From Schaalia sp. JY-X169 (lineage in GTDB: Bacteria; Actinomycetota; Actinomycetes; Actinomycetales; Actinomycetaceae), in contig NZ_CP059675.1 in assembly GCF_014069575.1 (NCBI RefSeq), forward strand, positions 186,001 through 250,000: a stretch of DNA of 64,000 bases, written 5' to 3'. Under the pieces are notes generated by a model. It ran no database searches, was not told the DNA's origin, and worked only from the letters and a program-made list of their open reading frames with translations. A program made the translations under genes and the position numbers. Positions within the stretch are counted from its first letter, which is position 1. The number at the start of each line of letters is the position of its first letter. Below, in pieces: positions 1-64,000 of this stretch.

Positions 1-1
1 G

Positions 2-451
2 CATGATGCCCTGAAGGAAATAGCCAAGCAACGCACCGAGCAGGCTGATGCCCGGGCACGAAAAGAGTTGTTTGAGGTCTTGGGGCTCACCGAGGGGCGC
101 CCGGTTCCCCCGGCCCTACGCAAGCAGGTCAAAGAACTGGAAGAAGATGAGACGCGTCGCGCCCGCCGCGCCCTCGCCGACGCCATTGACCGCGCGCTCA
201 CAGACTTGCTGGGTTTCTACAGGGATGTTCTGAACTTGCAGTTGGGGGCGGGAACAGGACTGGTCAACGTTGACATGGTCAGTCAGATTGAAGATGTTGC
301 TGCATCCAGCACGGCTGAAACGACCATGGAGCGGGTGGGTGCTATCGAGTTGGCAAGGTCCCGCAACCAGAGCACGGCCGCACCGCTTTTGCTTTTGGAA
401 GCCATGGTTATCACGCTTGCGAACCCCGTAGAGACCAGGCCTGAAGTGTGA
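2..451 (+). CDS. holB: DNA polymerase III subunit delta' (C-terminal part, partial)
   Basis: This is the C-terminal ~149 codons of a gene that begins before the window; frame 2 is open from the first base. The basic/acidic helical stretch (LPPALR-like PVPPALRKQVKELEEDE, then a run of Arg/Ala) and the 'LLGFYRDVLNLQLG' segment match the C-terminal domain of actinobacterial clamp-loader delta' proteins. These help load the sliding clamp during chromosome replication. It is followed within about 55 bp by a secreted tripeptidyl aminopeptidase, an arrangement common next to holB in actinobacteria. The ATP-binding-like N-terminal domain is outside the window, so the call rests on the C-terminal domain and its context. 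Confidence 0.68.
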   Translation, partial: HDALKEIAKQRTEQADARARKELFEVLGLTEGRPVPPALRKQVKELEEDETRRARRALADAIDRALTDLLGFYRDVLNLQLGAGTGLVNVDMVSQIEDVAASSTAETTMERVGAIELARSRNQSTAAPLLLLEAMVITLANPVETRPEV

Positions 452-505
452 GGGTTGTCTTGGCAATCGAGGGCGCGGCAGCGCCAATACACCTGCGACG
501 ATTGG

Positions 506-2146
506 ATGATGTTGGACTCTGACCCTACTTCCCGTTCCCGGCCACTAACCCAAAGATCGGGTCTGCGCCTCTTGGCTTCAGCCTCGGCATTTGCACTGCT
601 ACTCGCGGGGTGTGCGTCGCCGACTCCGACCGCAAATCGGGGTGAGCAGATGGTGGATCCAGAGCCGTTGACCAGTCAGGCGCCCGCAGGATTTGAGTCA
701 TACTATGGCCAGACGATTGACTGGAGTGAGTGCGAGGCCGGACAGGTCACCCCCGCATTGATGGCGGCACCTGAGGACTTGGACTATTACCAGTGTGGAA
801 CGCTTGATGCGCCGATGAACTGGGATGATCCGGACAGTGAACCCATTGAGTTGGCAGTGGCGCGCTACCTCGGCGCCCCGGAAGATGGGGAGCGTCCCCC
901 ACTGTTTTACAACCTGGGAGGTCCCGGTGGTGGAGCCGTGGAATCCCTCAGCGCAGTTGTCGCCAACATCGTCACCGATCAGGTTGCTCAGGCCTACAAC
1001 ATTGTTGCCCTCGACCCCCGCGGAGTGGGGGCGTCCTCGCCCATCTGGTGCATGACTGATGAGGAAAGGGACGCGGATAACGCGCGCGACGTCGATGTTG
1101 CGGACATGAGTCTTGATGAGCGGGTCGCGTGGAATGACGCTGAAATCGCAACGATTGGCAACCAGTGTTTGGAACGCAACGGAGAGATTCTCGGCTTCGT
1201 TGACTCTGACTCAGCAGCCCGGGACTTCGATATGACGCGGGCGGTACTGGGCGCTGAGACCATGGACTACCTGGGCTTCTCATACGGGACCTTGCTTGGC
1301 GCAATCTACGCGGACCTATTCCCGGACCATGTTGGCAGGTTCGTCCTTGATGGCGTCCTCGACCCCGCAATGAACCTCAATGAGGTGTCAGCAGCGCAGA
1401 TAGCAGGCATGGAAGCGTCTCTTTACAACTGGATCGAAACCTGCGTTACAGGGAAGAACTGCCCGCTCGGCAGCACGCTTGAAGAAGGCAAAGAAACCAT
1501 GGTGAAGTTCTTCGAGGACGTTGCCGCGTCACCACTTCCAACTGCCGATCCGCAGCGCCCTCTCACAGAAGGGCTGGCCAGCACCGCCGTCATTGGGACA
1601 CTGTATTCCACGGACAGCTACCAGCTACTCACGCAGGCAATGGCCCAGGCACTGGAGGGTGACGGGTCAATGCTGTTGTTCCTAGCTGACTACTTCAACG
1701 ACCGTGGTGAAGACGGGGTGTTCATGTCAAATCAGTCGGATGCCTTCCTGGCCGTCAATATGCTGGACTATGAGCCTGTCGGAACCCCGGAGCAGTGGGA
1801 GGCAGAAGCCCAGCAGATCGCGGCGGCTAACCCCATCCTTGGCGCAGACTATGGGTTTGCTTCCGCTGGGATCTCCCAGTGGCCCGTAGAGTCACGCGCG
1901 CCACGACGGTCGATCCAAGCACAGGACGCACCGGAAATGCTGCTGATTGGCACCACCCACGATCCGGCAACACCGTTCGTGATGGCGGAGAACCTCCACA
2001 AGGAAATCCCCAACACCACGCTTCTGACAGTCGAGGGATGGAATCATACTGCTTACAGCGCTAGCGCGTCCTCGTGCGTCATAGGTGCAGTTGACCGCTT
2101 CCTGCTTAACGGGGAGTTGCCAAAGGACGGGACAGTCTGCGACTAG
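506..2146 (+). CDS. Lipoprotein alpha/beta-hydrolase, tripeptidyl aminopeptidase type (S33/TAP)
   Basis: Predicted exported serine peptidase that trims tripeptides from the N-terminus of peptides outside the cell. From the Met at 506 it has a basic n-region, a hydrophobic stretch and a lipobox LLAGC with Cys36, so it is probably lipid-anchored. An alpha/beta-hydrolase core follows: oxyanion-type GGPGGG near residue 140, nucleophile elbow GFSYG (Ser259), Asp486 in THDPATP and His514 in WNHTAY. The Asp and His lie in the C-terminal TAP-like domain typical of Streptomyces SlpD/E-type enzymes. An in-frame TTG at 455 gives a longer product, but its GGG lies directly against the start codon. The ATG at 506 (or 509) therefore fits better, although its own Shine-Dalgarno is weak. 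Substrate preference cannot be read from the sequence. Confidence 0.85.
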   Translation: MMLDSDPTSRSRPLTQRSGLRLLASASAFALLLAGCASPTPTANRGEQMVDPEPLTSQAPAGFESYYGQTIDWSECEAGQVTPALMAAPEDLDYYQCGTLDAPMNWDDPDSEPIELAVARYLGAPEDGERPPLFYNLGGPGGGAVESLSAVVANIVTDQVAQAYNIVALDPRGVGASSPIWCMTDEERDADNARDVDVADMSLDERVAWNDAEIATIGNQCLERNGEILGFVDSDSAARDFDMTRAVLGAETMDYLGFSYGTLLGAIYADLFPDHVGRFVLDGVLDPAMNLNEVSAAQIAGMEASLYNWIETCVTGKNCPLGSTLEEGKETMVKFFEDVAASPLPTADPQRPLTEGLASTAVIGTLYSTDSYQLLTQAMAQALEGDGSMLLFLADYFNDRGEDGVFMSNQSDAFLAVNMLDYEPVGTPEQWEAEAQQIAAANPILGADYGFASAGISQWPVESRAPRRSIQAQDAPEMLLIGTTHDPATPFVMAENLHKEIPNTTLLTVEGWNHTAYSASASSCVIGAVDRFLLNGELPKDGTVCD

Positions 2147-2162
2147 TCCGTAAAGGGAGAAC

Positions 2163-3110
2163 ATGATAGATATACCCTCTAAGATCGCAGCGGTTACGCC
2201 GCTGGATGGTTCCGTGGTCGTCGTTGGTTCTGCAAATGCGGACTTGACGGTGCGTGTGGCTGCAATGCCGCAGCCGGGGCAGACGATTCACGGTGGCCCA
2301 CTCACGACGCTTCCCGGTGGGAAATCAGCCAATCAGGCTGCTGCTGCGGCGCTTCTTGGTGCACCCACCGCTTTTGTCGGCGCTGTCGGCATGGATGACA
2401 ACGGGGATTTCCTCGCGGCATCCCTGGATGCCTGTGGTGTGGATACCGGCAACTTGCACCGCGTCAAGGTGGCGACATCCTGCGCGATAATCACCGTGGA
2501 CGCCCGCGCTGAGAACATGATTGTGGTTACCGAAGGTGCGAATAACCAGGTTGATGACGAGATCTTGGATGCGGCTCGCGATGCGTTGACTAGCGCGAAG
2601 GCAGTCGGCCTGGCACTGGAGATCCCCATTGAAACGGTCATCGCCGCCGCCCAGATGGCGCATGAGGCAGGGGCGGTCGTTGTTTTCAACCCTTCGCCGA
2701 TGCCAAGTTCGATTCCTCAGGAGCTTCTGGCGAATACGGACGTCCTCGTCATCAACGAGGGCGAGATGAGAGCAATGATTGGCGATATTGCGGGGGACTG
2801 GTACTTCGCAGAAGAACGTCTCAAGGCGCTTGGTGTGGGAAGTGCAGTCGTAACAGTCGGTCCTCGGGGAGCCGTGGTCTTGGATCGCGGGGCAACGCTG
2901 GTGCCAGTGGTTGAGGTGGAGGTGGTGGACACCACCGGATGCGGCGATTCCTTCACGGGCGCGCTGATGGCGGCCCTAGCGTCCGGGAGGGATCTCGTGG
3001 CGGCTGCAGAGTTCGCCTCGGTAGTCGCTTCGTATGCCTCGATGGGGTTCGGCGCGCAGGCTTCGTATGGCACGTTGGAACAGATACAGGCGGCATTCAT
3101 CAATGGTTAG
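2163..3110 (+). CDS. rbsK: Ribokinase, PfkB family
   Basis: Cytoplasmic sugar kinase that converts ribose to ribose-5-phosphate with ATP. It has 315 aa, normal length for the family. Visible motifs are the N-terminal GSANADL sugar-binding strand, the GGKSANQAAAAA PfkB signature 1 near residue 52, and signature 2 DTTGCGDSFTGAL, whose Asp262 is the catalytic base. A good Shine-Dalgarno (AAAGGGAGA) precedes the ATG. It lies 16 bp after the peptidase gene in the same direction and may share its transcript. No ribose transporter or RbsR repressor is nearby, so salvage of internally released ribose or nucleosides is possible. Another PfkB substrate cannot be fully excluded. Confidence 0.87.
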   Translation: MIDIPSKIAAVTPLDGSVVVVGSANADLTVRVAAMPQPGQTIHGGPLTTLPGGKSANQAAAAALLGAPTAFVGAVGMDDNGDFLAASLDACGVDTGNLHRVKVATSCAIITVDARAENMIVVTEGANNQVDDEILDAARDALTSAKAVGLALEIPIETVIAAAQMAHEAGAVVVFNPSPMPSSIPQELLANTDVLVINEGEMRAMIGDIAGDWYFAEERLKALGVGSAVVTVGPRGAVVLDRGATLVPVVEVEVVDTTGCGDSFTGALMAALASGRDLVAAAEFASVVASYASMGFGAQASYGTLEQIQAAFING

Positions 3111-3187
3111 GTTCGTGGGTGACCAGCTGGTTTTGTGGACTGTGCCCCAAGACGGCCTAGTGGTGCGGACGTGGGGTCTGGTTTAGA

Positions 3188-3193
3188 TATACT
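3188..3193 (+). promoter_or_regulatory. Probable -10 element for tRNA-Thr
   Basis: TATACT, one base off the consensus TATAAT, lies 75 bp upstream of the tRNA gene in an otherwise empty 157-bp gap. A convincing -35 is not visible. It is the only good sigma-70-type hexamer in the gap. Confidence 0.4.
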
Positions 3194-3267
3194 GATCCGC
3201 GGATCTCAAAGCCTGAAGCCACAAGCCGAAGGCGTCAGAGATCTCTCGGGGCCACCGCCCCGGGAAC

Positions 3268-3343
3268 GCCGCCTTAGCTCAGTCGGTAGAGCGTCTCACT
3301 CGTAATGAGAAGGTCAAGGGTTCGATTCCCTTAGGCGGCTCCA
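3268..3343 (+). tRNA. tRNA-Thr (anticodon CGT)
   Basis: A 76-nt cloverleaf including an encoded CCA end. The acceptor arms GCCGCCT and AGGCGGC pair perfectly. The D arm has AGCTCAGTCGGTAGAGC, the anticodon arm is TCTCA-CTCGTAA-TGAGA with CGT at 3301-3303, and the T arm contains GGTTCGATTCC. It decodes ACG threonine codons. It stands alone between ribokinase and the small membrane protein. Confidence 0.97.
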
Positions 3344-3681
3344 AGAATGGTGACCGGGACTTAGCGAGCCGGATAGGCTTGCATAACGGTGTGATTTCAG
3401 GTCTTACTGAGCCTAGTCGGCTCCCTGTCAGACTGCAGGGTGTCAGCATTTGACCGCGGGGTATCAACCTAGATCCAACATACGTGTTTTACGAACCTGT
3501 GGCCTGCCAACCAGACGCATTGTGTCTGGCACGCACAATCCGCAATTCAAACTTTCGGTTGATGTGCAAGCGGGAGGCGGTTGCAAGAGTTGAGTCGTGG
3601 GGGCGAGCCAAACTTCGCGGCTCAAGAACCTCACGCAGACGCCTCAGGCCTTGAACCGCCACGCAAACCGAAAGGACTTCC
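3344..3681. other. Intergenic region with one operator-like repeat
   Basis: 338 bp between tRNA-Thr and the 3682 gene. Apart from the inverted repeat at 3547-3562 and the Shine-Dalgarno just before 3682, I see no coding potential, RNA gene or terminator here. Confidence 0.6.
3547..3562. promoter_or_regulatory. Putative operator, copy 1 (TCAAAC-TTTC-GGTTGA)
   Basis: An inverted repeat with 6-bp arms (5 of 6 paired) and a 4-bp centre, 119 bp upstream of the small membrane protein gene. A second copy with perfect arms lies at 5989-6004. The shared identity extends to the right (GGTTGATGTGC). Repetition of this element in front of two membrane-protein genes flanking a two-component system suggests it is the response-regulator binding site. 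Confidence 0.5.
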
Positions 3682-4074
3682 ATGTTCATCCTGTCAATCG
3701 TTCTCATCACCGTGGCCCTGGTCTTCTACACCATTGGGGTGTGGAGCGAGCGGATCCAGGGGGAGCTGAAATGGTGGCAGGTTGGAGCCTTTGCGCTTGG
3801 TTTCGCAGCTGACACCAGCGGCACGCTTCTGATGTCCGCTATCGCCAAGAGCGATGGTCCAAGCGGCCTTGAGGGAAGCCCAATCCTGGCGCAACTGATG
3901 GCTGTGTCCGGCGTGGTCGCCCTCGTCCTAATGGGCCTTCATCTCGCCTGGGCTGTTGTGGTGATGATCCGCAACAGGCCTGCCGAAAAGAAGAGTTTCC
4001 ACAAGTTCAGCCTGGTTGTCTGGACGATTTGGCTGGTCCCATACTTCACGGGAGCCATTGCCGCGATGGCATAG
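3682..4074 (+). CDS. Small four-helix membrane protein, HsmA/TIGR03987-like
   Basis: A 130-aa integral membrane protein with about four transmembrane helices (residues ~2-22, 33-55, 68-93 and 108-128). Length and pattern (WSERIQGELKWW, DTSGTLLM, HLAWAVVVM, FHKFSLVVW) resemble the HsmA/TIGR03987 family of small membrane proteins of unsettled function. Conserved-looking His residues in the third helix and in the loop before the fourth could hold a cofactor, but that is inference. A clear Shine-Dalgarno (AAAGGA) sits before ATG 3682. It stands 90 bp before the histidine kinase, with the inverted repeat upstream, so I expect it to be a target or sensing partner of that system. Confidence 0.6.
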   Translation: MFILSIVLITVALVFYTIGVWSERIQGELKWWQVGAFALGFAADTSGTLLMSAIAKSDGPSGLEGSPILAQLMAVSGVVALVLMGLHLAWAVVVMIRNRPAEKKSFHKFSLVVWTIWLVPYFTGAIAAMA

Positions 4075-4163
4075 TGACACAGTCGCGTAGCATGAAGGCT
4101 CACGCGGCGGAAGGGCCGTCGTGGCGGCAACCGGAGGACCAGCATCGAGGCGGGAGGAACGGA

Positions 4164-5354
4164 ATGACTGTCGTTCCCAGGGCTCTAAGGTGGGCCGTCA
4201 CCGCCCTGATGGTGCTACTGGTTGGCGTTGCGGTCGCTGGATCAGCTGCGGTAAACCAAGTGATCATCGGGGCAACACTCGGGGCCATCTTTCTTACCAT
4301 CTACCTGGGCGGCGCCGTCTATGCGGTCAATGTGCACGGATCCGCAGGCGTTCCGGTTGGGCAGCGCCGCGACCACCGGGCTGCCATCGCGTGGGTGTTG
4401 GCCCTCACTCTGCTCTGGGTAGGTCTACTGATCGTCAGCGACAGTGCAATGTGGCTGGCGTTTCCCCTCATCCTTCTCCAAGTTGGGGTGCTGGTTGCCG
4501 CGTGGGGTGCGGTGGTTGCCGTGTGCACCATGGTCCTTACGACAGCCGTGTCCGTGTCTCGACTCTCTCCCGGGGACTCCTTCGTCGGCCCAGTCTTAGG
4601 GCCGATGCTCGGTGGCCTAATCGCCATTGTTTTCATGTGGGGCATCATGACGATTACCAGGGAGTCTCACGCTCGCAAGCAGGCGCTTGAGGAACTCCAG
4701 AAGACGCGTGTTGAACTTGCACATGCTGAGGAAGATCGCGTCCTCGTTCGCGAACGTCACCGCTTGGCCGGCGAACTACACGACACGGTGTCACAGGGGC
4801 TGTCTGCAACAGCCATGCTGCTTCGCGCTGCTCAGAGTTCCCCGGATCCCAACGTCTGCGACGCGCTGGTGGCACAGGCGTTGGCGGCCACCGAAGCGAA
4901 CCTCACTGAGGCTCGTCGCATCACGACTGCGTTGACACCCGCGGAGCTCTCTTCTGCGCGGCTCCCTCTCGCACTGCGCGCCTTGGTGGAGCAACCCATT
5001 GACGACGATCTCGAAGTTGACGTACAGATTGGCGCAGGCAGGTTCGATCTTCCCCTCATGCAAGAAGCCGCCCTCCTGCGTGTCGCCCAATCAGCGCTGT
5101 GGAACGTGCGGGAGCACGCTGGAGCAAACCACGTTGTGATTCGCTTGGAAGAGAGTCCCGAAGTCATCACGCTCGAGGTGGCAGATGACGGACACGGGTT
5201 CCTCAACGAACAGTCGGCAGAGGTGGGTCGCGGACTTGGAATTCCGACCATGACTGCCCGGGTCGAAGCGGTCGGGGGTCGCCTCATCGCTACCAGTTCA
5301 GGAGAAGGAACCACAGTGACAGCGCGGATCCCAAAGGATGAGGTTTCCCAATGA
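4164..5354 (+). CDS. Sensor histidine kinase, NarL/DesK type (HisKA_3)
   Basis: Membrane sensor kinase of 396 aa. The first ~185 residues form about six hydrophobic helices with very short loops, so the signal is probably sensed within or at the membrane. A short coiled coil follows (HARKQALEELQKTRVELAHAEEDR), then the HisKA_3 dimerisation/phosphoacceptor box RHRLAGELHDTVSQG with His206. The HATPase_c domain is at the C-terminus (ADDGHGF, GRGLGIPTM, GEGTTV). ATG 4164 has an excellent Shine-Dalgarno (GGGAGGA) and places the helices correctly; upstream in-frame codons reach into the preceding gene and are rejected. It overlaps the response regulator by ATGA. Heme-sensing kinases of corynebacteria (HrrS/ChrS) have this same design, but nothing here proves heme as the signal. 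Confidence 0.88.
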   Translation: MTVVPRALRWAVTALMVLLVGVAVAGSAAVNQVIIGATLGAIFLTIYLGGAVYAVNVHGSAGVPVGQRRDHRAAIAWVLALTLLWVGLLIVSDSAMWLAFPLILLQVGVLVAAWGAVVAVCTMVLTTAVSVSRLSPGDSFVGPVLGPMLGGLIAIVFMWGIMTITRESHARKQALEELQKTRVELAHAEEDRVLVRERHRLAGELHDTVSQGLSATAMLLRAAQSSPDPNVCDALVAQALAATEANLTEARRITTALTPAELSSARLPLALRALVEQPIDDDLEVDVQIGAGRFDLPLMQEAALLRVAQSALWNVREHAGANHVVIRLEESPEVITLEVADDGHGFLNEQSAEVGRGLGIPTMTARVEAVGGRLIATSSGEGTTVTARIPKDEVSQ

Positions 5355-5986
5355 AAGTAGTGATTGTTGACGATCACCCTGTGATGAGGGCGGGGCTGCG
5401 CGCAGTCTTGGGGACCTCGGGAGACATTGAAGTGGTCCGCGAGTTCGAGCGCCCCGAGGACGTCATTCCCTGGGTTCAAGCACACGAAGTCGACCTCGTC
5501 CTCATGGACCTGCGGTTTGGGAGAGCCACGCACGAATCAAAGGTCATGGACGGGACGGACGGCGTCCGGGCGATACGCCAGAACGACGGACCGCCGGTGC
5601 TGATCGTCACCACATACGGTTCGGACCCGGAGGTCCTGGGCGCTCTGGCAGCAGGGGCGGTTGGCTACGTGCTCAAGGACTCGAGTACAGATGAGCTGCT
5701 CACTGCCATCCGTGCTGGTGTCCATGGTGATCGTTTCCTTGGGACAGGGGTACGAGGGCGGATGGACAGCCATGATTCTGCGGGTTCCCTTGCCTTGACC
5801 TCCAGGGAACTCGACGTGCTGCGCCAAGTCGCCCTCGGTCAAACAAACGCAGAGATTGCCGAGGCCCTCTTTGTTTCTGAGGCCACGGTGAAGACACACT
5901 TGAACCGCACATTCGACAAATTAGGTGTGCGGTCGAGGACGGCTGCGGTTGCTCGGGCACGCACCGAAGGCATTCTGGAGGAGTGA
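5351..5986 (+). CDS. Response regulator, LuxR/NarL family
   Basis: A 211-aa transcription factor partnered with the preceding kinase (4-bp overlap). The receiver domain has the acidic pair DDHP at the N-terminus, phospho-acceptor Asp53 in LVLMDLRFG, and a Thr/Lys pair (VTTYG, LKDSS). An eight-to-ten-residue insertion after the phosphorylated Asp (RATHESKVMDG) is typical of the DesR/HrrA branch. The C-terminal LuxR helix-turn-helix is at ~145-205 (LTSRELDVL, NAEIAEALFVSEATVKTHL). The perfect inverted repeat at 5989-6004 starts 3 bp after its stop, and a second copy lies upstream of the 3682 gene; both are the natural candidates for its DNA site. Confidence 0.92.
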   Translation: MKVVIVDDHPVMRAGLRAVLGTSGDIEVVREFERPEDVIPWVQAHEVDLVLMDLRFGRATHESKVMDGTDGVRAIRQNDGPPVLIVTTYGSDPEVLGALAAGAVGYVLKDSSTDELLTAIRAGVHGDRFLGTGVRGRMDSHDSAGSLALTSRELDVLRQVALGQTNAEIAEALFVSEATVKTHLNRTFDKLGVRSRTAAVARARTEGILEE

Positions 5987-5988
5987 GT

Positions 5989-6004
5989 TCAACCTTTCGG
6001 TTGA
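5989..6004. promoter_or_regulatory. Putative operator, copy 2 (TCAACC-TTTC-GGTTGA)
   Basis: A perfect inverted repeat with 6-bp arms and a 4-bp spacer, immediately after the response-regulator stop and 67 bp before the DUF2871-like gene. It shares TTCAAMCTTTCGGTTGATGTGC-type flanks with copy 1. A Rho-independent terminator is unlikely because the stem is short and no T-run follows. Confidence 0.55.
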
Positions 6005-6071
6005 TGTGCCACGCAGAGGATCGCGAGACGATCTGAGTAGAAGTTATGCACTGAGTAAAAAGGAGAAACAA

Positions 6072-6506
6072 ATGCGAGCAACAGCGACACGACTATCTTT
6101 CTGGGCCGCCTCGGTTTACCTGGCGCTAGGCCTACTGTCAGGTCTGTTTACCCGCGAGTTCACGAGGGGTGGGGAGTTTGAGAGCTTCTCCTCCACACAA
6201 CTCGGCACCACCCACACCCACATGCTGGTGCTGGGCTTCATCATGATGCTGATTGTCCTGCTGCTTGACCGAACCCTTGGATTGACCTCGAAGCTGTTTG
6301 TGTGGTTCTTCTGGATCTACAACCTGGGTGTAATGGTGACTTGGGGTGCCATGATGACACGTGGCATCTCAACCGTTCAGGGTGGCGACCTCGGTGCCGC
6401 CCTGTCAGGCATCGCCGGCCTGGGGCACATCCTGCTTTCCATCGCCCTCGTCATGCTGATGGTGTTGGTGGGCAAGCGAATCACTGCTTCAGACAAGGCG
6501 GCGTAG
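6072..6506 (+). CDS. DUF2871-like four-helix membrane protein
   Basis: A 144-aa integral membrane protein with four predicted helices (~6-26, 45-68, 74-97 and 110-135). The GTTHTHMLVLGF motif in the second helix resembles heme-ligating histidines of terminal-oxidase-like membrane proteins and is characteristic of the DUF2871 family, whose function is unknown. Start ATG 6072 has a strong Shine-Dalgarno (AAAGGAGAAA). The operator-like repeat at 5989-6004 lies in its leader, so it is probably controlled by the adjacent two-component system together with the 3682 gene. Heme or redox handling at the membrane is a reasonable but unproven role. Confidence 0.65.
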   Translation: MRATATRLSFWAASVYLALGLLSGLFTREFTRGGEFESFSSTQLGTTHTHMLVLGFIMMLIVLLLDRTLGLTSKLFVWFFWIYNLGVMVTWGAMMTRGISTVQGGDLGAALSGIAGLGHILLSIALVMLMVLVGKRITASDKAA

Positions 6507-6618
6507 TTCTCTCTGCACGCCGTGTCACATTAGGGAAAGAGGGACTCACACAGCAGCTATCATTGCCGCAGGTGAAGTGAATTTGCTTCCCGGGTTTGCA
6601 ACAGATTGAAGGATCCCC

Positions 6619-7260
6619 ATGGCATTCAAGTTCTCTCCCGAGACGAAGCGCAGTGTCTTGATCGTCGTTGCAGCGGGCCTAATCATCGCACTCGCGTCTG
6701 GAACCTGGGCCATGTTCGGGCAGATCTTCGGAGACAAGGACGCTTCTTCCACCACTGCCAGCGAGGTGGGACTTGCGACACCGGAGGGACCTGTCCCAGC
6801 GGAAGTCACAGAATGGTTCATGGATGACCTCGGTAATCTTGGCCAACCGTTCCCGGAGGGGGCAGGAACCCCGGAGGTTCCTGATCTCCTGCCGCAGGTG
6901 AAGGGGTCGAAGTTCATCAGCGGTGACAAGACGTCCATCACGATCGAGATCCCGGAAAACTATGTTGACCCAGAGGCCGAGGACGGTGTGATGACGTACG
7001 CGGTCTACCGCCGTGGTGACATTTCGGTTCTGGAGGCACTGTTGTGGCGCTGTGATTGGGCGGAGGCGTACATTGATGCTGAGACCGCTGACGACGCCGC
7101 GGGCGCCGCTACAGCTCGCGGGCACATCGAAGGGTTCTCAGAGCTACAGGCAGTCCAGGGACTGCCTGTTGCCAGGCAGAACGAGGAGGAGATGGCTCCC
7201 GTCCTCGACGGAGACACGGACTCCGCTCGCGGGTGGCTGAAGGAGAAGTGCGGCAGATAG
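6619..7260 (+). CDS. Membrane-anchored hypothetical protein
   Basis: A 213-aa protein that I do not recognise. It has a short basic N-terminus, one hydrophobic helix (~13-35) and then an acidic, Pro-rich stretch predicted to be outside the membrane. The middle (TSITIEIPENYVDPEAEDGVM) and the WRCDWAEAYIDA segment look like a folded domain; Cys residues in WRCDW and near the C-terminus (EKCGR) could form a disulphide. Start ATG 6619 follows a GAAGGA Shine-Dalgarno. It comes 112 bp after the DUF2871-like gene in the same direction and could be in the same regulon, but no operator copy is seen directly before it. Confidence 0.6.
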   Translation: MAFKFSPETKRSVLIVVAAGLIIALASGTWAMFGQIFGDKDASSTTASEVGLATPEGPVPAEVTEWFMDDLGNLGQPFPEGAGTPEVPDLLPQVKGSKFISGDKTSITIEIPENYVDPEAEDGVMTYAVYRRGDISVLEALLWRCDWAEAYIDAETADDAAGAATARGHIEGFSELQAVQGLPVARQNEEEMAPVLDGDTDSARGWLKEKCGR

Positions 7261-7324
7261 CAAACTGCCTCCGCCTGGTTGCGCCGAGTTCGATCGGTAC
7301 TTCCAGAGGGAGGCAGCTGACTGT

Positions 7325-9016
7325 CTACGCCATTCCCAGCGCCGACCTGGCAAGAGAGCGCGCTTCTCTTGAGTCCCGTGCACCACGCACAGCCTGCGCG
7401 GCTTCACGGCACTGAGCCATGGTGACGTGGGCTAGGGTCGCGCCAACCGAGGAGATCGCGTTGGTGGCCATCGACAGAGAAGTGATGCCCATACCGATGA
7501 GGACGCAAGCAAGCGTTGGGTCCGCAGCTGCTTCACCACAAACACCTGCTGGCTTTGACTGCTCCTGACCAGCTGCGGCTGTCCAAGCAATCAGTTCCAG
7601 TACCGCTGGCTGCCATGGGTCCGTGTACTCGGCAAGGTGGGGGGACATACGGTCCGCAGCCATTGTGTATTGGGTGAGGTCGTTTGTTCCAATAGAAACA
7701 AAATCTACGATGCTGAGGAACTTGGTGATGAGGATGACCGCGGCGGGAACCTCAATCATGATGCCCGGCTTCAGGCCGCGCTCACGGCATAGTGCCGCAA
7801 ACCATTCTGCTTCGGGGATGGTGGAGATCATCGGAGCCATGACCCAAGCAGCTGTGCCCGGAGACTCCTTTGCCGCCTCGGCAATTGCGTCCAGCTGATG
7901 GAGCATCAGCTCTGGGTCTTGACCCGTGACGCGGATGCCACGGACCCCGAGGGCGGGGTTGAACTCTTCCGTTAGCGTGGCGAATGGGACGGGCTTGTCG
8001 GAGCCTGCATCGAGGGTGCGCACAACTACCTTCCCCTCGGGGAAAGCCTGGAAGACGGCAAGGTAGTCTTTCTTCTGCTCTTCAACAGTCGGTTCTTTTG
8101 GCGTGTCGAGGAACAGCAGCTCGGTACGGAAGAGGCCGATGCCCTCTGCTTCGCTTGCTGAAGCCTTGAGGGCGGTGGCACCGTCTTGGACATTTGCCAG
8201 CAATTGAACGGGCATCCCGTCCTTGGTTCTTGCGGGGCCGCGCCAAGCACGAATGCGCTCCAAACGGACTTGGTCTTCTGCAACGAGTTTGCGAGCCTCG
8301 TCAGCGTCTGCCCCAAGGGTGACGGTGCCTGCTGTAGCGTCGACAAGGACGTCTGCCCCATCGGGCACCTCAGCCAAGTGGCGGGCGGCGACGATACAGG
8401 GAATGCCCAGCTGGCGGGCAATGATGGAGGTGTGCGATGTGGGGCCACCGCCCTCCGTCACAATCGCCACGTAGTCTTTCGGATCCATTCCGGCGGTATC
8501 GGCAGGGGAGAGGTCATCCCCCATGACGACTACCGGGTAGGGAAGTCGGGGAATGCCAGGCTCGGGAAGTCCTTGCAGGCGCGCGACAATTCGGTCACGA
8601 ACGTCACGAAGATCGGTCGTGCGTTCCGCCATGAGGGGCCCGGCCTTCTCGAACATCTCGACGAATGTAGCCGTGGCAGCCATGGTTGCCTGAACGGGTG
8701 GGGTGCCGGCGTTGATTCCCTTCTTCACCATGCGCAGGTAGCCGCGGTCAGTGGCAAGTCCGGCCGTCATGTCGAGCACTTCCTTGGCGCTTCCGGAGGC
8801 GCTTGCAGCCCTGGCTTTGAGACCTTCAGCCACGGCCTTGGATGCCGTCTCGAAGTCAGATATCGCAGCTTCCCTCTGATCCTCTGGCAGCTCAGGTGCT
8901 GTTGCCGGTGGCAGGGGAGGACGTCGGGTCCAGGCCGCTGGCGCGTAGGCTATGCCATCCACCACAGGCGTCCCGTGCAGGACAGTCTTCTCATCGTCAG
9001 TTTTTGTAGTGGCCAC
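7325..9016 (-). CDS. ptsI: PTS enzyme I (phosphoenolpyruvate-protein phosphotransferase)
   Basis: Cytoplasmic first enzyme of the phosphotransferase system; it takes phosphate from PEP and passes it to HPr. The 563 aa match the family. The phosphohistidine signature GGGPTSHTSI has the active His195, the PEP-binding barrel has LFRTELLFLD and VRTLDAGSDKP, and the C-terminal signature includes SIGTNDLTQY and GVCGEAAAD. GTG start at 9016 has a good Shine-Dalgarno (GAGGGGG). It is transcribed divergently from ptsH across a 178-bp gap. On this strand TTCGAC-17-TATAAA (around 9058-9086) is a plausible promoter. Confidence 0.97.
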   Translation of the reverse strand: MATTKTDDEKTVLHGTPVVDGIAYAPAAWTRRPPLPPATAPELPEDQREAAISDFETASKAVAEGLKARAASASGSAKEVLDMTAGLATDRGYLRMVKKGINAGTPPVQATMAATATFVEMFEKAGPLMAERTTDLRDVRDRIVARLQGLPEPGIPRLPYPVVVMGDDLSPADTAGMDPKDYVAIVTEGGGPTSHTSIIARQLGIPCIVAARHLAEVPDGADVLVDATAGTVTLGADADEARKLVAEDQVRLERIRAWRGPARTKDGMPVQLLANVQDGATALKASASEAEGIGLFRTELLFLDTPKEPTVEEQKKDYLAVFQAFPEGKVVVRTLDAGSDKPVPFATLTEEFNPALGVRGIRVTGQDPELMLHQLDAIAEAAKESPGTAAWVMAPMISTIPEAEWFAALCRERGLKPGIMIEVPAAVILITKFLSIVDFVSIGTNDLTQYTMAADRMSPHLAEYTDPWQPAVLELIAWTAAAGQEQSKPAGVCGEAAADPTLACVLIGMGITSLSMATNAISSVGATLAHVTMAQCREAAQAVRGARDSREARSLARSALGMA

Positions 9017-9194
9017 TGTGCCCCCTCTGTCTTACCGCTTAGCAATGCATGCGGGTGTTTATAACCAAACTTAGTTCATCGTCGAACCCTGTGAGCAAGA
9101 ACATGGCTAGAATAGCAGAGCGGCTCCCCGGTAAGTCGGGGTACATCGAGGTGTGGAAGCACCGTTATTTTGAACACTTCTGAAGGAGAAACTA

Positions 9195-9452
9195 ATGGCC
9201 AAGCGCGTTGTTATCGTCGGTTCCAAGGTTGGGCTCCACGCCCGTCCTGCTGCCCTTGTAGCTGAAGCTGCCGGCAAGTATGACGATGAAGTTCTTTTGA
9301 GCGTAGATGGTGAAGATCCCGTTGATGCTTCATCCTCAATGATGATTATGACTCTTGGTGCAGAGCACGGCGCGGAAGTCACTGTTGAATCCGACAATGA
9401 GGCAGCGGTGGAAGAGATCGCGAACCTTGTTGCTCAGGACCTAGACGCCTGA
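9195..9452 (+). CDS. ptsH: PTS phosphocarrier protein HPr
   Basis: An 85-aa phosphocarrier between enzyme I and the sugar-specific EII proteins. Active-site GLHARPA contains His15. Ser46 stands in DASSSMM, the site used for regulatory phosphorylation in Firmicutes; no HPr kinase is seen here. ATG 9195 follows an excellent GAAGGAGA Shine-Dalgarno. A TAGAAT hexamer at about 9109-9114 could be its -10, and the leader contains a small CCCCG-GTAAGT-CGGGG hairpin (9126-9141). It is followed at once by a strong terminator and converges on the EIICBA gene. Confidence 0.96.
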   Translation: MAKRVVIVGSKVGLHARPAALVAEAAGKYDDEVLLSVDGEDPVDASSSMMIMTLGAEHGAEVTVESDNEAAVEEIANLVAQDLDA

Positions 9453-9460
9453 GATAAGAC

Positions 9461-9502
9461 AGAGAAGGCCCCCGGATCGGTTGAGATCCGGGGGCCTTCT
9501 CT
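9461..9502. terminator. Bidirectional terminator between ptsH and the EIICBA gene
   Basis: A perfect 18-bp inverted repeat (AGAGAAGGCCCCCGGATC and its complement) around a 6-nt GGTTGA loop, 8 bp after the ptsH stop. It sits between two convergent genes and can act in both directions. The purine/pyrimidine-rich outer stem substitutes for a long T-run. Confidence 0.9.
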
Positions 9503-9558
9503 GTGCTGTTCGGTGTGGGGCCGGTTGGCCCCACACCCTAAGCCCGCAAACTTACGGC

Positions 9559-11505
9559 CTAGATGAACTCGATGACAGCATTCTTGTTGTTCGTGACAAC
9601 GACCGGGGTGACGGTCGGGTGACCGGCAGCCTTGATCTTGGCAATGTCGAACTTCAAGAGCGGGGTGCCTGCGGTGACGCGGGCGCCCTTCTGCGTGAGG
9701 ATCTGGAACCCTTCACCCTTCATCTCAACGGTGTCGAGGCCGACGTGAATCAGCAGCTCTTCGCCACCATCAAGAACCAGTGCCACAGCATGACCGGTCT
9801 TGAAGACCATCGCTACTGTGCCGTCGGCGGGAGCAACTACGGTACCCACCGAAGGTTCGATCGCTACGCCTGCACCCAGCATTCCTTCAGCGAAGGTCTT
9901 GTCTGGGACAGTGTCGAGGGCAACGACAGTTCCGGGAACCGGCTGACGAAGCTTCAGCGTGACAGCAGCGGGAGCAGCAACCATGAGATCGCCATCGACT
10001 AGGCGACCGTCAGCAGCTGCAGCCTGTGTCTGCGCCAGGTTGTCAGGAACCTCAAGGTTGGAATCGATGATGGTCTCCATCGCGTCCTTGACGAACTGGA
10101 CGTTGAGGCCATAGATGACCTGAACGCTGTGTGCGCCAGCCTTGATGACACCAGAGGCGCCAGCCTGCTTCAGAGCGGCCTCGTTCACCTGAGAAGGATC
10201 AACGATTTCCATACGCAAGCGGGTTGCACAGTTATCCAACTCAGAGATGTTCTCCTTGCCACCAAGTGCCTGGATGAAACGGTGACCCGTCATAAGGTAG
10301 CCCTCATCCGTGTTAGGGGCGGATGCTGCACCTGAGGTGAACTCTTCAACATCATCATCTTCACGACCAGGGGTCTTCATGTTCCAGCGAGTGATCGCGA
10401 AGCGGAAGACCAGGAAATAGATCGCGAACCAGCCGAGGCCCATCAGTGGGAGAGCCCATGGGTTCAGAGCCATTGGGTTCGTCCAGTTGAGGACCAGGTC
10501 AATGAAGCCCGCGGAGAACCCGAAGCCCATACGTACAGGAAGCATCGCGGTGATCGCCAGCGAAATGCCGGTGAACAGAGCGTGGATGACGTACAGGGCC
10601 GGAGCGACGAACATGAAGGAGAACTCAAGAGGTTCGGTGACACCAACGAAGAATGCCGAAACCGAAGCGGCCAGCAGGATACCGTAAGCGGCCTGCTTGC
10701 GGCTGGGCTTAGCGGTCACGTACATCGCGAGCGCTGCACCCGGGAGGCCGAACATCATGATCGGGAAGAAGCCTGCCATGAATACGCCAGTCTCACCAAG
10801 TACACCGGTACCGGAAAGGAAGTTGTTGAGGTCGTTGATACCTGCAACGTCGAACCAGAACACGGAGTTCAGTGCGTGGTGTAGGCCCAGCGGAATCAGC
10901 AGACGGTTGAAGAAGCCGTAGATGCCGGCGCCAAGTGGGCCGAGGCCGACGATTGCTTCGCCGAAGGTCACGAGTCCGCCGTAAACGAACGGCCAAACGA
11001 AGAACAGAACGATCGCTACAACGATGGAAATGGCTGCAGCCATGATCGATACGGAGCGACGGCCGGAGAAGAATGACAGAGCGTCAGGCAGCTTCGTGCC
11101 CTTGAACCGGTCATAGCACCAGGCGCCAATAAGGCCGGCAATGATACCGACGAAGACGTTCTGGACCTTGCCGAATGCGGGGTTAACGGCATCAACTTCA
11201 ATGCCTAGGTACCCTGCAACCGCGCCCGGTGCCAGAAGTGTGGTGATGGTCAGCCACGAAACTAAACCGGCAAGTGCGGAAGTACCGTCGGACTTGCTGG
11301 CCATACCAATAGAAATACCGATTGCGAACAGAATCGGCATGTTGTCAAGAAGTGCGCCACCCGCAGCGCCGAGGAAAACCCCGGCAATGTTGTCGCCACC
11401 TACCGCTGTCGCAATCCAGTAGGAAATACCCATGAGGATTGCCGCAATCGGCAGAACGGAGACTGGGAGCATCATCGACTTGCCCAGTCTTTGCATGAAT
11501 TTCAT
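9559..11505 (-). CDS. nagE: PTS EIICBA, N-acetylglucosamine/glucose type
   Basis: Membrane permease that imports and phosphorylates a hexose or amino-sugar, using phosphate from HPr. The 648 aa equal E. coli NagE in length and show the same order. The EIIC transporter (residues ~1-385) has RLLIPLGLHHALN and FFPIMMFGLPGAA. The EIIB domain has the phosphocysteine in DNCATRLR (Cys426). The EIIA domain has the phosphohistidine in LLIHVGLD (His587). Close similarity to NagE around the substrate loop favours GlcNAc, but actinobacterial glucose PtsG proteins look alike, so glucose is possible. Start ATG 11505 follows AAGGAG. The 411-bp upstream gap is rich in inverted repeats, suggesting tight regulation. 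Confidence 0.85.
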   Translation of the reverse strand: MKFMQRLGKSMMLPVSVLPIAAILMGISYWIATAVGGDNIAGVFLGAAGGALLDNMPILFAIGISIGMASKSDGTSALAGLVSWLTITTLLAPGAVAGYLGIEVDAVNPAFGKVQNVFVGIIAGLIGAWCYDRFKGTKLPDALSFFSGRRSVSIMAAAISIVVAIVLFFVWPFVYGGLVTFGEAIVGLGPLGAGIYGFFNRLLIPLGLHHALNSVFWFDVAGINDLNNFLSGTGVLGETGVFMAGFFPIMMFGLPGAALAMYVTAKPSRKQAAYGILLAASVSAFFVGVTEPLEFSFMFVAPALYVIHALFTGISLAITAMLPVRMGFGFSAGFIDLVLNWTNPMALNPWALPLMGLGWFAIYFLVFRFAITRWNMKTPGREDDDVEEFTSGAASAPNTDEGYLMTGHRFIQALGGKENISELDNCATRLRMEIVDPSQVNEAALKQAGASGVIKAGAHSVQVIYGLNVQFVKDAMETIIDSNLEVPDNLAQTQAAAADGRLVDGDLMVAAPAAVTLKLRQPVPGTVVALDTVPDKTFAEGMLGAGVAIEPSVGTVVAPADGTVAMVFKTGHAVALVLDGGEELLIHVGLDTVEMKGEGFQILTQKGARVTAGTPLLKFDIAKIKAAGHPTVTPVVVTNNKNAVIEFI

Positions 11506-11626
11506 TTTAAGGAGATCCCCCTCGCTAGTACTGTCTACTAGCTTTCACCAGGCAGTCAGCATTTTTGCGCGGCCAACGTCAACCACACGGCCGCAACAAT
11601 ACCGCACAGGTGCTTGCACGAAAGGT

Positions 11627-11648
11627 AGAACTCTCCAACAAGAGTTCT
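11627..11648. promoter_or_regulatory. Inverted repeat AGAACTCT-N6-AGAGTTCT
   Basis: Perfect 8-bp arms around CCAACA, 122 bp upstream of the EIICBA start. In RNA it would make a stable hairpin in a long leader; as DNA it could be an operator. No T-run follows on the minus strand. Confidence 0.5.
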
Positions 11649-11668
11649 CACGATCCACGTCAAGAAAC

Positions 11669-11682
11669 TGCACATTTGTGCA
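11669..11682. promoter_or_regulatory. Inverted repeat TGCACA-TT-TGTGCA
   Basis: Perfect 6-bp arms. A related, slightly degenerate repeat (TGCAAATTTGCG, 11699-11710) follows three helical turns away (30 bp centre to centre). Such paired sites at helical phasing are typical of dimeric repressors or activators; the cognate factor is not in the window. Confidence 0.5.
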
Positions 11683-11698
11683 ACGAGTTAAGAATCCG

Positions 11699-11710
11699 TG
11701 CAAATTTGCG
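11699..11710. promoter_or_regulatory. Inverted repeat TGCAAA-TTTGCG
   Basis: Five of six arm positions pair, and the GCAAATTTGC core is a perfect palindrome. It is a likely second half of the tandem site with 11669-11682. Confidence 0.4.
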
Positions 11711-11777
11711 CGATCGACGCTGCACAGAAGTTCTGCCTTCTCGGTGTGAAAAATCCACAAACCGCGTGTTTTCCTAG

Positions 11778-11790
11778 TTTGTCAGACAAA
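11778..11790. promoter_or_regulatory. Palindrome TTTGTCAGACAAA (GntR/FCD-like site)
   Basis: A perfect 13-nt palindrome. Its TTGTCAGACAA core fits the TNGTNNNACNA pattern reported for LldR and related FadR-type GntR regulators. It lies between a lactate-type dehydrogenase gene (stop at 11917) and the EIICBA gene, so either could be its target. Confidence 0.4.
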
Positions 11791-11916
11791 TCTGCAAATG
11801 CGTCGCTCGTGCGGCTCGAGAATGCCTCTTCCTAAGGGTGCACCTTCTACCTCAGTCGAGCCGAATGCTCTCGGATGGGACGCGCGGCCGGTAAGGCGAA
11901 TATCACGGTGTTTTCC

Positions 11917-14796
11917 TCAAGAAATATGCGCTTTCAACAGCAAACTTGGCAGCGCCATGCCCTCGACATCCGCCAGTTGTTGAACCTGCGTGCGACAAGA
12001 GTATCCGTCCGCGAGGTAGATGCTGCCCGGAGCCGCCTGTGCCAGTGTCGGCAGGAGTTCGTTGTTCGCCACCGCTACAGACACATCGTAGTGCCCCTTC
12101 TCCATACCAAAGTTGCCTGCAAGGCCGCAGCACCCGGAAACCGGAGTTACCTCGGCACCCAACCTGCGCAACAAGGTCAGGTCCCTTTCGTACCCCATCA
12201 CTGCGTGTTGGTGACAATGGGGCTGAGCGACAATCTTTGCTCCCTCTAATGAGCACTCTTCGAACCAAGAAGGCTCGGGGCCCAGGTCCGGGTCGCCCAG
12301 CAACTCTGCCAACGTCATAGTCATTGACGAGACCGCCGCGCTTCTGGGGTCGTCGGGCAGAAGCTCTTCAAGGTCCGACCTGAGGACAGCAGTGCATGAA
12401 GGCTCAACACCGATGATGGGAACTCCCGCCTCAGCGGCTGGCCCCAATATGTCCAAGAGGCGTCGAAGATGACGCTTCGCTCCATCCAACTGCCCGGTAG
12501 AGATCCACGTCAGCCCACAGCATGCCTGCGACGAAGGGATGCGTACGGTGTATCCCGCACCCTGCAAGACCTCTACCATCGCCTCCGCCGCAGTTGGGTC
12601 CAGGTACTCACTGAAAGAATCTGCCCAGAGGATGACATTCTTTACGGGTGCGGGCGATCCTGGCGCCCGTCGTGAAGGCTCGTTCTTCTTGAACCATCTG
12701 GAGAAGCGCCGATTTGTGAAGGCGGTCATCTGTCGACGCGTGTCCAGGCCAGCCACCGCAAAGACGGCTTTGCGTAGTGGCGTGATCTTGAGGGCGGTGT
12801 TGGCCAGTGTGGCCACCACGGGAACCATCGTAACAAGTCGTGCCCATCTGGGCAGCCACCCGAGGACGTAGTGGTTCATAGGGCGCAACCGCCCCTTGTA
12901 CTTGCGGTACGTTGCCTCGGATTTGTACATCGACATATCGACACCGGCGGGACAATCCCGTCCGCAAGCTTTGCAGGAGAGGCACAGGTCCAGCGAATCC
13001 TCTACGGCAGCAGAGTCCCAGTCCAGAGCCCCGCGCGTCAGATCTTGCAGGACTCTTGCTCGCCCTCGGGTTACGTCCTTCTCATCCTTAGTGGCCTGGT
13101 AGGACGGACACATGAAACTACCGGTCGCGAAATTGTTCGCCCGACACTTACCAACGCCGACACAACGGTGTACGGCCGCCGTGAAGTCGCCCCCGTCCTC
13201 GCGGAACGAAAACCCCCGGCCCGGAATCGGTTTGGCGTGTGGCCTGCGCAGGGCCGAGGTGATCGGAGCGGGGTCAACCAACACGCCGGGGTTCAGTAGA
13301 TTATCAGGGTCAAACAGCCCCTTGAACTGCTCAAACAGCTCAATGGCTTCCGAGGAGTACATGTGCGGTAGCAGTGCGCCGCGGGCGCGCCCGTCACCGT
13401 GTTCCCCGGAGATTGATCCCCCGTACCGGCCCACAAGCGCCGCCGCTTCTTCCATAAAGGCCTTGAAGACCGGGATGTCACCTTCTTCGCTGAGTGGCAC
13501 ATCCATCCGCACATGCACACATCCGTCGCCGAAATGCCCGTAGGGGAGCCCCTCGATCCCGTACTTTGCCATGAGCGCTTCAAAATCGGTTAGGTACGGG
13601 CCCAGATTGGCGGGTGGAACCGCGGCGTCTTCCCAGCCGGGCCAAGCCTGATTTCCCGCCGGTGTGCGTCCCGCCAGCCCCACGCCGTCCGCACGAATAC
13701 GCCACAGCGATGCGGCTTCAGAAGCGTCCTCAACGACGCGGTGGTCAACGCAGGCGGATGCCGCTACCAGGTCGGCGGCCCGCTCGACCGCTGACCGTGG
13801 ATCGCCCTCGTCCTCGCCAACCTCGCAGAACAACCATCCGTCACCGCCGGGCAACTCCGGTACGGTGCCGACTGCGCGGCGCACCACGTCGACCAGACGC
13901 GAATCCATGCCCTCCAACGCCAGTGGCTCCACTGGAAGCAGGTTCACAACGTCACTGGCCGCCGCCACCATCGTGGGGTAGCCGAGGACGACGAGGACGG
14001 GACGGGTGGGAAGTGGCTTGAGGGTCACGGTGGCCTCAACAACCGTTACACAAGTTCCCTCGCTTCCCACCAGGGCCTTTGCTAGATCGCTACCCTTCTC
14101 GGGAAGAAGATGCTCCAGGGAGTAGCCCGACTCCTGACGTGTGAAACGTCCAAGTTCAGTGCGCAGTAGAGACAGGTGCGTGGAGACGAGATCGGTAAGG
14201 CCCGGCACCTGGTCTAGGCCACGCCCAGCTATGAAACGACGTCCGCGCCCGTCAATAACGTCGAGGCTGACCGTGTTATCGGAGGTGCGTCCGTACGTCA
14301 GGGCGTGAGGACCACAAGCGTTGTTGCCGATCATGCCGCCCAGTGTGGCGCGGTTCTTGGTGGAGGGGTCGGGCCCGAACCAAAGACCAAACGGGGCGCA
14401 GGCCACCTGAAGGTCGGACATGATTACGCCCGGCTGGACCCGCGCGGTGCATGCCTCGGGGTTGATGTCGAGGATCTTGTTCATGTGGCGGGAAAAATCG
14501 ATAACAAGACCGGGCCCGATGGCGTTACCGGCCACCGAGGTGCCTGCCCCGCGAGAGGTCACGGGGATTCCGGCTTTGCGCGCAATGGCGAGGACGTCCT
14601 CGACCTCGGACGCATTGCGGGGAAAAGCCACCGCGGCCGGTTGCACTCGGTAATTGGAGGCGTCGGAAGAGTACTCCACGCGACGCCGCAAGGTGTCATC
14701 GACCTCAATAACCTGGCGAAGAGCCTCGAGCGTTTCGGGGGGAAGAGCCGCAGACTCGCCCTCGGTCACAGAGTCAAGAACTGGCGCACCATCCAT
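11917..14796 (-). CDS. FAD-linked D-2-hydroxyacid dehydrogenase with Fe-S domain (D-lactate dehydrogenase / YdiJ-like)
   Basis: A large 959-aa respiratory flavoprotein predicted to oxidise D-lactate, glycolate or D-2-hydroxyglutarate and pass electrons towards quinone. The N-terminal FAD-binding domain (~30-270) has the SRGAGTSVAGNA pyrophosphate loop and GGMIGNNACGPHALTYG. The FAD-oxidase C-terminal domain (~270-535) includes GHFGDGCVHVR and ISGEHGDGR. The 4Fe-4S part has CVGVGKC...C and CLSCKACGRDCP (~550-640). Two CCG-type cysteine motifs (CCGLTW, CCGLAGNFG) lie at the end. GACAAT 7 nt before ATG 14796 and a pyrimidine-rich CACCTCC instead of a Shine-Dalgarno suggest a leaderless transcript. 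It is divergent from the aldo/keto reductase. Exact substrate is open. Confidence 0.88.
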   Translation of the reverse strand: MDGAPVLDSVTEGESAALPPETLEALRQVIEVDDTLRRRVEYSSDASNYRVQPAAVAFPRNASEVEDVLAIARKAGIPVTSRGAGTSVAGNAIGPGLVIDFSRHMNKILDINPEACTARVQPGVIMSDLQVACAPFGLWFGPDPSTKNRATLGGMIGNNACGPHALTYGRTSDNTVSLDVIDGRGRRFIAGRGLDQVPGLTDLVSTHLSLLRTELGRFTRQESGYSLEHLLPEKGSDLAKALVGSEGTCVTVVEATVTLKPLPTRPVLVVLGYPTMVAAASDVVNLLPVEPLALEGMDSRLVDVVRRAVGTVPELPGGDGWLFCEVGEDEGDPRSAVERAADLVAASACVDHRVVEDASEAASLWRIRADGVGLAGRTPAGNQAWPGWEDAAVPPANLGPYLTDFEALMAKYGIEGLPYGHFGDGCVHVRMDVPLSEEGDIPVFKAFMEEAAALVGRYGGSISGEHGDGRARGALLPHMYSSEAIELFEQFKGLFDPDNLLNPGVLVDPAPITSALRRPHAKPIPGRGFSFREDGGDFTAAVHRCVGVGKCRANNFATGSFMCPSYQATKDEKDVTRGRARVLQDLTRGALDWDSAAVEDSLDLCLSCKACGRDCPAGVDMSMYKSEATYRKYKGRLRPMNHYVLGWLPRWARLVTMVPVVATLANTALKITPLRKAVFAVAGLDTRRQMTAFTNRRFSRWFKKNEPSRRAPGSPAPVKNVILWADSFSEYLDPTAAEAMVEVLQGAGYTVRIPSSQACCGLTWISTGQLDGAKRHLRRLLDILGPAAEAGVPIIGVEPSCTAVLRSDLEELLPDDPRSAAVSSMTMTLAELLGDPDLGPEPSWFEECSLEGAKIVAQPHCHQHAVMGYERDLTLLRRLGAEVTPVSGCCGLAGNFGMEKGHYDVSVAVANNELLPTLAQAAPGSIYLADGYSCRTQVQQLADVEGMALPSLLLKAHIS

Positions 14797-14890
14797 GGAG
14801 GTGATTGTCCCACAGTCGACGGCCCGGGTCGGGAGCTATCCCAGGCCTGACACAATGGGGGGGCGAAGCCAACTGGAAATGGGGGAAATT

Positions 14891-15844
14891 ATGACCACAA
14901 TCGGGACCTCCTCCCTAGATGTCTATCCGCTGTGCCTGGGGACGAACTCATTTGGGTGGACGGCGGAACTGGATGCCGCTAGGGGCGTGCTCGATGAATA
15001 CGTCGGCAACGGGGGCAACTTCATCGATACGGCAGACGTGTACGGCCGCCACAAGGAAGGCAACGTTGGTGGCGAGTCTGAGACGATGATTGGCGCATGG
15101 ATGGCCGGCCGCAATCGTGAGGAACTGGTCGTTGCGACCAAGGTGGGGTTCATGAATCCCGCCGGAGAGCTCTCTGCGACTCGCGTGCGGGACGCTCTCA
15201 CCGGTTCACTGCGCAACCTGGGAACTGACTATGTCGACCTCTACTATGCGCACCGCTTCGACGAAGAGACCCCAATTGCCGAGTCGGTCGCGGCGTTCGC
15301 GAGAGAGCAGCAAACCGGACGCATCCGCGAAGTGGGCCTGTCGAACATGACCCCAGAGCAGATTCGTCAGTGGATCGAAGCCGCCGACGAACAGGGCGTA
15401 CCACGTCCTGTTGCAATACAACCCCCCTACAACCTTGTGCGTCGCGTGCCTTATGAGTCAACGTGGCAGCCGGTTGTTGAAGAGTTTGCTCTGGGGGTCA
15501 TGACCTACTGGTCGCTTGCGGGTGGATTGCTGACCGGCAAGTATCGTGCGGGTCATGCGATCGAGGGCGATCGGGCCGCCACTGTTGGCCGCCACGCGAA
15601 TGAGCGGGCGTTCGAGGTCGTGGAGGCAGTGCGGGATATAGCGGCCGACCACAATGTTGACCCTGCGGCGGTTGCCATTGCATGGCTCTTGGAGAACCCG
15701 ACGGTTACCGCCCCGGTTGCTTCGGCGCGTAACGCACAGCAGGTCGGCCCGCTCATGGAGGGCGTCACAATACAGCTAACCGGTGAGGATATGACGACCC
15801 TGAACCGCCTCTCAGACGGCCTCGGAGGGGAAGAGGCAGAGTAG
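14891..15844 (+). CDS. Aldo/keto reductase
   Basis: NAD(P)H-dependent oxidoreductase of 317 aa with the TIM-barrel AKR pattern. The catalytic tetrad is visible as Asp and Tyr in DTADVYG, Lys in VATKVGF and His in YYAHRFDE, with a C-terminal cofactor-binding segment (ENPTVTAPVASARN). ATG 14891 has a good GGGGGAA Shine-Dalgarno; the longer in-frame reading from 14654 would overlap the divergent dehydrogenase and is rejected. Substrate is unknown. It may belong to the general aldehyde/ketone detoxification group. A terminator-like hairpin follows. Confidence 0.88.
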   Translation: MTTIGTSSLDVYPLCLGTNSFGWTAELDAARGVLDEYVGNGGNFIDTADVYGRHKEGNVGGESETMIGAWMAGRNREELVVATKVGFMNPAGELSATRVRDALTGSLRNLGTDYVDLYYAHRFDEETPIAESVAAFAREQQTGRIREVGLSNMTPEQIRQWIEAADEQGVPRPVAIQPPYNLVRRVPYESTWQPVVEEFALGVMTYWSLAGGLLTGKYRAGHAIEGDRAATVGRHANERAFEVVEAVRDIAADHNVDPAAVAIAWLLENPTVTAPVASARNAQQVGPLMEGVTIQLTGEDMTTLNRLSDGLGGEEAE

Positions 15845-15855
15845 TAGATGGCAAA

Positions 15856-15891
15856 AAGGGGCGACGACCGATTTCTCGACCGCCGCCCCTT
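15856..15891. terminator. Bidirectional terminator between aldo/keto reductase and gpmA
   Basis: AAGGGGCG ... CGCCCCTT, a perfect 8-bp stem with a 20-nt loop, preceded by an A-run and followed by T-containing sequence. It lies between two convergent genes. Confidence 0.7.
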
Positions 15892-15900
15892 ACTGCTTGG

Positions 15901-16638
15901 CTACTTGCCCTGGTTCGCCACTGCGTCAATCTTGGCCTGAGCGTCGGGATCCAGGTAGGTCCCGCCCTTCTTGATCGGCTTCAACGTCTCTTCATCCAGC
16001 TCATACACCAGCGGAATTCCGGTGGGAATGTTGACGCCCGCAATGTCCGCATCCGAGATGTCGTCGAGGTACTTGACGATCGAGCGCAACGAGTTGCCGT
16101 GCGCCGCAATCAGAACGGTCTTACCGGTCTGCAGTGCAGGAACGATGTTGCTATCCCAGTAGGGCAACATGCGCTCGAGGACGTCCTTGAGGCATTCGGT
16201 GTGCGGAATCGGATCGCCGGCGTAGCGGGGATCCCCGTCCTGCGCGAATTCCGAGCCGGGGTCGATGGCTGGGGGTGGGGTGTCGTAGGAACGACGCCAC
16301 AGCATGAACTGCTCATCACCGTACTTGTCGCGGGTGGCGGCTTTGTCGAGGCCCTGCAGAGCTCCGTAGTGACGCTCGTTGAGCCGCCAGCTGCGCTGAA
16401 CCGGGATCCAGGAGCGATCCGCGGTATCAAGGGCCAGGTTTGCGGTCTTGATAGCGCGTTTCTGCATGGAGGTGAACAGCAGGTCGGGCAGTACACCCGC
16501 TTCCTTGAGCATGACACCGCCAGCTTTGGCTTCTTCAACGCCCTTCTCTGACAGTGGGACATCAACCCAGCCTGTAAATAGGTTCTTCTTGTTCCACTCG
16601 CTTTCGCCGTGGCGCATGAGCACAAGTGTGTAGGTCAT
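15901..16638 (-). CDS. gpmA: 2,3-bisphosphoglycerate-dependent phosphoglycerate mutase
   Basis: Glycolytic enzyme that interconverts 3- and 2-phosphoglycerate. The 245-aa length is typical. The histidine-phosphatase signature [10 protein letters not shown] is near the N-terminus. The family signatures [29 protein letters not shown] and AAHGNSLRS, the last with the second catalytic His, are all present. Start ATG at 16638 follows AGGAAGAG; the in-frame upstream extension to 16812 is Pro/Arg-rich, lacks homology and is rejected. It is divergent from carD with about 180 bp between them. Confidence 0.96.
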
Positions 16639-16817
16639 TTCGACGCTCTTCCTTTTCTTCCGGTTCGACAAGACGCGATCCAACAACTCCAATTTAGTAC
16701 GAGGACGCCCCGTCCGGTCCAATACCCGCAAAGAACCGTGCGTTGTGGGCTCTGGTAGAATGGGACCTTCGGGCTGTATGGGCGGCCCTGAAGAACTTTC
16801 TAGCAGGAGCACATTGA

Positions 16818-17345
16818 ATGACTTTCAAAGTCGGCGAAACCGTTGTTTACCCCCACCACGGTGCAGCAACGATAGAAGAGATCGTCAACCGCAAGATCAA
16901 GGGCGTTGACACTGAGTATCTGGTGCTCAAGGTGAACCAGGGTGATTTGGTCATCCAGGTTCCCGCCGCCAACGTCGAATCCGTGGGCGTGCGTGATGTT
17001 GTCGATGACATCGGCGTTGCTGAAGTACTGGATGTTCTGCGCCAGGCTGAAGTAGAGGAACCTTCGAACTGGTCGCGCCGTTTCAAGGCGAACCAAGAGA
17101 AGATCTCCAATGGCGACATCGTCCGGGTTTCTGAGGTGGTTCGTGACCTCTCCCGTCGTGATGCCAACAAGGGCCTATCCGCGGGTGAGAAGCGCATGCT
17201 GATGAAGGCCCGCCAGATCCTTACCTCGGAACTGGCCTTGGCTCGCAGCATTGACGAGGACGAAGCAGGCGTTTTACTTGACGAAGTGCTGGTAGAGGGC
17301 ATGGATGCGGTCGCTGCCCTAGAGGAATCCTCCAAGAAGAAGTAG
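16818..17345 (+). CDS. carD: CarD-family RNA polymerase-binding transcription regulator
   Basis: A 175-aa global regulator that binds the RNA polymerase beta subunit and stabilises the open promoter complex, notably at rRNA promoters. The N-terminal RNAP-interaction domain begins [17 protein letters not shown]. The C-terminal helical domain carries the conserved Trp ([15 protein letters not shown]) that wedges into the promoter bubble, and a Lys-rich tail ends the protein. It is first in the conserved carD-ispD block. TAGAAT near 16757-16762 is a plausible -10. The ATG is preceded by AGGAGC. Confidence 0.95.
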
Positions 17346-17350
17346 TCCTG

Positions 17351-18091
17351 TTGTCAACGTGGGTGGTGATCACGGCGGCCGGATCTGGCACGCGACTTGG
17401 CGCGAATGTGCCAAAGGCACTGGTTGAGGTTTCTGGTAGGACGTTGCTGGGGCTCGCCCTCGAACGAACCCTGGACCTTGCCGATCTTTCCGGAGTGGTC
17501 GTGACTTGCCCGGCGGGCAGCGAAGACATGTTCGCGAATGTTGTGGACAAAGAGCTTCCACGGATGGGTGTGCCCCGCCAGGTAGGGCTCCATTTTGTTG
17601 CGGGTGGGGCAAGCCGGCAGGCCTCGGTGAAGGCCGGTCTCGACAAGGTGGTGTCCGAGGGCGGAGAACCCGCAGACGTAGTCCTGATTCATGATGCCGC
17701 CCGCGCCCTCGCCCCAACCGACCTGATGGATCGTTTGGTTGAAGCAGTCGTGGAGGGTGCGCTGGCTGTGATTCCGGGCCTAGCCGTCACTGACACCATC
17801 AAGCAGGTAGCCGTCGACGAGCACGGGGTTGAAACAGTCGTTGCGACACCTGATCGCCGGTTCTTGCGTGTTGCTCAAACCCCGCAGGCATTCTTGTTGG
17901 GGCCCCTGTGGGATGCGCATGCTGCAGCGGCCGACAGGGGGTCGACCGAGGAGACGTCCGCCACCGACGATGCGAGCCTTTTCGAGGGTGTAGCAGTCAT
18001 TCCAGGCTCGCCGCTGGCATTCAAGGTGACCACACCTGAGGATTTGACGAACCTGACCACCGCCCTGGCTCAGGTGAGCGACCCGGCTTGA
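17351..18091 (+). CDS. ispD: 2-C-methyl-D-erythritol 4-phosphate cytidylyltransferase
   Basis: MEP-pathway enzyme that joins CTP to methylerythritol phosphate for isoprenoid synthesis. It has 246 aa. The nucleotide-binding start AAGSGTRLGANVPKALVEV carries the Gly-rich loop and Lys. HDAARAL and TDTIK appear in the middle, with TPQAF and ATDDASL further on. TTG start, 5 bp after the carD stop, indicates translational coupling. Normally ispF follows directly; here an MFS gene intervenes and ispF is on the other strand. Confidence 0.94.
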   Translation: MSTWVVITAAGSGTRLGANVPKALVEVSGRTLLGLALERTLDLADLSGVVVTCPAGSEDMFANVVDKELPRMGVPRQVGLHFVAGGASRQASVKAGLDKVVSEGGEPADVVLIHDAARALAPTDLMDRLVEAVVEGALAVIPGLAVTDTIKQVAVDEHGVETVVATPDRRFLRVAQTPQAFLLGPLWDAHAAAADRGSTEETSATDDASLFEGVAVIPGSPLAFKVTTPEDLTNLTTALAQVSDPA

Positions 18092-18144
18092 CCTTTGTTA
18101 GTCTTCGTAAGGATGTCCACAGAGGATTCGATTAGCGAGGCCTA

Positions 18145-19596
18145 ATGACAAGCACCCCATCCCCCAGCGGGGACAAACACGGTCTAGACGGAAGCATCTT
18201 GGCAAAGAATGCGCTTTCGGGGCCTCCCAGACTTGAGGACATTGAGTCAGCCATCGAAGAGGAACCGCCAGCGTCGCGCTCCAAGATCGTTTCATGGGCA
18301 TCGTGGGATTGGGGTTCGGCGGCTTTCAACGCGGTTGCCACCTCTTTCGTTTTCACCGTCTACCTGACTTCCGACGGCATGTTTACAGATAAGACCACCG
18401 CCAATCAGTACCTGTCGTGGGGCATGGTTGCAGCGGGTATCCTCATCGCACTCCTCGCACCAATCACAGGTCAGAGGGCGGACCGTGCGGGCAAGGGTGT
18501 GCGGATGCTTGGTGCATTCTCATTCCTTGTCTTCGTTTGCTTGGCCCTGATGTTCTTCGTTGCGCCGGACTCCCCGCTGGGACCGATCGGAGCCCTGTGG
18601 CTCGGCATCGGCCTGCTTGGGGCGGGCAATGTCTTCTTTGAGTTCGGCTCAGTCAACTACAACGCCATGCTCAACGACATCTCTACTCCTAAGAACCGCG
18701 GAGCCATCTCCGGCTTCGGGTGGGGAGCGGGCTACATTGGCGGCATCGTCCTCCTCCTCTTCCTCTACTTCGGCTTCATCAACCCGGAGGTGGGCCTGTT
18801 CGGCGTTACAGGTGAGAACGGGTTGGACGTCAGAGTGTCGATGCTGATCGCCGCAGCTTGGTTCGGGCTGTTTGCGCTCCCAGTCTTGCTCAATCCACCA
18901 AAGAAGCGCGTGGTTCGCAATGACATTCCCCACGAGTCAATCGTTGATTCCTACAGGAAGCTGTTCGCCACGGTTGCGTCACTGTGGCGCGAGTCACGCA
19001 ACACCCTGAAGTTCCTCATTGCTTCAGCAGTGTTCCGTGACGGTTTGGCCGGGGTCTTCACCTTCGGTGGTGTCATCGCTGGCTCAGTATTCGGGTTCAG
19101 CGCTGGTGAAGTCATCATTTTCGCCGTCGCAGCCAACGTGGTTGCGGGTATCGCAACCATGGCGTTTGGCCCACTCGATGACAGGTGGGGCTCGCGCCGC
19201 ATCATCATGATTTCGCTGTGCCTGATGATTGTTGCCGGCCTCGGCGTCTTCTTCCTCTATAGGTACGGGGCTGCCACATTCTGGGTGCTCGGCCTCGCAC
19301 TAACGATTTTTGTCGGTCCGGTTCAGTCAGCATCACGAACCTTCCTCGCTAACGTCATTCCCAAGGGGCGCGAGGGCGAAGTGTTTGGGCTGTACGCAAC
19401 TACAGGACGTGCGGTGTCGTTCCTAGCGCCGATGATGTACGGACTTGCGATCGCGCTTGGTACGCGGATCCTCGGAGATGGCGTGGACGCCACTCACTGG
19501 GGCATCCTGGGGATTGTTGTGGTGATCGCCCTCGGCCTAGTCCTGATGATTCCCGTGAAGTCGCAGAAGGAACTAATCGGCGAATCCGCTTCCTAG
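18145..19596 (+). CDS. MFS transporter, UMF1/Atg22-like
   Basis: A 483-aa polytopic membrane protein with about twelve helices after a ~45-residue cytoplasmic N-terminus. Family features are [15 protein letters not shown] at the first helix, [15 protein letters not shown] and [13 protein letters not shown] in the middle, typical of the Atg22/UMF1 group thought to export amino acids or small metabolites. ATG 18145 is chosen from homology; no strong Shine-Dalgarno is seen. Its 3' end overlaps the convergent ispF stop by 4 bp. Its position splits the usual ispD-ispF pair, so it may have been inserted during a local rearrangement. Confidence 0.87.
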
Positions 19597-20078
19597 TCGC
19601 GAAGGACGAGGGCGGTGGCGATGGCCGCCAACCCTTCTTTGCGGCCGAGGAACCCAAGTTTGTCGGTGGTGGTCGCCCCCAGTGACACGGGGGCTCCACC
19701 GAGGGCGCACGACAGGGCAGCCGCACCTTCTTCGCGCCGCGGTGACATGCGGGGTCGCTCGCCAATCACCTGCACCGAGACATTACCGATGCGCCACCCG
19801 GCTTCAGTGAGTAGCCGCAGCGTCTCCCGGAGGAGCGCCGCACCTGAAGCACCTTTCCAGCGTGGATCCGCAGTGCCAAACACGGTCCCAAGTTCGCCGA
19901 GGCCGGCTGCAGAAAGCAGTGCATCGCAGATGGCGTGGGCGGCCACATCAGCGTCAGAATGCCCCTCGAGGGGTACTTCGCCGGGCCACTCCAAGCAGGC
20001 TAGGTGCAGGACGCGGTCCGCGTCGTCCTCGAACGCATGCACATCAATGCCCTGGCCAACACGGATATCTGTCGTCAT
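19593..20078 (-). CDS. ispF: 2-C-methyl-D-erythritol 2,4-cyclodiphosphate synthase
   Basis: MEP-pathway enzyme that forms the cyclic diphosphate intermediate. It has 161 aa, standard for this trimeric enzyme. Metal-binding residues are in GQGIDVHAF and [12 protein letters not shown]. The ATTTDKLGF(L)GR signature stands near the C-terminus. It lies opposite to its neighbours ispD and cysS, unlike the co-directional order usual in actinobacteria. Its start at 20078 and that of cysS at 20115 are separated by only 36 bp, so the two promoters must overlap. Confidence 0.95.
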
Positions 20079-20114
20079 GCACTAGAGGATACCGGGCCAA
20101 GTACGATAGACCCC

Positions 20115-21545
20115 ATGGATCTGCGTCTTTACGATACGAAAACTTCCTCGCTCCAAAACCTGGTGCCAATCCGGGATGGCAAGGTCGGTATCTACCTGTG
20201 TGGCCCGACGGTGCAGGGGATGCCCCACATCGGCCACCTTCGTGCTGCAACCAGTTTTGACGTGCTGATTCGGTGGCTGCGCCGCTACGGTCTCGACATC
20301 ACCTATGTTCGCAACGTCACCGATATTGATGACAAGATCCTCGCGAAATCGGCAGAGTCGGGGGAGCAGTGGTGGGCGCTAGCTCAACGGTTTGAACGCG
20401 AGTTTCAGAAGGCGTACGCAACCCTGGGTCTGATTGAACCAACCATTGAGCCGCGCGCCACAGGCCACATTACCGATCAGATTGCACTGGTGGAGCGTCT
20501 CATTGAGCGCGGGCACGCCTACGCGGACCAGTGCGGAAACGTCTACTTTGATGTCCATTCGCAGGCGGACTACGGCTCCCTCACCCACCAGTCCCTCAAC
20601 CAGATGCGGACGACTGAGGGCGAGGACGAGACGGAGGCAATCAGTGCGGGCAAGCGCGACCCGCGCGACTTCGCGCTGTGGAAGTCGACCAAGGAGGGGG
20701 AACCGGAGACGGCCTCGTGGGATTCACCTTGGGGACGAGGGCGGCCCGGTTGGCATCTGGAATGCTCCGCAATGGCGCACCGCTACCTGGGGGAAGCCTT
20801 CGATATTCACGGCGGCGGCATCGATTTGCGGTTCCCCCACCATGAGAATGAGCAGGCCCAGTCACATGCCGCGGGATACGATTTCGCGAAGCTGTGGGTT
20901 CACAATGCCTGGGTGACAATCGCGGGCGAAAAGATGGCCAAGTCGGTTGGCAACACGCTGGACCTTGCCTCACTTCTGAGCCAGGCACCCGCCGCGGTGA
21001 TCCGCTTTGCTCTCTCATCAGTGCATCACCGCTCCATGATTGAGTGGTCGGAGACAACCTTGGAGTTGGCGGGCAAGTCTTGGGACAAACTCACTGGGTT
21101 TGTCGAGGACGCGACCGCGCAGGTTGGGGAGCCCGAAGTTGTGTTCATGACTCCCGATGAACTGCCTGCAGAGTTTACCGACGCACTCAACGATGACCTC
21201 AATGTCGCGGCTGGCCTGGCTGTTGTCTACGAGCACGTCAAACGGGGGCGGCGTGCCCTAGTCGAAGGGGACCGTGAGGGAATCCAGGCCGAACTCAAGG
21301 TGGTACGGTCAATGCTTGACGTCCTCGGCGTTGACCCTGGCTCACCGCAGTGGCGCATGACTGGTGGCGATACGCTTCAGGGTGCCCTCGACGTCATGAT
21401 TAACGAAGTACTTGCGGAGCGCGCCCTCGCCCGTAAAGAGAAGAACTGGGCACGGGCCGATCAGTTGCGCGACAGATTGGCCGCGGCCGGGATCCAGGTC
21501 GAAGATGGCCCGCAGGGCGTGCAGTGGCAGGTCACTGCAAGATGA
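20115..21545 (+). CDS. cysS: Cysteinyl-tRNA synthetase
   Basis: Class I aminoacyl-tRNA synthetase of 476 aa that charges tRNA-Cys. The GPTVQGMPHIGHLRAA region holds the HIGH motif and the first zinc-ligand Cys (LCGPT). WHLECSAM and HHENEQAQS provide further zinc ligands. EKMAKSVGN is the KMSKS loop. ATG 20115 begins the homologous region; the upstream in-frame start would overlap ispF. TACGAT at 20102-20107 lies 7 nt before the ATG with no Shine-Dalgarno, so a leaderless mRNA is likely. The trailing helical domain binds the tRNA. Confidence 0.97.
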   Translation: MDLRLYDTKTSSLQNLVPIRDGKVGIYLCGPTVQGMPHIGHLRAATSFDVLIRWLRRYGLDITYVRNVTDIDDKILAKSAESGEQWWALAQRFEREFQKAYATLGLIEPTIEPRATGHITDQIALVERLIERGHAYADQCGNVYFDVHSQADYGSLTHQSLNQMRTTEGEDETEAISAGKRDPRDFALWKSTKEGEPETASWDSPWGRGRPGWHLECSAMAHRYLGEAFDIHGGGIDLRFPHHENEQAQSHAAGYDFAKLWVHNAWVTIAGEKMAKSVGNTLDLASLLSQAPAAVIRFALSSVHHRSMIEWSETTLELAGKSWDKLTGFVEDATAQVGEPEVVFMTPDELPAEFTDALNDDLNVAAGLAVVYEHVKRGRRALVEGDREGIQAELKVVRSMLDVLGVDPGSPQWRMTGGDTLQGALDVMINEVLAERALARKEKNWARADQLRDRLAAAGIQVEDGPQGVQWQVTAR

Positions 21546-21563
21546 GATGCTGAGGAGGCGCGA

Positions 21564-22526
21564 ATGGCTAAGGGTAATCAGTCTCGGCGTGGAGCCGTAG
21601 CGAAGAAGAACCAGCCACCCAAGATGGGGTCGGGTGGGAAGCATCGCCGCGCCCTCGAAGGCCGCGGTCCCACCCCTAAGGCTGAGGACCGCACGTGGCA
21701 TCCCGCCTACAAGCAGAAGGTAGCCAAGGAACGCCAGGCTGAGCGTGAGGCGGCGCGAGCCAAGTCGATGACGGCCAGCGCGGTGAAGGTGCGTCCCGGA
21801 TACGAACTGGTGACGGGGCGCAACCCGGTTGTTGAGGTCGTAAAGGCGGGTAACAAGGTTTCACGGATCTACCTTGCATCGGATCCCAGCCAGGGCAAGA
21901 TGCGTGAGGTCTTTGAGCTTCTTGCTGAGACGGGTGCGCCGTTTATTGAGGTCACAAAGAGGGACCTCGACCGTGTCAGTGATGGCGCCGCACACCAGGG
22001 CATCGCAGTTGAGGTTGCGGAGTACGAGTACTCGGATCTTGAGGACCTGATCATCGACTCCCTGCAACAGTACAAGCCGGGCCTGCTGGTCGCCCTCGAC
22101 CACATCACTGACCCTCACAATGTCGGCGCGATCTTACGGTCGGGTGCCGCATTCGGAGCGGATGGATTGATCCTGCCTGAGCGTCGTAGCGCTGGCGTTG
22201 GGGTCACCGCATGGAAGGTGTCGGCAGGTGCGGCAGCCCGGGTACCAGCAGCCCGCGTCACGAATCTGGTGCAGGCGCTACGCAAGTGCAAAGAGGCCGG
22301 CTTTTTCATTGTTGGCCTCGATGGCAATGCGGACACCACGGTGCGGAACATGGATCTGGGCGACAGTCCTATCGTCCTCGTCACCGGCGCCGAAGGTAGC
22401 GGCCTATCGAGGTTGGTTCGCGACACGTGTGATCTGATTGTTTCGATTCCAATGACTTCCAATGTCGAATCACTCAACGCTTCGGTGGCGACAGCAATCG
22501 CACTCTACGAGATTGCGGGAGAGTAA
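21564..22526 (+). CDS. rlmB: 23S rRNA (guanosine-2'-O-)-methyltransferase RlmB (TrmH/SpoU family)
   Basis: RNA 2'-O-methyltransferase of 320 aa acting on the 23S rRNA peptidyl-transferase region. A basic, disordered N-terminus (~1-75) rich in Lys/Arg precedes the substrate-binding L30e-like domain (GYELVTGRNPVVEVV). The knotted SPOUT domain follows with ITDPHNVGAILRSGAAFGADG, VTGAEGSGLSRLV and SNVESLNASVA. It sits 18 bp after cysS with a GAGGAGGCG Shine-Dalgarno, as in most actinobacteria, and is probably co-transcribed with it. Confidence 0.93.
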   Translation: MAKGNQSRRGAVAKKNQPPKMGSGGKHRRALEGRGPTPKAEDRTWHPAYKQKVAKERQAEREAARAKSMTASAVKVRPGYELVTGRNPVVEVVKAGNKVSRIYLASDPSQGKMREVFELLAETGAPFIEVTKRDLDRVSDGAAHQGIAVEVAEYEYSDLEDLIIDSLQQYKPGLLVALDHITDPHNVGAILRSGAAFGADGLILPERRSAGVGVTAWKVSAGAAARVPAARVTNLVQALRKCKEAGFFIVGLDGNADTTVRNMDLGDSPIVLVTGAEGSGLSRLVRDTCDLIVSIPMTSNVESLNASVATAIALYEIAGE

Positions 22527-22537
22527 TCCCAGCGTGT

Positions 22538-22579
22538 CCTCCCCTAGTGCGAGTATCGTGGATCACGTACTAGGAGAGG
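22538..22579 (+). promoter_or_regulatory. Inverted repeat covering the putA Shine-Dalgarno
   Basis: CCTCCCCTAGT and ACTAGGAGAGG pair at 10 of 11 positions around a 20-nt loop. The right arm contains the putA ribosome-binding site AGGAGAGG, 6 nt before ATG 22586. It may be an rlmB terminator, an operator, or a hairpin that hides the ribosome site; the sequence alone does not decide. Confidence 0.5.
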
Positions 22580-22585
22580 GCGGGC

Positions 22586-25500
22586 ATGCATCATTCAAGC
22601 GACATCGAAAGAGCGGCTGACCGGGCGCTTCACACCACGAAGCGCTGGACGCAGTTAGCAACGAAGTATCCGAGCTCCAGTGCGGCCAGGCTGTTGGCCG
22701 GCGTCCTTGAAGATCCCGATGGCCTACCCTTCACTGTCGAGTTTGTTGATGGGGTGGTCCGGCCCGAAGACACCAAGGTTGCGGCGCGCAACCTTAGCGA
22801 ACTGGTGCGCCGGTCACCGCGGTTCTTGCCATCATGGCTACGTTTGCCTGCCAGGTTGGGTGGCAAGGCAGCCTTGGTTGCCCCCGATCTTGTGGTCACG
22901 GCCGCCCGGCGCGTGTTCATGGAGTTGGTCCGCGGGTTGGTTCTTGACGCTCGAGATGAGAAGTTGGGCGCTGAGATTGCGAAGCTGCGAGCCGATGGGT
23001 CACGGCTCAACCTCAACCTTCTGGGCGAGGCCGTGTTGGGTGAGGCTGAGGCAACCAAGCGTCTGTCTGAGACGGCGCGGCTTCTGGCGCGCGACGATGT
23101 TGACTACGTTTCTCTCAAGGTTTCCTCCGTGATTGGCCCGCATAGCCCCTGGGATCATGAGCAGGCTGTCGAAACTGCGGTTGAGAAGCTGTTGCCGATC
23201 TTCCAGTACGCTGCTGCCGCACCGACTGAGAAGTTCATCAACCTGGACATGGAGGAATACAAGGATCTTGACCTGACCCTGGACGTGTTTGAGTCTTTGC
23301 TGGACAGGCAAGATCTGCTCGAGCTTGAGGCCGGTATTGTCATTCAGGCGTACCTTCCGGACGGCCTCGAAGCAATGCAACGCCTGCAGCAATGGGCCGC
23401 AGAACGCCGCGCCCGCGGGGGAGCCCCGATCAAGGTGCGACTGGTGAAGGGTGCAAACCTAGCCATGGAGCAGGTTGATGCGGACCTGCACGGCTGGCCG
23501 ATGACAACCTGGGAGTCGAAGCGCGCGACGGATGCGAACTACCTGCGAATTCTCGACTGGGCACTCACCCCTGAGCACACCGAGAACATCACGCTGGGCA
23601 TTGCGGGCCACAATCTTTTCAGCCTTGCTACGGCGTGGGAATTGGCGAACATTCGCGGTGTTGCCGACGCCATTGACTTCGAGATGCTTGTGGGGATGGC
23701 GGATGCTCAGGCCCAAGCGATTCGGGACGAGGTTGGGGACGTCCTCCTCTACGTTCCCGTGGTTGACCCAGCCGAGTTCGACGTGGCGATTGCCTACCTG
23801 GTGCGGCGTCTGGAAGAGGGCGCTTCGGACCAGAACTTCATGGCCTCAATCTTTGACATAGCAACCGATCCCAAAGCCTTCGCGAAAGAGCGGGACCGCT
23901 ATGAAGCATCCCTGAAGCAAATGATTGGTGAAGGCACAAAGCGCTGTCATCCGGCCCGGACGCAGAACCGTCAGAAGGAGACGGCCCGTTCACTTGAAGC
24001 ATCCGTGCGCGCACCCGGTGGTGGGTGGCGTTTTCACAACACCCCGGATACTGACCCGGCCCTCGCTGCTAACCGGGAATGGGCAGCCCAGATCGCCTCG
24101 CGCATGGAAGGCTCCGAACTGGGAGTTACCTCCAAGCACACGGTTAACTCGGTTGACGAGCTGAACAGAGTGCTTGCAAAGGCGGTGAAGGCGCAGGCGA
24201 AGTGGGCGAAGAAGACTCCGGCTGAGCGCGCCGAGGTTCTTCACCGGGCGGGTGTCGAACTTGCGTTGCGACGCGCGGACCTCATCGAGGTTGCGGGCTC
24301 AGAAGTTGGCAAGGCCGTTGGGGAAGCCGATGTTGAGGTCTCCGAGGCCGTTGATTTCGCCCACTATTACGCTGAGGCCGGAGAACAGCTACCCGCAGCC
24401 ACCTTCACCCCGGTCAAGGTGACAACCATTGTGCCGCCATGGAACTTTCCCCTAGCAATCCCCTTCGGTGGTGTGGCTGCTGCGCTTGCTGCAGGTTCGG
24501 CAGCGATCCTCAAGCCCTCGTCCTCGGCGACTCGCTGTGGCACCCTCCTCATGGAGTGCCTGTGGAAGGCCGGCGTTCCTAAGGATCTGGCGCCATTGGT
24601 GATCCCGGGTAATCGCGAGGTGGCACGAGCTGTAGTTGAGGCGGACCAGGTTGAACGGGTGGTGCTGACGGGGTCATCCGAGACAGCGCAGATGTTCCTT
24701 GATTGGAAACCATCGATGGGCCTGATGGGGGAGACGTCGGGTAAGAATTCAATCATCGTCACACCATCTGCTGACTTTGACCTTGCGGTTCGCGATGTTG
24801 TGAAGTCTGCATATGGCCATGCTGGCCAGAAATGCTCGGCGGCGTCACTTCTGATCCTTGTGGGTTCAGCCGGAGTTTCCCAACGAATCTACAACCAGTT
24901 GGTTGATGCGACAGGCGCCCTCGTCGTTGATTGGCCGCAGAATTTGGCAACGGATATGGATGCGCTCACCACGGTGCCCGGAGAAAAGTTGCGTCGCGGG
25001 CTAACTGAACTGGAGCCGGGCCAGAACTGGGTCCTCAAGCCGTTCCCGCTGGATGAAACTGACCGCCTGTGGGCGCCCGGGATCAGGGCCGGAGTTGAGC
25101 CGGGTAGCGAGTTCCACAAGGTGGAGTACTTCGGTCCCGTCCTCGGCGTCATCAGGGTGAAAACACTTGAGGAAGCAATCGAGGTGCAGAACGGAACTGA
25201 CTACGGCCTCACTGCCGGCTTACATTCGCTGAATGCAGGCGAAATCAAGTACTGGCTGGACCGGGTCCAGGCTGGGAATCTTTACGTTAATCGCGGTATC
25301 ACGGGTGCGATTGTGCAGCGTCAGCCTTTTGGGGGGTGGAAGCTCTCCAGTGTCGGCGCGTCGGCTAAGGCGGGCGGCCCCAACTATCTGTACGGATTCG
25401 GCACTCTGACTTCGGACGAGAGCTCTGCGCCGACAATTGAACCGTTGGCGGGGAATCGCGCCGACATGGATCCACACGTCACGAAGCCGCAGCTTCTAGC

Positions 25501-26167
25501 GTTGATTGAAGCAGCGAAGCAGGTGTTGGGACGCGAAGAGCTTGAGGCGGTTGTACGGGCCGCATATAACGCGGAGCGAGCAGCGTCCAAGCACTTTGAC
25601 AGGCTCAATGACCCCAGTGCGCTAGCCGTGGAGCGCAACGTGTTGCGTTATCTTCCGGCCGCTTCAACGTTGCGGGTTGAGGGCGATGCAAGGTTGGTGG
25701 ACGTCCTGGTTTTGGCGGCTGCGGCTGTGGCGGTTGGCGAGTTCGAGCCGGATTCCAGCGGGGCACCACGCTTGGTGCGAGTCGCGCCGGGCCAGTCGCC
25801 GGACTACGCGGTGAACACCCCGCTGGTGACCCTGTCTTCGGACCGGGTCTTGCCGGCGGAGATCGCGGAGTGGGCAGAAACGTACGGTTTCGAGATTCGC
25901 AACGAGTCGAGGGATGAGTTCATCACTCGACTCTCCTTGGATGAACCAGATGCTACGGAGATCCGCATCCGCGCGCTCGGCACGACGAGGGCGAAGATCC
26001 AGCAGGATTTGGGTGGTGACATCCGGGTGGCGGTGTGGGATGGTCCGGCAACGGTGGCGGCACGCGTTGAGGCGCTGCCGTTCCTCCATGAGCAGGCGGT
26101 GTCGATCACCAACCATCGCTACGGAAACCCAACGTCGATCACGGAGGAAATCCTCGTCGAGAACTGA
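22586..26167 (+). CDS. putA: Bifunctional proline dehydrogenase / L-glutamate gamma-semialdehyde dehydrogenase
   Basis: Large 1193-aa enzyme that oxidises proline to glutamate in two coupled steps, feeding electrons to the quinone pool and NAD. The N-terminal FAD proline-dehydrogenase barrel (~100-460) includes SLKVSSVIGPH, NLDMEEYKDLDLT and GGAPIKVRLVKGANL. The aldehyde-dehydrogenase domain (~520-1000) has VPPWNFPLAIPFGGVAAAL, MGETSGKNS and the catalytic Cys750 in GQKCSAAS. The last ~190 residues form a further C-terminal domain. No DNA-binding ribbon-helix-helix is present, so unlike E. coli PutA it should not act as its own repressor. The inverted repeat over its Shine-Dalgarno may regulate it. 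Confidence 0.95.
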   Translation: MHHSSDIERAADRALHTTKRWTQLATKYPSSSAARLLAGVLEDPDGLPFTVEFVDGVVRPEDTKVAARNLSELVRRSPRFLPSWLRLPARLGGKAALVAPDLVVTAARRVFMELVRGLVLDARDEKLGAEIAKLRADGSRLNLNLLGEAVLGEAEATKRLSETARLLARDDVDYVSLKVSSVIGPHSPWDHEQAVETAVEKLLPIFQYAAAAPTEKFINLDMEEYKDLDLTLDVFESLLDRQDLLELEAGIVIQAYLPDGLEAMQRLQQWAAERRARGGAPIKVRLVKGANLAMEQVDADLHGWPMTTWESKRATDANYLRILDWALTPEHTENITLGIAGHNLFSLATAWELANIRGVADAIDFEMLVGMADAQAQAIRDEVGDVLLYVPVVDPAEFDVAIAYLVRRLEEGASDQNFMASIFDIATDPKAFAKERDRYEASLKQMIGEGTKRCHPARTQNRQKETARSLEASVRAPGGGWRFHNTPDTDPALAANREWAAQIASRMEGSELGVTSKHTVNSVDELNRVLAKAVKAQAKWAKKTPAERAEVLHRAGVELALRRADLIEVAGSEVGKAVGEADVEVSEAVDFAHYYAEAGEQLPAATFTPVKVTTIVPPWNFPLAIPFGGVAAALAAGSAAILKPSSSATRCGTLLMECLWKAGVPKDLAPLVIPGNREVARAVVEADQVERVVLTGSSETAQMFLDWKPSMGLMGETSGKNSIIVTPSADFDLAVRDVVKSAYGHAGQKCSAASLLILVGSAGVSQRIYNQLVDATGALVVDWPQNLATDMDALTTVPGEKLRRGLTELEPGQNWVLKPFPLDETDRLWAPGIRAGVEPGSEFHKVEYFGPVLGVIRVKTLEEAIEVQNGTDYGLTAGLHSLNAGEIKYWLDRVQAGNLYVNRGITGAIVQRQPFGGWKLSSVGASAKAGGPNYLYGFGTLTSDESSAPTIEPLAGNRADMDPHVTKPQLLALIEAAKQVLGREELEAVVRAAYNAERAASKHFDRLNDPSALAVERNVLRYLPAASTLRVEGDARLVDVLVLAAAAVAVGEFEPDSSGAPRLVRVAPGQSPDYAVNTPLVTLSSDRVLPAEIAEWAETYGFEIRNESRDEFITRLSLDEPDATEIRIRALGTTRAKIQQDLGGDIRVAVWDGPATVAARVEALPFLHEQAVSITNHRYGNPTSITEEILVEN

Positions 26168-26262
26168 GCCGGGCGCACAGTATTCTGGATAAGCTCGCCA
26201 CCCCGCCCGCATAACCCGTACACTTCGTTGGTAACTAGTCCCCAAGAAAAGGACCAGGGCTT

Positions 26263-27546
26263 ATGTCGGGCATCATCGTTGTCGGAACCCAGTGGGGCGA
26301 CGAAGGCAAAGGTAAAGCGACAGACCAGTTGGGCGGCGACGTCGCCATGGTCGTCAAGTTCAATGGCGGTAACAACGCAGGCCATACAGTCGTCGTGGAC
26401 GGCGAGTCGTATGCACTGCATCTTCTACCCGCCGGGATCCTCTCACCAAACGCCATTCCCGTGATCGGCGCGGGCGTTGTCGTCGACCCGGACGCCCTCT
26501 TCGGTGAAATAGAGGCAATGGAAGCGCGCGGAGTGGACTGCTCGCGACTGGTTGTTTCCGCGGATGCCCACGTCATCGCGCCCTACAACCGCTCGTTCGA
26601 CAAGTTGAACGAGGTCGCCCTCGGCGCAGGCCTGATTGGGACGACCGGGCGGGGGATTGGCCCCACCTACGCGGACAAAATGAACCGCACCGGCCTACGT
26701 ATCCAAGACCTGCTGGACGAGGACGTGGTCCGAGCCCGCGTCACCCAGAACATTCAGTCTAAGTTGCGCGGTTTTGACCCCGAGGAGATCCCCGCAGAGT
26801 TCAAGGCTGATTTCGACATTGATGCAACGGTTGCCGCACTGGTCGCCTACGGTGAGCGCCTGCGCCCCCTGATTGTTGATTCGTCCCTGATCGTAAACCG
26901 GGCGCTCGACGCCGGGCAGAAGGTCTTGTTCGAGGCCGGTCAGGCCGCGATGCTCGATATCGACCACGGAACCTATCCCTTCGTCACCTCCTCCACAGCC
27001 ATTGCTGCGGGTGCCCTGGCTGGCGTCGGTGTTGGCCCAACCAAGATCGACCGGGTCATCGGTGTTGCAAAGGCTTACACGACCCGCGTTGGTTCGGGAC
27101 CCTTCCCAACTGAACTCCACGGCGAAGCGGGCGATCACCTGCGTGAACTGGGTGGAGAATACGGTGTAACAACGGGCCGCGCGCGCCGCGTGGGGTGGCT
27201 GGACCTCGTTGTTCTTCGCTACTCCAACCGCATCAACGGACTCACCGACATCGCGCTGACAAAGTTGGATGTCCTCGACAGTTATGAGACCATCCCGGTC
27301 GCGATTGGCTACGAGGTTGATGGCGTCTTCACCCCCGAGATTCCAGTCTTCCAGTCTGAGTTTTCGAGGGCGGTCCCCGTCTACAAGGAGATGGCGGGGT
27401 GGAATGACGACATCACGGGCGTGCGCCGCTTCGAAGACCTTCCTGAGGCAGCCCGCGACTACGTGACATTTATTGAGGACGAGGTCGGAGCCCGCATCTC
27501 CACGATCGGGGTCGGCCAAGCCCGCGACGCGGCGATTGTGCGCTAG
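26263..27546 (+). CDS. purA: Adenylosuccinate synthetase
   Basis: Purine-pathway enzyme that makes adenylosuccinate from IMP, aspartate and GTP on the way to AMP. It has 427 aa. The GTP loop [16 protein letters not shown] and [12 protein letters not shown] are at the N-terminus. [14 protein letters not shown] is the IMP site and the aspartate-binding segment [14 protein letters not shown] is in the C-terminal half. ATG 26263 has a weak purine-rich leader (AAAAGGACCAGGGC). It precedes the pyrimidine operon by 67 bp but with its own probable promoter between, so co-transcription is uncertain. Confidence 0.97.
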
Positions 27547-27613
27547 AACTTTCGCGCGCGGCAATCTGGTGCAATAATCACTGCGAGCCACTCACAAAAT
27601 GAGGGAGCCTGAC

Positions 27614-28933
27614 ATGAAAGTCTTGCTGCACGGGGCCCAGGTTTTTCTAGACGGGGAACTGCGTGCGGCAGATCTTTCCCTTGAACAGGATCAGGCGACG
27701 GGAAACTGGCAGGTCGAGGAAGTTCGCGATCCGCAGCAAGTCGGCCTTTTCACGGACCGGATCGTTGACCTTACGGGCAAACTGATCCTTCCCGGCCTCG
27801 CCGATATTCATGTTCACCTGCGCGAACCCGGCTTTTCTTACAAGGAGACGATCCCAACGGGAACTGCGGCGGCCGCTCGCGGCGGCTTTACCACGGTTTG
27901 TGCCATGCCGAATCTTGACCCAGCCCCCGACAACTTGGCCGAACTCCAAGCTCAGGACGCGGTCTACGATCAGCGTGCGGTGGTGGAGGTTCGCCCGTAC
28001 GCCTGCCTCACAAAAGGCGGCACCGGTCGCGGTGAACTCCTTGAATACGCCGCACTGTCTACGGTTGCCGTTGGGTTCTCTGATGATGGTTTCGGGGTGC
28101 AGGACGAGGACGCCATGGCAGAGATAATGCGCCAAATCGCCGCGGTGGGCGGCCTCGTTGCCCAGCATATGGAGGACCTTGAGCTCTCCGGTGACGGTTA
28201 CATTAACGATGGCGAGTATGCCGCAACCCACGGACACATCGGCAAGCCGGGGATCAGTGAGTGGTCTCAGTTGGAACGTGATCTGCGCCTCGTTGAGCAG
28301 ACGGGCTGCAACTACCACGCCTGCCACCTCTCGACGAAACGTAGCGTGGAGTTGGTGCGCGCCGCCAAAGCTAAGGGCCTGCCCGTTACCGCGGAGGCCG
28401 CCCCCCACTACCTGGCCCTCTCTGACGACATGCTTCGCGATGAGGGCAGGTTCCGCATGAATCCGCCCATCCGCTCGCGTTCAGACATGGAGGCCGTGGC
28501 AGCCGCCCTCGTCGACGGAACCATCGACATGGTTGCAACGGATCACGCTCCGCATTCCGCTGAGGAGAAGGACGGCCCACTGGCGTCAAGCCTCAACGGG
28601 GTGGTCGGCCTCGAAATCTCTGTTCCTGTTGTCTACACACACTTTGTCCGCAACGGTCGCATGTCCGTGGCCGACTTCGTGAGGGTGATGTGCACGGCCC
28701 CCCGGGAGCGTTTCAAACTGGGCGGCGGCCAGATATTGGCGGGGGAAGCGGCGGATCTCGTGGTTCTCGATCCCGAGGCTGAGGTCGCGGTTGATTCAGC
28801 CGACTTCCTCTCCATGGGTCACGCCACACCGTTCGAGGGTGACCAACTGTTCGGACGGATCGACCTCACCGTCTGCCAGGGCACTCCAGTTTGGGACCCC
28901 GACCGACTACTCGATACCGAGGTGGGTGACTAG
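27614..28933 (+). CDS. pyrC: Dihydroorotase
   Basis: Third step of pyrimidine synthesis: cyclises carbamoyl-aspartate to dihydroorotate. It has 439 aa of the class I (PyrC/AllB-like) type. The zinc-binding HxH is in DIHVHLREPG. GFTTVCAMPNLDPAPD, the middle-domain histidines in HACHLSTKRS, and TDHAPHSAEEK are present. ATG 27614 is preferred over the ATG at 27599 because GAGGGAG stands 7 nt before it. It leads a seven-gene operon in the order pyrC-K-D-F-E-B-I with short gaps or overlaps. No pyrR gene or PyrR-type attenuator is visible upstream. Confidence 0.94.
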   Translation: MKVLLHGAQVFLDGELRAADLSLEQDQATGNWQVEEVRDPQQVGLFTDRIVDLTGKLILPGLADIHVHLREPGFSYKETIPTGTAAAARGGFTTVCAMPNLDPAPDNLAELQAQDAVYDQRAVVEVRPYACLTKGGTGRGELLEYAALSTVAVGFSDDGFGVQDEDAMAEIMRQIAAVGGLVAQHMEDLELSGDGYINDGEYAATHGHIGKPGISEWSQLERDLRLVEQTGCNYHACHLSTKRSVELVRAAKAKGLPVTAEAAPHYLALSDDMLRDEGRFRMNPPIRSRSDMEAVAAALVDGTIDMVATDHAPHSAEEKDGPLASSLNGVVGLEISVPVVYTHFVRNGRMSVADFVRVMCTAPRERFKLGGGQILAGEAADLVVLDPEAEVAVDSADFLSMGHATPFEGDQLFGRIDLTVCQGTPVWDPDRLLDTEVGD

Positions 28934-28934
28934 C

Positions 28935-29675
28935 ATGCGTTCCATTCAGCTCTTCCAAGTAACGGAGAACCGGCAAATTGCCAGGGATACTTATTTGTTG
29001 GAGCTGGAGGGAGATACGGCGGGCCTGTCCCACCCGGGCCAATTCGTCAACGTTGATATCCCAGGGTTCTATCTGCGCAGGCCACTGTCTGTTTGCGCGT
29101 GGGGGCCCGGCCACCTGACCCTGATGTACAAGATCCTCGGCCAGGGCACCGATGCTCTTGGCCATGTCTCCCCCGCCGAGACGCTGGATGTCCTCTCCGG
29201 ACTTGGCAACGGCTTCTCCATTCCCGAGGGCGTCAGCAGTCCGCTTGTCGTCGGCGGGGGAATCGGGGTGGCACCGCTCTTGGCGCTTACTGAGGCACTG
29301 GTCAAGGCAGGCACCAAACCCAGTGTCATTTTTGGTTTCGGGTCCGAGGACGAGGTCGCCCTCGTTGAAGAGATCGAAGCGCTTGGCGTGTCGGTATCGA
29401 TCACGACTGTTGACGGCACTGCGGGAACCCCCGGTTTTGTCACCACGGCAATGATGCAGGCCGACGCAACCTGGGACTACGTGTATGCGTGCGGCCCAAC
29501 TCCCATGCTCAAAGCGGTGTTTGCGGCGGCGGGGGCGCCCGGCCAGTACTCGATGGAAGAACGGATGGCCTGCGGGTTTGGGGCTTGCATGGGATGCGTC
29601 CTCGAAACCAAAGAGGGCTTCCAGAGAGTCTGCAAAGAGGGGCCAGTCTTCTACAGTGAGGATCTGCCATGGTGA
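28935..29675 (+). CDS. pyrK: Dihydroorotate dehydrogenase electron-transfer subunit
   Basis: FAD and 2Fe-2S subunit that passes electrons from dihydroorotate dehydrogenase to NAD. It has 246 aa. The FAD-binding barrel has GQFVNVDIPGFYLRRPLSV; GGGIGVAPLLAL is the NAD-binding region. The C-terminal iron-sulphur cluster cysteines are in CGFGACMGCV plus a later VCKEGPVF. ATG 28935 starts one base after the pyrC stop; the longer reading overlapping pyrC is rejected. It pairs with pyrD next door to form the class 1B enzyme. Confidence 0.94.
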   Translation: MRSIQLFQVTENRQIARDTYLLELEGDTAGLSHPGQFVNVDIPGFYLRRPLSVCAWGPGHLTLMYKILGQGTDALGHVSPAETLDVLSGLGNGFSIPEGVSSPLVVGGGIGVAPLLALTEALVKAGTKPSVIFGFGSEDEVALVEEIEALGVSVSITTVDGTAGTPGFVTTAMMQADATWDYVYACGPTPMLKAVFAAAGAPGQYSMEERMACGFGACMGCVLETKEGFQRVCKEGPVFYSEDLPW

Positions 29676-30589
29676 CTGCTAACCCACGTCTTGCCGTGGA
29701 TCTTGCCGGTGTGGCGCTACAGAATCCGCTGATTCCGGCCTCGGGATGTTTTGGGTTTGGGGAGGAGTTTTTGGACTTCTACGACCCCAATATCCTGGGG
29801 GCAGCGGCTCTGAAGGGGACGACGCGCGAACCTCGCGAGGGTAGCCCGACAGCGCGAATTGCAGAGACACCCTCGGGCATGATCAACTCAATCGGCTTGC
29901 AGAATCCGGGCATCGACGCGGTTCTCGCCCAGAAACTGCCGGGGTTGGCGCAGTTCTACCACCAGCCTGTCATCATGAACATTTCCGGGTTCTCCATTGA
30001 TGAGTATGTGCACTGTTGCGCTGCCACAGATGGGACCTGCGAGGTTATTGAACTCAACGTTTCTTGCCCCAATGTTCACGGTGGTGGCATGAGCTTTGGG
30101 GCCTCAGCTGAGGCTGCCGCCCAGGTCACCGCAGCGGTACGTGAAGTTGTCAAGGAGTCGGCGCTCTTCATCAAGTTGAGCCCCAACGTCACCAACATCG
30201 TGGCGATTGCGGGGGCGTGTGCTGACGAGGGCGCCGATGGACTCACTTTGATCAACACACTGCAGGGTATGCGCATCGATGTCGCAACCCGTCGCCCGGT
30301 GATCGCGGAGCGGATGGGTGGTCTGTCGGGGCCGGCAATTTTCCCGATCGCGGTGCGAATGATCGCGCAGGTTAGGTCCGCCCTCGACATCACTGTCATG
30401 GGGAGCGGAGGTGTCGCATCGGCGCGGGACGTCCTCGAAATGATGATGGCCGGGGCAACGGGGATCCAGATTGGCGCGGAATCCCTACGCAACCCGCTGG
30501 TCATCCCCCAGATTTTGGAGGAGCTGCCAGCCCTGATGGATGAGCTCGGAATCGAACGTCTCGAAGAGATTATTGGAGCAGCCCTATGA
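29669..30589 (+). CDS. pyrD: Dihydroorotate dehydrogenase, class 1B catalytic subunit
   Basis: FMN barrel enzyme that oxidises dihydroorotate to orotate in the cytoplasm. It has 306 aa. The start VDLAGVALQNPLIPASGCFGFG, the catalytic Cys in ELNVSCPNVHGGGMSFG, the NTLQGM loop and the FMN phosphate site MGSGGVASARD are visible. Cys rather than Ser in the active site and the adjacent pyrK mark class 1B (NAD-linked). It overlaps the pyrK stop by 7 bp. Confidence 0.95.
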   Translation: MVTANPRLAVDLAGVALQNPLIPASGCFGFGEEFLDFYDPNILGAAALKGTTREPREGSPTARIAETPSGMINSIGLQNPGIDAVLAQKLPGLAQFYHQPVIMNISGFSIDEYVHCCAATDGTCEVIELNVSCPNVHGGGMSFGASAEAAAQVTAAVREVVKESALFIKLSPNVTNIVAIAGACADEGADGLTLINTLQGMRIDVATRRPVIAERMGGLSGPAIFPIAVRMIAQVRSALDITVMGSGGVASARDVLEMMMAGATGIQIGAESLRNPLVIPQILEELPALMDELGIERLEEIIGAAL

Positions 30590-31302
30590 CAGATCACAAC
30601 GATGTTATCGTCGCGGCGGACTTCCCGACGGCGGACGCCCTCGACCACTTCTTGGGGCGACTGGGGGACCAGCGGCCCTACCTGAAGGTGGGGATGGAGC
30701 TGTTCTATGGCGCCGGTCCCGACCTGGTGCGACGGCTGAAAGGGGAGGGTTACAGCGTCTTCCTTGACCTGAAGCTGCACGATATTCCCAACACGGTGGG
30801 CTCCGCCATGGCGGTTCTGCGTGACTTGGGAGCGGACATGGTGAACCTCCATGCCGCTGGTGGAAGCGTCATGATGGAAGCCGCCAAAGAGGGGTTAACC
30901 CGGCCTGATGGGACGCGTCCGTTGCTGATAGCGGTCACCCAGCTCACCTCGACCTCGAAGGACATGCTCAACCAGGAGTTGCTGATTCCTGGCGAGGTCG
31001 ACGAGGCCGTGGCGCACTACGCCAAGGTCACCCAGGTGGCTGGGCTCGACGGGGTTGTGTGTTCGGCTCGTGAAACCGCGCTGGTCAAGGCGACTTGCGG
31101 CACAGACTTCCTCGCCGTCACCCCGGGGATCAGGTTTGTCGAGGGCGATGTGCAGGACCAGGTGAGGGTCATGACGCCGCAGGCCGCGAGGGAAGCTGGC
31201 AGCGACTTCATCGTCGTGGGCCGCCCCATCACATCAGCCCCGGATCCGCGCGCCGCATACCTGCGGTGTCGCAACGAGTTCTTAGGAGAGAACAATGCCT
31301 AG
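30586..31302 (+). CDS. pyrF: Orotidine 5'-phosphate decarboxylase
   Basis: Final step of UMP synthesis. It has 238 aa. The Asp/Lys catalytic network is in FLDLKLHDIPNTV, and the C-terminal phosphate loop is in VVGRPITSAPDP. This is the short bacterial type I enzyme, not the long mycobacterial type. It overlaps pyrD by ATGA, so the two are translationally coupled. Confidence 0.95.
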   Translation: MTDHNDVIVAADFPTADALDHFLGRLGDQRPYLKVGMELFYGAGPDLVRRLKGEGYSVFLDLKLHDIPNTVGSAMAVLRDLGADMVNLHAAGGSVMMEAAKEGLTRPDGTRPLLIAVTQLTSTSKDMLNQELLIPGEVDEAVAHYAKVTQVAGLDGVVCSARETALVKATCGTDFLAVTPGIRFVEGDVQDQVRVMTPQAAREAGSDFIVVGRPITSAPDPRAAYLRCRNEFLGENNA

Positions 31303-31954
31303 TTTCAATCACCGTGAGGTTGCGCGGATGGTGGCGGCAGATTTGCTGGATATCGAGGCCGTGTTTTTGCGCCCTGACGAACCATTTACTTGGGCCAGCG
31401 GGATCCGGAGTCCCATCTACTGCGACAATCGCCTGATCCTCTCGCACCTGCAGGTGCGAACCAGGGTGGAACGCGGCTTGGCGGACCTTGTCGAGGCCGC
31501 CTACCCGGAAACAGAGATGCTGATGGGAACCGCCACGGCGGGGATTGCCCACGCGGCGCTCGCCGCCGACCTTCTGGAGCTGCCGATGGGTTATGTGCGG
31601 GGCGGCTCGAAGGGCCACGGTCGGGGCAACCAGATTGAAGGTGGCTTCACCCCGGGTCAGCACGTTGTGGTCATTGAAGACTTGATCTCCACCGGCGGAT
31701 CCAGCGTGGAGGCGGCAAAGGTATTGCTTGACGCCGGTTTGGTGGTGTCTGGGGTCGCGGCAATCTTCACCTACAACATGGAGCGGGCCTCAGTGACGTT
31801 TGCCGAGGGCGGACTTACATACACCGCTCTCACCGACCTCGACACCCTGGTGGATGTCGCGGTGGCCAAGGGCTACCTGAGCGGGCAACAGGCACCGGAG
31901 GTGCTGCGGTTCCGAGACAACCCTGCCGCTTGGTGGCAGGGAGAGAGTGAATAG
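31295..31954 (+). CDS. pyrE: Orotate phosphoribosyltransferase
   Basis: Transfers ribose-5-phosphate from PRPP to orotate. It has 219 aa. The PRPP-binding motif [14 protein letters not shown] is central, and [16 protein letters not shown] is the conserved N-terminal segment. It overlaps pyrF by 8 bp with a clean GGAGAG Shine-Dalgarno inside the pyrF end. The C-terminal extension ([20 protein letters not shown]) matches family members of this length. Confidence 0.95.
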
Positions 31955-31956
31955 AA

Positions 31957-32877
31957 ATGCGTCATCTGATTGATATCCGCGATTTCACCCAAGAGGAAGT
32001 GGCAGACCTGCTGGCCGTTGCGGAACGTATCATCGCGGACCCGATCGCCTATCAGGACGTCTGCGCTCACAAGCGTTTGGCCACCTTGTTTTTTGAGCCG
32101 TCAACCCGCACACGACTCTCGTTCGAGGCCGCCATGCAGGCACTAGGTGGCAGTGTCTTGGGTTTCTCCTCGGCGGACTCGTCCTCGGCCGCCAAGGGTG
32201 AGACCGTTGGCGACACGGTGCAGACGGTCGGTTGCTACGTCGACATTATTGCCATGCGGCATCCGCGAGAGGGTGCACCCCACCTGGCGTCGTTGCGGTC
32301 GCCGGTCCCGGTGATCAACGCTGGGGACGGCGGGCACAACCACCCGACCCAAACCCTTACGGACCTGCTCACCATTCAGCGGGAGAAAGGTCGTTTGGAC
32401 AACCTGGTCATTGGCATGGCGGGTGACCTCAAGTTTGGTCGTACCGTTCACTCTCTGATCAGCGCAATGGCGCCGTACCCGGGGATTTCCTTCGTACTCA
32501 TGTCGCCGCCGGAGTTGCAGATTCCCGACTACATTCGCGAGGACGTCCTCGACAAATACAACGTCCCCTACGTGGAGACGGATGACATGGAAGGGGCGCT
32601 CGGGGATCTTGATGTCCTCTATATGACGCGCGTGCAGAAGGAGAGGTTCTTCAACGAGGCCGATTACATTCGTCTGAAGGACCGTTTCATTCTGGATCAG
32701 GACAGGCTGCGTTTTGCGCGGCAGGACCTGTCGATTCTCCATCCACTGCCCCGGGTAAATGAGATCTCCGTGAAGATTGATGACGATCCGCGTGCAGCCT
32801 ACTTCCGCCAGGTCAAAAACGGCATGATTATGCGGATGGCGCTGATTTTGAAACTACTGGATCTTGAGGTTGCATAG
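31957..32877 (+). CDS. pyrB: Aspartate carbamoyltransferase catalytic subunit
   Basis: First committed step of pyrimidine synthesis. It has 306 aa. The carbamoyl-phosphate motif [27 protein letters not shown] and the C-terminal [10 protein letters not shown] are complete. Unlike most actinobacteria, where pyrB is near the start of the operon, it lies sixth and is followed directly by the regulatory chain pyrI, with which it should assemble into the E. coli-type dodecamer. Confidence 0.96.
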
Positions 32878-33302
32878 TGAATATTGACGGTGTTGAGAAC
32901 GGAATTGTCATCGACCACATTCGTCCCGGCGACTCCATGCGGCTCTACTATCTTCTCGGGCTTGACGACCTGGACTGCTCCGTCGCGATCATCAAGAATG
33001 TCGATTCGCGTAAGTACGGACGCAAGGACATCATCAAAATTGACCAGCATATCGACCTTGACCTGGACGCCCTCGGATACATCGATCCGAAGATCACGGT
33101 GAACCTGGTGCGTGGAAGCAAGTTGCAAGAGAAGAAGCACCTCTCCTTGCCTGACTCTCTGGTCAATATCGTTGAGTGCAAGAATCCACGGTGTATTACT
33201 ACTGTCGAGGACGAGGTCGATCAGGTCTTCACCCTGGTGGATCCGCAGCGGAGTCTGTATCGCTGTCTGTACTGTGAGGCTGCGGCGCCCGACCATAGGT
33301 AG
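32877..33302 (+). CDS. pyrI: Aspartate carbamoyltransferase regulatory subunit
   Basis: Allosteric chain of 141 aa that lets CTP/ATP control PyrB. The N-terminal nucleotide domain contains DHIRPGDSMRLYYLLG and GRKDIIKI. The C-terminal zinc domain has the four cysteines as C-N4-C (ECKNPRC) and C-x2-C (YRCLYC). The GTG start overlaps the last base of the pyrB stop. PyrI is patchy in actinobacteria, being known in Bifidobacterium and some Actinomycetaceae, and supports the taxonomic guess. Confidence 0.93.
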   Translation: MNIDGVENGIVIDHIRPGDSMRLYYLLGLDDLDCSVAIIKNVDSRKYGRKDIIKIDQHIDLDLDALGYIDPKITVNLVRGSKLQEKKHLSLPDSLVNIVECKNPRCITTVEDEVDQVFTLVDPQRSLYRCLYCEAAAPDHR

Positions 33303-33385
33303 CCTTTCGTGGGCTGAAACCCATTATGTCGGAGGGGCGTGAGAGGATCTTTTCCTGAGCCAAAGGGCGCAGGGAAGGGACCGCG

Positions 33386-36043
33386 ATGACGGACGTAAGG
33401 GACAACTGTGGGTGTGGTGGCAGTGGCGCGTGGGCTCTGTGGCTGGATCGAACAACGATTGCCTTCCCGGTCATGATGGACCGAGCAGGGGCGTCCTATC
33501 GGCTGGTGTCGGCGCCCCATGTCTCTCTTACGGTTGGTGATTTGAGCGACCTTCAAGAAGAGGCTGATCGGCGAACAAAGCATGCGCACTATCAGGCACT
33601 TGTACTCTCCGGGCCGTCGGGTCAGCCGCTGTCTGCAGGGGAGGTCAAGGATCTGCTGCGCGGACCACTGCTCCTAGAGACCGTTCGTGACGAGGCAGTT
33701 ATCGATCGGTGTGGGGTGCAGATTGCCGGGGTGCTTGACGACATATATGCGGGGGCCCGCGCTCAGAAACTTGGGGTGAACTGGGAAAGTGGTGCCCCAA
33801 CATTGAAGCTATGGGCTCCTACCGCCTCAAGTGTGAAGCTGCAGCTGTGGCTCAAAGATGGCCCGAAGGCCGACGGTGGATTCCTTTGTGAAGCGGACAG
33901 GGATGATGATGGGATCTGGACCGTCGTTGGGGCGCCGGAATGGGAGGACGCGGAGTACCTCTGGGAGGTACGGGTCTATGTGCCCTCCGTTGGATCGCTG
34001 GTAACGAACCGGGTCACAGATCCCTACTCGGTGGGGCTCACCGTGGATTCAATGCGTTCGGTGATTGTCAATCGGGACAGGGAACGCTGGAAGCCGCGCG
34101 CCTGGGGGGCCGGAGTCCTTCCACCGCTACGAAACGCCGCGAGCCAGGCAGTTTATGAGTTGCATGTGCGTGACTTTTCCGCTTGGGATCAGACGGTTCC
34201 TGCAGAGCTAAGGGGGACGTACGCGGCCTTTCTTCAGGACGGCAGTGCTGGGCGAACAGCGCTTGAAGGGTTGGTTGCTGCCGGAATCACAACCCTGCAT
34301 CTGCTCCCAACGTATGACATTGCAAGTGGGGCTATCCCAGAAGCGCGATCAGAATGGCAGCAACCAGAAGTTGAGGGGATCGCCCTCGTGCCTGAAAATC
34401 AGGGGCTACTAGAGGTGGTTGCGGGATGGTCTCGCTCTTCGGTGCTTCCGCAGCAGGCGGTAGGCGAGGTTGCGAACCAAGATGCCTTCAACTGGGGGTA
34501 TGACCCTAACCATTGGATGACCCCAGAGGGTTCGTATGCATCTGTGGGCAACCAGGTTGGCGGTGGGCGAACGCTGGAGTATCGGGAGATGGTGCAGGCG
34601 CTTCACGACCTGGGGCTGCGTGTGGTGCAGGACGTGGTTTTCAACCACACTTTCCAGTGTGGGCAGGGTAGAGACTCCGTCCTCGACAAGGTGGTGCCCG
34701 GCTACTATCACCGGCTGTCTCCACGGGGTGAAGTTGAGACGTCGACGTGCTGCGCCAACGTAGCCACCGAACATGTGATGGCTGAGAAGATTATGGTGGA
34801 TGCCGTGGTGGATGCCGCGGTGGCCTACCGGATTGATGGCTTCAGGTTTGATCTGATGGGGCACCACTCCCTGAGCAACATGGAAGCAGTGCGGGCGGAG
34901 CTGGATAACTTGACTATCGAGCGTGACGGGGTTGATGGGAAGAGCATCTATCTTTATGGCGAAGGTTGGAATTTCGGTGAAGTTGCTGATGACGCACTGT
35001 TTACCCAGGCGACGCAGGCGAACATTGGGGGCAGCGGGATCGGGGTTTTCAATGACCGCCTGAGGGACGCGGTGCGCGGCGGGAGCCCGATGGACGGGGA
35101 TCACAGGTCGCGCCAGGGATTCGCTACCGGTCTGGCGGTTGACCCGAATGAGGTACAGACGTGGCAGGGATCCTGGTTGGGTGGTGCGGTGGACGCCTCA
35201 GAGGCTGGCAATGAAGCGGTAGCGGAGCTGTACCGGCAGATGGATCTGGTGAAGATCAGTCTGATTGGCGCCATTCGCGACTATCCCCTCGCGCTGTCTG
35301 ATGGCTCTGGGACGGTAATGTCCCAGAGCATTGACTACTTTGGGAAGGGTGCTGCGTTCGCTCATGAGCCTCAGGAGTGCGTCAACTATGTTGAGGCCCA
35401 TGATGATGAGACGCTGTTTGATTCGGCTATCTGGAAGCTGCCTTTGACCACGTCGATGGAAGACCGGGTGAAGTCCCAGGTCCTTGCGAACGCGACGGTG
35501 GCCCTTGGGCAAGGGGTAGCCTTCTGGGCCTCGGGAACCGAGCTGCTTCGGTCGAAGTCTCTCGATCGGGACTCGTATAACTCCGGAGATTGGTTCAATG
35601 CGATTGATTGGACGGGTCAGTGGAACCAGTTCGGTCGGGGCTTGCCTAGTGCTGCTCGAAACAGAGCCCACTGGGACGCGATGGCACCTCTCCTTGAGGA
35701 CAAGTCGCTGCGTCCGGATGCCAGCGCGATGGCCCTGTGTCGGGAAAAATCGATGGAACTGTTGAGAATCAGGGCCAGCCATCCGTTGCTCACGTTGGGT
35801 TCAGCGGAGCAGATTCGTCGCAGGGTGCGGTTTCTGCCCACGGGTGTGAACGGCGCGGACCAACCCGGTGTAATCGCGATGCATATTGATGGGCGAGGAC
35901 AGGGGGAGAGTGAAGATGCTGGACTCTTCGTCTTATTTAACGCGACTCCTGAAGAATGGGCTGGGACTCTGCAAGTGTGTGGCAAGAGTAGAGACTTCGA
36001 AGTGGCACCGCGTTCCGCCACAGTGCATATGGACAGAAACTGA
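33386..36043 (+). CDS. Pullulanase-type alpha-1,6-glucosidase (limit dextrinase-like)
   Basis: An 885-aa GH13 debranching enzyme that cuts alpha-1,6 links of glycogen, pullulan or limit dextrins. There is no signal peptide, so it probably works on internal or imported glucans. A CBM48-like domain (~135-215, KLWAPTASSVKLQLWLKDG) precedes the catalytic barrel. Conserved GH13 regions are VVQDVVFNHTF, the nucleophile in RIDGFRFDLMGHH, the acid/base Glu in YLYGEGWNFGE, and YVEAHDDETLFD. ATG 33386 has only a weak Shine-Dalgarno (GGGAAGGGACC). It is followed by a decayed protease in the same frame after a single TGA. Its codon use is rather GTG/GGG-rich compared with the pyr operon. Confidence 0.88.
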   Translation: MTDVRDNCGCGGSGAWALWLDRTTIAFPVMMDRAGASYRLVSAPHVSLTVGDLSDLQEEADRRTKHAHYQALVLSGPSGQPLSAGEVKDLLRGPLLLETVRDEAVIDRCGVQIAGVLDDIYAGARAQKLGVNWESGAPTLKLWAPTASSVKLQLWLKDGPKADGGFLCEADRDDDGIWTVVGAPEWEDAEYLWEVRVYVPSVGSLVTNRVTDPYSVGLTVDSMRSVIVNRDRERWKPRAWGAGVLPPLRNAASQAVYELHVRDFSAWDQTVPAELRGTYAAFLQDGSAGRTALEGLVAAGITTLHLLPTYDIASGAIPEARSEWQQPEVEGIALVPENQGLLEVVAGWSRSSVLPQQAVGEVANQDAFNWGYDPNHWMTPEGSYASVGNQVGGGRTLEYREMVQALHDLGLRVVQDVVFNHTFQCGQGRDSVLDKVVPGYYHRLSPRGEVETSTCCANVATEHVMAEKIMVDAVVDAAVAYRIDGFRFDLMGHHSLSNMEAVRAELDNLTIERDGVDGKSIYLYGEGWNFGEVADDALFTQATQANIGGSGIGVFNDRLRDAVRGGSPMDGDHRSRQGFATGLAVDPNEVQTWQGSWLGGAVDASEAGNEAVAELYRQMDLVKISLIGAIRDYPLALSDGSGTVMSQSIDYFGKGAAFAHEPQECVNYVEAHDDETLFDSAIWKLPLTTSMEDRVKSQVLANATVALGQGVAFWASGTELLRSKSLDRDSYNSGDWFNAIDWTGQWNQFGRGLPSAARNRAHWDAMAPLLEDKSLRPDASAMALCREKSMELLRIRASHPLLTLGSAEQIRRRVRFLPTGVNGADQPGVIAMHIDGRGQGESEDAGLFVLFNATPEEWAGTLQVCGKSRDFEVAPRSATVHMDRN

Positions 36044-36703
36044 GGTGGTGGTGAAGGACCAAGAAACTCCAGTTCCCTTGAAGATGGGTATGGCCACGAC
36101 GCCCCTCTAGGGGAGCCGCAGGTCCCCACGACTGACGGAGAAGCGCCTGAGACTGAGGTGGTTGGGGAGCAGAGCGATCTTGAGCCCCCGGCCTTCGAAT
36201 CGACAATCACCGAGAAGATTATCGTCATCGCACAGGAGAACCCGGGGATCACGGCTGATGAGATAGCTGAAGCGTTGGGGGTTGGTGCAGACGGCGGTCT
36301 CACGCTAGTGCAGGAAGATGGCTTACTTTCTGCGACAGTCGTGTTTCAAAGTGCGCCAACGCCTGACCAGGTCGATGCGCTTGAAGCAATTGCTCGTGTT
36401 CGCAGGGTCCTTGCAATCGAACCGATCGCGATGGTTCTGGTCGCACCATCGCAGCTGGATGCTGTTCGGACCGTGCCAGGGGTTGCCTCAGTAGACGTCA
36501 ATCTGGCTCCGCAATCTGCGCATATGGAGCGTGAACTCAGTGAGGCGGAAGTAGAGGAGCTACTCCAGGAAGTGGGGCAGCTTCAGGCAGAGGTGCCCCA
36601 CATGGTGGGCCGAGTGGGCGGATCGCAGACACCAGCTCTGTGTCGCACAGTTCCTGCTGTCGCGAACGCTCCCCTCAGAGTCAGTCAAGCGCGTCAGAGC
36701 TAG
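36044..36703 (+). pseudogene. N-terminal remnant of a secreted S8 (subtilisin-like) protease
   Basis: Open reading continues in the pullulanase frame after its stop, with an ATG-type start only inside at 36158. The text (Gly/Ser/Pro/Glu-rich linker, then ITADEIAEALGV and a VVFQSAPTPDQVDALEAI prodomain-like part) has no signal peptide. It ends CRTVPAVANAPLRVSQARQS, which matches the segment just before the catalytic Asp of large actinobacterial subtilases. The next bases, read in another frame, give GVDGTGQ, the usual start of the catalytic core, and then homology jumps ahead. It is therefore the front of a broken gene rather than a stand-alone protein. Confidence 0.65.
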
Positions 36704-38006
36704 GGGGTTGATGGGACCGGGCAGGGTCCTCAGAGATGGTACTTCCCCGTGGTTCAATGCTGGCGCAGACATTATCGTTGACGACATCTATTGGTCCAAT
36801 GAACTGAACTTTCAGCAAGGACCGGTTTCCCAGGCAATTGAGAGCGTCAAAGCGCGGGGAGTGACCTACTTTTCGAGCTCCGGCAACAATAACGGGGTGA
36901 AGCGGTCACCCACCTCCCAGCCAGGCATTACCGGCTATCCGATTGGGCGACACCAGAGCAACGCATTTGTTGGGACTTCCTGTCCGGAGTGGTTGGTTCT
37001 GCCTCAGGGAACAAGTCGCGGTGGTGTCGACTGTCTAGATTTCTCTCCCAATTGGATGGGCCAGCCACTCGGTAAATACACCATGGGGGCGCAGCTGCCA
37101 TCCTCAATCGCGCAGGTGATGCACTGGGCTGAGCCAGCAAATGGTCTGAAGACCAACCTACAACTGCAAATGTATGGGACCAGGTCTGTCACAGGATCCG
37201 GTGGTGTAGTGAGCCAAGAGAGGTGCTTAGGGGCCGCAAGCAGTTCTGATGGCGTTGGGCTTCCAGTGCACTACGCCCAATGGGACTGGGGTCGGGACGC
37301 CACTTGCAATCCTTCACGGTCGGTTGATTTTGTGGTGGTTCGCGATATCTCACGACCCGGTTACGGGTCTCCAACCGTGCAGATAACCCCGTTTGCAGCC
37401 GATACCAATACGCTTGCATGGGACAGAGAGTTCTACCGAACCGAGGGCAACAACACGATTCAGGGCAGTCAGTACGGTCACAATGGCGACGGAAGCGCGG
37501 CGTCGGTTGCGGCGGCGCCGTGGACGGCGCCAACAGTGGTGCAGTCTTACTCGTCTTTGGGGGCCAACCAGACCCGGTTCGGACCGTCCTCGCGAAATGG
37601 CGTTGCTACGACTCTTTCGGAACCGGTCAACCCAGAGGTCCCTACAATCATGGGACTTGACGGGATAGTGAACAGTTTCTTTGGCAGCCCAATCCAAACT
37701 GGGGCGAACACGGGGCTCTACGCTTTCTACGGGACGTCTGCTGCCTCTCCAACCGCGGCTGCAGTGGCAGCCCTCGGCCTGGAGAAGAACCCAACTATGA
37801 GACACGATCAGGTTGTGTCCCTAATGCGTCGAAGCGCCAATGCGCAGGTTGCGAACCCATACTCGGTTGTCCCCATTCCGCATAGCAGCACCTGTCTCCT
37901 TAACACCGTCACGCGCTCACATAGTTGGTGGCACGGGGGCCATGAGCCCAAAGGTGGAGCAGCAATTGAGATCTGCCCTGAAGGGGACTCAGATCAAGAG
38001 GGTTAG
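36704..38006 (+). pseudogene. Central remnant of the S8 protease, catalytic Asp and His deleted
   Basis: A 432-codon stretch (ATG-type start at 36708) carries the second half of a subtilase catalytic domain. NAGADIIVDDIYW and GVTYFSSSGNNNG (oxyanion-hole Asn) are near the start. The serine motif YGTSAASPTAAAVAAL is near residue 350. The segment with the catalytic Asp (IxDS-type) and His (HGT-type), normally ~60-120 residues before NAGAD, is absent. A large in-gene deletion next to a frame change at about 36703-36740 explains this. No protease activity is expected. The frame is lost again at about 37912, where a cell-wall-binding repeat continues in frame 1. Confidence 0.7.
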
Positions 38007-38298
38007 TGGATCGGATCGCTACGGTACTTCAACTGCAGTCCTCAAAGAGTTCTTTTCAGGCCAGAAGATTCGTAGGGCGTTTGTAGCCACCGGTAAGGAC
38101 TTCCCGGATGCCCTCTCTGCGGCGGTGCCTGCCGGATCGTTGACTAAGCGCCTAGTTCTTTCCAACGGCGAATGCATTCCAAAGCTGGTGGTGTCGTCTT
38201 GGATCGAGGGGGTGGGAGCCAGAGTGTCCAATGTCTATTTGGTTGGGGGGCCCGCTGTGTTGGGACAGTCGGTCCAGAGCCTGACGCAATGCAGTTGA
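37912..38298 (+). pseudogene. C-terminal cell-wall-binding (CWB2-type) remnant of the same gene
   Basis: In frame 1 the sequence reads IVGGTGAMSPKVEQQL, then RVSGSDRYGTSTAVL, FVATGKDFPDALSAAVPAG and VYLVGGPAVLGQSV. These are the hallmarks of the cell wall binding repeat 2 family (PF04122) that anchors exported proteins. It overlaps the end of the central fragment in a different frame, so it is the displaced tail of the broken subtilase. The last repeat ends in a normal-looking stop at 38296-38298. Confidence 0.7.
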
Positions 38299-38854
38299 CG
38301 GTTTTGAGTTGATGGCGACTTGACCCTTGACCCACACGGTTGTGCGCAGGCTCAACACAGCGGTGGATGGCATTGCGGGGGCCCCGTAACCCCGTACTTT
38401 GCGTCACTGGGCTCCGCACCCCCTGCATGTTCGTGAAATGTATACGTGGGGAACAAAGGAGTGCTTGGGGTATGCACCCCAGACGATTATTTCGCCCCCA
38501 CGTATACATTTCGTGATGTGCGGGCGCTGGCGGCTGGGGTGGCTGCGCTGGTGCGGGCGCTGGCGGCCGCAAAGGCGGTTGGGGTGGTGATTTAGTGACG
38601 CCGGACCTATGCGCCTGTCGGCGCTATGCCGCTCGAGGCGGCTGAAATTGGAGCCCGGGGCATTGGGCCCGACGTCAATGTCCATTGTAGTGCACGCCAC
38701 CAATCATGTGAAACGGAATCGGGGCTTCACTCATCCTGAGTGTTGCTATGGACGGGGCGGGTTGCAACAATCCTAAATGTCGGAAGCCAATGAGACACTT
38801 TCCACTACCGGACGCTTGTGCCAAACCTGGACAGCGTAATGAGAGGATTGGCGT
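38299..38854. other. Non-coding junction before the restriction-modification unit
   Basis: 556 bp without a convincing gene. It holds the large inverted repeat at 38435-38512, a 17-bp direct repeat (GTGCGGGCGCTGGCGGC) at 38518-38534 and 38551-38567 with a 33-bp period, and an Ala/Val/Leu-rich open stretch ending in TAG at about 38593 that may be a coding remnant. The last ~150 bp should contain the methyltransferase promoter. No integrase, tRNA or target-site duplication is seen. Confidence 0.6.
38435..38512. repeat. Large inverted repeat with nested hairpin (cruciform-capable)
   Basis: Perfect 17-bp arms GAAATGTATACGTGGGG (38435-38451) and its complement (38496-38512) flank 44 bp. Inside, TGGGGT-ATGC-ACCCCA (38466-38481) forms a second perfect hairpin. 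The arms have near-matches extending outward (CGT/CAC). No T-run follows, so an ordinary Rho-independent terminator is unlikely. Confidence 0.8.
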
Positions 38855-39850
38855 ATGACCCAGAAGGAAGAACTCAGAGTATTGGAGCTTTGCGCCGGTG
38901 CCGGTGGTCAATCATCTGGACTTGAACAGGCGGGATTTCAGCACGAGCTAGCTATTGAGATCGACAAAGATGCCGCAGCGACTCTCCGCCTTAACCGGCC
39001 AGCATGGAATGTCCTTGAGGGGGATATCCGTGAATTTGACGGTAGGCCCTACAGGGGAATCGACCTAGTGGCAGGCGGAGTTCCCTGTCCCCCCTTCAGT
39101 GTCGCCGGAAAGCAGCTGGGGGCTGACGATGAACGCGACCTATTCCCCGAGGCGCTTCGCATTGTTCGGGAAGCGCAGCCCAGTGCAGTGATGCTTGAGA
39201 ATGTGAAGGGGTTGGCGACAGCCCGATTCGCGACCTATCGAGCCTCGATCCTCGAGCAGTTGGAAGAAGCGGGATACCACGCAGAATGGCAGCTGCTGTA
39301 CTCAAGCGAGTATGGGGTTCCGCAGTTGCGCCCGCGATTCATCCTTGTAGCCATGAAGAGAAGTCACTTTAGGAGCTTCAATTGGCCCCAACCAGTGGGG
39401 ACGCCACCTTCTGTAGGCCCAGTTCTGTTCGATCTCATGGCCGCCAGAGGGTGGGAAGGTGCAGAAAGATGGGCGCGCGGGGCAAACAGCATCGCGCCGA
39501 CACTAGTTGGTGGATCCAAGAAACATGGAGGTGCTGACTTGGGGCCAACCCGGGCCAAAGAGGCGTGGTTGAAACTCGGCGTCGATGGCAAGGGGATTGC
39601 AGATGAGGCACCCGGTCCGGAGCTGCCAAAAGAACACATCCCAAGGCTGACCAATCAGATGGCCGCAAGAATCCAGGGTTTCGCCCCCGACTGGCTGTTC
39701 TCGGGGCGCAAGACTTCGGTGTACAGACAGATTGGCAATGCTTTCCCTGCTCCAACGGCAAAAGCCGTGGGTGTGAGTATTGCTCGCGCACTCGGCGTGG
39801 AGCAAACTTCGGAGATTTCTCGGGTCCCAATTCTGAGAGCAGCTAGTTAG
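38855..39850 (+). CDS. DNA (cytosine-5-)-methyltransferase of a NaeI-type restriction-modification system
   Basis: A 331-aa modification enzyme that should protect the host from the neighbouring endonuclease by making 5-methylcytosine. Motif I is ELCAGAGGQSSGL, motif IV GGVPCPPFS holds the catalytic Cys78, motif VI is LENVKG and motif VIII is VPQLRPRFILV. The C-terminal motif X has RQIGNAFPAPTAKAVG; the variable target-recognition region lies between ~170 and 270. ATG 38855 has a GAGAGGA Shine-Dalgarno. Its stop overlaps the endonuclease stop by 3 bp on the opposite strand (tail-to-tail). By association with a NaeI homologue the target is probably GCCGGC; which cytosine is methylated is not visible. 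Base composition is a little AT-richer than the pyr genes, consistent with horizontal arrival. Confidence 0.93.
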   Translation: MTQKEELRVLELCAGAGGQSSGLEQAGFQHELAIEIDKDAAATLRLNRPAWNVLEGDIREFDGRPYRGIDLVAGGVPCPPFSVAGKQLGADDERDLFPEALRIVREAQPSAVMLENVKGLATARFATYRASILEQLEEAGYHAEWQLLYSSEYGVPQLRPRFILVAMKRSHFRSFNWPQPVGTPPSVGPVLFDLMAARGWEGAERWARGANSIAPTLVGGSKKHGGADLGPTRAKEAWLKLGVDGKGIADEAPGPELPKEHIPRLTNQMAARIQGFAPDWLFSGRKTSVYRQIGNAFPAPTAKAVGVSIARALGVEQTSEISRVPILRAAS

Positions 39851-41283
39851 AGGAGCATCGGCGCATCGACCGCGGTCGTTTCCCCAGGAAGGCAGATACG
39901 CCATCTCCTGCCATCCGCACTTGGATATGCCAGGTCTTCTGTCGGTTTAACGCGGACACTGACAATCTCGCCGCGCTCCGGTACTGCGGTACCCAAAGCC
40001 GCGGCAAACTGGGTTTGGTCCTTGTAGTCGCCACTCAGAACAAGTATTCCTTCCTTCCGGAGCGTGCTCCGAGATCCACCATTTTCGCGGATTCGTTTCA
40101 TATAGTCCTTCTGCTGAGCGACTGTTGCGATGACTGTCCGTGAAATGCGTCTTCCAGTGGCGGATCTTAGTAACTCATCCACTCTCTTCTGGCCGCTCGG
40201 ACGGGACATAATCCACTCGACTTCAGGTTCCGGCAGGGTGAGCAAAGTGTTTGGTTGCATCGGCGCATTCTGGTGTAGCCACCGGACCCGTTTCTTGCCC
40301 TCCGCGTTCAGGCCCGTCTTCTGATCTCGATTTCTGCTTGCTCTCCGATTCTCTTCGGATACGCGGACCAACCCCATGCTCCATTGGGATTTCATATCGT
40401 CGGCAACAGTTACAAGAACGATCTGGTCAAAGCTCTCTGTTGGGAGCATCCACTGGCTAGTGTGTGAGAACTTGCAGTCAACCTCATGTGTCGCGATTGA
40501 GTAATCCAGAACGGATCCGTCGTTGAACTGAAACTCGCGCTGCAGATTAATCTCGATGATGGATCCGAAATGTGCCTTCTCAGTCTTAGAGAGATGATCC
40601 AGGCGATAACGACCGGTGTGTTGTCCATCGTAAAGCTGGTCAAAGGTGTCCCGAAACACGCGTGCGGCTCGAGTCCCATCTGGATCGAGAAAGCTAAGCA
40701 CTTCGAATACCTCGTCGAGCGCCGCATCTCGCGAGGCAGGGTCATCATGATCTGATTCTGAATCGACGTAGCGTTCCAGGGAATCCGTCTGCCGGCTCAG
40801 TAAGTCAACCGAGAGCTCTAGGGGCATTTCAGGTTCGGCTGTCGTTTTGCTGTTCGCACCGGGTTCGCGGCAAAGCGACTGCAAGCGTGCGACGGCTGGC
40901 CTGTCCGCCGGCGCCCACTCTATTGATCCGAGGTCGGAAGGTGGCATCCACCGGATGGCAGAATGCTCGGTTAGGAGTGGCTCTCCATTCACCAGCTGGC
41001 AGTAGAACGTCGTCAGCGTGACGATGCCGAAGTCGTACTCATGTGTCGTGACTTCAAGCTGGTCGTTCACCTGAGCATCACACTGGAGTTCTTCCTGTAG
41101 TTCACGCCTGAGCGCCTCTTGAGGGCTTTCTCCGACCTCAATCTTGCCGCCGGGGAACTCCCACATGCCTGGGAGGGACATACGACTTGATCGCCTGGCG
41201 CAAAGGATCAGGCCATCACGAATTATGACCGCCCCAACCACATTTATGCGCCGTTTCTCTGTCTGCTGTCCATGCTCACTCAT
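39847..41283 (-). CDS. Nudix hydrolase / NaeI-type restriction endonuclease fusion protein
   Basis: A 478-aa two-domain protein. Residues ~11-137 are a MutT/NudG-like Nudix domain: the box runs from G46 with E52, R60-E61 and E64-E65, but Gln67 replaces the usual Gly. The APADRPAVARL tail resembles the CTP/5-methyl-dCTP-type pyrophosphatase NudG. After a ~50-residue acidic linker, residues ~188-478 match NaeI (Type IIE, two-site enzyme). Catalytic Glu244, Asp260, Asp269 and Lys271 keep the exact 16-9-2 spacing of NaeI Glu70/Asp86/Asp95/Lys97. LYDG with Leu217 matches NaeI Leu43, the ligase/topoisomerase-like position. ATG 41283 is chosen because the domain begins there; no Shine-Dalgarno, but TAGTCT sits 7 nt upstream (leaderless). 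Two GCCGGC sites lie in its promoter region. A longer start at 41331 adds 16 residues. Confidence 0.88.
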   Translation of the reverse strand: MSEHGQQTEKRRINVVGAVIIRDGLILCARRSSRMSLPGMWEFPGGKIEVGESPQEALRRELQEELQCDAQVNDQLEVTTHEYDFGIVTLTTFYCQLVNGEPLLTEHSAIRWMPPSDLGSIEWAPADRPAVARLQSLCREPGANSKTTAEPEMPLELSVDLLSRQTDSLERYVDSESDHDDPASRDAALDEVFEVLSFLDPDGTRAARVFRDTFDQLYDGQHTGRYRLDHLSKTEKAHFGSIIEINLQREFQFNDGSVLDYSIATHEVDCKFSHTSQWMLPTESFDQIVLVTVADDMKSQWSMGLVRVSEENRRASRNRDQKTGLNAEGKKRVRWLHQNAPMQPNTLLTLPEPEVEWIMSRPSGQKRVDELLRSATGRRISRTVIATVAQQKDYMKRIRENGGSRSTLRKEGILVLSGDYKDQTQFAAALGTAVPERGEIVSVRVKPTEDLAYPSADGRRWRICLPGETTAVDAPMLL

Positions 41284-41407
41284 CAAACAAAGACTAATCG
41301 TGCGGGCCGGCAACTGCAGCACCAACACCATCTTGGCTGCCGGCTCTGGTCTTCTTGGTACGGGTGATCCTGCTGGGGGCGGTGGGCGACGACGGGCGGC
41401 TTTGCCG

Positions 41408-42553
41408 CTAGTCGGCGACCGGCCCCAGCACCATATTCGCCCAAGCCCCGTGCAGCGACTCCTGGTCTGAGGGCTGAAAAAGGCCAGCCAAGACATCGCG
41501 GTACAAGCGTGACAGCTCATTCTTGTCGTAATACGAAGACCCCCCACACGCACGAACGCACTGCTCAACCACCCGAAGGGACGCCTCAGACGCAGCATTC
41601 TTCACGGCCGACAGGCGCGGCAGCCACCCCAGATTCGGTTCCGCATCCGATTCCACCAGCGCCGCCATTTCGCGGATCTGCGGACCGACCGCGTTCATGA
41701 GAAGCGCGGCCTCTGCCAGACGCCAGCGGATCGCCGGGTCATTGGAATACGTGGTTTGGTTCATGACTGAACGCCGCTTCTTGACATGCTCAACCGCCAC
41801 CTCTATTGCGCGTTCACCAACCCCCGCATACGTCGCGGCCAACAAGATCTCGAAGTTAGCGAAGATACCAAGCACGACAGGGTCAAGGTTCGGTCCGGGG
41901 TCAACCCGGCCCAGTACCTGTTCGGCCTTGACCCTCGCCCCCTCCAGCAGCGTGGTGTTCGACTGAGTTCCGCGCATTCCTAACACATACCAGTCATCCT
42001 TGATAGTCACCCCGCCATCCTCCCGCCGTAGGATTGCAAACACCGACTTGGGGGCATCACTGCTGTCGCTGTCCGCGCCAAAAGTCAGCAACCGTGTCCA
42101 CGCCGGTGACAACGAAGTGAACACTTTCGTTCCGGTGAATGTGTAGCCCCCGTCCTCGGTGGGCTTCGCATCGGTGATCGACCCGAAGAGGACGAGGTCG
42201 TTCCCGGGTTCCGAAATCCCAAAGCCGAAAAGGTGCCCATCTGCCGCATCCCGCAGAATCTGCTCCCCTTCGCTACGTCCCGCATCAACCAGCATGCGCC
42301 CCAACCCGACGATGATCTGGTGCATATTGATGCCGAGGGCGGTGCCGGGCGCCGCCTTCGCAAGCCTGGTCTGTTCGGCTGCGATTTCGCTGAGAGTGAG
42401 GCCGCTCCCACCGAATTCCTCTGGGACAAACGCCGCGTAGTACCCCGCATTGCGCAACTGGTCGTAGTCCTCTTCAGGGAAGATGTTTTCGGCGTCATAG
42501 CTGGCCGCACGCGAATGGATTTCGCCCAGTAGTTCGTCGGAAAGGAAGGCCAT
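41408..42553 (-). CDS. Acyl-CoA dehydrogenase family protein
   Basis: A 381-aa flavoprotein of the acyl-CoA dehydrogenase fold: the N-terminal helical domain (YYAAFVPEEFGGSGLTLSE), the beta domain (FGISEPGND, GTKVFTSLSP), and the C-terminal helical domain (CVRACGGSSYYDKNELSRLYRDVLAG). The C-terminal pattern resembles the flavin monooxygenase/desulfurisation branch (DszC-like) as much as true fatty-acid dehydrogenases, so the substrate is uncertain. ATG 42553 has a good AGGAGG Shine-Dalgarno. It runs in the same direction as, and 124 bp before, the restriction gene but probably predates that insertion. Confidence 0.85.
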   Translation of the reverse strand: MAFLSDELLGEIHSRAASYDAENIFPEEDYDQLRNAGYYAAFVPEEFGGSGLTLSEIAAEQTRLAKAAPGTALGINMHQIIVGLGRMLVDAGRSEGEQILRDAADGHLFGFGISEPGNDLVLFGSITDAKPTEDGGYTFTGTKVFTSLSPAWTRLLTFGADSDSSDAPKSVFAILRREDGGVTIKDDWYVLGMRGTQSNTTLLEGARVKAEQVLGRVDPGPNLDPVVLGIFANFEILLAATYAGVGERAIEVAVEHVKKRRSVMNQTTYSNDPAIRWRLAEAALLMNAVGPQIREMAALVESDAEPNLGWLPRLSAVKNAASEASLRVVEQCVRACGGSSYYDKNELSRLYRDVLAGLFQPSDQESLHGAWANMVLGPVAD

Positions 42554-42661
42554 TTTTCCTCCTGTTGAGCAGGTTCAAGTTGGACTGTCTCTTCAAGACT
42601 AGCGACTAATGCGTTCCAGACGGTTCGTGACCATAGTCGTGGAAGTCGGTAGTCTGGGGGA

Positions 42662-43369
42662 ATGTTCGAGATCCCATCAGATTTACCCCTGAAACTCAGT
42701 TCGCTTGCCTGGCTGCTTGGCCATTGGCAAGGGTGGGGCACGGTCGCCGCCCCCGGTACGATGCCGCCCGCCGAGACCGACACCAAAGACAACAGTGCCA
42801 CTCAACCGGCAGAGGAGGAGACGGACTCCAGGTTTGACGCGGTGCTGCAAGACCTTGAAGCCGCAGTTGTTGGCGAACAGATGCGCATGACCATTCGTAC
42901 GTACGAGGGCGAGCTGGCGGACGAGTTCGATCCCCTATGGACAGCGGCAGAGGGGCTTGACAACATACAACCCGGAGCCCTGATTTCGGAGGAAACGACC
43001 TACTGGTCAGTGGACACACCGCTTGCGGTTGTTCCTGCGGGACCGGATGAGGGACGCGAACTACGGGTCGTCGGCTCAGGGACACGCGGTTTCGCAGTGC
43101 TCTGGGCAGGTGTGGTGATGGGCCCACGCATCCAGTTGGCTTCAGACGCAGTGGTGCGAGCCCCTCGCGCGGACGCCCTCGACCACTTCAGCCGTATGTT
43201 CGGACTGGTGGGTGGTGAGTTGATGTGGGCGTCGGAAGCAATGCCTGCGGGCGGCGAGTACGAGGTTGAGATCACGGGTCGACTTCAGCGCACGGCTTCG
43301 GCTGATGAGGTGGCTGCCAAGACGTCCCGCGCGTCGCGCCATGAGGACGGAGACCCTTCCGATGGCTGA
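42662..43369 (+). CDS. Nitrobindin/FABP-family heme-binding protein (THAP4-like)
   Basis: A 235-aa beta-barrel protein. The GxWxGxG signature is LLGHWQGWGT near residue 20, followed by barrel strands such as ISEETTYWSV and LRVVGSGTRGFAVLWAGVV. In mycobacteria and animals these proteins bind ferric heme and isomerise peroxynitrite. Between the first strand and the rest there is an extra acidic stretch of about 35 residues (PPAETDTKDNSATQPAEEETD) not usual in short family members. TAGTCT 6 nt before the ATG suggests a leaderless start. The stop overlaps the start of the YgfZ gene by 8 bp, so the two are coupled. Confidence 0.82.
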   Translation: MFEIPSDLPLKLSSLAWLLGHWQGWGTVAAPGTMPPAETDTKDNSATQPAEEETDSRFDAVLQDLEAAVVGEQMRMTIRTYEGELADEFDPLWTAAEGLDNIQPGALISEETTYWSVDTPLAVVPAGPDEGRELRVVGSGTRGFAVLWAGVVMGPRIQLASDAVVRAPRADALDHFSRMFGLVGGELMWASEAMPAGGEYEVEITGRLQRTASADEVAAKTSRASRHEDGDPSDG

Positions 43370-44564
43370 TCCGAGGGCGCTTCCCGGGCCACTGTCATCC
43401 GCGGGCGCAATTGTGGCCGACAGTGGGCCCTCGCTTGGCCTTCCACTGCACTACGGCTGGCCCGCCGATGAGCAGGACCGCTTTGAACGGGGACTGGGGT
43501 TTACCTATCTGGGCGAGATCGGCGTGGTGACTGTTGCGGGACCTGACAGGCTCTCATGGTTGACGACCCTGTCGTCGCAGATTCTCTCGGACCTGCAGCC
43601 GGGCCAGTCGCGGGAAGTTCTGCTCCTTGACCCCCAGGGTCGGGTCACCTTCCAATTTGGCGCCCTCGACGACGGCACAACGACGTGGTTGCTGACTGAA
43701 CGCCAGTTCTCTGAAGACCTGGCCCAGTTCTTGAAGTCGATGCAGTTTATGCTCCGTGTTGAGGTCGAGGACGAAAGCACGGGTTTCCGCGGCGTCCTCA
43801 CCAGTAGCCAGTCTGAGGAGGCCGCACGGGTCGCCTCATCGGCGCTGGCAGACTTGGGGGGCAGAATGTGGACTGATCCGTGGCCAGCGGTCACCCCGGG
43901 CGGAGCGCGTTACTTCACCGGCACGCATCCCGGAGAGCAGGCGCAGTTCCGTGTCTATGTGTGCCCCGCAAGCACAGCGGACGAATTTGTTGGCCTACTG
44001 CTCAGCGGGGCAGTCTCGGACGAGGGCGGAACATTGCCGCCCCTGAGCCCCGTCGGATACCTGGCCGCCGAGGCAACCAGGGTTGCCGCTTGGAGGCCAC
44101 TTCGGAGCAGTGAGGTTGATGAGCGGACAATGCCCTCAGAGTTGGACTGGTTACGCACTGCCGTTCACCTTGAGAAGGGGTGCTACTGCGGGCAGGAATC
44201 AGTTGCGCGGATCGTCAACCTTGGCAAGCCACCGCGTCGGCTGGTTTTCCTGCAGCTTGATGGCTCTGGGGAGGCGCTCCCCGAGCCCGGCGCAGCTGTT
44301 GAGTACGGCGGTCGCCAGGTTGGCGTCATCACATCGGTTGCCAGGCATTGGGAGATGGGGCCGATCGCCCTCGCCCTCGTGAAACGCAACCTGGATCCAA
44401 CTGCAGCCGTGATGGTGGGTGGCGTTGATGCCGTCCAAGAGTTGATTGTTCCGGTGGAAGGACGCTCGGACCATTCTCCTGCCGAACGGCCGGGGGCCGG
44501 GCTTAAGAAGCTCGATGCAGGGAAACGAGACATCAGGACCCGCGGGCCCGGAGCCGGTGGGTGA
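43362..44564 (+). CDS. ygfZ: Folate-binding protein YgfZ (tRNA/Fe-S repair related)
   Basis: A 400-aa aminomethyltransferase-like protein that supports iron-sulphur enzymes and tRNA modification. The diagnostic KGCYCGQE motif is at about residue 272, and the N-terminal glycine-cleavage-T-like domain contains VTVAGPDRLSWLTTLSSQILSDL. ATG 43362 overlaps the preceding stop; ATG 43341 or the longer in-frame reading from 43266 is possible but lacks support. It is linked to the nitrobindin-like gene as in many actinobacteria. Confidence 0.88.
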   Translation: MADPRALPGPLSSAGAIVADSGPSLGLPLHYGWPADEQDRFERGLGFTYLGEIGVVTVAGPDRLSWLTTLSSQILSDLQPGQSREVLLLDPQGRVTFQFGALDDGTTTWLLTERQFSEDLAQFLKSMQFMLRVEVEDESTGFRGVLTSSQSEEAARVASSALADLGGRMWTDPWPAVTPGGARYFTGTHPGEQAQFRVYVCPASTADEFVGLLLSGAVSDEGGTLPPLSPVGYLAAEATRVAAWRPLRSSEVDERTMPSELDWLRTAVHLEKGCYCGQESVARIVNLGKPPRRLVFLQLDGSGEALPEPGAAVEYGGRQVGVITSVARHWEMGPIALALVKRNLDPTAAVMVGGVDAVQELIVPVEGRSDHSPAERPGAGLKKLDAGKRDIRTRGPGAGG

Positions 44565-44577
44565 GAGTTCCCTACCG

Positions 44578-44602
44578 TTACCATTTTGAGACCGAATGGT
44601 AA
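44578..44602. promoter_or_regulatory. Inverted repeat TTACCATT-N9-AATGGTAA
   Basis: Perfect 8-bp arms between the ygfZ stop and the response-regulator start, 31 bp before the TAGACT -10-like element. It may be an autoregulatory site of the following two-component system or a weak ygfZ terminator; there is no T-run. Confidence 0.45.
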
Positions 44603-44644
44603 AGGGAAGTGCAAGAGATGCTAAAAGAGGGTTAGACTTACTCT

Positions 44645-45316
44645 ATGACTACAGTACTTCTGATTGAAGACGATCCGGCCATTGCAGAGCCCCTCGCACG
44701 TGCGTTTGGGAGAGAGAACTACGACGTTCGTTCACACGGAACCGCTCGTGGCGGGCTCTCGGAAGTTGAAGAGGCGGACCTGATTGTCCTTGACCTCGGC
44801 CTTCCTGACATGGATGGTCTGGATGTCGCTCGTGAGGTCCGCAGTCGGGGCCTGGATACTCCAATCTTGATTCTTACAGCGAGGACGGATGAGGCCGACA
44901 TGGTCATCGGCCTTGATGCCGGAGCTGACGACTATGTAACCAAGCCATTCCGACTGGCGGAGCTGCTCGCGCGTGTTCGTGCGCTACTGCGACGTGGGGC
45001 AGGGGAAGGTGCAGAGACTGAGCTGGTTGCCCAGGACGTGCGAATCGACATTCCAGCCCACCGCGCCTACGTTGGTGAAAGGGAACTCTCACTGACTGCA
45101 AGGGAATTTGAGCTCCTGCGGGTCCTTGTCAAAGAGGCCGGCAACATGGTTCCGCGTGAAGACCTGATGCGGGATGTCTGGGCTCAGGACCCACAGGGGT
45201 CAACAAAAACACTGGACATGCATATCTCTTGGCTGCGCCGGAAACTGGGCGACAACGTCACTGAGCCGCACTACATTACAACGGTGCGCGGCCTAGGATT
45301 CCGCTTCGAACAGTAA
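44645..45316 (+). CDS. Response regulator, OmpR/PhoB family
   Basis: A 223-aa two-component transcription factor. The receiver domain has the acidic pair EDDPA, phospho-acceptor Asp50 in VLDLGLPDMDG, and TART and KPF for the conserved Thr and Lys. The winged-helix effector has LTAREFELLRVLVK, REDLMRDVW and THMISWLRRKL-type segments ending TVRGLGFRFE. ATG 44645 is preceded by TAGACT at 44633-44638 with no close Shine-Dalgarno, so a leaderless transcript is likely. The kinase follows after 19 bp. Its targets are not evident. Confidence 0.94.
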   Translation: MTTVLLIEDDPAIAEPLARAFGRENYDVRSHGTARGGLSEVEEADLIVLDLGLPDMDGLDVAREVRSRGLDTPILILTARTDEADMVIGLDAGADDYVTKPFRLAELLARVRALLRRGAGEGAETELVAQDVRIDIPAHRAYVGERELSLTAREFELLRVLVKEAGNMVPREDLMRDVWAQDPQGSTKTLDMHISWLRRKLGDNVTEPHYITTVRGLGFRFEQ

Positions 45317-45335
45317 GCACTGAGGTAGGTCTGCT

Positions 45336-46661
45336 ATGCGACGCAGGGCCACAAGAATGATCATGACGGCGGTTGTCGCCGTCATTTTCGTGCTGGGCGT
45401 TCCCGCAGGGATCATGGCGGGTGTGATGATGTGGAACAGCAATCAGACGGCTTTGGACGTTCGCGCCCAGACCGTAGCGCGCGCTGTTGACCGTCGTTTG
45501 GCTGATGATAACTTTGTCCCGCAAAGCATCGTTGCAGCCTGGTCTCGCCCCGTTGATGGGCAGGGAGGCCCCGCGTACACGGTGGTGACGCTACCGGGCA
45601 GGTACAAGATCGTCTCAGGTGAACCCCGAGTTGGTCCGACGTTAGAGACTTACTACACCAGTTCCCAGGGTGTTCGTGTTGAGATGCAAATCAGCGCAAT
45701 TAAGGCAGTCCGGGATGTTGTGATTGTTGAAGCGTTCGTTCTGCTGGGTGTCATAGCCTCTCTTGGTTTGGCCTGGTATTTGGCGAATGTCATGGCCCGG
45801 CGACTTTCTGCCCCCCTGATCTACCTTGCTGCGCAGGCCGAGCAAATTGGTTCAGGTCAGGTGCGTGCCCAGGTGCGGCCGTCGGGAATTGAGGAGATCG
45901 ACCTCGTCCAAGAAGAGCTGGTCCGTACAGGTGAGAAAATGGCGCGGCGTCTCGCTGCCGAACGTCAACGATCAGCGGACGCGTCCCACCAACTTCGTAC
46001 CCCTCTCACTGCCTTGTCGATGAGACTGGAAGAGATCCAAATGATCTCTGCGGAAGAAGAAGTGCGAGATGAGGCCGAGGCCGGTCTTGCGCAGGTGGAG
46101 CGCCTCACCAGCGTCGTCAATGAGTTGCTTGATAGTAGCCGTCGGGTTGCAAGCAACACGGAAGTGGTCCAGCTGCTCGAAGTTTTCAATACTGAACGTG
46201 AAGAGTGGGAACCCCGATTTGTGGCGCAGGGTCGCAACTTGGTGTTTGTGGATGAGGCCGCCCTGCTGGCACTGGCAGAAGATGGGAAGCTCAGTCAGAT
46301 TTTGGCGATCCTCATTGAAAACTCCCTCAACTACGGGGCTGGAACCACAACGGTGAAGACCCGGAAGGCTAGTTCGTCGAGGGCGGTGCTGGTTGATGTT
46401 TCTGACGAGGGCGAGGGGATTTCAGATGCGGATGCATCTGAGATTTTCGACATGGGCTTTTCAGGTCATGGGTCTTCGGGGATTGGCTTGGCGCTTGCGA
46501 AAGACTTGGCACAGTCAATGGGTGCACGCCTTGAGTTATCTGGCAGACGCCCCCCGGTCTTCACACTCTCACTTTCCGCAATCCCCACTAATTTCGACCC
46601 CAACCTTGTCATGCCTGTTGCGCCAATCGTTTCAGTGAGCCGTCGTACTCGAAAGTTCTAG
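45336..46661 (+). CDS. Sensor histidine kinase, HAMP/HisKA type
   Basis: Membrane kinase of 441 aa paired with the preceding regulator. Two transmembrane helices (~9-31 and ~127-150) bracket a ~95-residue extracytoplasmic domain. A HAMP segment follows, then HisKA with His218 in ADASHQLRTPLTAL. The HATPase_c domain has N-box ILIENSLNYG, G1 DEGEGIS and G2 GSSGIGLALA. Start ATG 45336 has GAGGTAGG upstream. The signal is unknown; position beside GalE and the surface-polymer genes hints at envelope sensing but no more. Confidence 0.92.
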   Translation: MRRRATRMIMTAVVAVIFVLGVPAGIMAGVMMWNSNQTALDVRAQTVARAVDRRLADDNFVPQSIVAAWSRPVDGQGGPAYTVVTLPGRYKIVSGEPRVGPTLETYYTSSQGVRVEMQISAIKAVRDVVIVEAFVLLGVIASLGLAWYLANVMARRLSAPLIYLAAQAEQIGSGQVRAQVRPSGIEEIDLVQEELVRTGEKMARRLAAERQRSADASHQLRTPLTALSMRLEEIQMISAEEEVRDEAEAGLAQVERLTSVVNELLDSSRRVASNTEVVQLLEVFNTEREEWEPRFVAQGRNLVFVDEAALLALAEDGKLSQILAILIENSLNYGAGTTTVKTRKASSSRAVLVDVSDEGEGISDADASEIFDMGFSGHGSSGIGLALAKDLAQSMGARLELSGRRPPVFTLSLSAIPTNFDPNLVMPVAPIVSVSRRTRKF

Positions 46662-46704
46662 CAACCCAGATAGATTCGCCAACACGGAGGGATAGGATAA
46701 AACC

Positions 46705-47697
46705 ATGAGCGTATTGGTTACAGGAGGCGCTGGATATATCGGCGCGCACGTTGTCCGACTACTACAAGAACGCGGCGAAGAAGTCATCGTTGTTGATGAT
46801 CTTTCGACCGGCTCAGCTTCCCGAATCGGGGATGCAGAACTGGTCGAGGTCGACTTGGCAACGGATGAGGCCTACCGCATCCTTACAGACACAATGATCG
46901 ACAAGGACGTTGACGCGGTCATCCACTTTGCCGCCAAGAAGCAGGTTGGCGAATCTGTGCAGCGTCCGGCCACCTACTACCACCAGAACGTTGGCGGCCT
47001 CGCAAACCTGTTGCGTGCCATGTATGACGCGGGCGTCAAAGAGATGATCTTCTCCTCATCCGCTGCGGTCTACGGACTGCCGGACGTGGACATGGTTCCC
47101 GAGGATGTGGAGAAGCACCCCATCAACCCCTACGGTGAAACCAAGTTGATCGGCGAGTGGATGATGCGTGACTGTGGCGTGGCTTGGGGTCTGAAGAGTG
47201 TCGCTCTTCGCTACTTCAATGCCGCTGGCACAGGTTGGACGGATCTTGAGGATCCAGCTGCGCTGAACCTGGTGCCGATCATTCTCAATCGCCTACACGC
47301 GGGCAAGACCCCCGTTGTTTTCGGTGACGACTACGATACGGCTGACGGCACGTGCGTCCGCGACTACATTCATGTCATGGACTTGGCGAATGCTCACCTG
47401 CTTGCACTCGATGCGCTTCGCAACGGCAACGCCAAGCATGGCGCATACAACGTGGGCACCGGCACCGGGAGCTCAGTGTTTGAGGTCGTTGACGGCATCA
47501 GGGAGATTTCTGGCTGGGACTTCCCCATCGAAGTTTCTGCCCGCCGTGAGGGCGACCCCGGATACCTTGTCGCGGATTCTTCACGGATTAAGGAAGACAT
47601 GGGCTTCCAGGCCCAGTTCGGTCTGGCTGATATTCTGCAGTCCGCCTGGGATGCAAACCAGCTTGGGTCGAAGAAGGTTCAGGTTCCCACTAAGTAA
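46705..47697 (+). CDS. galE: UDP-glucose 4-epimerase
   Basis: A 330-aa short-chain dehydrogenase/reductase that interconverts UDP-glucose and UDP-galactose, and possibly the N-acetyl forms. The NAD-binding GGAGYIGAHV, the SSAAVYG serine, the catalytic Tyr/Lys in NPYGETKLIGE and RYFNAAGT are complete. It supplies activated galactose for the polymer genes that follow. ATG 46705 is 43 bp after the kinase stop, with GGAGGGATAGG as Shine-Dalgarno. It converges with the LCP gene. Confidence 0.94.
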   Translation: MSVLVTGGAGYIGAHVVRLLQERGEEVIVVDDLSTGSASRIGDAELVEVDLATDEAYRILTDTMIDKDVDAVIHFAAKKQVGESVQRPATYYHQNVGGLANLLRAMYDAGVKEMIFSSSAAVYGLPDVDMVPEDVEKHPINPYGETKLIGEWMMRDCGVAWGLKSVALRYFNAAGTGWTDLEDPAALNLVPIILNRLHAGKTPVVFGDDYDTADGTCVRDYIHVMDLANAHLLALDALRNGNAKHGAYNVGTGTGSSVFEVVDGIREISGWDFPIEVSARREGDPGYLVADSSRIKEDMGFQAQFGLADILQSAWDANQLGSKKVQVPTK

Positions 47698-47704
47698 TTG
47701 CGGG

Positions 47705-47730
47705 CGTCCTCCTCCTACTGGGGGAGGACG
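47705..47730. terminator. Bidirectional hairpin between galE and the LCP gene
   Basis: CGTCCTCCTCC-TACT-GGGGGAGGACG, 10 of 11 pairs. It overlaps the LCP stop codon on the minus strand and starts 8 bp after the galE stop. Confidence 0.7.
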
Positions 47731-49055
47731 AAATCTTCCTGTGTCAACGTTCCGTTCTTCATGTTTTCGAAGAAGGTCGGAACAGCGGCCTCATCCCACA
47801 GCATCACCGCTCCGGCCTCGTTCATTGCGTCCACTGATGCAATGGGCGGCATGCCGACCAAGCCATCTGCAGTGGCTTTACGCATCGCCATCATCAGTGT
47901 GGCGACGTTGAAGATGTTGGTGTCCTGCCCAACGGTCAGCGCATTGGCTGCGGCCTCGGACAGCCGGTACTGCTTGACCGGGTTGACCAGCACAGCGGGG
48001 CTGAGTGCTTCAGAAACTACCGCATTCATGACCTGACGTTGGCGCTGCTGACGGCCAACGTCCCCGGTTGGGTCCGAGTAGCGCATACGGCTGAACGCAA
48101 GCGCTTCCTCGCCGTTCGCGCGGTGACACCCGGCCGTCCACTGCATTCCTGAGAATTCGTCGGAAACATCCGCATCCCAACACAGTTCCACGCTTCCGAG
48201 GGCGTCGATTGTGTCTGTGACTCCAACCATTCCGATCTGCACGTAGTGGTCGACGTGGAGGCCGGTTGCTTCTTCTACGGTCTCGATGAGCAGAGATGGG
48301 CCCCCATAGGCGAAGGCAGCGTTGAGCTTGTTCATCCCGTACCCGGGGATATTGACGTAGGAATCACGCGGAAGTGACACCATGGACGCCTGTCCGTTGG
48401 GCGCGCGGTGCACCAGGATCGTGGAGTCTGATCGTTGTCCCTCGGTTGGGTCGTCCGGATTCCACCCGTCACGGGTGTCCGAACCCGCGAACAGGTATGT
48501 GGTACCGCGTGTGTTCGGAGCAGTGGAGGTGGCATCGACCCTGTGCATACTTGCGTTGGTGTGCCAAATCAGCCATGTCGGCCACGCAATGATGACGACG
48601 AGGACGAGGGTGAGCACCCCCATCACTTTGCGACGTCTGGATCCCCGGCGGCGCCTCTTTGGGGTGCTGCCTTTGGGGGCTGACTGCGGCTGGGACGCCC
48701 TCGTCCCTGCAGGTGCGTGCCCTGATGGACCGCGATGGTAAGGCTGACTCTGTGGAGAAGCCGCAGGTTGCTCGGTGAAGGGACTCTTCTTGCGTGCCGG
48801 GGGAATTGCTGCCGGCATAGGTGCGGCAACCAGAGTCGGCTCGATAGGAGGGGGCGGTTGCGCACTTTGACTGACCGGTGGAAAGACAGATTGTCTTTGA
48901 GGGGGCCGGCGTGATGCACCTTTGGGAGATATTGACGGTGGAGGCTGCGATGCTGAGGCGTCTGCTGGTGGAATAGCCGGAGCCGCGGGGGCCGAGGCAG
49001 ATTTTGGTCGCGCGCGACCTTGCCCGGGTGTGAATGAAGGAGGATTTCCTGTCAT
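47715..49055 (-). CDS. LytR-CpsA-Psr (LCP) family glycopolymer ligase, second copy
   Basis: A 446-aa membrane protein expected to transfer polyprenyl-linked glycopolymer (teichoic acid-like or polysaccharide) onto peptidoglycan. A ~130-residue Pro/Ala/Ser/Gln-rich cytoplasmic tail precedes a single transmembrane helix (~145-165). The LCP domain follows with SDTRDGWN, RSDSTILVHR, VSLPRDSYVNIPGYG, KLNAAFAYGG and LAFSRMRYSDPTGDVGRQQRQRQV. The key Arg/Asp residues for pyrophosphate and metal binding are kept. It follows the first LCP gene by 18 bp in one operon with the DUF2304 and GT2 genes. Confidence 0.93.
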   Translation of the reverse strand: MTGNPPSFTPGQGRARPKSASAPAAPAIPPADASASQPPPSISPKGASRRPPQRQSVFPPVSQSAQPPPPIEPTLVAAPMPAAIPPARKKSPFTEQPAASPQSQPYHRGPSGHAPAGTRASQPQSAPKGSTPKRRRRGSRRRKVMGVLTLVLVVIIAWPTWLIWHTNASMHRVDATSTAPNTRGTTYLFAGSDTRDGWNPDDPTEGQRSDSTILVHRAPNGQASMVSLPRDSYVNIPGYGMNKLNAAFAYGGPSLLIETVEEATGLHVDHYVQIGMVGVTDTIDALGSVELCWDADVSDEFSGMQWTAGCHRANGEEALAFSRMRYSDPTGDVGRQQRQRQVMNAVVSEALSPAVLVNPVKQYRLSEAAANALTVGQDTNIFNVATLMMAMRKATADGLVGMPPIASVDAMNEAGAVMLWDEAAVPTFFENMKNGTLTQEDFVLPQ

Positions 49056-49073
49056 AGGTTCGGTACCTCGGAT

Positions 49074-50315
49074 TTAGTAGCCGTCATCACCGTAGGTCAA
49101 GCTCCCGATTTCATCGTCTGTTCTTGGGTTGCCACCCTCGATGACTTCACCATTCTCACCAATGGTGAAGTAGTTGCCGTTGAGGTCGGAGTAGACGGTC
49201 CCGGCCGGCAACTGTGTCCCATCTTTGATGGCTTGCCAGAACTCGGCGTTCTGCGGTTCCTTAGGCAGAAGACGGTTGGCATCAAAATCGGCTGTGACGA
49301 CGGGCATCGCGAGGAAGCGGAAGTTCTCAGGAGGCGTGTTGGTCAGGGAGGTCGCCAACCCTGCGTCCGTGCGTAGGTTTGAAAGGGATGGCGAGAGGCG
49401 CAGGGCGTCCAGAGCCGTACTCAGGAAGGCATAAAGCTTCGGTGTGTCCGTGAGGATGTTCTGGCCCATGGCTTCTTGAACCATCGCACCAAGTAACAGG
49501 TGTTGGCGTTGGATACGCCCCATGTCAGATCCATCGCCCGTGTGGCGGACACGCGCCAACTGGGTTGCTGTGGTTGGGTCCAACCGTTGACATCCTGCAG
49601 GAATGACAAGGTCGAGGTATTCGGGGTCATTGATTTCATCCGGAAGGCAGATGTCAACGCCACCGAGCGCCTCAATCATCCGGCTGAAACCCGTGAAGTC
49701 AATGACTGCGAAGCCGTCCGATGAGATACCGGTTATTTCCTCTGTGAGTGCCTCTGTGCAGTTCACGCCGCCTGCAAGGTCCGATCCGAGCGAACCGTAT
49801 GAGAAGGCCCAGTTGAACTGCCCCCATTGAGCGTAACTGACCGAACCGTCGGTGCGCTGGCATTCTGGCAGGTAGACCCACATATCACGGGGAATTGAAA
49901 TGATGTTGACGTGTTGACGGTCAGCAGAGAGATTCAGCATCAGAGTGGTGTCTGAGCGGATGGTGTCGTCGTTGTCTTCCGGGTTGATTATTGAGGCGTC
50001 TTGATCTTTCCGCGAATCAATGCCCATGAGGAGGATGTTGACCTCACGCCCGGCGAAGCTGTCAGTCAGTTGTTCAGGTTCTTCGTCGGCAGACTGGGCC
50101 GATTGAGGTTGAGCACGAAGGTGCGATGTGTCCAGTACCGAGTCTGCGGCCTGATGGTTCAAGCTGTTGTAGAGAATCGCTCCTGCTGTTCCCACAAACA
50201 GGACTACACCCAAGACTGCGGCAAGCAGAACGGACAGCCACATCCAGGATCGACGCCTAGTCGCGGAGTGTGCGGGGGTCGCAGACATTGGCTGCTCCGT
50301 ATCTTTCGTACTCAT
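49074..50315 (-). CDS. LytR-CpsA-Psr (LCP) family glycopolymer ligase, first copy
   Basis: A 413-aa LCP protein with a short cytoplasmic N-terminus, one transmembrane helix (~24-46) and an extracellular catalytic domain. MGIDSRKDQD, RSDTTLMLNL, ISIPRDMWV, NWAFSYGS and ARVRHTGDGSDMGRIQRQHLL are the expected conserved blocks. ATG 50315 is used; weak Shine-Dalgarno. Two LCP paralogues in tandem suggest they attach different polymers, or the same polymer redundantly, as in other Gram-positive bacteria. Confidence 0.93.
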   Translation of the reverse strand: MSTKDTEQPMSATPAHSATRRRSWMWLSVLLAAVLGVVLFVGTAGAILYNSLNHQAADSVLDTSHLRAQPQSAQSADEEPEQLTDSFAGREVNILLMGIDSRKDQDASIINPEDNDDTIRSDTTLMLNLSADRQHVNIISIPRDMWVYLPECQRTDGSVSYAQWGQFNWAFSYGSLGSDLAGGVNCTEALTEEITGISSDGFAVIDFTGFSRMIEALGGVDICLPDEINDPEYLDLVIPAGCQRLDPTTATQLARVRHTGDGSDMGRIQRQHLLLGAMVQEAMGQNILTDTPKLYAFLSTALDALRLSPSLSNLRTDAGLATSLTNTPPENFRFLAMPVVTADFDANRLLPKEPQNAEFWQAIKDGTQLPAGTVYSDLNGNYFTIGENGEVIEGGNPRTDDEIGSLTYGDDGY

Positions 50316-50356
50316 CGAAAAAGAGTCTAAACCTTGAATCCCAGGGATTTACTCAA

Positions 50357-50758
50357 CTAGTGGTGCAAATCGCCAGCGTGAGGGGGTTGCGGCCCCGATG
50401 ACGAGTCAATTTCGGGCCTTTCGTCGTCTCGACGAGCAAGGGCGACTTCACGTGCCAAGGTCGTGAGCTTCTCATTGAGCATCCTGTCGCGGCGATATGA
50501 GGAGGCCATCTGTGCAAAGAGTGTAATTGTCAGCAGGTACACCAGAAGGTTGATCCCGCTCGCGACACCGATGTATCTAGCGAAGGTGTTGAACACCGAT
50601 GGGAAGAGGATTGCGAAGACGGCACTGACGATGACCAGGAGCATCCCGATTCTGCGCACCGCCAGTGAGTTCGCTGTTTTCGTCGGTCGCACCAGAAAGT
50701 AGGTGATCCCGATCATTGCGACTATGAGAAGGGTTTTGATTAGCCAATAGCTGGACAT
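50357..50758 (-). CDS. DUF2304 membrane protein
   Basis: A 133-aa membrane protein with three helices (~5-22, 35-54 and 65-85) and a charged C-terminal coiled-coil-like tail. DUF2304 genes almost always stand beside a polyprenol-phosphate glycosyltransferase, as here (4 bp after the GT2 stop). They are thought to help membrane anchoring or transfer of the sugar lipid. Function is inferred from linkage only. Confidence 0.8.
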   Translation of the reverse strand: MSSYWLIKTLLIVAMIGITYFLVRPTKTANSLAVRRIGMLLVIVSAVFAILFPSVFNTFARYIGVASGINLLVYLLTITLFAQMASSYRRDRMLNEKLTTLAREVALARRDDERPEIDSSSGPQPPHAGDLHH

Positions 50759-50762
50759 TTCA

Positions 50763-51449
50763 CTACCTCATTACCAGGTCGACCAGGATGTTCACGGAGT
50801 TAAGTAGAGACTGCCCCTTCGCCTTTGAGTAGTCCGTATATGCGATGTGTACGGGCATCTCAGCCCAAGGAAGTCCGGTGTCTGCTAACTGACTGACAAT
50901 TTCTGAGGCGTGGGCCATCCCATCTTGGCGCAGTTCAACCTGTTGTAGGGCATCGCGGCGAAGTAGGCGTAGACCATTGTGTGCGTCAGTTAGGTTCAGT
51001 CCCGTTCGCTGCTTGGTGACCGCTGCCGCTGTCTTCAGAACAAGCTTCTTTGACCAACCGACCTGGGTTGCGTCGTCAAGGAACCGCGAGCCGAAAATAA
51101 TTGCTAGATCATCCGTCCTCGCCCGGTCAACCATGGCCGCCGCATCGGCGACAGAATGCTGCCCATCGGCGTCGAAGGTGACGATATATCGAGCATTGGT
51201 TTGTCGGCGCACAAACTCCATACCGGTTTGTAGTGCGGCGCCCTGCCCGAGGTTGAAGGGGTGCTCGATAACGCGCGCCCCATGCTGGCGGGCGATTGCA
51301 GCGGAACCATCGGAGGATCCATCGTCGACACAAACGATGTTGGTGAATGTCCCCTTGGCATCCTCAATAACCTGGCCTATTACGGTGGCCTCATTGTAAA
51401 GAGGCACCACAAGCCAGCTGTCGTCATACCTCGGGCCAGCTTCATTCAT
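50763..51449 (-). CDS. Family 2 glycosyltransferase (dolichyl/polyprenyl-phosphate sugar synthase-like)
   Basis: A 228-aa GT-A enzyme that probably transfers a sugar from a nucleotide donor to polyprenyl phosphate. The nucleotide site is CVDDGSSDGSAAIA, the metal-binding DxD is TFDADGQHS, and the acceptor-loop DAHNGLRLLRR is present. There are no transmembrane helices; the adjacent DUF2304 protein may supply the membrane part. ATG 51449 follows a GGGGG Shine-Dalgarno. It heads the minus-strand operon GT2-DUF2304-LCP-LCP and is divergent from the acetyltransferase gene. Confidence 0.9.
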   Translation of the reverse strand: MNEAGPRYDDSWLVVPLYNEATVIGQVIEDAKGTFTNIVCVDDGSSDGSAAIARQHGARVIEHPFNLGQGAALQTGMEFVRRQTNARYIVTFDADGQHSVADAAAMVDRARTDDLAIIFGSRFLDDATQVGWSKKLVLKTAAAVTKQRTGLNLTDAHNGLRLLRRDALQQVELRQDGMAHASEIVSQLADTGLPWAEMPVHIAYTDYSKAKGQSLLNSVNILVDLVMR

Positions 51450-51643
51450 GCCCCCATTGTGTCATTAGGCGGCATTTTCAGACATACCGCCGTATCGCTA
51501 GGATGACCTTGTTCATCACAGTCGGTCCCTTAAATGGCTTAGTTCCCAGTTGTTAGGGTTTTGTGGGCGATACGATGGACACAGCGTGGTGCTCACGTCC
51601 TGCCTAACGAAGACTGAGTGCGGCACATAGATCAAGGAGAAGT

Positions 51644-52243
51644 ATGGTTCGCATCGTTGAATCAGCTGACGTTTCGCCCTCAGCCGTGATTGGTGAGGGA
51701 TCCAGCGTTTGGCATTTGGCCCAGGTTCGTGAGGACGCCGTACTCGGTGAAAACTGCGTGATTGGTCGTGGAGCTTACATCGGCACGGGCGTTTATCTAG
51801 GGGACAACTGCAAAGTACAGAACTACGCCCTCGTGTATGAACCCGCGCAGCTTGGCCACGGGGTCTTCATCGGTCCAGCAGCGGTTCTCACCAATGATCA
51901 CAACCCACGCGCCATCAACCCTGATGGTTCGATAAAGGACGCATCCGACTGGGAGCCTGTTGGGGTCACCATCGAAGAGGGTGCTGCGATTGGTGCTCGG
52001 GCAGTTTGTGTTGCCCCCGTAACGATTGGGAAGTGGGCGACTGTCGCGGCCGGGGCTGTGGTCACCAAAGATGTCAAGCCGTACGCGTTGGTCATGGGTG
52101 TTCCTGCCCGCCAGTACGGCTGGGTTGGTCGCGCGGGTGAGGTTCTGGAACCCGTCGAGGGCGCGGTGGGCCAGTTCCGCTGCCCCCAGTCCGGCACTCT
52201 ATATGTCGAGGACGAGGCCGGTAGTCTTTCCGAACTCGCTTGA
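51644..52243 (+). CDS. Hexapeptide-repeat acetyltransferase (WbpD/WlbB-like)
   Basis: A 199-aa left-handed beta-helix enzyme with successive [LIV]GxxxxI-type hexapeptide turns (VIGEGSSV, VLGENCVIG, VYLGDNCKVQN, VFIGPAAV) and an AIGARAVCVAPVTIGKWA core. The order acetyltransferase-aminotransferase-oxidoreductase equals the WbpD/WbpE/WbpB set that makes UDP-2,3-diacetamido uronic acids; this protein would N-acetylate the 3-amino group. Strong AAGGAGAAG Shine-Dalgarno before ATG 51644. A TTGTTA/TACGAT promoter-like pair lies near 51549-51574. Confidence 0.86.
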   Translation: MVRIVESADVSPSAVIGEGSSVWHLAQVREDAVLGENCVIGRGAYIGTGVYLGDNCKVQNYALVYEPAQLGHGVFIGPAAVLTNDHNPRAINPDGSIKDASDWEPVGVTIEEGAAIGARAVCVAPVTIGKWATVAAGAVVTKDVKPYALVMGVPARQYGWVGRAGEVLEPVEGAVGQFRCPQSGTLYVEDEAGSLSELA

Positions 52244-52315
52244 GTTTGATTCCCACTATGCAACCGCTCGCAACGCGAGCAACCACCTAGAAGTGTCCGC
52301 GAGAGAGGATTCGCA

Positions 52316-53431
52316 ATGAGTAATGAGCCTAGTGTCCTAGATTTTATTCCACCTGCTAAGCCGATTATTGGTGAGGACGAGGTTGCTGCTGTTTCGGCTG
52401 TTTTGCGCTCGGGGATGGTGGCGCAGGGTCCGCAGGTGGCTGCTTTTGAGGAGGAATTCTCGGAGGCGCTGGTTGATGGGGCGTTTGCTGTTGCGGTGAA
52501 TTCGGGTACTTCTGCCTTGCATTTGGCGCTTCTTGCGTCTGGTGTTGGTCCGGGTGATGAGGTGATTGTTCCGTCGTTTACGTTTGCGGCGACGGCGAAC
52601 TCGGTGGCGATCACTGGTGCGACTCCGGTGTTTGTTGATATTGAGGCTGACTATTTCTGCATGGATCCCTCGGCTGCTGAGGCGGCGATTACGGAGCGTA
52701 CTAAGGCGATTATGCCGGTGCATTTGTATGGGCATCCAGCGGCGATGGGTGAGTTTGAGGCGATTGCTGATAAGCATGGGATTGCTTTGTTTGAGGATGC
52801 CGCCCAGGCGCATAATGCGTCTTTGCATGGTCGTAAGGTGGGCACGTTTGGTTTAGCGGCAGCGTTTTCCTTGTATCCGACGAAGAATATGACTTCGGGT
52901 GAGGGTGGGATGATCACTACCGGTAGTGAAGAGGTAGCGCGTCGGGCCCGTATCCTGCGTAATCAGGGGATGGCGAAGCAGTACGCCAATGAGCTGGTTG
53001 GTTTGAATAATCGCATGACGGATATTCATGCGGCGATTGGTCGCGTCCAGCTCGGTAAGGTTGGGGGTTGGACCAAGCAGCGTCAGGATAACGCGGCGTT
53101 CTTGTCGGAAAACCTTGAGGGCGTTATTGTGCCTCCGGTGGCTGATGGTGCGGTGCATGTGTATCACCAGTACACGATTCGTGTTCCTGAGGGTCGTGAC
53201 GAGTTTGTTGAGACCCTGCGTAATGAGTACAACGTGGGTTCGGGCGTGTATTACCCGATCCCGAATCATCGCCTGCCGTCTTTGGAGAAGTATGCTCCCG
53301 GTTTGGATCTGCCGGTAACTGAGCAGGTTGCCAAGGAGTGCATTTCCCTGCCGGTGCATCCCTCCTTGTCGCAGGCTGATTTGGAGCGGATCGTTACCGC
53401 TGTGAATGAGACTGCGAAGGCTGGAGCATAA
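52316..53431 (+). CDS. DegT/DnrJ/EryC1/StrS aminotransferase (WbpE-like)
   Basis: A 371-aa PLP enzyme that places an amino group on a nucleotide-linked keto-sugar. The fold-type I pattern shows NSGTSALHLAL, VPSFTFAATANSV, the acidic ring-contact in EDAAQAHNA, the PLP-lysine in SLYPTKNMTSGEGG and NNRMTDIHAAIGRVQL. Its coding strand is visibly T- and G-rich at third positions (many GTT, GCG, TTG, TTT) unlike the C-rich neighbours, possibly from transfer. It sits 72 bp after the acetyltransferase and 3 bp before the oxidoreductase. Confidence 0.9.
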   Translation: MSNEPSVLDFIPPAKPIIGEDEVAAVSAVLRSGMVAQGPQVAAFEEEFSEALVDGAFAVAVNSGTSALHLALLASGVGPGDEVIVPSFTFAATANSVAITGATPVFVDIEADYFCMDPSAAEAAITERTKAIMPVHLYGHPAAMGEFEAIADKHGIALFEDAAQAHNASLHGRKVGTFGLAAAFSLYPTKNMTSGEGGMITTGSEEVARRARILRNQGMAKQYANELVGLNNRMTDIHAAIGRVQLGKVGGWTKQRQDNAAFLSENLEGVIVPPVADGAVHVYHQYTIRVPEGRDEFVETLRNEYNVGSGVYYPIPNHRLPSLEKYAPGLDLPVTEQVAKECISLPVHPSLSQADLERIVTAVNETAKAGA

Positions 53432-53434
53432 CTG

Positions 53435-54442
53435 ATGAGTGAAACAGCAAAGCAGGCCGCGTTGCGGGTTGGTGTGTTGGGGATTGGTTCCATGGGGCGT
53501 CACCATGTGCGTAACGCCCGCGCCCTGGACGGGTTTGAACTGGTTGCCGTGGCTGACCCTTCCGGTGACAGGTTTGGTGTCGCTGGTGGTCTAACCGTGC
53601 TACCGGACGTGGAGTCCCTCATTGAAGAGGGTCTGGATGCAGCCATTGTGGCGGTGCCAACCGTGTATCACGAGGATGCGGCACTAAAGTTGGCGGCTGC
53701 TGGCGTTCACACCATGATTGAAAAACCCCTCTCCGGCAGTGTGGAATCAGGCGAACGCATCGCGAAGGCTTTTGATGAGGCTGGCCTAGTTGGTGCGGTG
53801 GGGTATGTGGAGCGTTGTAACCCGGCCCTACTTGATATGCGCAGGCGGATTGCTGAGGGCCAGTTAGGTGAGGTCTACCAGGTCGTGACCCGCAGGCAGT
53901 CTCCCTACCCGGCGCGCATCAGTGATGTCGGTGTGGTTAAGGATCTGGCCACTCACGATGTTGATTTAGCCGCGTGGATTGCCGGGTCACCCTATGAGTT
54001 GGTGTTCGCTCAAACCGCGCACCGCTCAGGCCGCGCCCATGAGGACATGGTTACCGTCTCAGGCCGCTTCCAAAACGGGGTACTGGTCTCTAACCTGGTG
54101 AACTGGCTGACCCCCTTCAAGGAACGCCTCACCGTGGTAACAGGTGAACACGGCGCCCTGGTCGCGGATACTGCCCTGGGAGACCTGACGTTCTACGAGA
54201 ATGGCTCCTTCCCTGTCGAATGGGACCAGATCGCTGCCTTCCGCGGCGTAAGCGAGGGACAGGTAACCCGTTACGCCCTGCAAAAGCGTGAACCCCTAGC
54301 CGTGGAACAAGCCAACTTCCGTGACGCCATCAACGGAGACGCAAACAACCACGTCACCATGGAACAAGGCCTCCAAGCACTAAAAGTCACCGAAGCCATC
54401 CTCCAAAGCGCAGCATCGGGTAACAGCGTCCGCATCCCGTAG
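53435..54442 (+). CDS. Gfo/Idh/MocA oxidoreductase (WbpB-like)
   Basis: A 335-aa NAD-dependent dehydrogenase with a Rossmann start (RVGVLGIGSMGRHHVRNA), the EKPLSGSVESG lysine motif of the family and the DLATHDVDLAAWI catalytic His region. In the UDP-GlcNAc(3NAc)A pathway WbpB oxidises the 3-position before WbpE aminates it. A UDP-GlcNAc 6-dehydrogenase (WbpA) would be needed as first step and is not in the window. The next gene's ATG follows its TAG directly. Confidence 0.88.
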   Translation: MSETAKQAALRVGVLGIGSMGRHHVRNARALDGFELVAVADPSGDRFGVAGGLTVLPDVESLIEEGLDAAIVAVPTVYHEDAALKLAAAGVHTMIEKPLSGSVESGERIAKAFDEAGLVGAVGYVERCNPALLDMRRRIAEGQLGEVYQVVTRRQSPYPARISDVGVVKDLATHDVDLAAWIAGSPYELVFAQTAHRSGRAHEDMVTVSGRFQNGVLVSNLVNWLTPFKERLTVVTGEHGALVADTALGDLTFYENGSFPVEWDQIAAFRGVSEGQVTRYALQKREPLAVEQANFRDAINGDANNHVTMEQGLQALKVTEAILQSAASGNSVRIP

Positions 54443-56560
54443 ATGACGCAAGTACTTTCGCAAGCACCCGCCCCCAGATCACAAACGGGGGCGGGTGCCT
54501 CGCACTTTCGGCTCGACATTCAGGGCCTGCGCACCATTGCTGTCGGTGCTGTCGTTCTTTTTCACCTCTGGCCTCTGCGGCTTACGGGAGGCTTTGTCGG
54601 CGTCGACGTATTCTTCGTCATATCCGGCTTCCTCATTACCGGCCACCTTTTGCGGGAAGTGAACCTGACGGGATCTATACGGTTGGGGCGCTTTTGGTCC
54701 CGTCGCATTGCGCGCCTGTTACCCGATTCCTTCCTGGTCCTCCTTTTAGTTGCAATCGCGACGTTCGTGATAGTGCCGAGAGATCGTTGGACTGATTATT
54801 TCGCTCAGATTCGCGCCAGTGCGCTCTACTTTGAGAACTGGCAGCTGGCGTGGGACGCTGTGGACTACATGGCTGCGGATTCACAGCCCACGGCGGTTCA
54901 GCACTACTGGTCCCTCTCCGTTGAAGAGCAGTTCTATGCTGTGTGGCCTCTTCTCCTCGTCCTCGCCCTGTTCGTCGTAAAGCGGTTTGCTGGTGCATAC
55001 AAGGCGCAAACCGTTCTCCTGGTTCTACTGTCCACTGTGGTCGCAGCATCTCTGTGGTACTCGGTCGTTGCTACCAATCGTCAGCAGTCATGGGCCTACT
55101 TCGCTTCTTTTACCCGTGTTTGGGAGTTCGCAGCGGGCGGCATCGTGGCCTTGACAGCGGGGGTGGTGGGACACCGGATCCTGGGTAGTCTGGGGGCAGC
55201 TCTTGCCGGATGGTTGGGGATCGCCCTCATCATCTGGTCTGCAGTCAACTACTCTGGCCTGACGATGTTCCCCGGGTATGCGGCATTAGTTCCAGTCGTG
55301 GGGACAATGCTTGTTCTGTACTTTGGGAACTCCACGTCGGCGTGGTCCCCGAAAACATTTCTGTCACTCCGGCCCATGGTGTGGATTGGGGGAATTTCCT
55401 ACGCTGTGTACCTTTGGCACTGGCCTCTGGTCGTCATGATTCCGTTTGTGACCGGACATCAACTTACGACTCTCGAGAAACTGGCCATCGGCGTCGCCAC
55501 GTTGGTACTGGCGCAAGTTAGCACCAAGTTCGTTGAAGATCCGATGCGTAGAGGGCGTCTTCTGGGGGTTCCTGTACGCGCGTTTGCCTTTGCGATTGTT
55601 GGTGCGATCATCTTCGTTGGCATCACTGCGGTCGGCACCTGGCAGCTGGTTCGAGAGAAAGAGGCAGCTGAACTAGCGGTAGCTGAGCGCGTAGCACAGC
55701 CATGCATCGGCCCCTCCGCCCTCGACCCCAACAATGGCTGCGGCGACCCCATGGGCACAGGGGAATACCTGGTCGCTCCCGAGGTTGTGGCTACCCAGAA
55801 CGAGGACGTGCCATTCAAAGAATGCCAGGTAGGTATAAGGACAAGCGACGTCATCGAGTGCGCGCTTGGTGTGGACCCCTCGGAGGCAACGCGTCACCTG
55901 ATGCTGGTAGGGGACTCGCACGCCACTCAATGGGCGCCTGGGTTGAGCGAGGCGGCACACGAACATGAATGGACGGTTGACACCTTCATGAAGTCTTCCT
56001 GTCCTCTCACACTTTCGCGGAGGGTTTTGGACAGTGAGCAGACATCGGAAGCCGGTGACTCGTGTGAGGCTTGGAGCGCCGAGGTCCTAGAGAGGGTCAA
56101 ACAGAGTGACGCTGACGCCGTTGTGCTCACCAGTTATCAGAGCGCGTATGAGTGGGCTGAGAGAGCAGATGTGCCAGGGTACGGAGATCCTGTCGATGGA
56201 TTTGCCGCAGTGTTCGCCCAAATTGCCGATACGGGTAAGGATGTCGTGGTGATCAAAGCAGTCCCACGGACCGCTGGCAGTCCCGTTCCCGGTTGTCTAG
56301 TCTCGAATGGCAGGACGTTGGAGTCCTGTGGACTGCTTCGCGAGGACGCCCTTCCCGACGATCTCATGGCTGCTGCCGTCGAAAAGCTTGACCGACCCGA
56401 CGTTCGCATTGTGGACCTTGATGACCAGTTCTGCGATGACACTTGGTGTTACCCGGTGGTGGGAGATGTGGTCGTCTACAGGGACTATAGCCACCTGGCT
56501 CCGGACTACGCCAAGCTCCTCATGCCCTGGGTCCTGCCCGCCTTGGAAGGCGCCCAATAA
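54443..56560 (+). CDS. OatA-like membrane acyltransferase (acyltransferase-3 plus SGNH domain)
   Basis: A 705-aa membrane enzyme that acylates a cell-surface sugar polymer or peptidoglycan. The acyltransferase-3 part (~24-410, about ten to eleven helices) starts FRLDIQGLRTIAV and has FFVISGFLITGHLL and YWSLSVEEQFYAVWP. The extracytoplasmic SGNH hydrolase-like part (~425-700) has VGDSHATQWA and the Asp-x-x-His pair in RDYSHLAPDYA. The ATG lies immediately after the preceding TAG without a Shine-Dalgarno, and codons 8-19 contain a perfect 12-bp hairpin. No later in-frame start is available before the conserved domain. Confidence 0.9.
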   Translation: MTQVLSQAPAPRSQTGAGASHFRLDIQGLRTIAVGAVVLFHLWPLRLTGGFVGVDVFFVISGFLITGHLLREVNLTGSIRLGRFWSRRIARLLPDSFLVLLLVAIATFVIVPRDRWTDYFAQIRASALYFENWQLAWDAVDYMAADSQPTAVQHYWSLSVEEQFYAVWPLLLVLALFVVKRFAGAYKAQTVLLVLLSTVVAASLWYSVVATNRQQSWAYFASFTRVWEFAAGGIVALTAGVVGHRILGSLGAALAGWLGIALIIWSAVNYSGLTMFPGYAALVPVVGTMLVLYFGNSTSAWSPKTFLSLRPMVWIGGISYAVYLWHWPLVVMIPFVTGHQLTTLEKLAIGVATLVLAQVSTKFVEDPMRRGRLLGVPVRAFAFAIVGAIIFVGITAVGTWQLVREKEAAELAVAERVAQPCIGPSALDPNNGCGDPMGTGEYLVAPEVVATQNEDVPFKECQVGIRTSDVIECALGVDPSEATRHLMLVGDSHATQWAPGLSEAAHEHEWTVDTFMKSSCPLTLSRRVLDSEQTSEAGDSCEAWSAEVLERVKQSDADAVVLTSYQSAYEWAERADVPGYGDPVDGFAAVFAQIADTGKDVVVIKAVPRTAGSPVPGCLVSNGRTLESCGLLREDALPDDLMAAAVEKLDRPDVRIVDLDDQFCDDTWCYPVVGDVVVYRDYSHLAPDYAKLLMPWVLPALEGAQ
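54464..54498 (+). promoter_or_regulatory. GC-rich hairpin inside the start of the acyltransferase gene
   Basis: GCACCCGCCCCC and its exact complement, 11-nt loop, 21 bp after the start codon. It has the strength of an intrinsic terminator stem but lies in coding sequence and lacks a clear T-run (TCGCACTTT follows). It may limit read-through from the sugar operon or slow early translation. Confidence 0.6.
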
Positions 56561-56685
56561 ATACATCAGTGTAGTTTTCATTAGTGAGTGTGGCCCCTAG
56601 TCAAGGGGTGTTACGGTTGTTGTTGGTGTGACGATTGTTGTCTATCACCAGCTCAACAGCAGGCGTAATTGGAGTGTGATTCCGC

Positions 56686-59600
56686 ATGGCAGCAGTGCCG
56701 CAACGGAGAACCGGGTCGGGGCGGACAGGTGCCGCAATAGCCTCACTTGGCGCATGTTGCGCCCTTGTGATGGGGACAGCATTGGTGGGGCTAAGCGCCC
56801 CGGCTGCCGCAGCAGACGATAGTCCTGTGTCTGTTGAACCTACGGTCAGTGAAGTCGGGTTCGTCGAAGCTGCGGTTGAGTCCGGATACACGGATGGTGA
56901 AGCGGTTCCAGAGGAGGTCGGAGACCTTCAACAGGTGGAAGCCGTTGCCCCCGGTTCCGTGGAACAGTTGGATGCGGACGTTGACGCACAGGCGCGTCGC
57001 GCCCTCGAAGGTGAAGTAGACGTCAATATCGTTCGCACTGATCTCAAGACCGATAACGCTCTGATTGCTGTCACTTGGGATCCGCAGGCGACAGATCCGG
57101 AGTTGGTCTCTCTGCGCTATCTACTTGATGGAACGTGGTCTGAGTGGGTCTCTCTGGAGGTTGCAGAAGAACCAGGGGATGAGACGGAAGGCGCAGCTAC
57201 CGTAGCTGGGACAGAGCCGTTCTCACTGTTCTTTGCGGATGCAGTTGAGGTGGTAGCGCGCGGCACGGATGACGTGTCGATTCCCGGATTAACGCTGGTT
57301 GTCATTGATGCCGAGTCAACTGAACCACTTGAGAACAACCTCGCTGAACTTGCGGAAGAGGCCTCGGACGAAGATGCAGTGGAAGAAACTGCTGTGGAAG
57401 AAACAGTGCCGGACCAAGAAGAGCCAGTCGAGGGTAACCCACAATCGGAGACAAGCGTCGGTGACGAACTGCTTGAGCTGGAAGGTGCTGTTGAAGGCAC
57501 TGGTGCCTCATTCCGCAGCGCATCGACATCCGTTCTCAGTTCAAGTGTTGGCGGTGTAATTCCTGCAGCTTTGAACTCAGCTGGCACGGTTTTTGACACC
57601 GGTTACGCAGGCTTGAAGATCAACACCCGAAAGGCGTGGGGTGCCAACGAATCGTTGATGACTTGGACGCCAAAGGCCAACAAGATTCAGGGTGCAGTAA
57701 TTCACCACACTGAGAGCTCTAACAACTACACGCAGGCTCAGGTAGCCCAGCAAATCCGCAATATCTACGAATACCATGCGGTGGAACTTAAGTGGGGCGA
57801 CATCGGTTACAACGTCATTGTCGATCAGTTCGGTGGAGTTTGGGAAGGTCGCGCCGGAGGACTGACGAACCAGATCCATGCGGCGCATGCCGGAAACGCA
57901 AACGGGACGACCTTTGGGATTACTGTCATGGGTGGCTTCATGGATGTGGCCCCGATCGCTGCTGCACAAGACTCGGTTGCAAAGACGATTGCTTGGAAGC
58001 TGCAGCTGCACGGCATCAACTCTGTCGACGGAAAAATCTCGGTACTGCACCAAAGTGGAAAGTACGTTTCGGTCCCAGTTGTCTCTGCACATCGTGACGT
58101 AGGATGGACAGACTGCCCGGGCGATGCGTTCTACACAAGAATGCCCAGCGTTCGCACAGCAGTGCAGAAGTACTTGACGGAGTCGATGATTGTTACTCCC
58201 ACACCCAATCCGCCAACGGCGCCAACCACGAGTTTCGATGCTGCGAACGTCATTTCTGACAGTCGATTCTATGATTCTAACGCCATGTCTGAGGCTCAAA
58301 TCAAAAACTTCATTCAAACAACGGGCAAAGATTGCAAACCCGGGTCAGGGACAACGTGCTTGAAAGACACCGTTTTTCCAACGCAGAATCTCAAGACATT
58401 GCGCGGCGGATGTGCTGCTCTGAGCATGTCCGGGAACCAAAGTCCCTGGACCATCATCGACAAGACTGCCAAGGCTTGTGGTTTGAGCCCCGAAGTCATC
58501 TTGGTTACCTTACAGAAGGAACAGTCTGGCCTTACTCAGCCTAGGTCTGCAGCCTCATGGGCCAAAGCAATGGGTAGCGGTTGCCCCGACGGTAGTGGCT
58601 GTGATGCTGCGCAGGGAGGGTTCCAAAAGCAGATTTACTACGGGGCCGACAAGCTGGTTTCGTACAAAATCCAGTCACAGGCTGGACATGTTGACGCATT
58701 CAAGTCCGGCAAGGCCATGACTGTCCTACAGAATCCTGGGACGGCCTGCGGCTCATCGAGTCTGAAGTTTGCAAACGTCGCAACGGCTTCGCTTTACGAG
58801 TACACGCCATACATTGGCAACGCAGGCAAGGCTGGCTGTTCCACAATCGGCCAGAAGATGTTCTGGGACCTGATGAACCGGTATTTTCCGGCCTCGACAA
58901 CCACCCCGGTAACGCCACCGACGACACCCCCTGTAACACCTCCTGTTGTGACGCAGCCCAAGCCAGCCGTGAGCTGGCAAAAGACTGTCCAAATCGGCAG
59001 AGGTTGGCCCACAAAATCCATCTTCCCCGGTGACTGGGATAAGAATGGCCAGCCCGACATGATGCTCATCAATGCCAAGGGTGACCTCATTCTTTATCGA
59101 GGCCTCCCGGGGGAGAGGTTCCAATCTCCGGTGAAGATCGGCCAGGGCTGGAATGTCATGGATTGGGTACAAGGCGGGGTTGACTGGAATGGTGACGGAA
59201 ACATGGACCTCCTGGCTCGCGTTAAGTCGACCGGTGAGCTCTACATGTATCCGGGTAATGGCAGAGGCGGGTTTAATGGAAAAGTCCGTATCGGGGTCAA
59301 GTGGCAGAACCTCAAGAACCTTGTCGTGACCCAGACCGCTAAGGGGCCTGGCATCTATGCGATCAGCGGTGACCAAATGCTCTACTACCCGGGGAATGGC
59401 CGTGGCGGATTTAATGCCAAACGCGCTTTGGGATTCGGATGGAAGAACATGACTGCACTGATTCCTGCGGGCGATTGGACTGGAGACAAGATTCCTGACC
59501 TCCTAGTGCGTGACTCCAAAGGGCTTCTGTTCCTCTACTCAGGGACCGCTGCAGGGACTCCTGGAACCAGAGCTCAGGTTGGTACTGGCTGGAATGTGAT

Positions 59601-59694
59601 GAGGACCATTGGCCCAGCCAACGCAACCAAGTCGAAGAGTGCCCTGTGGGCAGTGCGCAATGACGGGGCGTTGATGTCCTACAAGATCCATTAG
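56686..59694 (+). CDS. Secreted N-acetylmuramoyl-L-alanine amidase with lysozyme-like and FG-GAP/VCBS-like repeats
   Basis: A 1002-aa exported cell-wall hydrolase. The signal peptide ends near APAAAADD (~45). An acidic disordered region (~50-300) follows. The PGRP/amidase-2 domain (~310-500) has VIHHTESSNN (zinc His ~339), WGDIGYNVI and AHRDVGWTDCPGD (zinc His and Cys). A Cys-rich lysozyme/transglycosylase-like module (~520-735; SPEVILVTLQKEQSG) comes next, then a Pro/Thr linker. FG-GAP-like repeats end the protein (~765-1000; GDWDKNGQPDM, GGVDWNGDGNMDL). Two hydrolase-like modules plus a repeat propeller suggest septum or daughter-cell separation. The 125-bp leader contains a small CCCCT-AGTCA-AGGGG hairpin (56594-56608). 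Confidence 0.88.
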   Translation: MAAVPQRRTGSGRTGAAIASLGACCALVMGTALVGLSAPAAAADDSPVSVEPTVSEVGFVEAAVESGYTDGEAVPEEVGDLQQVEAVAPGSVEQLDADVDAQARRALEGEVDVNIVRTDLKTDNALIAVTWDPQATDPELVSLRYLLDGTWSEWVSLEVAEEPGDETEGAATVAGTEPFSLFFADAVEVVARGTDDVSIPGLTLVVIDAESTEPLENNLAELAEEASDEDAVEETAVEETVPDQEEPVEGNPQSETSVGDELLELEGAVEGTGASFRSASTSVLSSSVGGVIPAALNSAGTVFDTGYAGLKINTRKAWGANESLMTWTPKANKIQGAVIHHTESSNNYTQAQVAQQIRNIYEYHAVELKWGDIGYNVIVDQFGGVWEGRAGGLTNQIHAAHAGNANGTTFGITVMGGFMDVAPIAAAQDSVAKTIAWKLQLHGINSVDGKISVLHQSGKYVSVPVVSAHRDVGWTDCPGDAFYTRMPSVRTAVQKYLTESMIVTPTPNPPTAPTTSFDAANVISDSRFYDSNAMSEAQIKNFIQTTGKDCKPGSGTTCLKDTVFPTQNLKTLRGGCAALSMSGNQSPWTIIDKTAKACGLSPEVILVTLQKEQSGLTQPRSAASWAKAMGSGCPDGSGCDAAQGGFQKQIYYGADKLVSYKIQSQAGHVDAFKSGKAMTVLQNPGTACGSSSLKFANVATASLYEYTPYIGNAGKAGCSTIGQKMFWDLMNRYFPASTTTPVTPPTTPPVTPPVVTQPKPAVSWQKTVQIGRGWPTKSIFPGDWDKNGQPDMMLINAKGDLILYRGLPGERFQSPVKIGQGWNVMDWVQGGVDWNGDGNMDLLARVKSTGELYMYPGNGRGGFNGKVRIGVKWQNLKNLVVTQTAKGPGIYAISGDQMLYYPGNGRGGFNAKRALGFGWKNMTALIPAGDWTGDKIPDLLVRDSKGLLFLYSGTAAGTPGTRAQVGTGWNVMRTIGPANATKSKSALWAVRNDGALMSYKIH

Positions 59695-59812
59695 ATAAGC
59701 GCTGTGTATTGTTTGAGATTCCAGGATTCTTGATGGCAGATAGTGGCTACGTGATGGAGACTGTCGTTCCGGGATCTGCGTTTTTCGGACGATGCTGAGC
59801 GGTCTTCGATTC

Positions 59813-60784
59813 CTACCGTGATAGGGCTCCAGCTCTGCTCTTGAGTCCAGACCAAGCTCCGCGTAGACGCCGCTTTGAGAGCTGAACCTTATCGGCGCGA
59901 AGCGCGTAGGGGCCCCGCTTGGATACGGCCATTATGGGGACTTGGTGCGCTCCGTAGTTACGATTTCGTCGCTCGATGGACTTCATCATGGATCCTTGGA
60001 GGTCAAGGATGCTTGAGCGCCCTCTTGCTATCTCGATGGCCTTCCAACGGGCGATAATCATCCCGTTCTGGTCACGCAACGCCTCGTCCACGCCACTCAT
60101 AAGCGAGTGAGTCACATTGCCATAGTGAACCATGTATATTCCTGCATGGGGAACTCCCGTGCTCTGGTCGCGAGCGATCACTATCGATCTACTTGCATTC
60201 TTAACCACAGCCTCATCGATCTGGTTAACAAACTCGTCAGAGTAAGGTACTGCACGTCCTTGTCGTTCGAACGTGCTTCGATTCAGAGCCAGAAATGTCT
60301 CGAGATCATCTTCGACTTGAGCAGCCAGTGTTCGCTCTGCCTTGCGAAGTTGAGATCGGTTTCGCTTATCCATTTCCCTTAGGATCACATCCAAACTCGC
60401 ATCTAGTCCTATCTGATATGTGTAGCGAGTCGTTTCTGTGTATCCGCTCCAATAGAACGGTAGCCAGTTTGTCATCTCGGGCGGGAAAACCTGGTAGAAG
60501 CTGTCGTGTGGAGGCAACGCATCGATAAGCTCTGCAAGCAGCTGATTGGTTCTTCCGAGAGCCTTTGCGTAGCCCGCACCGGTATCTTTCAGCCACGGTC
60601 CAAGTGTCTGCGTCAGGGCCGGCTGCGTCAGACGCCGGTTCTTGGACTGACCCTCAAGGGTAAACGGGAGGCGCGCGATCGTCTCTCCTCCGGACTGGAT
60701 CGACACTTCTTCCCACTGTCCCGGGGCGGTTGCGTCGAGCCACCACGGTTCCTGAAAGACGGAATAGTATCGTGGCTTATTCAT
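59813..60784 (-). CDS. FemAB/BioF2-like GNAT acyltransferase
   Basis: A 323-aa cytoplasmic protein with a double-GNAT pattern: SVFQEPWWLDA at the N-terminus, a basic central helix (MDKRNRSQLRKAERT) and IARWKAIEIARGRSSILDLQGSM in the second domain. It resembles Acetyltransf_6/FemAB-type enzymes that use acyl-tRNA or acyl-CoA to decorate envelope precursors, with a basic C-terminal tail. No Fem-specific residues are certain, so the donor is open. ATG 60784 overlaps the end of the upstream GNAT gene by 8 bp, so the pair is an operon. The 118 bp downstream contain nothing evident. Confidence 0.7.
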   Translation of the reverse strand: MNKPRYYSVFQEPWWLDATAPGQWEEVSIQSGGETIARLPFTLEGQSKNRRLTQPALTQTLGPWLKDTGAGYAKALGRTNQLLAELIDALPPHDSFYQVFPPEMTNWLPFYWSGYTETTRYTYQIGLDASLDVILREMDKRNRSQLRKAERTLAAQVEDDLETFLALNRSTFERQGRAVPYSDEFVNQIDEAVVKNASRSIVIARDQSTGVPHAGIYMVHYGNVTHSLMSGVDEALRDQNGMIIARWKAIEIARGRSSILDLQGSMMKSIERRNRNYGAHQVPIMAVSKRGPYALRADKVQLSKRRLRGAWSGLKSRAGALSR

Positions 60785-61379
60785 CTTGCACCTGTGGGTT
60801 ATAGGGGTGAGTGTATCGTCGCTGATGCCATCCCGTAACGAAAGTAGTCGAGGTCAGCGGGATCGAAAGGGTAAGAGCCGTGTACCGTCCCGCCGGGGAG
60901 AACCCTGACGACAGGTATGACCGCCTCGACGGGAGATTACCGGGATTAATGTCGGTCGCGGCAACGCAGGATACAGGGTCGTAGTGTGTTGTTGCATACT
61001 GAACGCGCTTTGCGATTAAGAAGCGATGGAGCCCTCTTCCCCGGTGAGTCGCGCGGGTGTGGTCCTCAAATAGCCACGGGGCACTTCCTCGTATGGACGG
61101 TGGGAGGTGGGATGGTTGGGTCATCACGGATGCAGGTGCAAGCCACGCAGCTGCGGCCCATTCTTGGTCAGCAAAAACAAGAAAGCCCACGCAGCCTGCT
61201 TCCAAATAGTCAGTGTAGCGAGCGCTCCTGCGAGCGTCTCCGGCATGCGTTATGAAGCGGTCCAGAGCGGCCCTGTCGATCCTTGTCCAACTGTACCCTG
61301 CCGGTAGATCGAGTACTTGGGGGCTTGGGCCAACCAGCTCATAGATCAAATTGGTGCGTTTCTGGAGGATCTTTCGCAA
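60777..61379 (-). CDS. GNAT-like N-acetyltransferase
   Basis: A 200-aa single-domain protein. The core AAAAWLAPAS, then FEDHTRATHRGRGLHRFLIAKRV, holds a plausible Q/RxxGxG/A acetyl-CoA loop (RGRGLHRF), followed by VSCVAATDINPGNLPSRRSYLSSGF, typical of GNAT beta5-alpha4. TTG 61379 is supported by a strong AGGAGGG Shine-Dalgarno 5 nt upstream. Together with the next gene it may modify sugars or peptides of the surface polymer. The substrate is not predictable. Confidence 0.68.
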   Translation of the reverse strand: MRKILQKRTNLIYELVGPSPQVLDLPAGYSWTRIDRAALDRFITHAGDARRSARYTDYLEAGCVGFLVFADQEWAAAAWLAPASVMTQPSHLPPSIRGSAPWLFEDHTRATHRGRGLHRFLIAKRVQYATTHYDPVSCVAATDINPGNLPSRRSYLSSGFSPAGRYTALTLSIPLTSTTFVTGWHQRRYTHPYNPQVQDE

Positions 61380-61498
61380 GCTACCCTCCTAAGGGCTGAG
61401 TGTTTCTGACGATTGCTTACGATCATAGTCCTGTGCTCTGCTATCGGATCATTAGACTAACGCTAGCGGCAGGATATGGTCTACAGAAAGGACCTAAA

Positions 61499-62707
61499 AT
61501 GCAGCCGGTCAACGGTTTGTACAGACGTGTGCGTCGCAAAGCGTCAAATGTCGTCCTTGCACGACTTCCCGGACCTATTCGTGCACGGCTGCTTGGGCCC
61601 GAGTATGGGTTCAGCCGGTCAGACGCTCAGCCGCTCGCACATGCAGAGGATGCTCCGATTCGGTGCCTCATCGCCCCTGCAAATTTCGGATCTCAAGGCT
61701 ACTATTGGGCCCAGGCAGCGAACCTTCTGGACGGTGTGTACTGTGTGAATCTGCAGTTCGTTGCAGATGGGCAGCGTGTCGTTGGCCCGGCGAGCTACTC
61801 GGTGAATCATCGGGTTGGTAAGTACTCGCGGCAGTGGGCGCGAAAGCAACGCAACGTACTTGCTGAAGAGTTCACGCATGTGCTTCTCGAGGCCTCGACT
61901 CCTCTCCTCGGTGGACTCCACGGCGCGGCGCTCGAAAAGGAAGTGCTTGCTTTGACCCGCAGGGGAATAAAGGTAGGTCTTATCAGCCACGGCAGCGAAG
62001 TTCGACTGCCGTCGCGGCACCGTGAACTCGAGCCATCGTCGCCGTTCTTTGAGCCGATGAACGGACGAACACAGACGCTGGAAACACGCGCCAAGGGCAA
62101 TATCGCAGTGTTGGATCGGCTTGCTATGCCCGAGTTTGTCTCAACACCAGACCTCCTCGAATTCCGCCCAAACGCTACTTGGCTACCACTCCTTACAGAC
62201 GCCGCCAAGTGGAGTACGCTGTCGCCTTCGCAACTTGGTGATCGTCTGCCAGTGGTGCTACACGTTCCATCATCGCGGCCCGCACTAAAGGGCTCAAAGC
62301 CAATCCATGATGCACTCGTAGCCTTGCAGGAAGAGGGCGTGATTGAGTATCTAGAAGTCAACGGCGTTCCATACGAGTCAATGCCAAGCTACGTTGAGAG
62401 AGCTGACATAGTTGTGAACCAGGTCGGCATTGGCGCCTATGGGACTCTCGCTCTTGAATCGATGATCGCGGGCAGGGCCGTTGTGACCCAGGTTTGGCCA
62501 TCTGTTCGGGAATATATTCTTGATCAGACGGGGATGAAACTGCCGATTATAGAAGCTAACGCTCGGAGCGTTTATTCTGTGGTGCGGGAAATCGCGCGAA
62601 ATCCAACAGCGTACTCATCTGTCGGAGGGGATTCGCGGATTTACGCCAATAAGGTCCACAACATGGAGGTCGTAGCTGGACGTCTAGCACCGTTCCTATT
62701 GAGCTGA
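61499..62707 (+). CDS. Glycosyltransferase, GT-B-like
   Basis: A 402-aa protein with two Rossmann-like halves. The N-terminal part reads PIRCLIAPANFGSQGYYWAQAANLL and ends in GLISHGSEVRLPSRH. The C-terminal part contains VVLHVPSSRPALKG and the donor-site-like stretch VNQVGIGAYGTLALESMIAGRAVV, typical of glycosyltransferase families 1/4. ATG 61499 has GAAAGGA before it; upstream in-frame codons from 61400 lack support. Located between the acetyltransferase pair and the flippase, it probably builds the exported glycan. Sugar and acceptor are unknown. Confidence 0.72.
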   Translation: MQPVNGLYRRVRRKASNVVLARLPGPIRARLLGPEYGFSRSDAQPLAHAEDAPIRCLIAPANFGSQGYYWAQAANLLDGVYCVNLQFVADGQRVVGPASYSVNHRVGKYSRQWARKQRNVLAEEFTHVLLEASTPLLGGLHGAALEKEVLALTRRGIKVGLISHGSEVRLPSRHRELEPSSPFFEPMNGRTQTLETRAKGNIAVLDRLAMPEFVSTPDLLEFRPNATWLPLLTDAAKWSTLSPSQLGDRLPVVLHVPSSRPALKGSKPIHDALVALQEEGVIEYLEVNGVPYESMPSYVERADIVVNQVGIGAYGTLALESMIAGRAVVTQVWPSVREYILDQTGMKLPIIEANARSVYSVVREIARNPTAYSSVGGDSRIYANKVHNMEVVAGRLAPFLLS

Positions 62708-62738
62708 CCAGAGCGGGATTTCCTGTGCGCATGGGGAG

Positions 62739-64000
62739 CTAGGTGGCATCCGCAACCAGTCCGGCGAGCCTTGCCTGTTCTCTGAACGTCGGCACTTCCC
62801 TGACTACCTCATCGAAAGTTCCTGAGGCCAAGAGGAGTCCATCCTCCATAAAGAACAGCTGATCCACGTCCTTAACTGTTGACAGACGGTGCGCAACCGA
62901 AATGACAGTTACGTCCCCGTGCAGCGCCCGAATTGCCTTGGAGACTTCGGCTTCGGTCTTCGTATCAAGCGCAGAGGTTGCTTCGTCCATTATCAAGATA
63001 TATGGATCCGAGTAGAGCGCCCGAGCTATACCAAGGCGTTGTCGTTGGCCGCCGGAGAAGCCCATTCCACGCTCGCCTACACCGGCGTCTAGTCCACCGG
63101 GACGCTTCTCGATGGCGTCCCAAAGTTGAGCGCGCTTGAGACATTCAATGACCTTCTCCCGATCGATTGTTCCCTGCCACGTAAGCGCAACATTCTGCGC
63201 CACAGAACCGTCGAAAAGCGACACATCTTGGGGTACATACCCCACGCGGGATCTCCATGCAGCCAGCACGTCGGAAAGTCGCTGATTATCGAGCATGACA
63301 GAACCTTCCTGCGGCTCGAGTAGACCGAGGATAATATCTACCAGAGTTGACTTTCCAGATCCTGATTCTCCAACTAGGCCGACGCGTGTGCCAAGCTTTA
63401 TAGTCATTGAAACGTCGCGTACTGCGGGCTCTTCTCCTGTCGGGTACATGAAGGAAACAGACTTGAGCCGGAGCTCCTGAGGGTCACCGTCAAGGGGTTC
63501 TTTACCCAAGACTTCCCGCTGTGCTTTGTAGTCCTCAGCATCTTCCATGTCTCGAAGCACTGCGCGAATCTGAGCTTGGTTTGCGTTCAGATTATTGTTG
63601 GTTGTCTGCAAGTTGATGAGCGTCGGTATCAGACGCATTGCACCTACGGCAAAGAGGACGACTGCGCTGATTGCCTCGTTCATGTCGTGTGTGAGTACGA
63701 AGGAAATCACGCCGACAAGGAGGAATCCTCCTATGAGGGCCGCGTCCATGACGAACTTGGGAACGGAACCTAAGAACTGGATGTTGGCACGCGCCCGCGC
63801 AGCATGTTTGCGGTTTCTGCGAACTTCCTCAGCTACCTCGTCGAACTTGTTCCTGAGCGTTATCTCCTTTAGAGCGCCGACCATATCCGTCATCAGCGAT
63901 GCAACTTTGTAGCTATAGTCGCGGTTAACACGCCCCGCAACAACGGCCCTCCTCGTCAGTACCGCTGACAGAAGATACGCGATCAAACCCAGATAAACCA
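62739..64000 (-). CDS. ABC transporter with fused permease and ATPase, PglK/MsbA-like flippase (partial, N-terminus outside window)
   Basis: The frame remains open to the window edge, so the 5' part is missing. The visible C-terminal part of the membrane domain has the ALKEITLRNKFDEVAEEVRR coupling region and two helices. The ATPase has Walker A GLVGESGSGKSTLVD, Q-loop GYVPQDVSLFDGSV, ABC signature FSGGQRQRLGIARAL, Walker B YILIMDEATSALD and H-loop VISVAHRLSTV. The coupling region resembles PglK-type flippases that move lipid-linked oligosaccharides across the membrane, which fits the neighbouring glycosyltransferase and LCP genes. A lipid or peptide exporter cannot be excluded. Confidence 0.86.
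   Translation of the reverse strand, partial: VYLGLIAYLLSAVLTRRAVVAGRVNRDYSYKVASLMTDMVGALKEITLRNKFDEVAEEVRRNRKHAARARANIQFLGSVPKFVMDAALIGGFLLVGVISFVLTHDMNEAISAVVLFAVGAMRLIPTLINLQTTNNNLNANQAQIRAVLRDMEDAEDYKAQREVLGKEPLDGDPQELRLKSVSFMYPTGEEPAVRDVSMTIKLGTRVGLVGESGSGKSTLVDIILGLLEPQEGSVMLDNQRLSDVLAAWRSRVGYVPQDVSLFDGSVAQNVALTWQGTIDREKVIECLKRAQLWDAIEKRPGGLDAGVGERGMGFSGGQRQRLGIARALYSDPYILIMDEATSALDTKTEAEVSKAIRALHGDVTVISVAHRLSTVKDVDQLFFMEDGLLLASGTFDEVVREVPTFREQARLAGLVADAT

Follow-up and report, generated by a model that had tools for sequence, protein, structure and literature searches.

NaeI is a two-site Type IIE restriction endonuclease that cuts GCCGGC, and restriction systems depend on methyltransferases as the sole source of 5-methylcytosine (5mC) in DNA. 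For the E. coli Nudix hydrolase NudG, 5-methyl-dCTP is the best substrate listed in a published table (1.3e6 per M per s, against 4.7e4 per M per s on CTP; PMC5158307), in agreement with the liking for modified dCTP that an earlier interpretation of the present DNA (hereafter the sequence-only reading) had attributed to this enzyme. MutT2 is reported to be most active on 5-methyl-dCTP and also to digest dCTP (PMC10742078). SauUSI cuts at 5mC or 5hmC in S-5mC-NGS and has an SRA-type reader (PMC7913695). It is already known that PADLOC lists the Nudix family considered here as a candidate (PDC-S07), and in the open-access literature searched we found no paper describing a Nudix-NaeI fusion or a link between Nudix and SauUSI.

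Here we describe a gene of Schaalia sp. JY-X169 in which a Nudix domain is joined to an NaeI-type endonuclease. It lies, beside a C5-methyltransferase gene, in the 64,000-nucleotide stretch of DNA that was analyzed as a whole (the window), and its features and flanks are as follows.

38592..38698, no strand: intergenic block of 107 bases, 87% identical to the block behind the sister Nudix gene
38855..39850, plus strand: C5-cytosine DNA methyltransferase (PF00145, 5.2e-67)
39847..41283, minus strand: Nudix-NaeI fusion gene, 478 amino acids plus stop
39850..40731, minus strand: NaeI-type endonuclease, residues 185-478 (PF09126, 1ev7)
40732..40875, minus strand: linker, residues 137-184, the second half acidic
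40876..41253, minus strand: Nudix domain, residues 11-136 (PF00293, PDC-S07, 5x1x)
41080..41148, minus strand: Nudix box, residues 46-68, with Gln67 for Gly (translation, conservation)
41284..41407, minus strand: spacer between the fusion gene and the acyl-CoA dehydrogenase gene (sequence read directly)
41408..42553, minus strand: acyl-CoA dehydrogenase, the syntenic anchor in comparison with sister species

Translation of the minus strand from 41283 to 39847 yields 478 codons with no internal stop, and profile searches match both the Nudix and the NaeI domain, which confirms the earlier description of a single frame leading from a Nudix box through an acidic linker to a full NaeI domain. An error of sequencing or assembly that joined two separate genes, a danger to which the sequence-only reading had pointed, would be in keeping with the presence of the fusion in one genome only, but we consider it very improbable, given that the genome is a single-contig assembly of 2,382,167 bases (98% complete), that the junction lies away from the contig end and that the frame is free of stops and frame changes throughout. 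The whole genome contains one NaeI match and eight Nudix domains. A promoter scan at the fusion start returned nothing above chance.

The endonuclease part is homologous to NaeI over its full length, with 48% identity (alignment A2). The NaeI profile PF09126 covers residues 192-469 at 6.5e-107 (357.5 bits against a cut-off of 25; profile positions 3-285 of 288), and when NaeI itself (PDB 1ev7) is compared with the fusion by phmmer (6e-72), residue 185 falls on chain residue 11 and the alignment is ungapped up to and through the active site. In this alignment Leu217, Glu244, Asp260, Asp269 and Lys271 correspond to NaeI residues 43, 70, 86, 95 and 97, which bears out the claim that these residues are spaced as in NaeI; the Glu/Asp/Asp/Lys spacing of 16/9/2 is kept. 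We take Glu70, Asp86, Asp95 and Lys97 to be the active site of NaeI and Leu43 to have a functional role as well. The four catalytic columns and that of Leu43 are shared with the fusion protein, and the Glu/Asp/Asp/Lys positions are invariant across six diverse homologs (alignment A1). The fusion differs from NaeI in carrying an extra Nudix domain, which makes up the N-terminal third of the chain.

The fusion gene is adjoined by a C5-methyltransferase gene, as is the case at 76 of 80 NaeI loci (the best 80 of 128). The two genes are convergent and their ends overlap by 4 bases. No Vsr gene adjoins the fusion gene, whereas Vsr occurs in the flanks of 47 of the 80 NaeI loci (again the best 80 of 128). 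The methyltransferase partner had not been mentioned in the sequence-only reading. GCCGGC is mildly rare in the host, with 82 sites seen and 106 expected in 224 kb, and two GCCGGC sites lie 23 and 56 bases upstream of the fusion start. A methylation-controlled promoter was considered as a feature of the family and rejected: within 300 bases upstream of NaeI, 80 loci (the best 80 of 128) hold 21 GCCGGC sites, a density of 0.88 per kb compared with 0.99 overall, and at none of the loci are there two or more.

The Nudix part matches Pfam NUDIX (PF00293; residues 14-133, 1.9e-19) and the PADLOC candidate family PDC-S07 (5.9e-52), and its nearest solved chain is 5x1x (6.2e-42). The Nudix box GX5EX7REUXEEXGU is nearly complete, as had been stated: G46, E52, R60, E61, E64 and E65 are present, and are identical in 96 of 96 aligned homologs, and Gln67 replaces the final Gly. 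This replacement had been raised as a possible cause of inactivity, and it could also be taken for a sign of decay; the first view is not supported and we reject the second, as position 67 is occupied by Gly in 36 of 96 relatives and by other residues in the remaining 60. Since Gly is also found there in just 4 of 30 distinct SauUSI-adjacent copies, Gln67 is apparently a habit of the Nudix subfamily. Nor is decay indicated by the intact frame and the retained catalytic residues. Relative to the copy in a sister species (L313), the Nudix domain has a pN of 0.25 and a pS of 0.75 (0.12 and 0.73 for the neighboring acyl-CoA dehydrogenase); pN is thus below pS, although silent sites are saturated and constraint from before and after the fusion is lumped together in these values.

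The description of this domain as NudG-like is upheld. The NCBIfam NudG-type model PRK10546 matches it at 1.9e-28, with a score of 98.9 bits that falls below the equivalog cut-off of 156; the MutT model TIGR00586 gives 79.6 bits, below its cut-off of 97.9. E. coli NudG (Orf135) is 39% identical to the window Nudix, and mycobacterial MutT2 (5zrc) and a CTP pyrophosphohydrolase (2rrk) are among the PDB matches of the latter. Unlike NudG and MutT2, the window Nudix has Gln67 in place of Gly, is fused and scores under the NCBIfam cut-offs for NudG and MutT. In the column of MutT Asn119, a residue that presumably has a role of its own in MutT, both NudG and the window Nudix have Asp. The same is true of 95 of 96 aligned rows, which is why Asp127 was rejected as a mark of a defense group. 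Given that Asp in place of the MutT Asn is shared with NudG and MutT2, the window Nudix is expected to be a cytosine-nucleotide hydrolase, and from NudG and the genomic context we infer that it may prefer 5-methyl-dCTP.

Nudix and NaeI domains share one frame at none of 91 other NaeI loci. These comprise the best 80 of 128 from named genomes, six found among 200 genomes of the family, three among 396 of the phylum and two on plasmids; for the family and phylum loci the flanks extend over only ~1.5 kb. Viral contigs searched with the closer NaeI alignment gave no relative. As far as searched, the fusion is therefore unique to this genome, a result that the sequence-only reading had named as counting against it. 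That reading favored a bifunctional defense protein whose Nudix part would destroy 5-methyl-dCTP set free when DNA is degraded. If 5-methyl-dCTP of phage origin is added, the proposal is that of a purpose-built protein, the fusion being selected because one polypeptide both cuts foreign DNA and destroys this nucleotide. The intact active sites of both domains are consistent with such a protein, as is the occurrence of a similar Nudix gene near NaeI at two of 80 loci (the best 80 of 128, six more of which have weak and dissimilar Nudix matches). At the first of these, L026, the genes for Nudix, Vsr, NaeI and methyltransferase stand in a row; at the second, L023, Nudix is found with a SauUSI-like gene, and no methyltransferase was found. 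The probability of two or more such loci is 0.0004 to 0.026, a value that rests on estimated expectations of about 0.03-0.25. However, the Nudix at L023 is explained by its SauUSI-like gene, and one chance Nudix neighbor of NaeI is unsurprising, because this genome has eight Nudix genes and ~90 NaeI loci were inspected (about 0.7 such neighbors expected, by an estimate that assumes ~2,100 genes).

Comparison with other members of the genus bears on the same proposal. Of five further genomes from the genus, two carry a close Nudix gene (66% identical) and three contain weak matches only. At both loci (L313 and L314) the close Nudix is a stand-alone gene situated between acyl-CoA dehydrogenase and pullulanase genes that match those of the window locus, and neither NaeI nor methyltransferase is present there. 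Positions 41421-48607 of the window can be aligned throughout with L313, where the Nudix comes next and its frame continues straight from the end of the acyl-CoA dehydrogenase gene. In the sister species the 107-base block follows the Nudix gene directly, but in the window it lies past the restriction-modification (R-M) genes; only in the window do NaeI and the methyltransferase stand between the two. Judged by this synteny, the block would mark the far edge of an R-M insertion. It has no match in Rfam. The sister Nudix proteins end at approximately residue 143 in window numbering. As the Nudix gene stands alone at this locus in L313 and L314, where the R-M genes are missing, insertion therefore explains the fusion: most likely, the R-M pair landed downstream of a Nudix gene that was already in place and was joined to it as an in-frame tail, and the synteny says that the Nudix would not have arrived together with NaeI. 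Such an origin weakens the idea of a purpose-built restriction-plus-sanitizing protein, and, with the fusion confined to one genome and the Nudix gene free-standing at the same place in two species of the genus, we regard that idea as unlikely. A search for insertion scars in 38560-41450 detected only direct repeats of 21 and 15 bases, neither of which flanks the insert. A second insert lies between the 107-base block and the pullulanase gene and contains broken-looking subtilase-like pieces and a cell-wall-binding domain. The resident Nudix gene runs with the acyl-CoA dehydrogenase gene and with no defense gene, and its original role was possibly an ordinary one.

Arrival of NaeI behind a resident Nudix gene would equally suit an account in which the Nudix merely supplies NaeI with a promoter and a start, being itself idle or engaged in unrelated housekeeping, and in which NaeI may also be made from Met153. 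An ATG for this residue is located inside the linker (40825-40827), some ten codons past the old end of the Nudix gene, and might be an older NaeI start. By eye, however, no clear Shine-Dalgarno sequence precedes it, and 47 residues separate it from the DPDG motif, compared with ~21-28 in six relatives, so Met153 may not be the old start after all. The retention of the catalytic residues and a pN well under pS argue against an idle domain, and we find this account rather unlikely.

Several observations connect the Nudix subfamily with 5mC. The window Nudix is 54% identical to a Nudix of S. aureus that is encoded directly upstream of a SauUSI-like gene with PLD and helicase domains. The full-length counterpart of this gene at L023 has PLD, helicase and DUF3427 domains, which is the architecture of SauUSI, and matches the PADLOC type IV model at 4e-179. 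When SauUSI-like loci were found by the helicase alone, 24 of 26 adjoined a Nudix gene, in varying orientation, and with the six loci known beforehand removed the count was 18 of 20; the 26 are the full-type loci among the matches listed, all of one order. The two loci that have no Nudix are L292, in which a stop breaks the frame, and L305, which has a contig end on one side. On plasmids, five SauUSI-like genes (H46-H50) are the same as loci already known to have a Nudix, and two others, H51 from Fusobacterium and H52 from Neotabrizicola, have none. Nudix was found at none of 40 HsdR control loci (40 of 42 matches), at none of 29 McrC loci and, weakly, at one of 10 loci of looser PLD-helicases (10 of 20 matches). 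The copy closest to the window Nudix after those of the genus (L140, 57%) directly follows genes for an AAA ATPase, McrC and a NucS-like nuclease; this is the single case beside McrBC, which was rejected as a general partner because none of the 29 McrC loci has a Nudix. No SauUSI-like gene is found near the fusion gene or, at E 1e-60, in the genome of the window, and unlike SauUSI the window nuclease has a modification-blocked type II fold.

We further examined 60 loci, taken from the 83 additional PDC-S07 matches that 396 genomes yielded, and found Nudix-Vsr fusions at 13, SauUSI-like neighbors at six and none of the partners searched for at 38. In the Nudix-Vsr fusions, to which a Collinsella record (L004) can be added, the same Nudix subfamily is attached to a nuclease with a link to 5mC; these fusions arose once and separately (94/95 support), and the window domain does not derive from them. 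A C5-methyltransferase match is missing from four of the 13 genomes with such a fusion, and three of the four (G207, G319 and G328) have their own SauUSI-like gene. This fits the known incompatibility of a SauUSI-like enzyme and a C5-methyltransferase. Elsewhere, L156 adjoins a thymidylate-synthase-like gene and a thymine-hypermodification gene, and neighbors not linked to 5mC are an Eco57I-type methylase at L009 and a Schlafen-type helicase at L145. PDC-S07 matches the window Nudix, yet it also matches stand-alone genes that have no defense neighbors, including those of the sister species, and ordinary genes, and a match to it was rejected as proof of a defense function. Taken as neighborhoods, these data support a link between the Nudix subfamily and proteins that would read or repair 5mC, and the tie to 5-methylcytosine proposed in the sequence-only reading gains from the SauUSI-like and Vsr associations. 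The alternative that the Nudix acts upon infection as a sensor of canonical dNTPs or of some other nucleotide, or else depletes them, draws on the many nucleotides that Nudix enzymes accept, but general depletion does not predict partners that are mostly 5mC-linked, and we judge it very unlikely.

In a tree of 96 rows, the window Nudix belongs to a supported clade of seven rows (99/96) with L140, L009 and four SauUSI neighbors, the S. aureus copy being a member, and a clade of ten rows (96/92) adds L023, L026 and L156. In a tree of 28 rows that includes the sister genes, the window Nudix has no firm branch placement and the sisters are nearest by path. The phylogeny as reconstructed does not require that Nudix and NaeI arrived jointly.

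On balance, we lean toward the hypothesis that an NaeI-type enzyme gained, by a neutral or mildly useful insertion, a NudG-like domain that is probably active on nucleotides resembling 5-methyl-dCTP. The NaeI/methyltransferase pair would have landed between the Nudix gene and the conserved intergenic block, after which the Nudix stop would have been lost and the endonuclease would have become an in-frame tail. The Nudix domain would still be working, most likely on 5-substituted cytosine nucleotides such as 5-methyl-dCTP. As the endonuclease would be blind to sites bearing m5C, the Nudix could ensure that target sites in foreign DNA are not hidden by stray 5-methyl-dC; in relatives equipped with 5mC-cutting enzymes, it could ensure that the host genome does not acquire a foreign mark. 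As for the joining of the two genes, it probably came about by accident and is tolerated or of mild use.

By its sequence and synteny, the fusion is a variant of NaeI that was found in one genome and whose origin can be traced, and it is the wider link between Nudix and 5mC that deserves follow-up. We offer tentatively, as a possible though by no means favored reading, that a NudG-like Nudix subfamily, of which the gene beside SauUSI is the type, is a recurrent companion of proteins for the reading or repair of 5-substituted cytosine (SauUSI-like enzymes and Vsr, and in single cases McrBC and an NaeI R-M system), and that it destroys 5-methyl-dCTP or the 5-hydroxymethyl-dCTP of phage. A dedicated hydrolase encoded next to enzymes that cut at 5mC would offer a simple means, undescribed in the literature searched, of sparing the host from self-attack or of depriving phage of protective bases. 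In the window protein both activities would reside in one chain, and the idea is directly testable with one purified protein. If it is true, the methylation mark would be kept honest, since no 5mC other than that placed by enzymes would count as a sign of self or foreign. The window fusion would then represent the Nudix-5mC partnership in natural covalent form, and control of the modified-nucleotide pool would constitute a new functional layer of restriction.

The Nudix domain of the fusion protein matches the PADLOC candidate family PDC-S07, and in 24 of the 26 loci, all from one taxonomic order, that were found by helicase alone (L280-L305) a Nudix gene of this family adjoins a SauUSI-like type IV gene, the orientation of the two genes differing among these loci. 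On a Lactiplantibacillus plasmid (L005), the Nudix and SauUSI-like genes are followed by one for a MazG-like pyrophosphohydrolase (L005:8319-8639), a second nucleotide hydrolase of the cluster besides Nudix. In a bacterial genome (L156:3989-6367), a Nudix gene has two neighbours with DNA base hypermodification functions, one thymidylate-synthase-like, the other for an aGPT-pyrophosphorylase/ADDT.

A Nudix domain is also fused to Vsr (L149, L153, L155, L157, L164, L167, L171-L176 and L178), and a Collinsella record holds a further entry, the tree supporting a single origin of all these fusions:

L004:4992-5981, Nudix-Vsr fusion protein, annotated as Vsr only

Of the 26 GCCGGC sites in the window, four crowd into a stretch of 560 bases where the fusion gene begins; such clustering is not general among other NaeI loci:

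window 40791, 40907, 41306 and 41339, GCCGGC sites

Elsewhere in the host genome are McrBC genes:

L221, contig 79813-90682, McrBC genes

Here McrC is separated from the McrB-like gene, which has an EVE domain and is truncated, by a transposase that carries HTH and rve domains.

Window 36158-38298 holds pieces of subtilase-like and cell-wall-binding type in overlapping frames, which are not at the corresponding place in the sister species (L313); this region looks like a decaying gene. The intergenic block at window 38592-38698 has no match in Rfam, and it is 87% conserved, whereas the adjacent genes reach about 70-73%.
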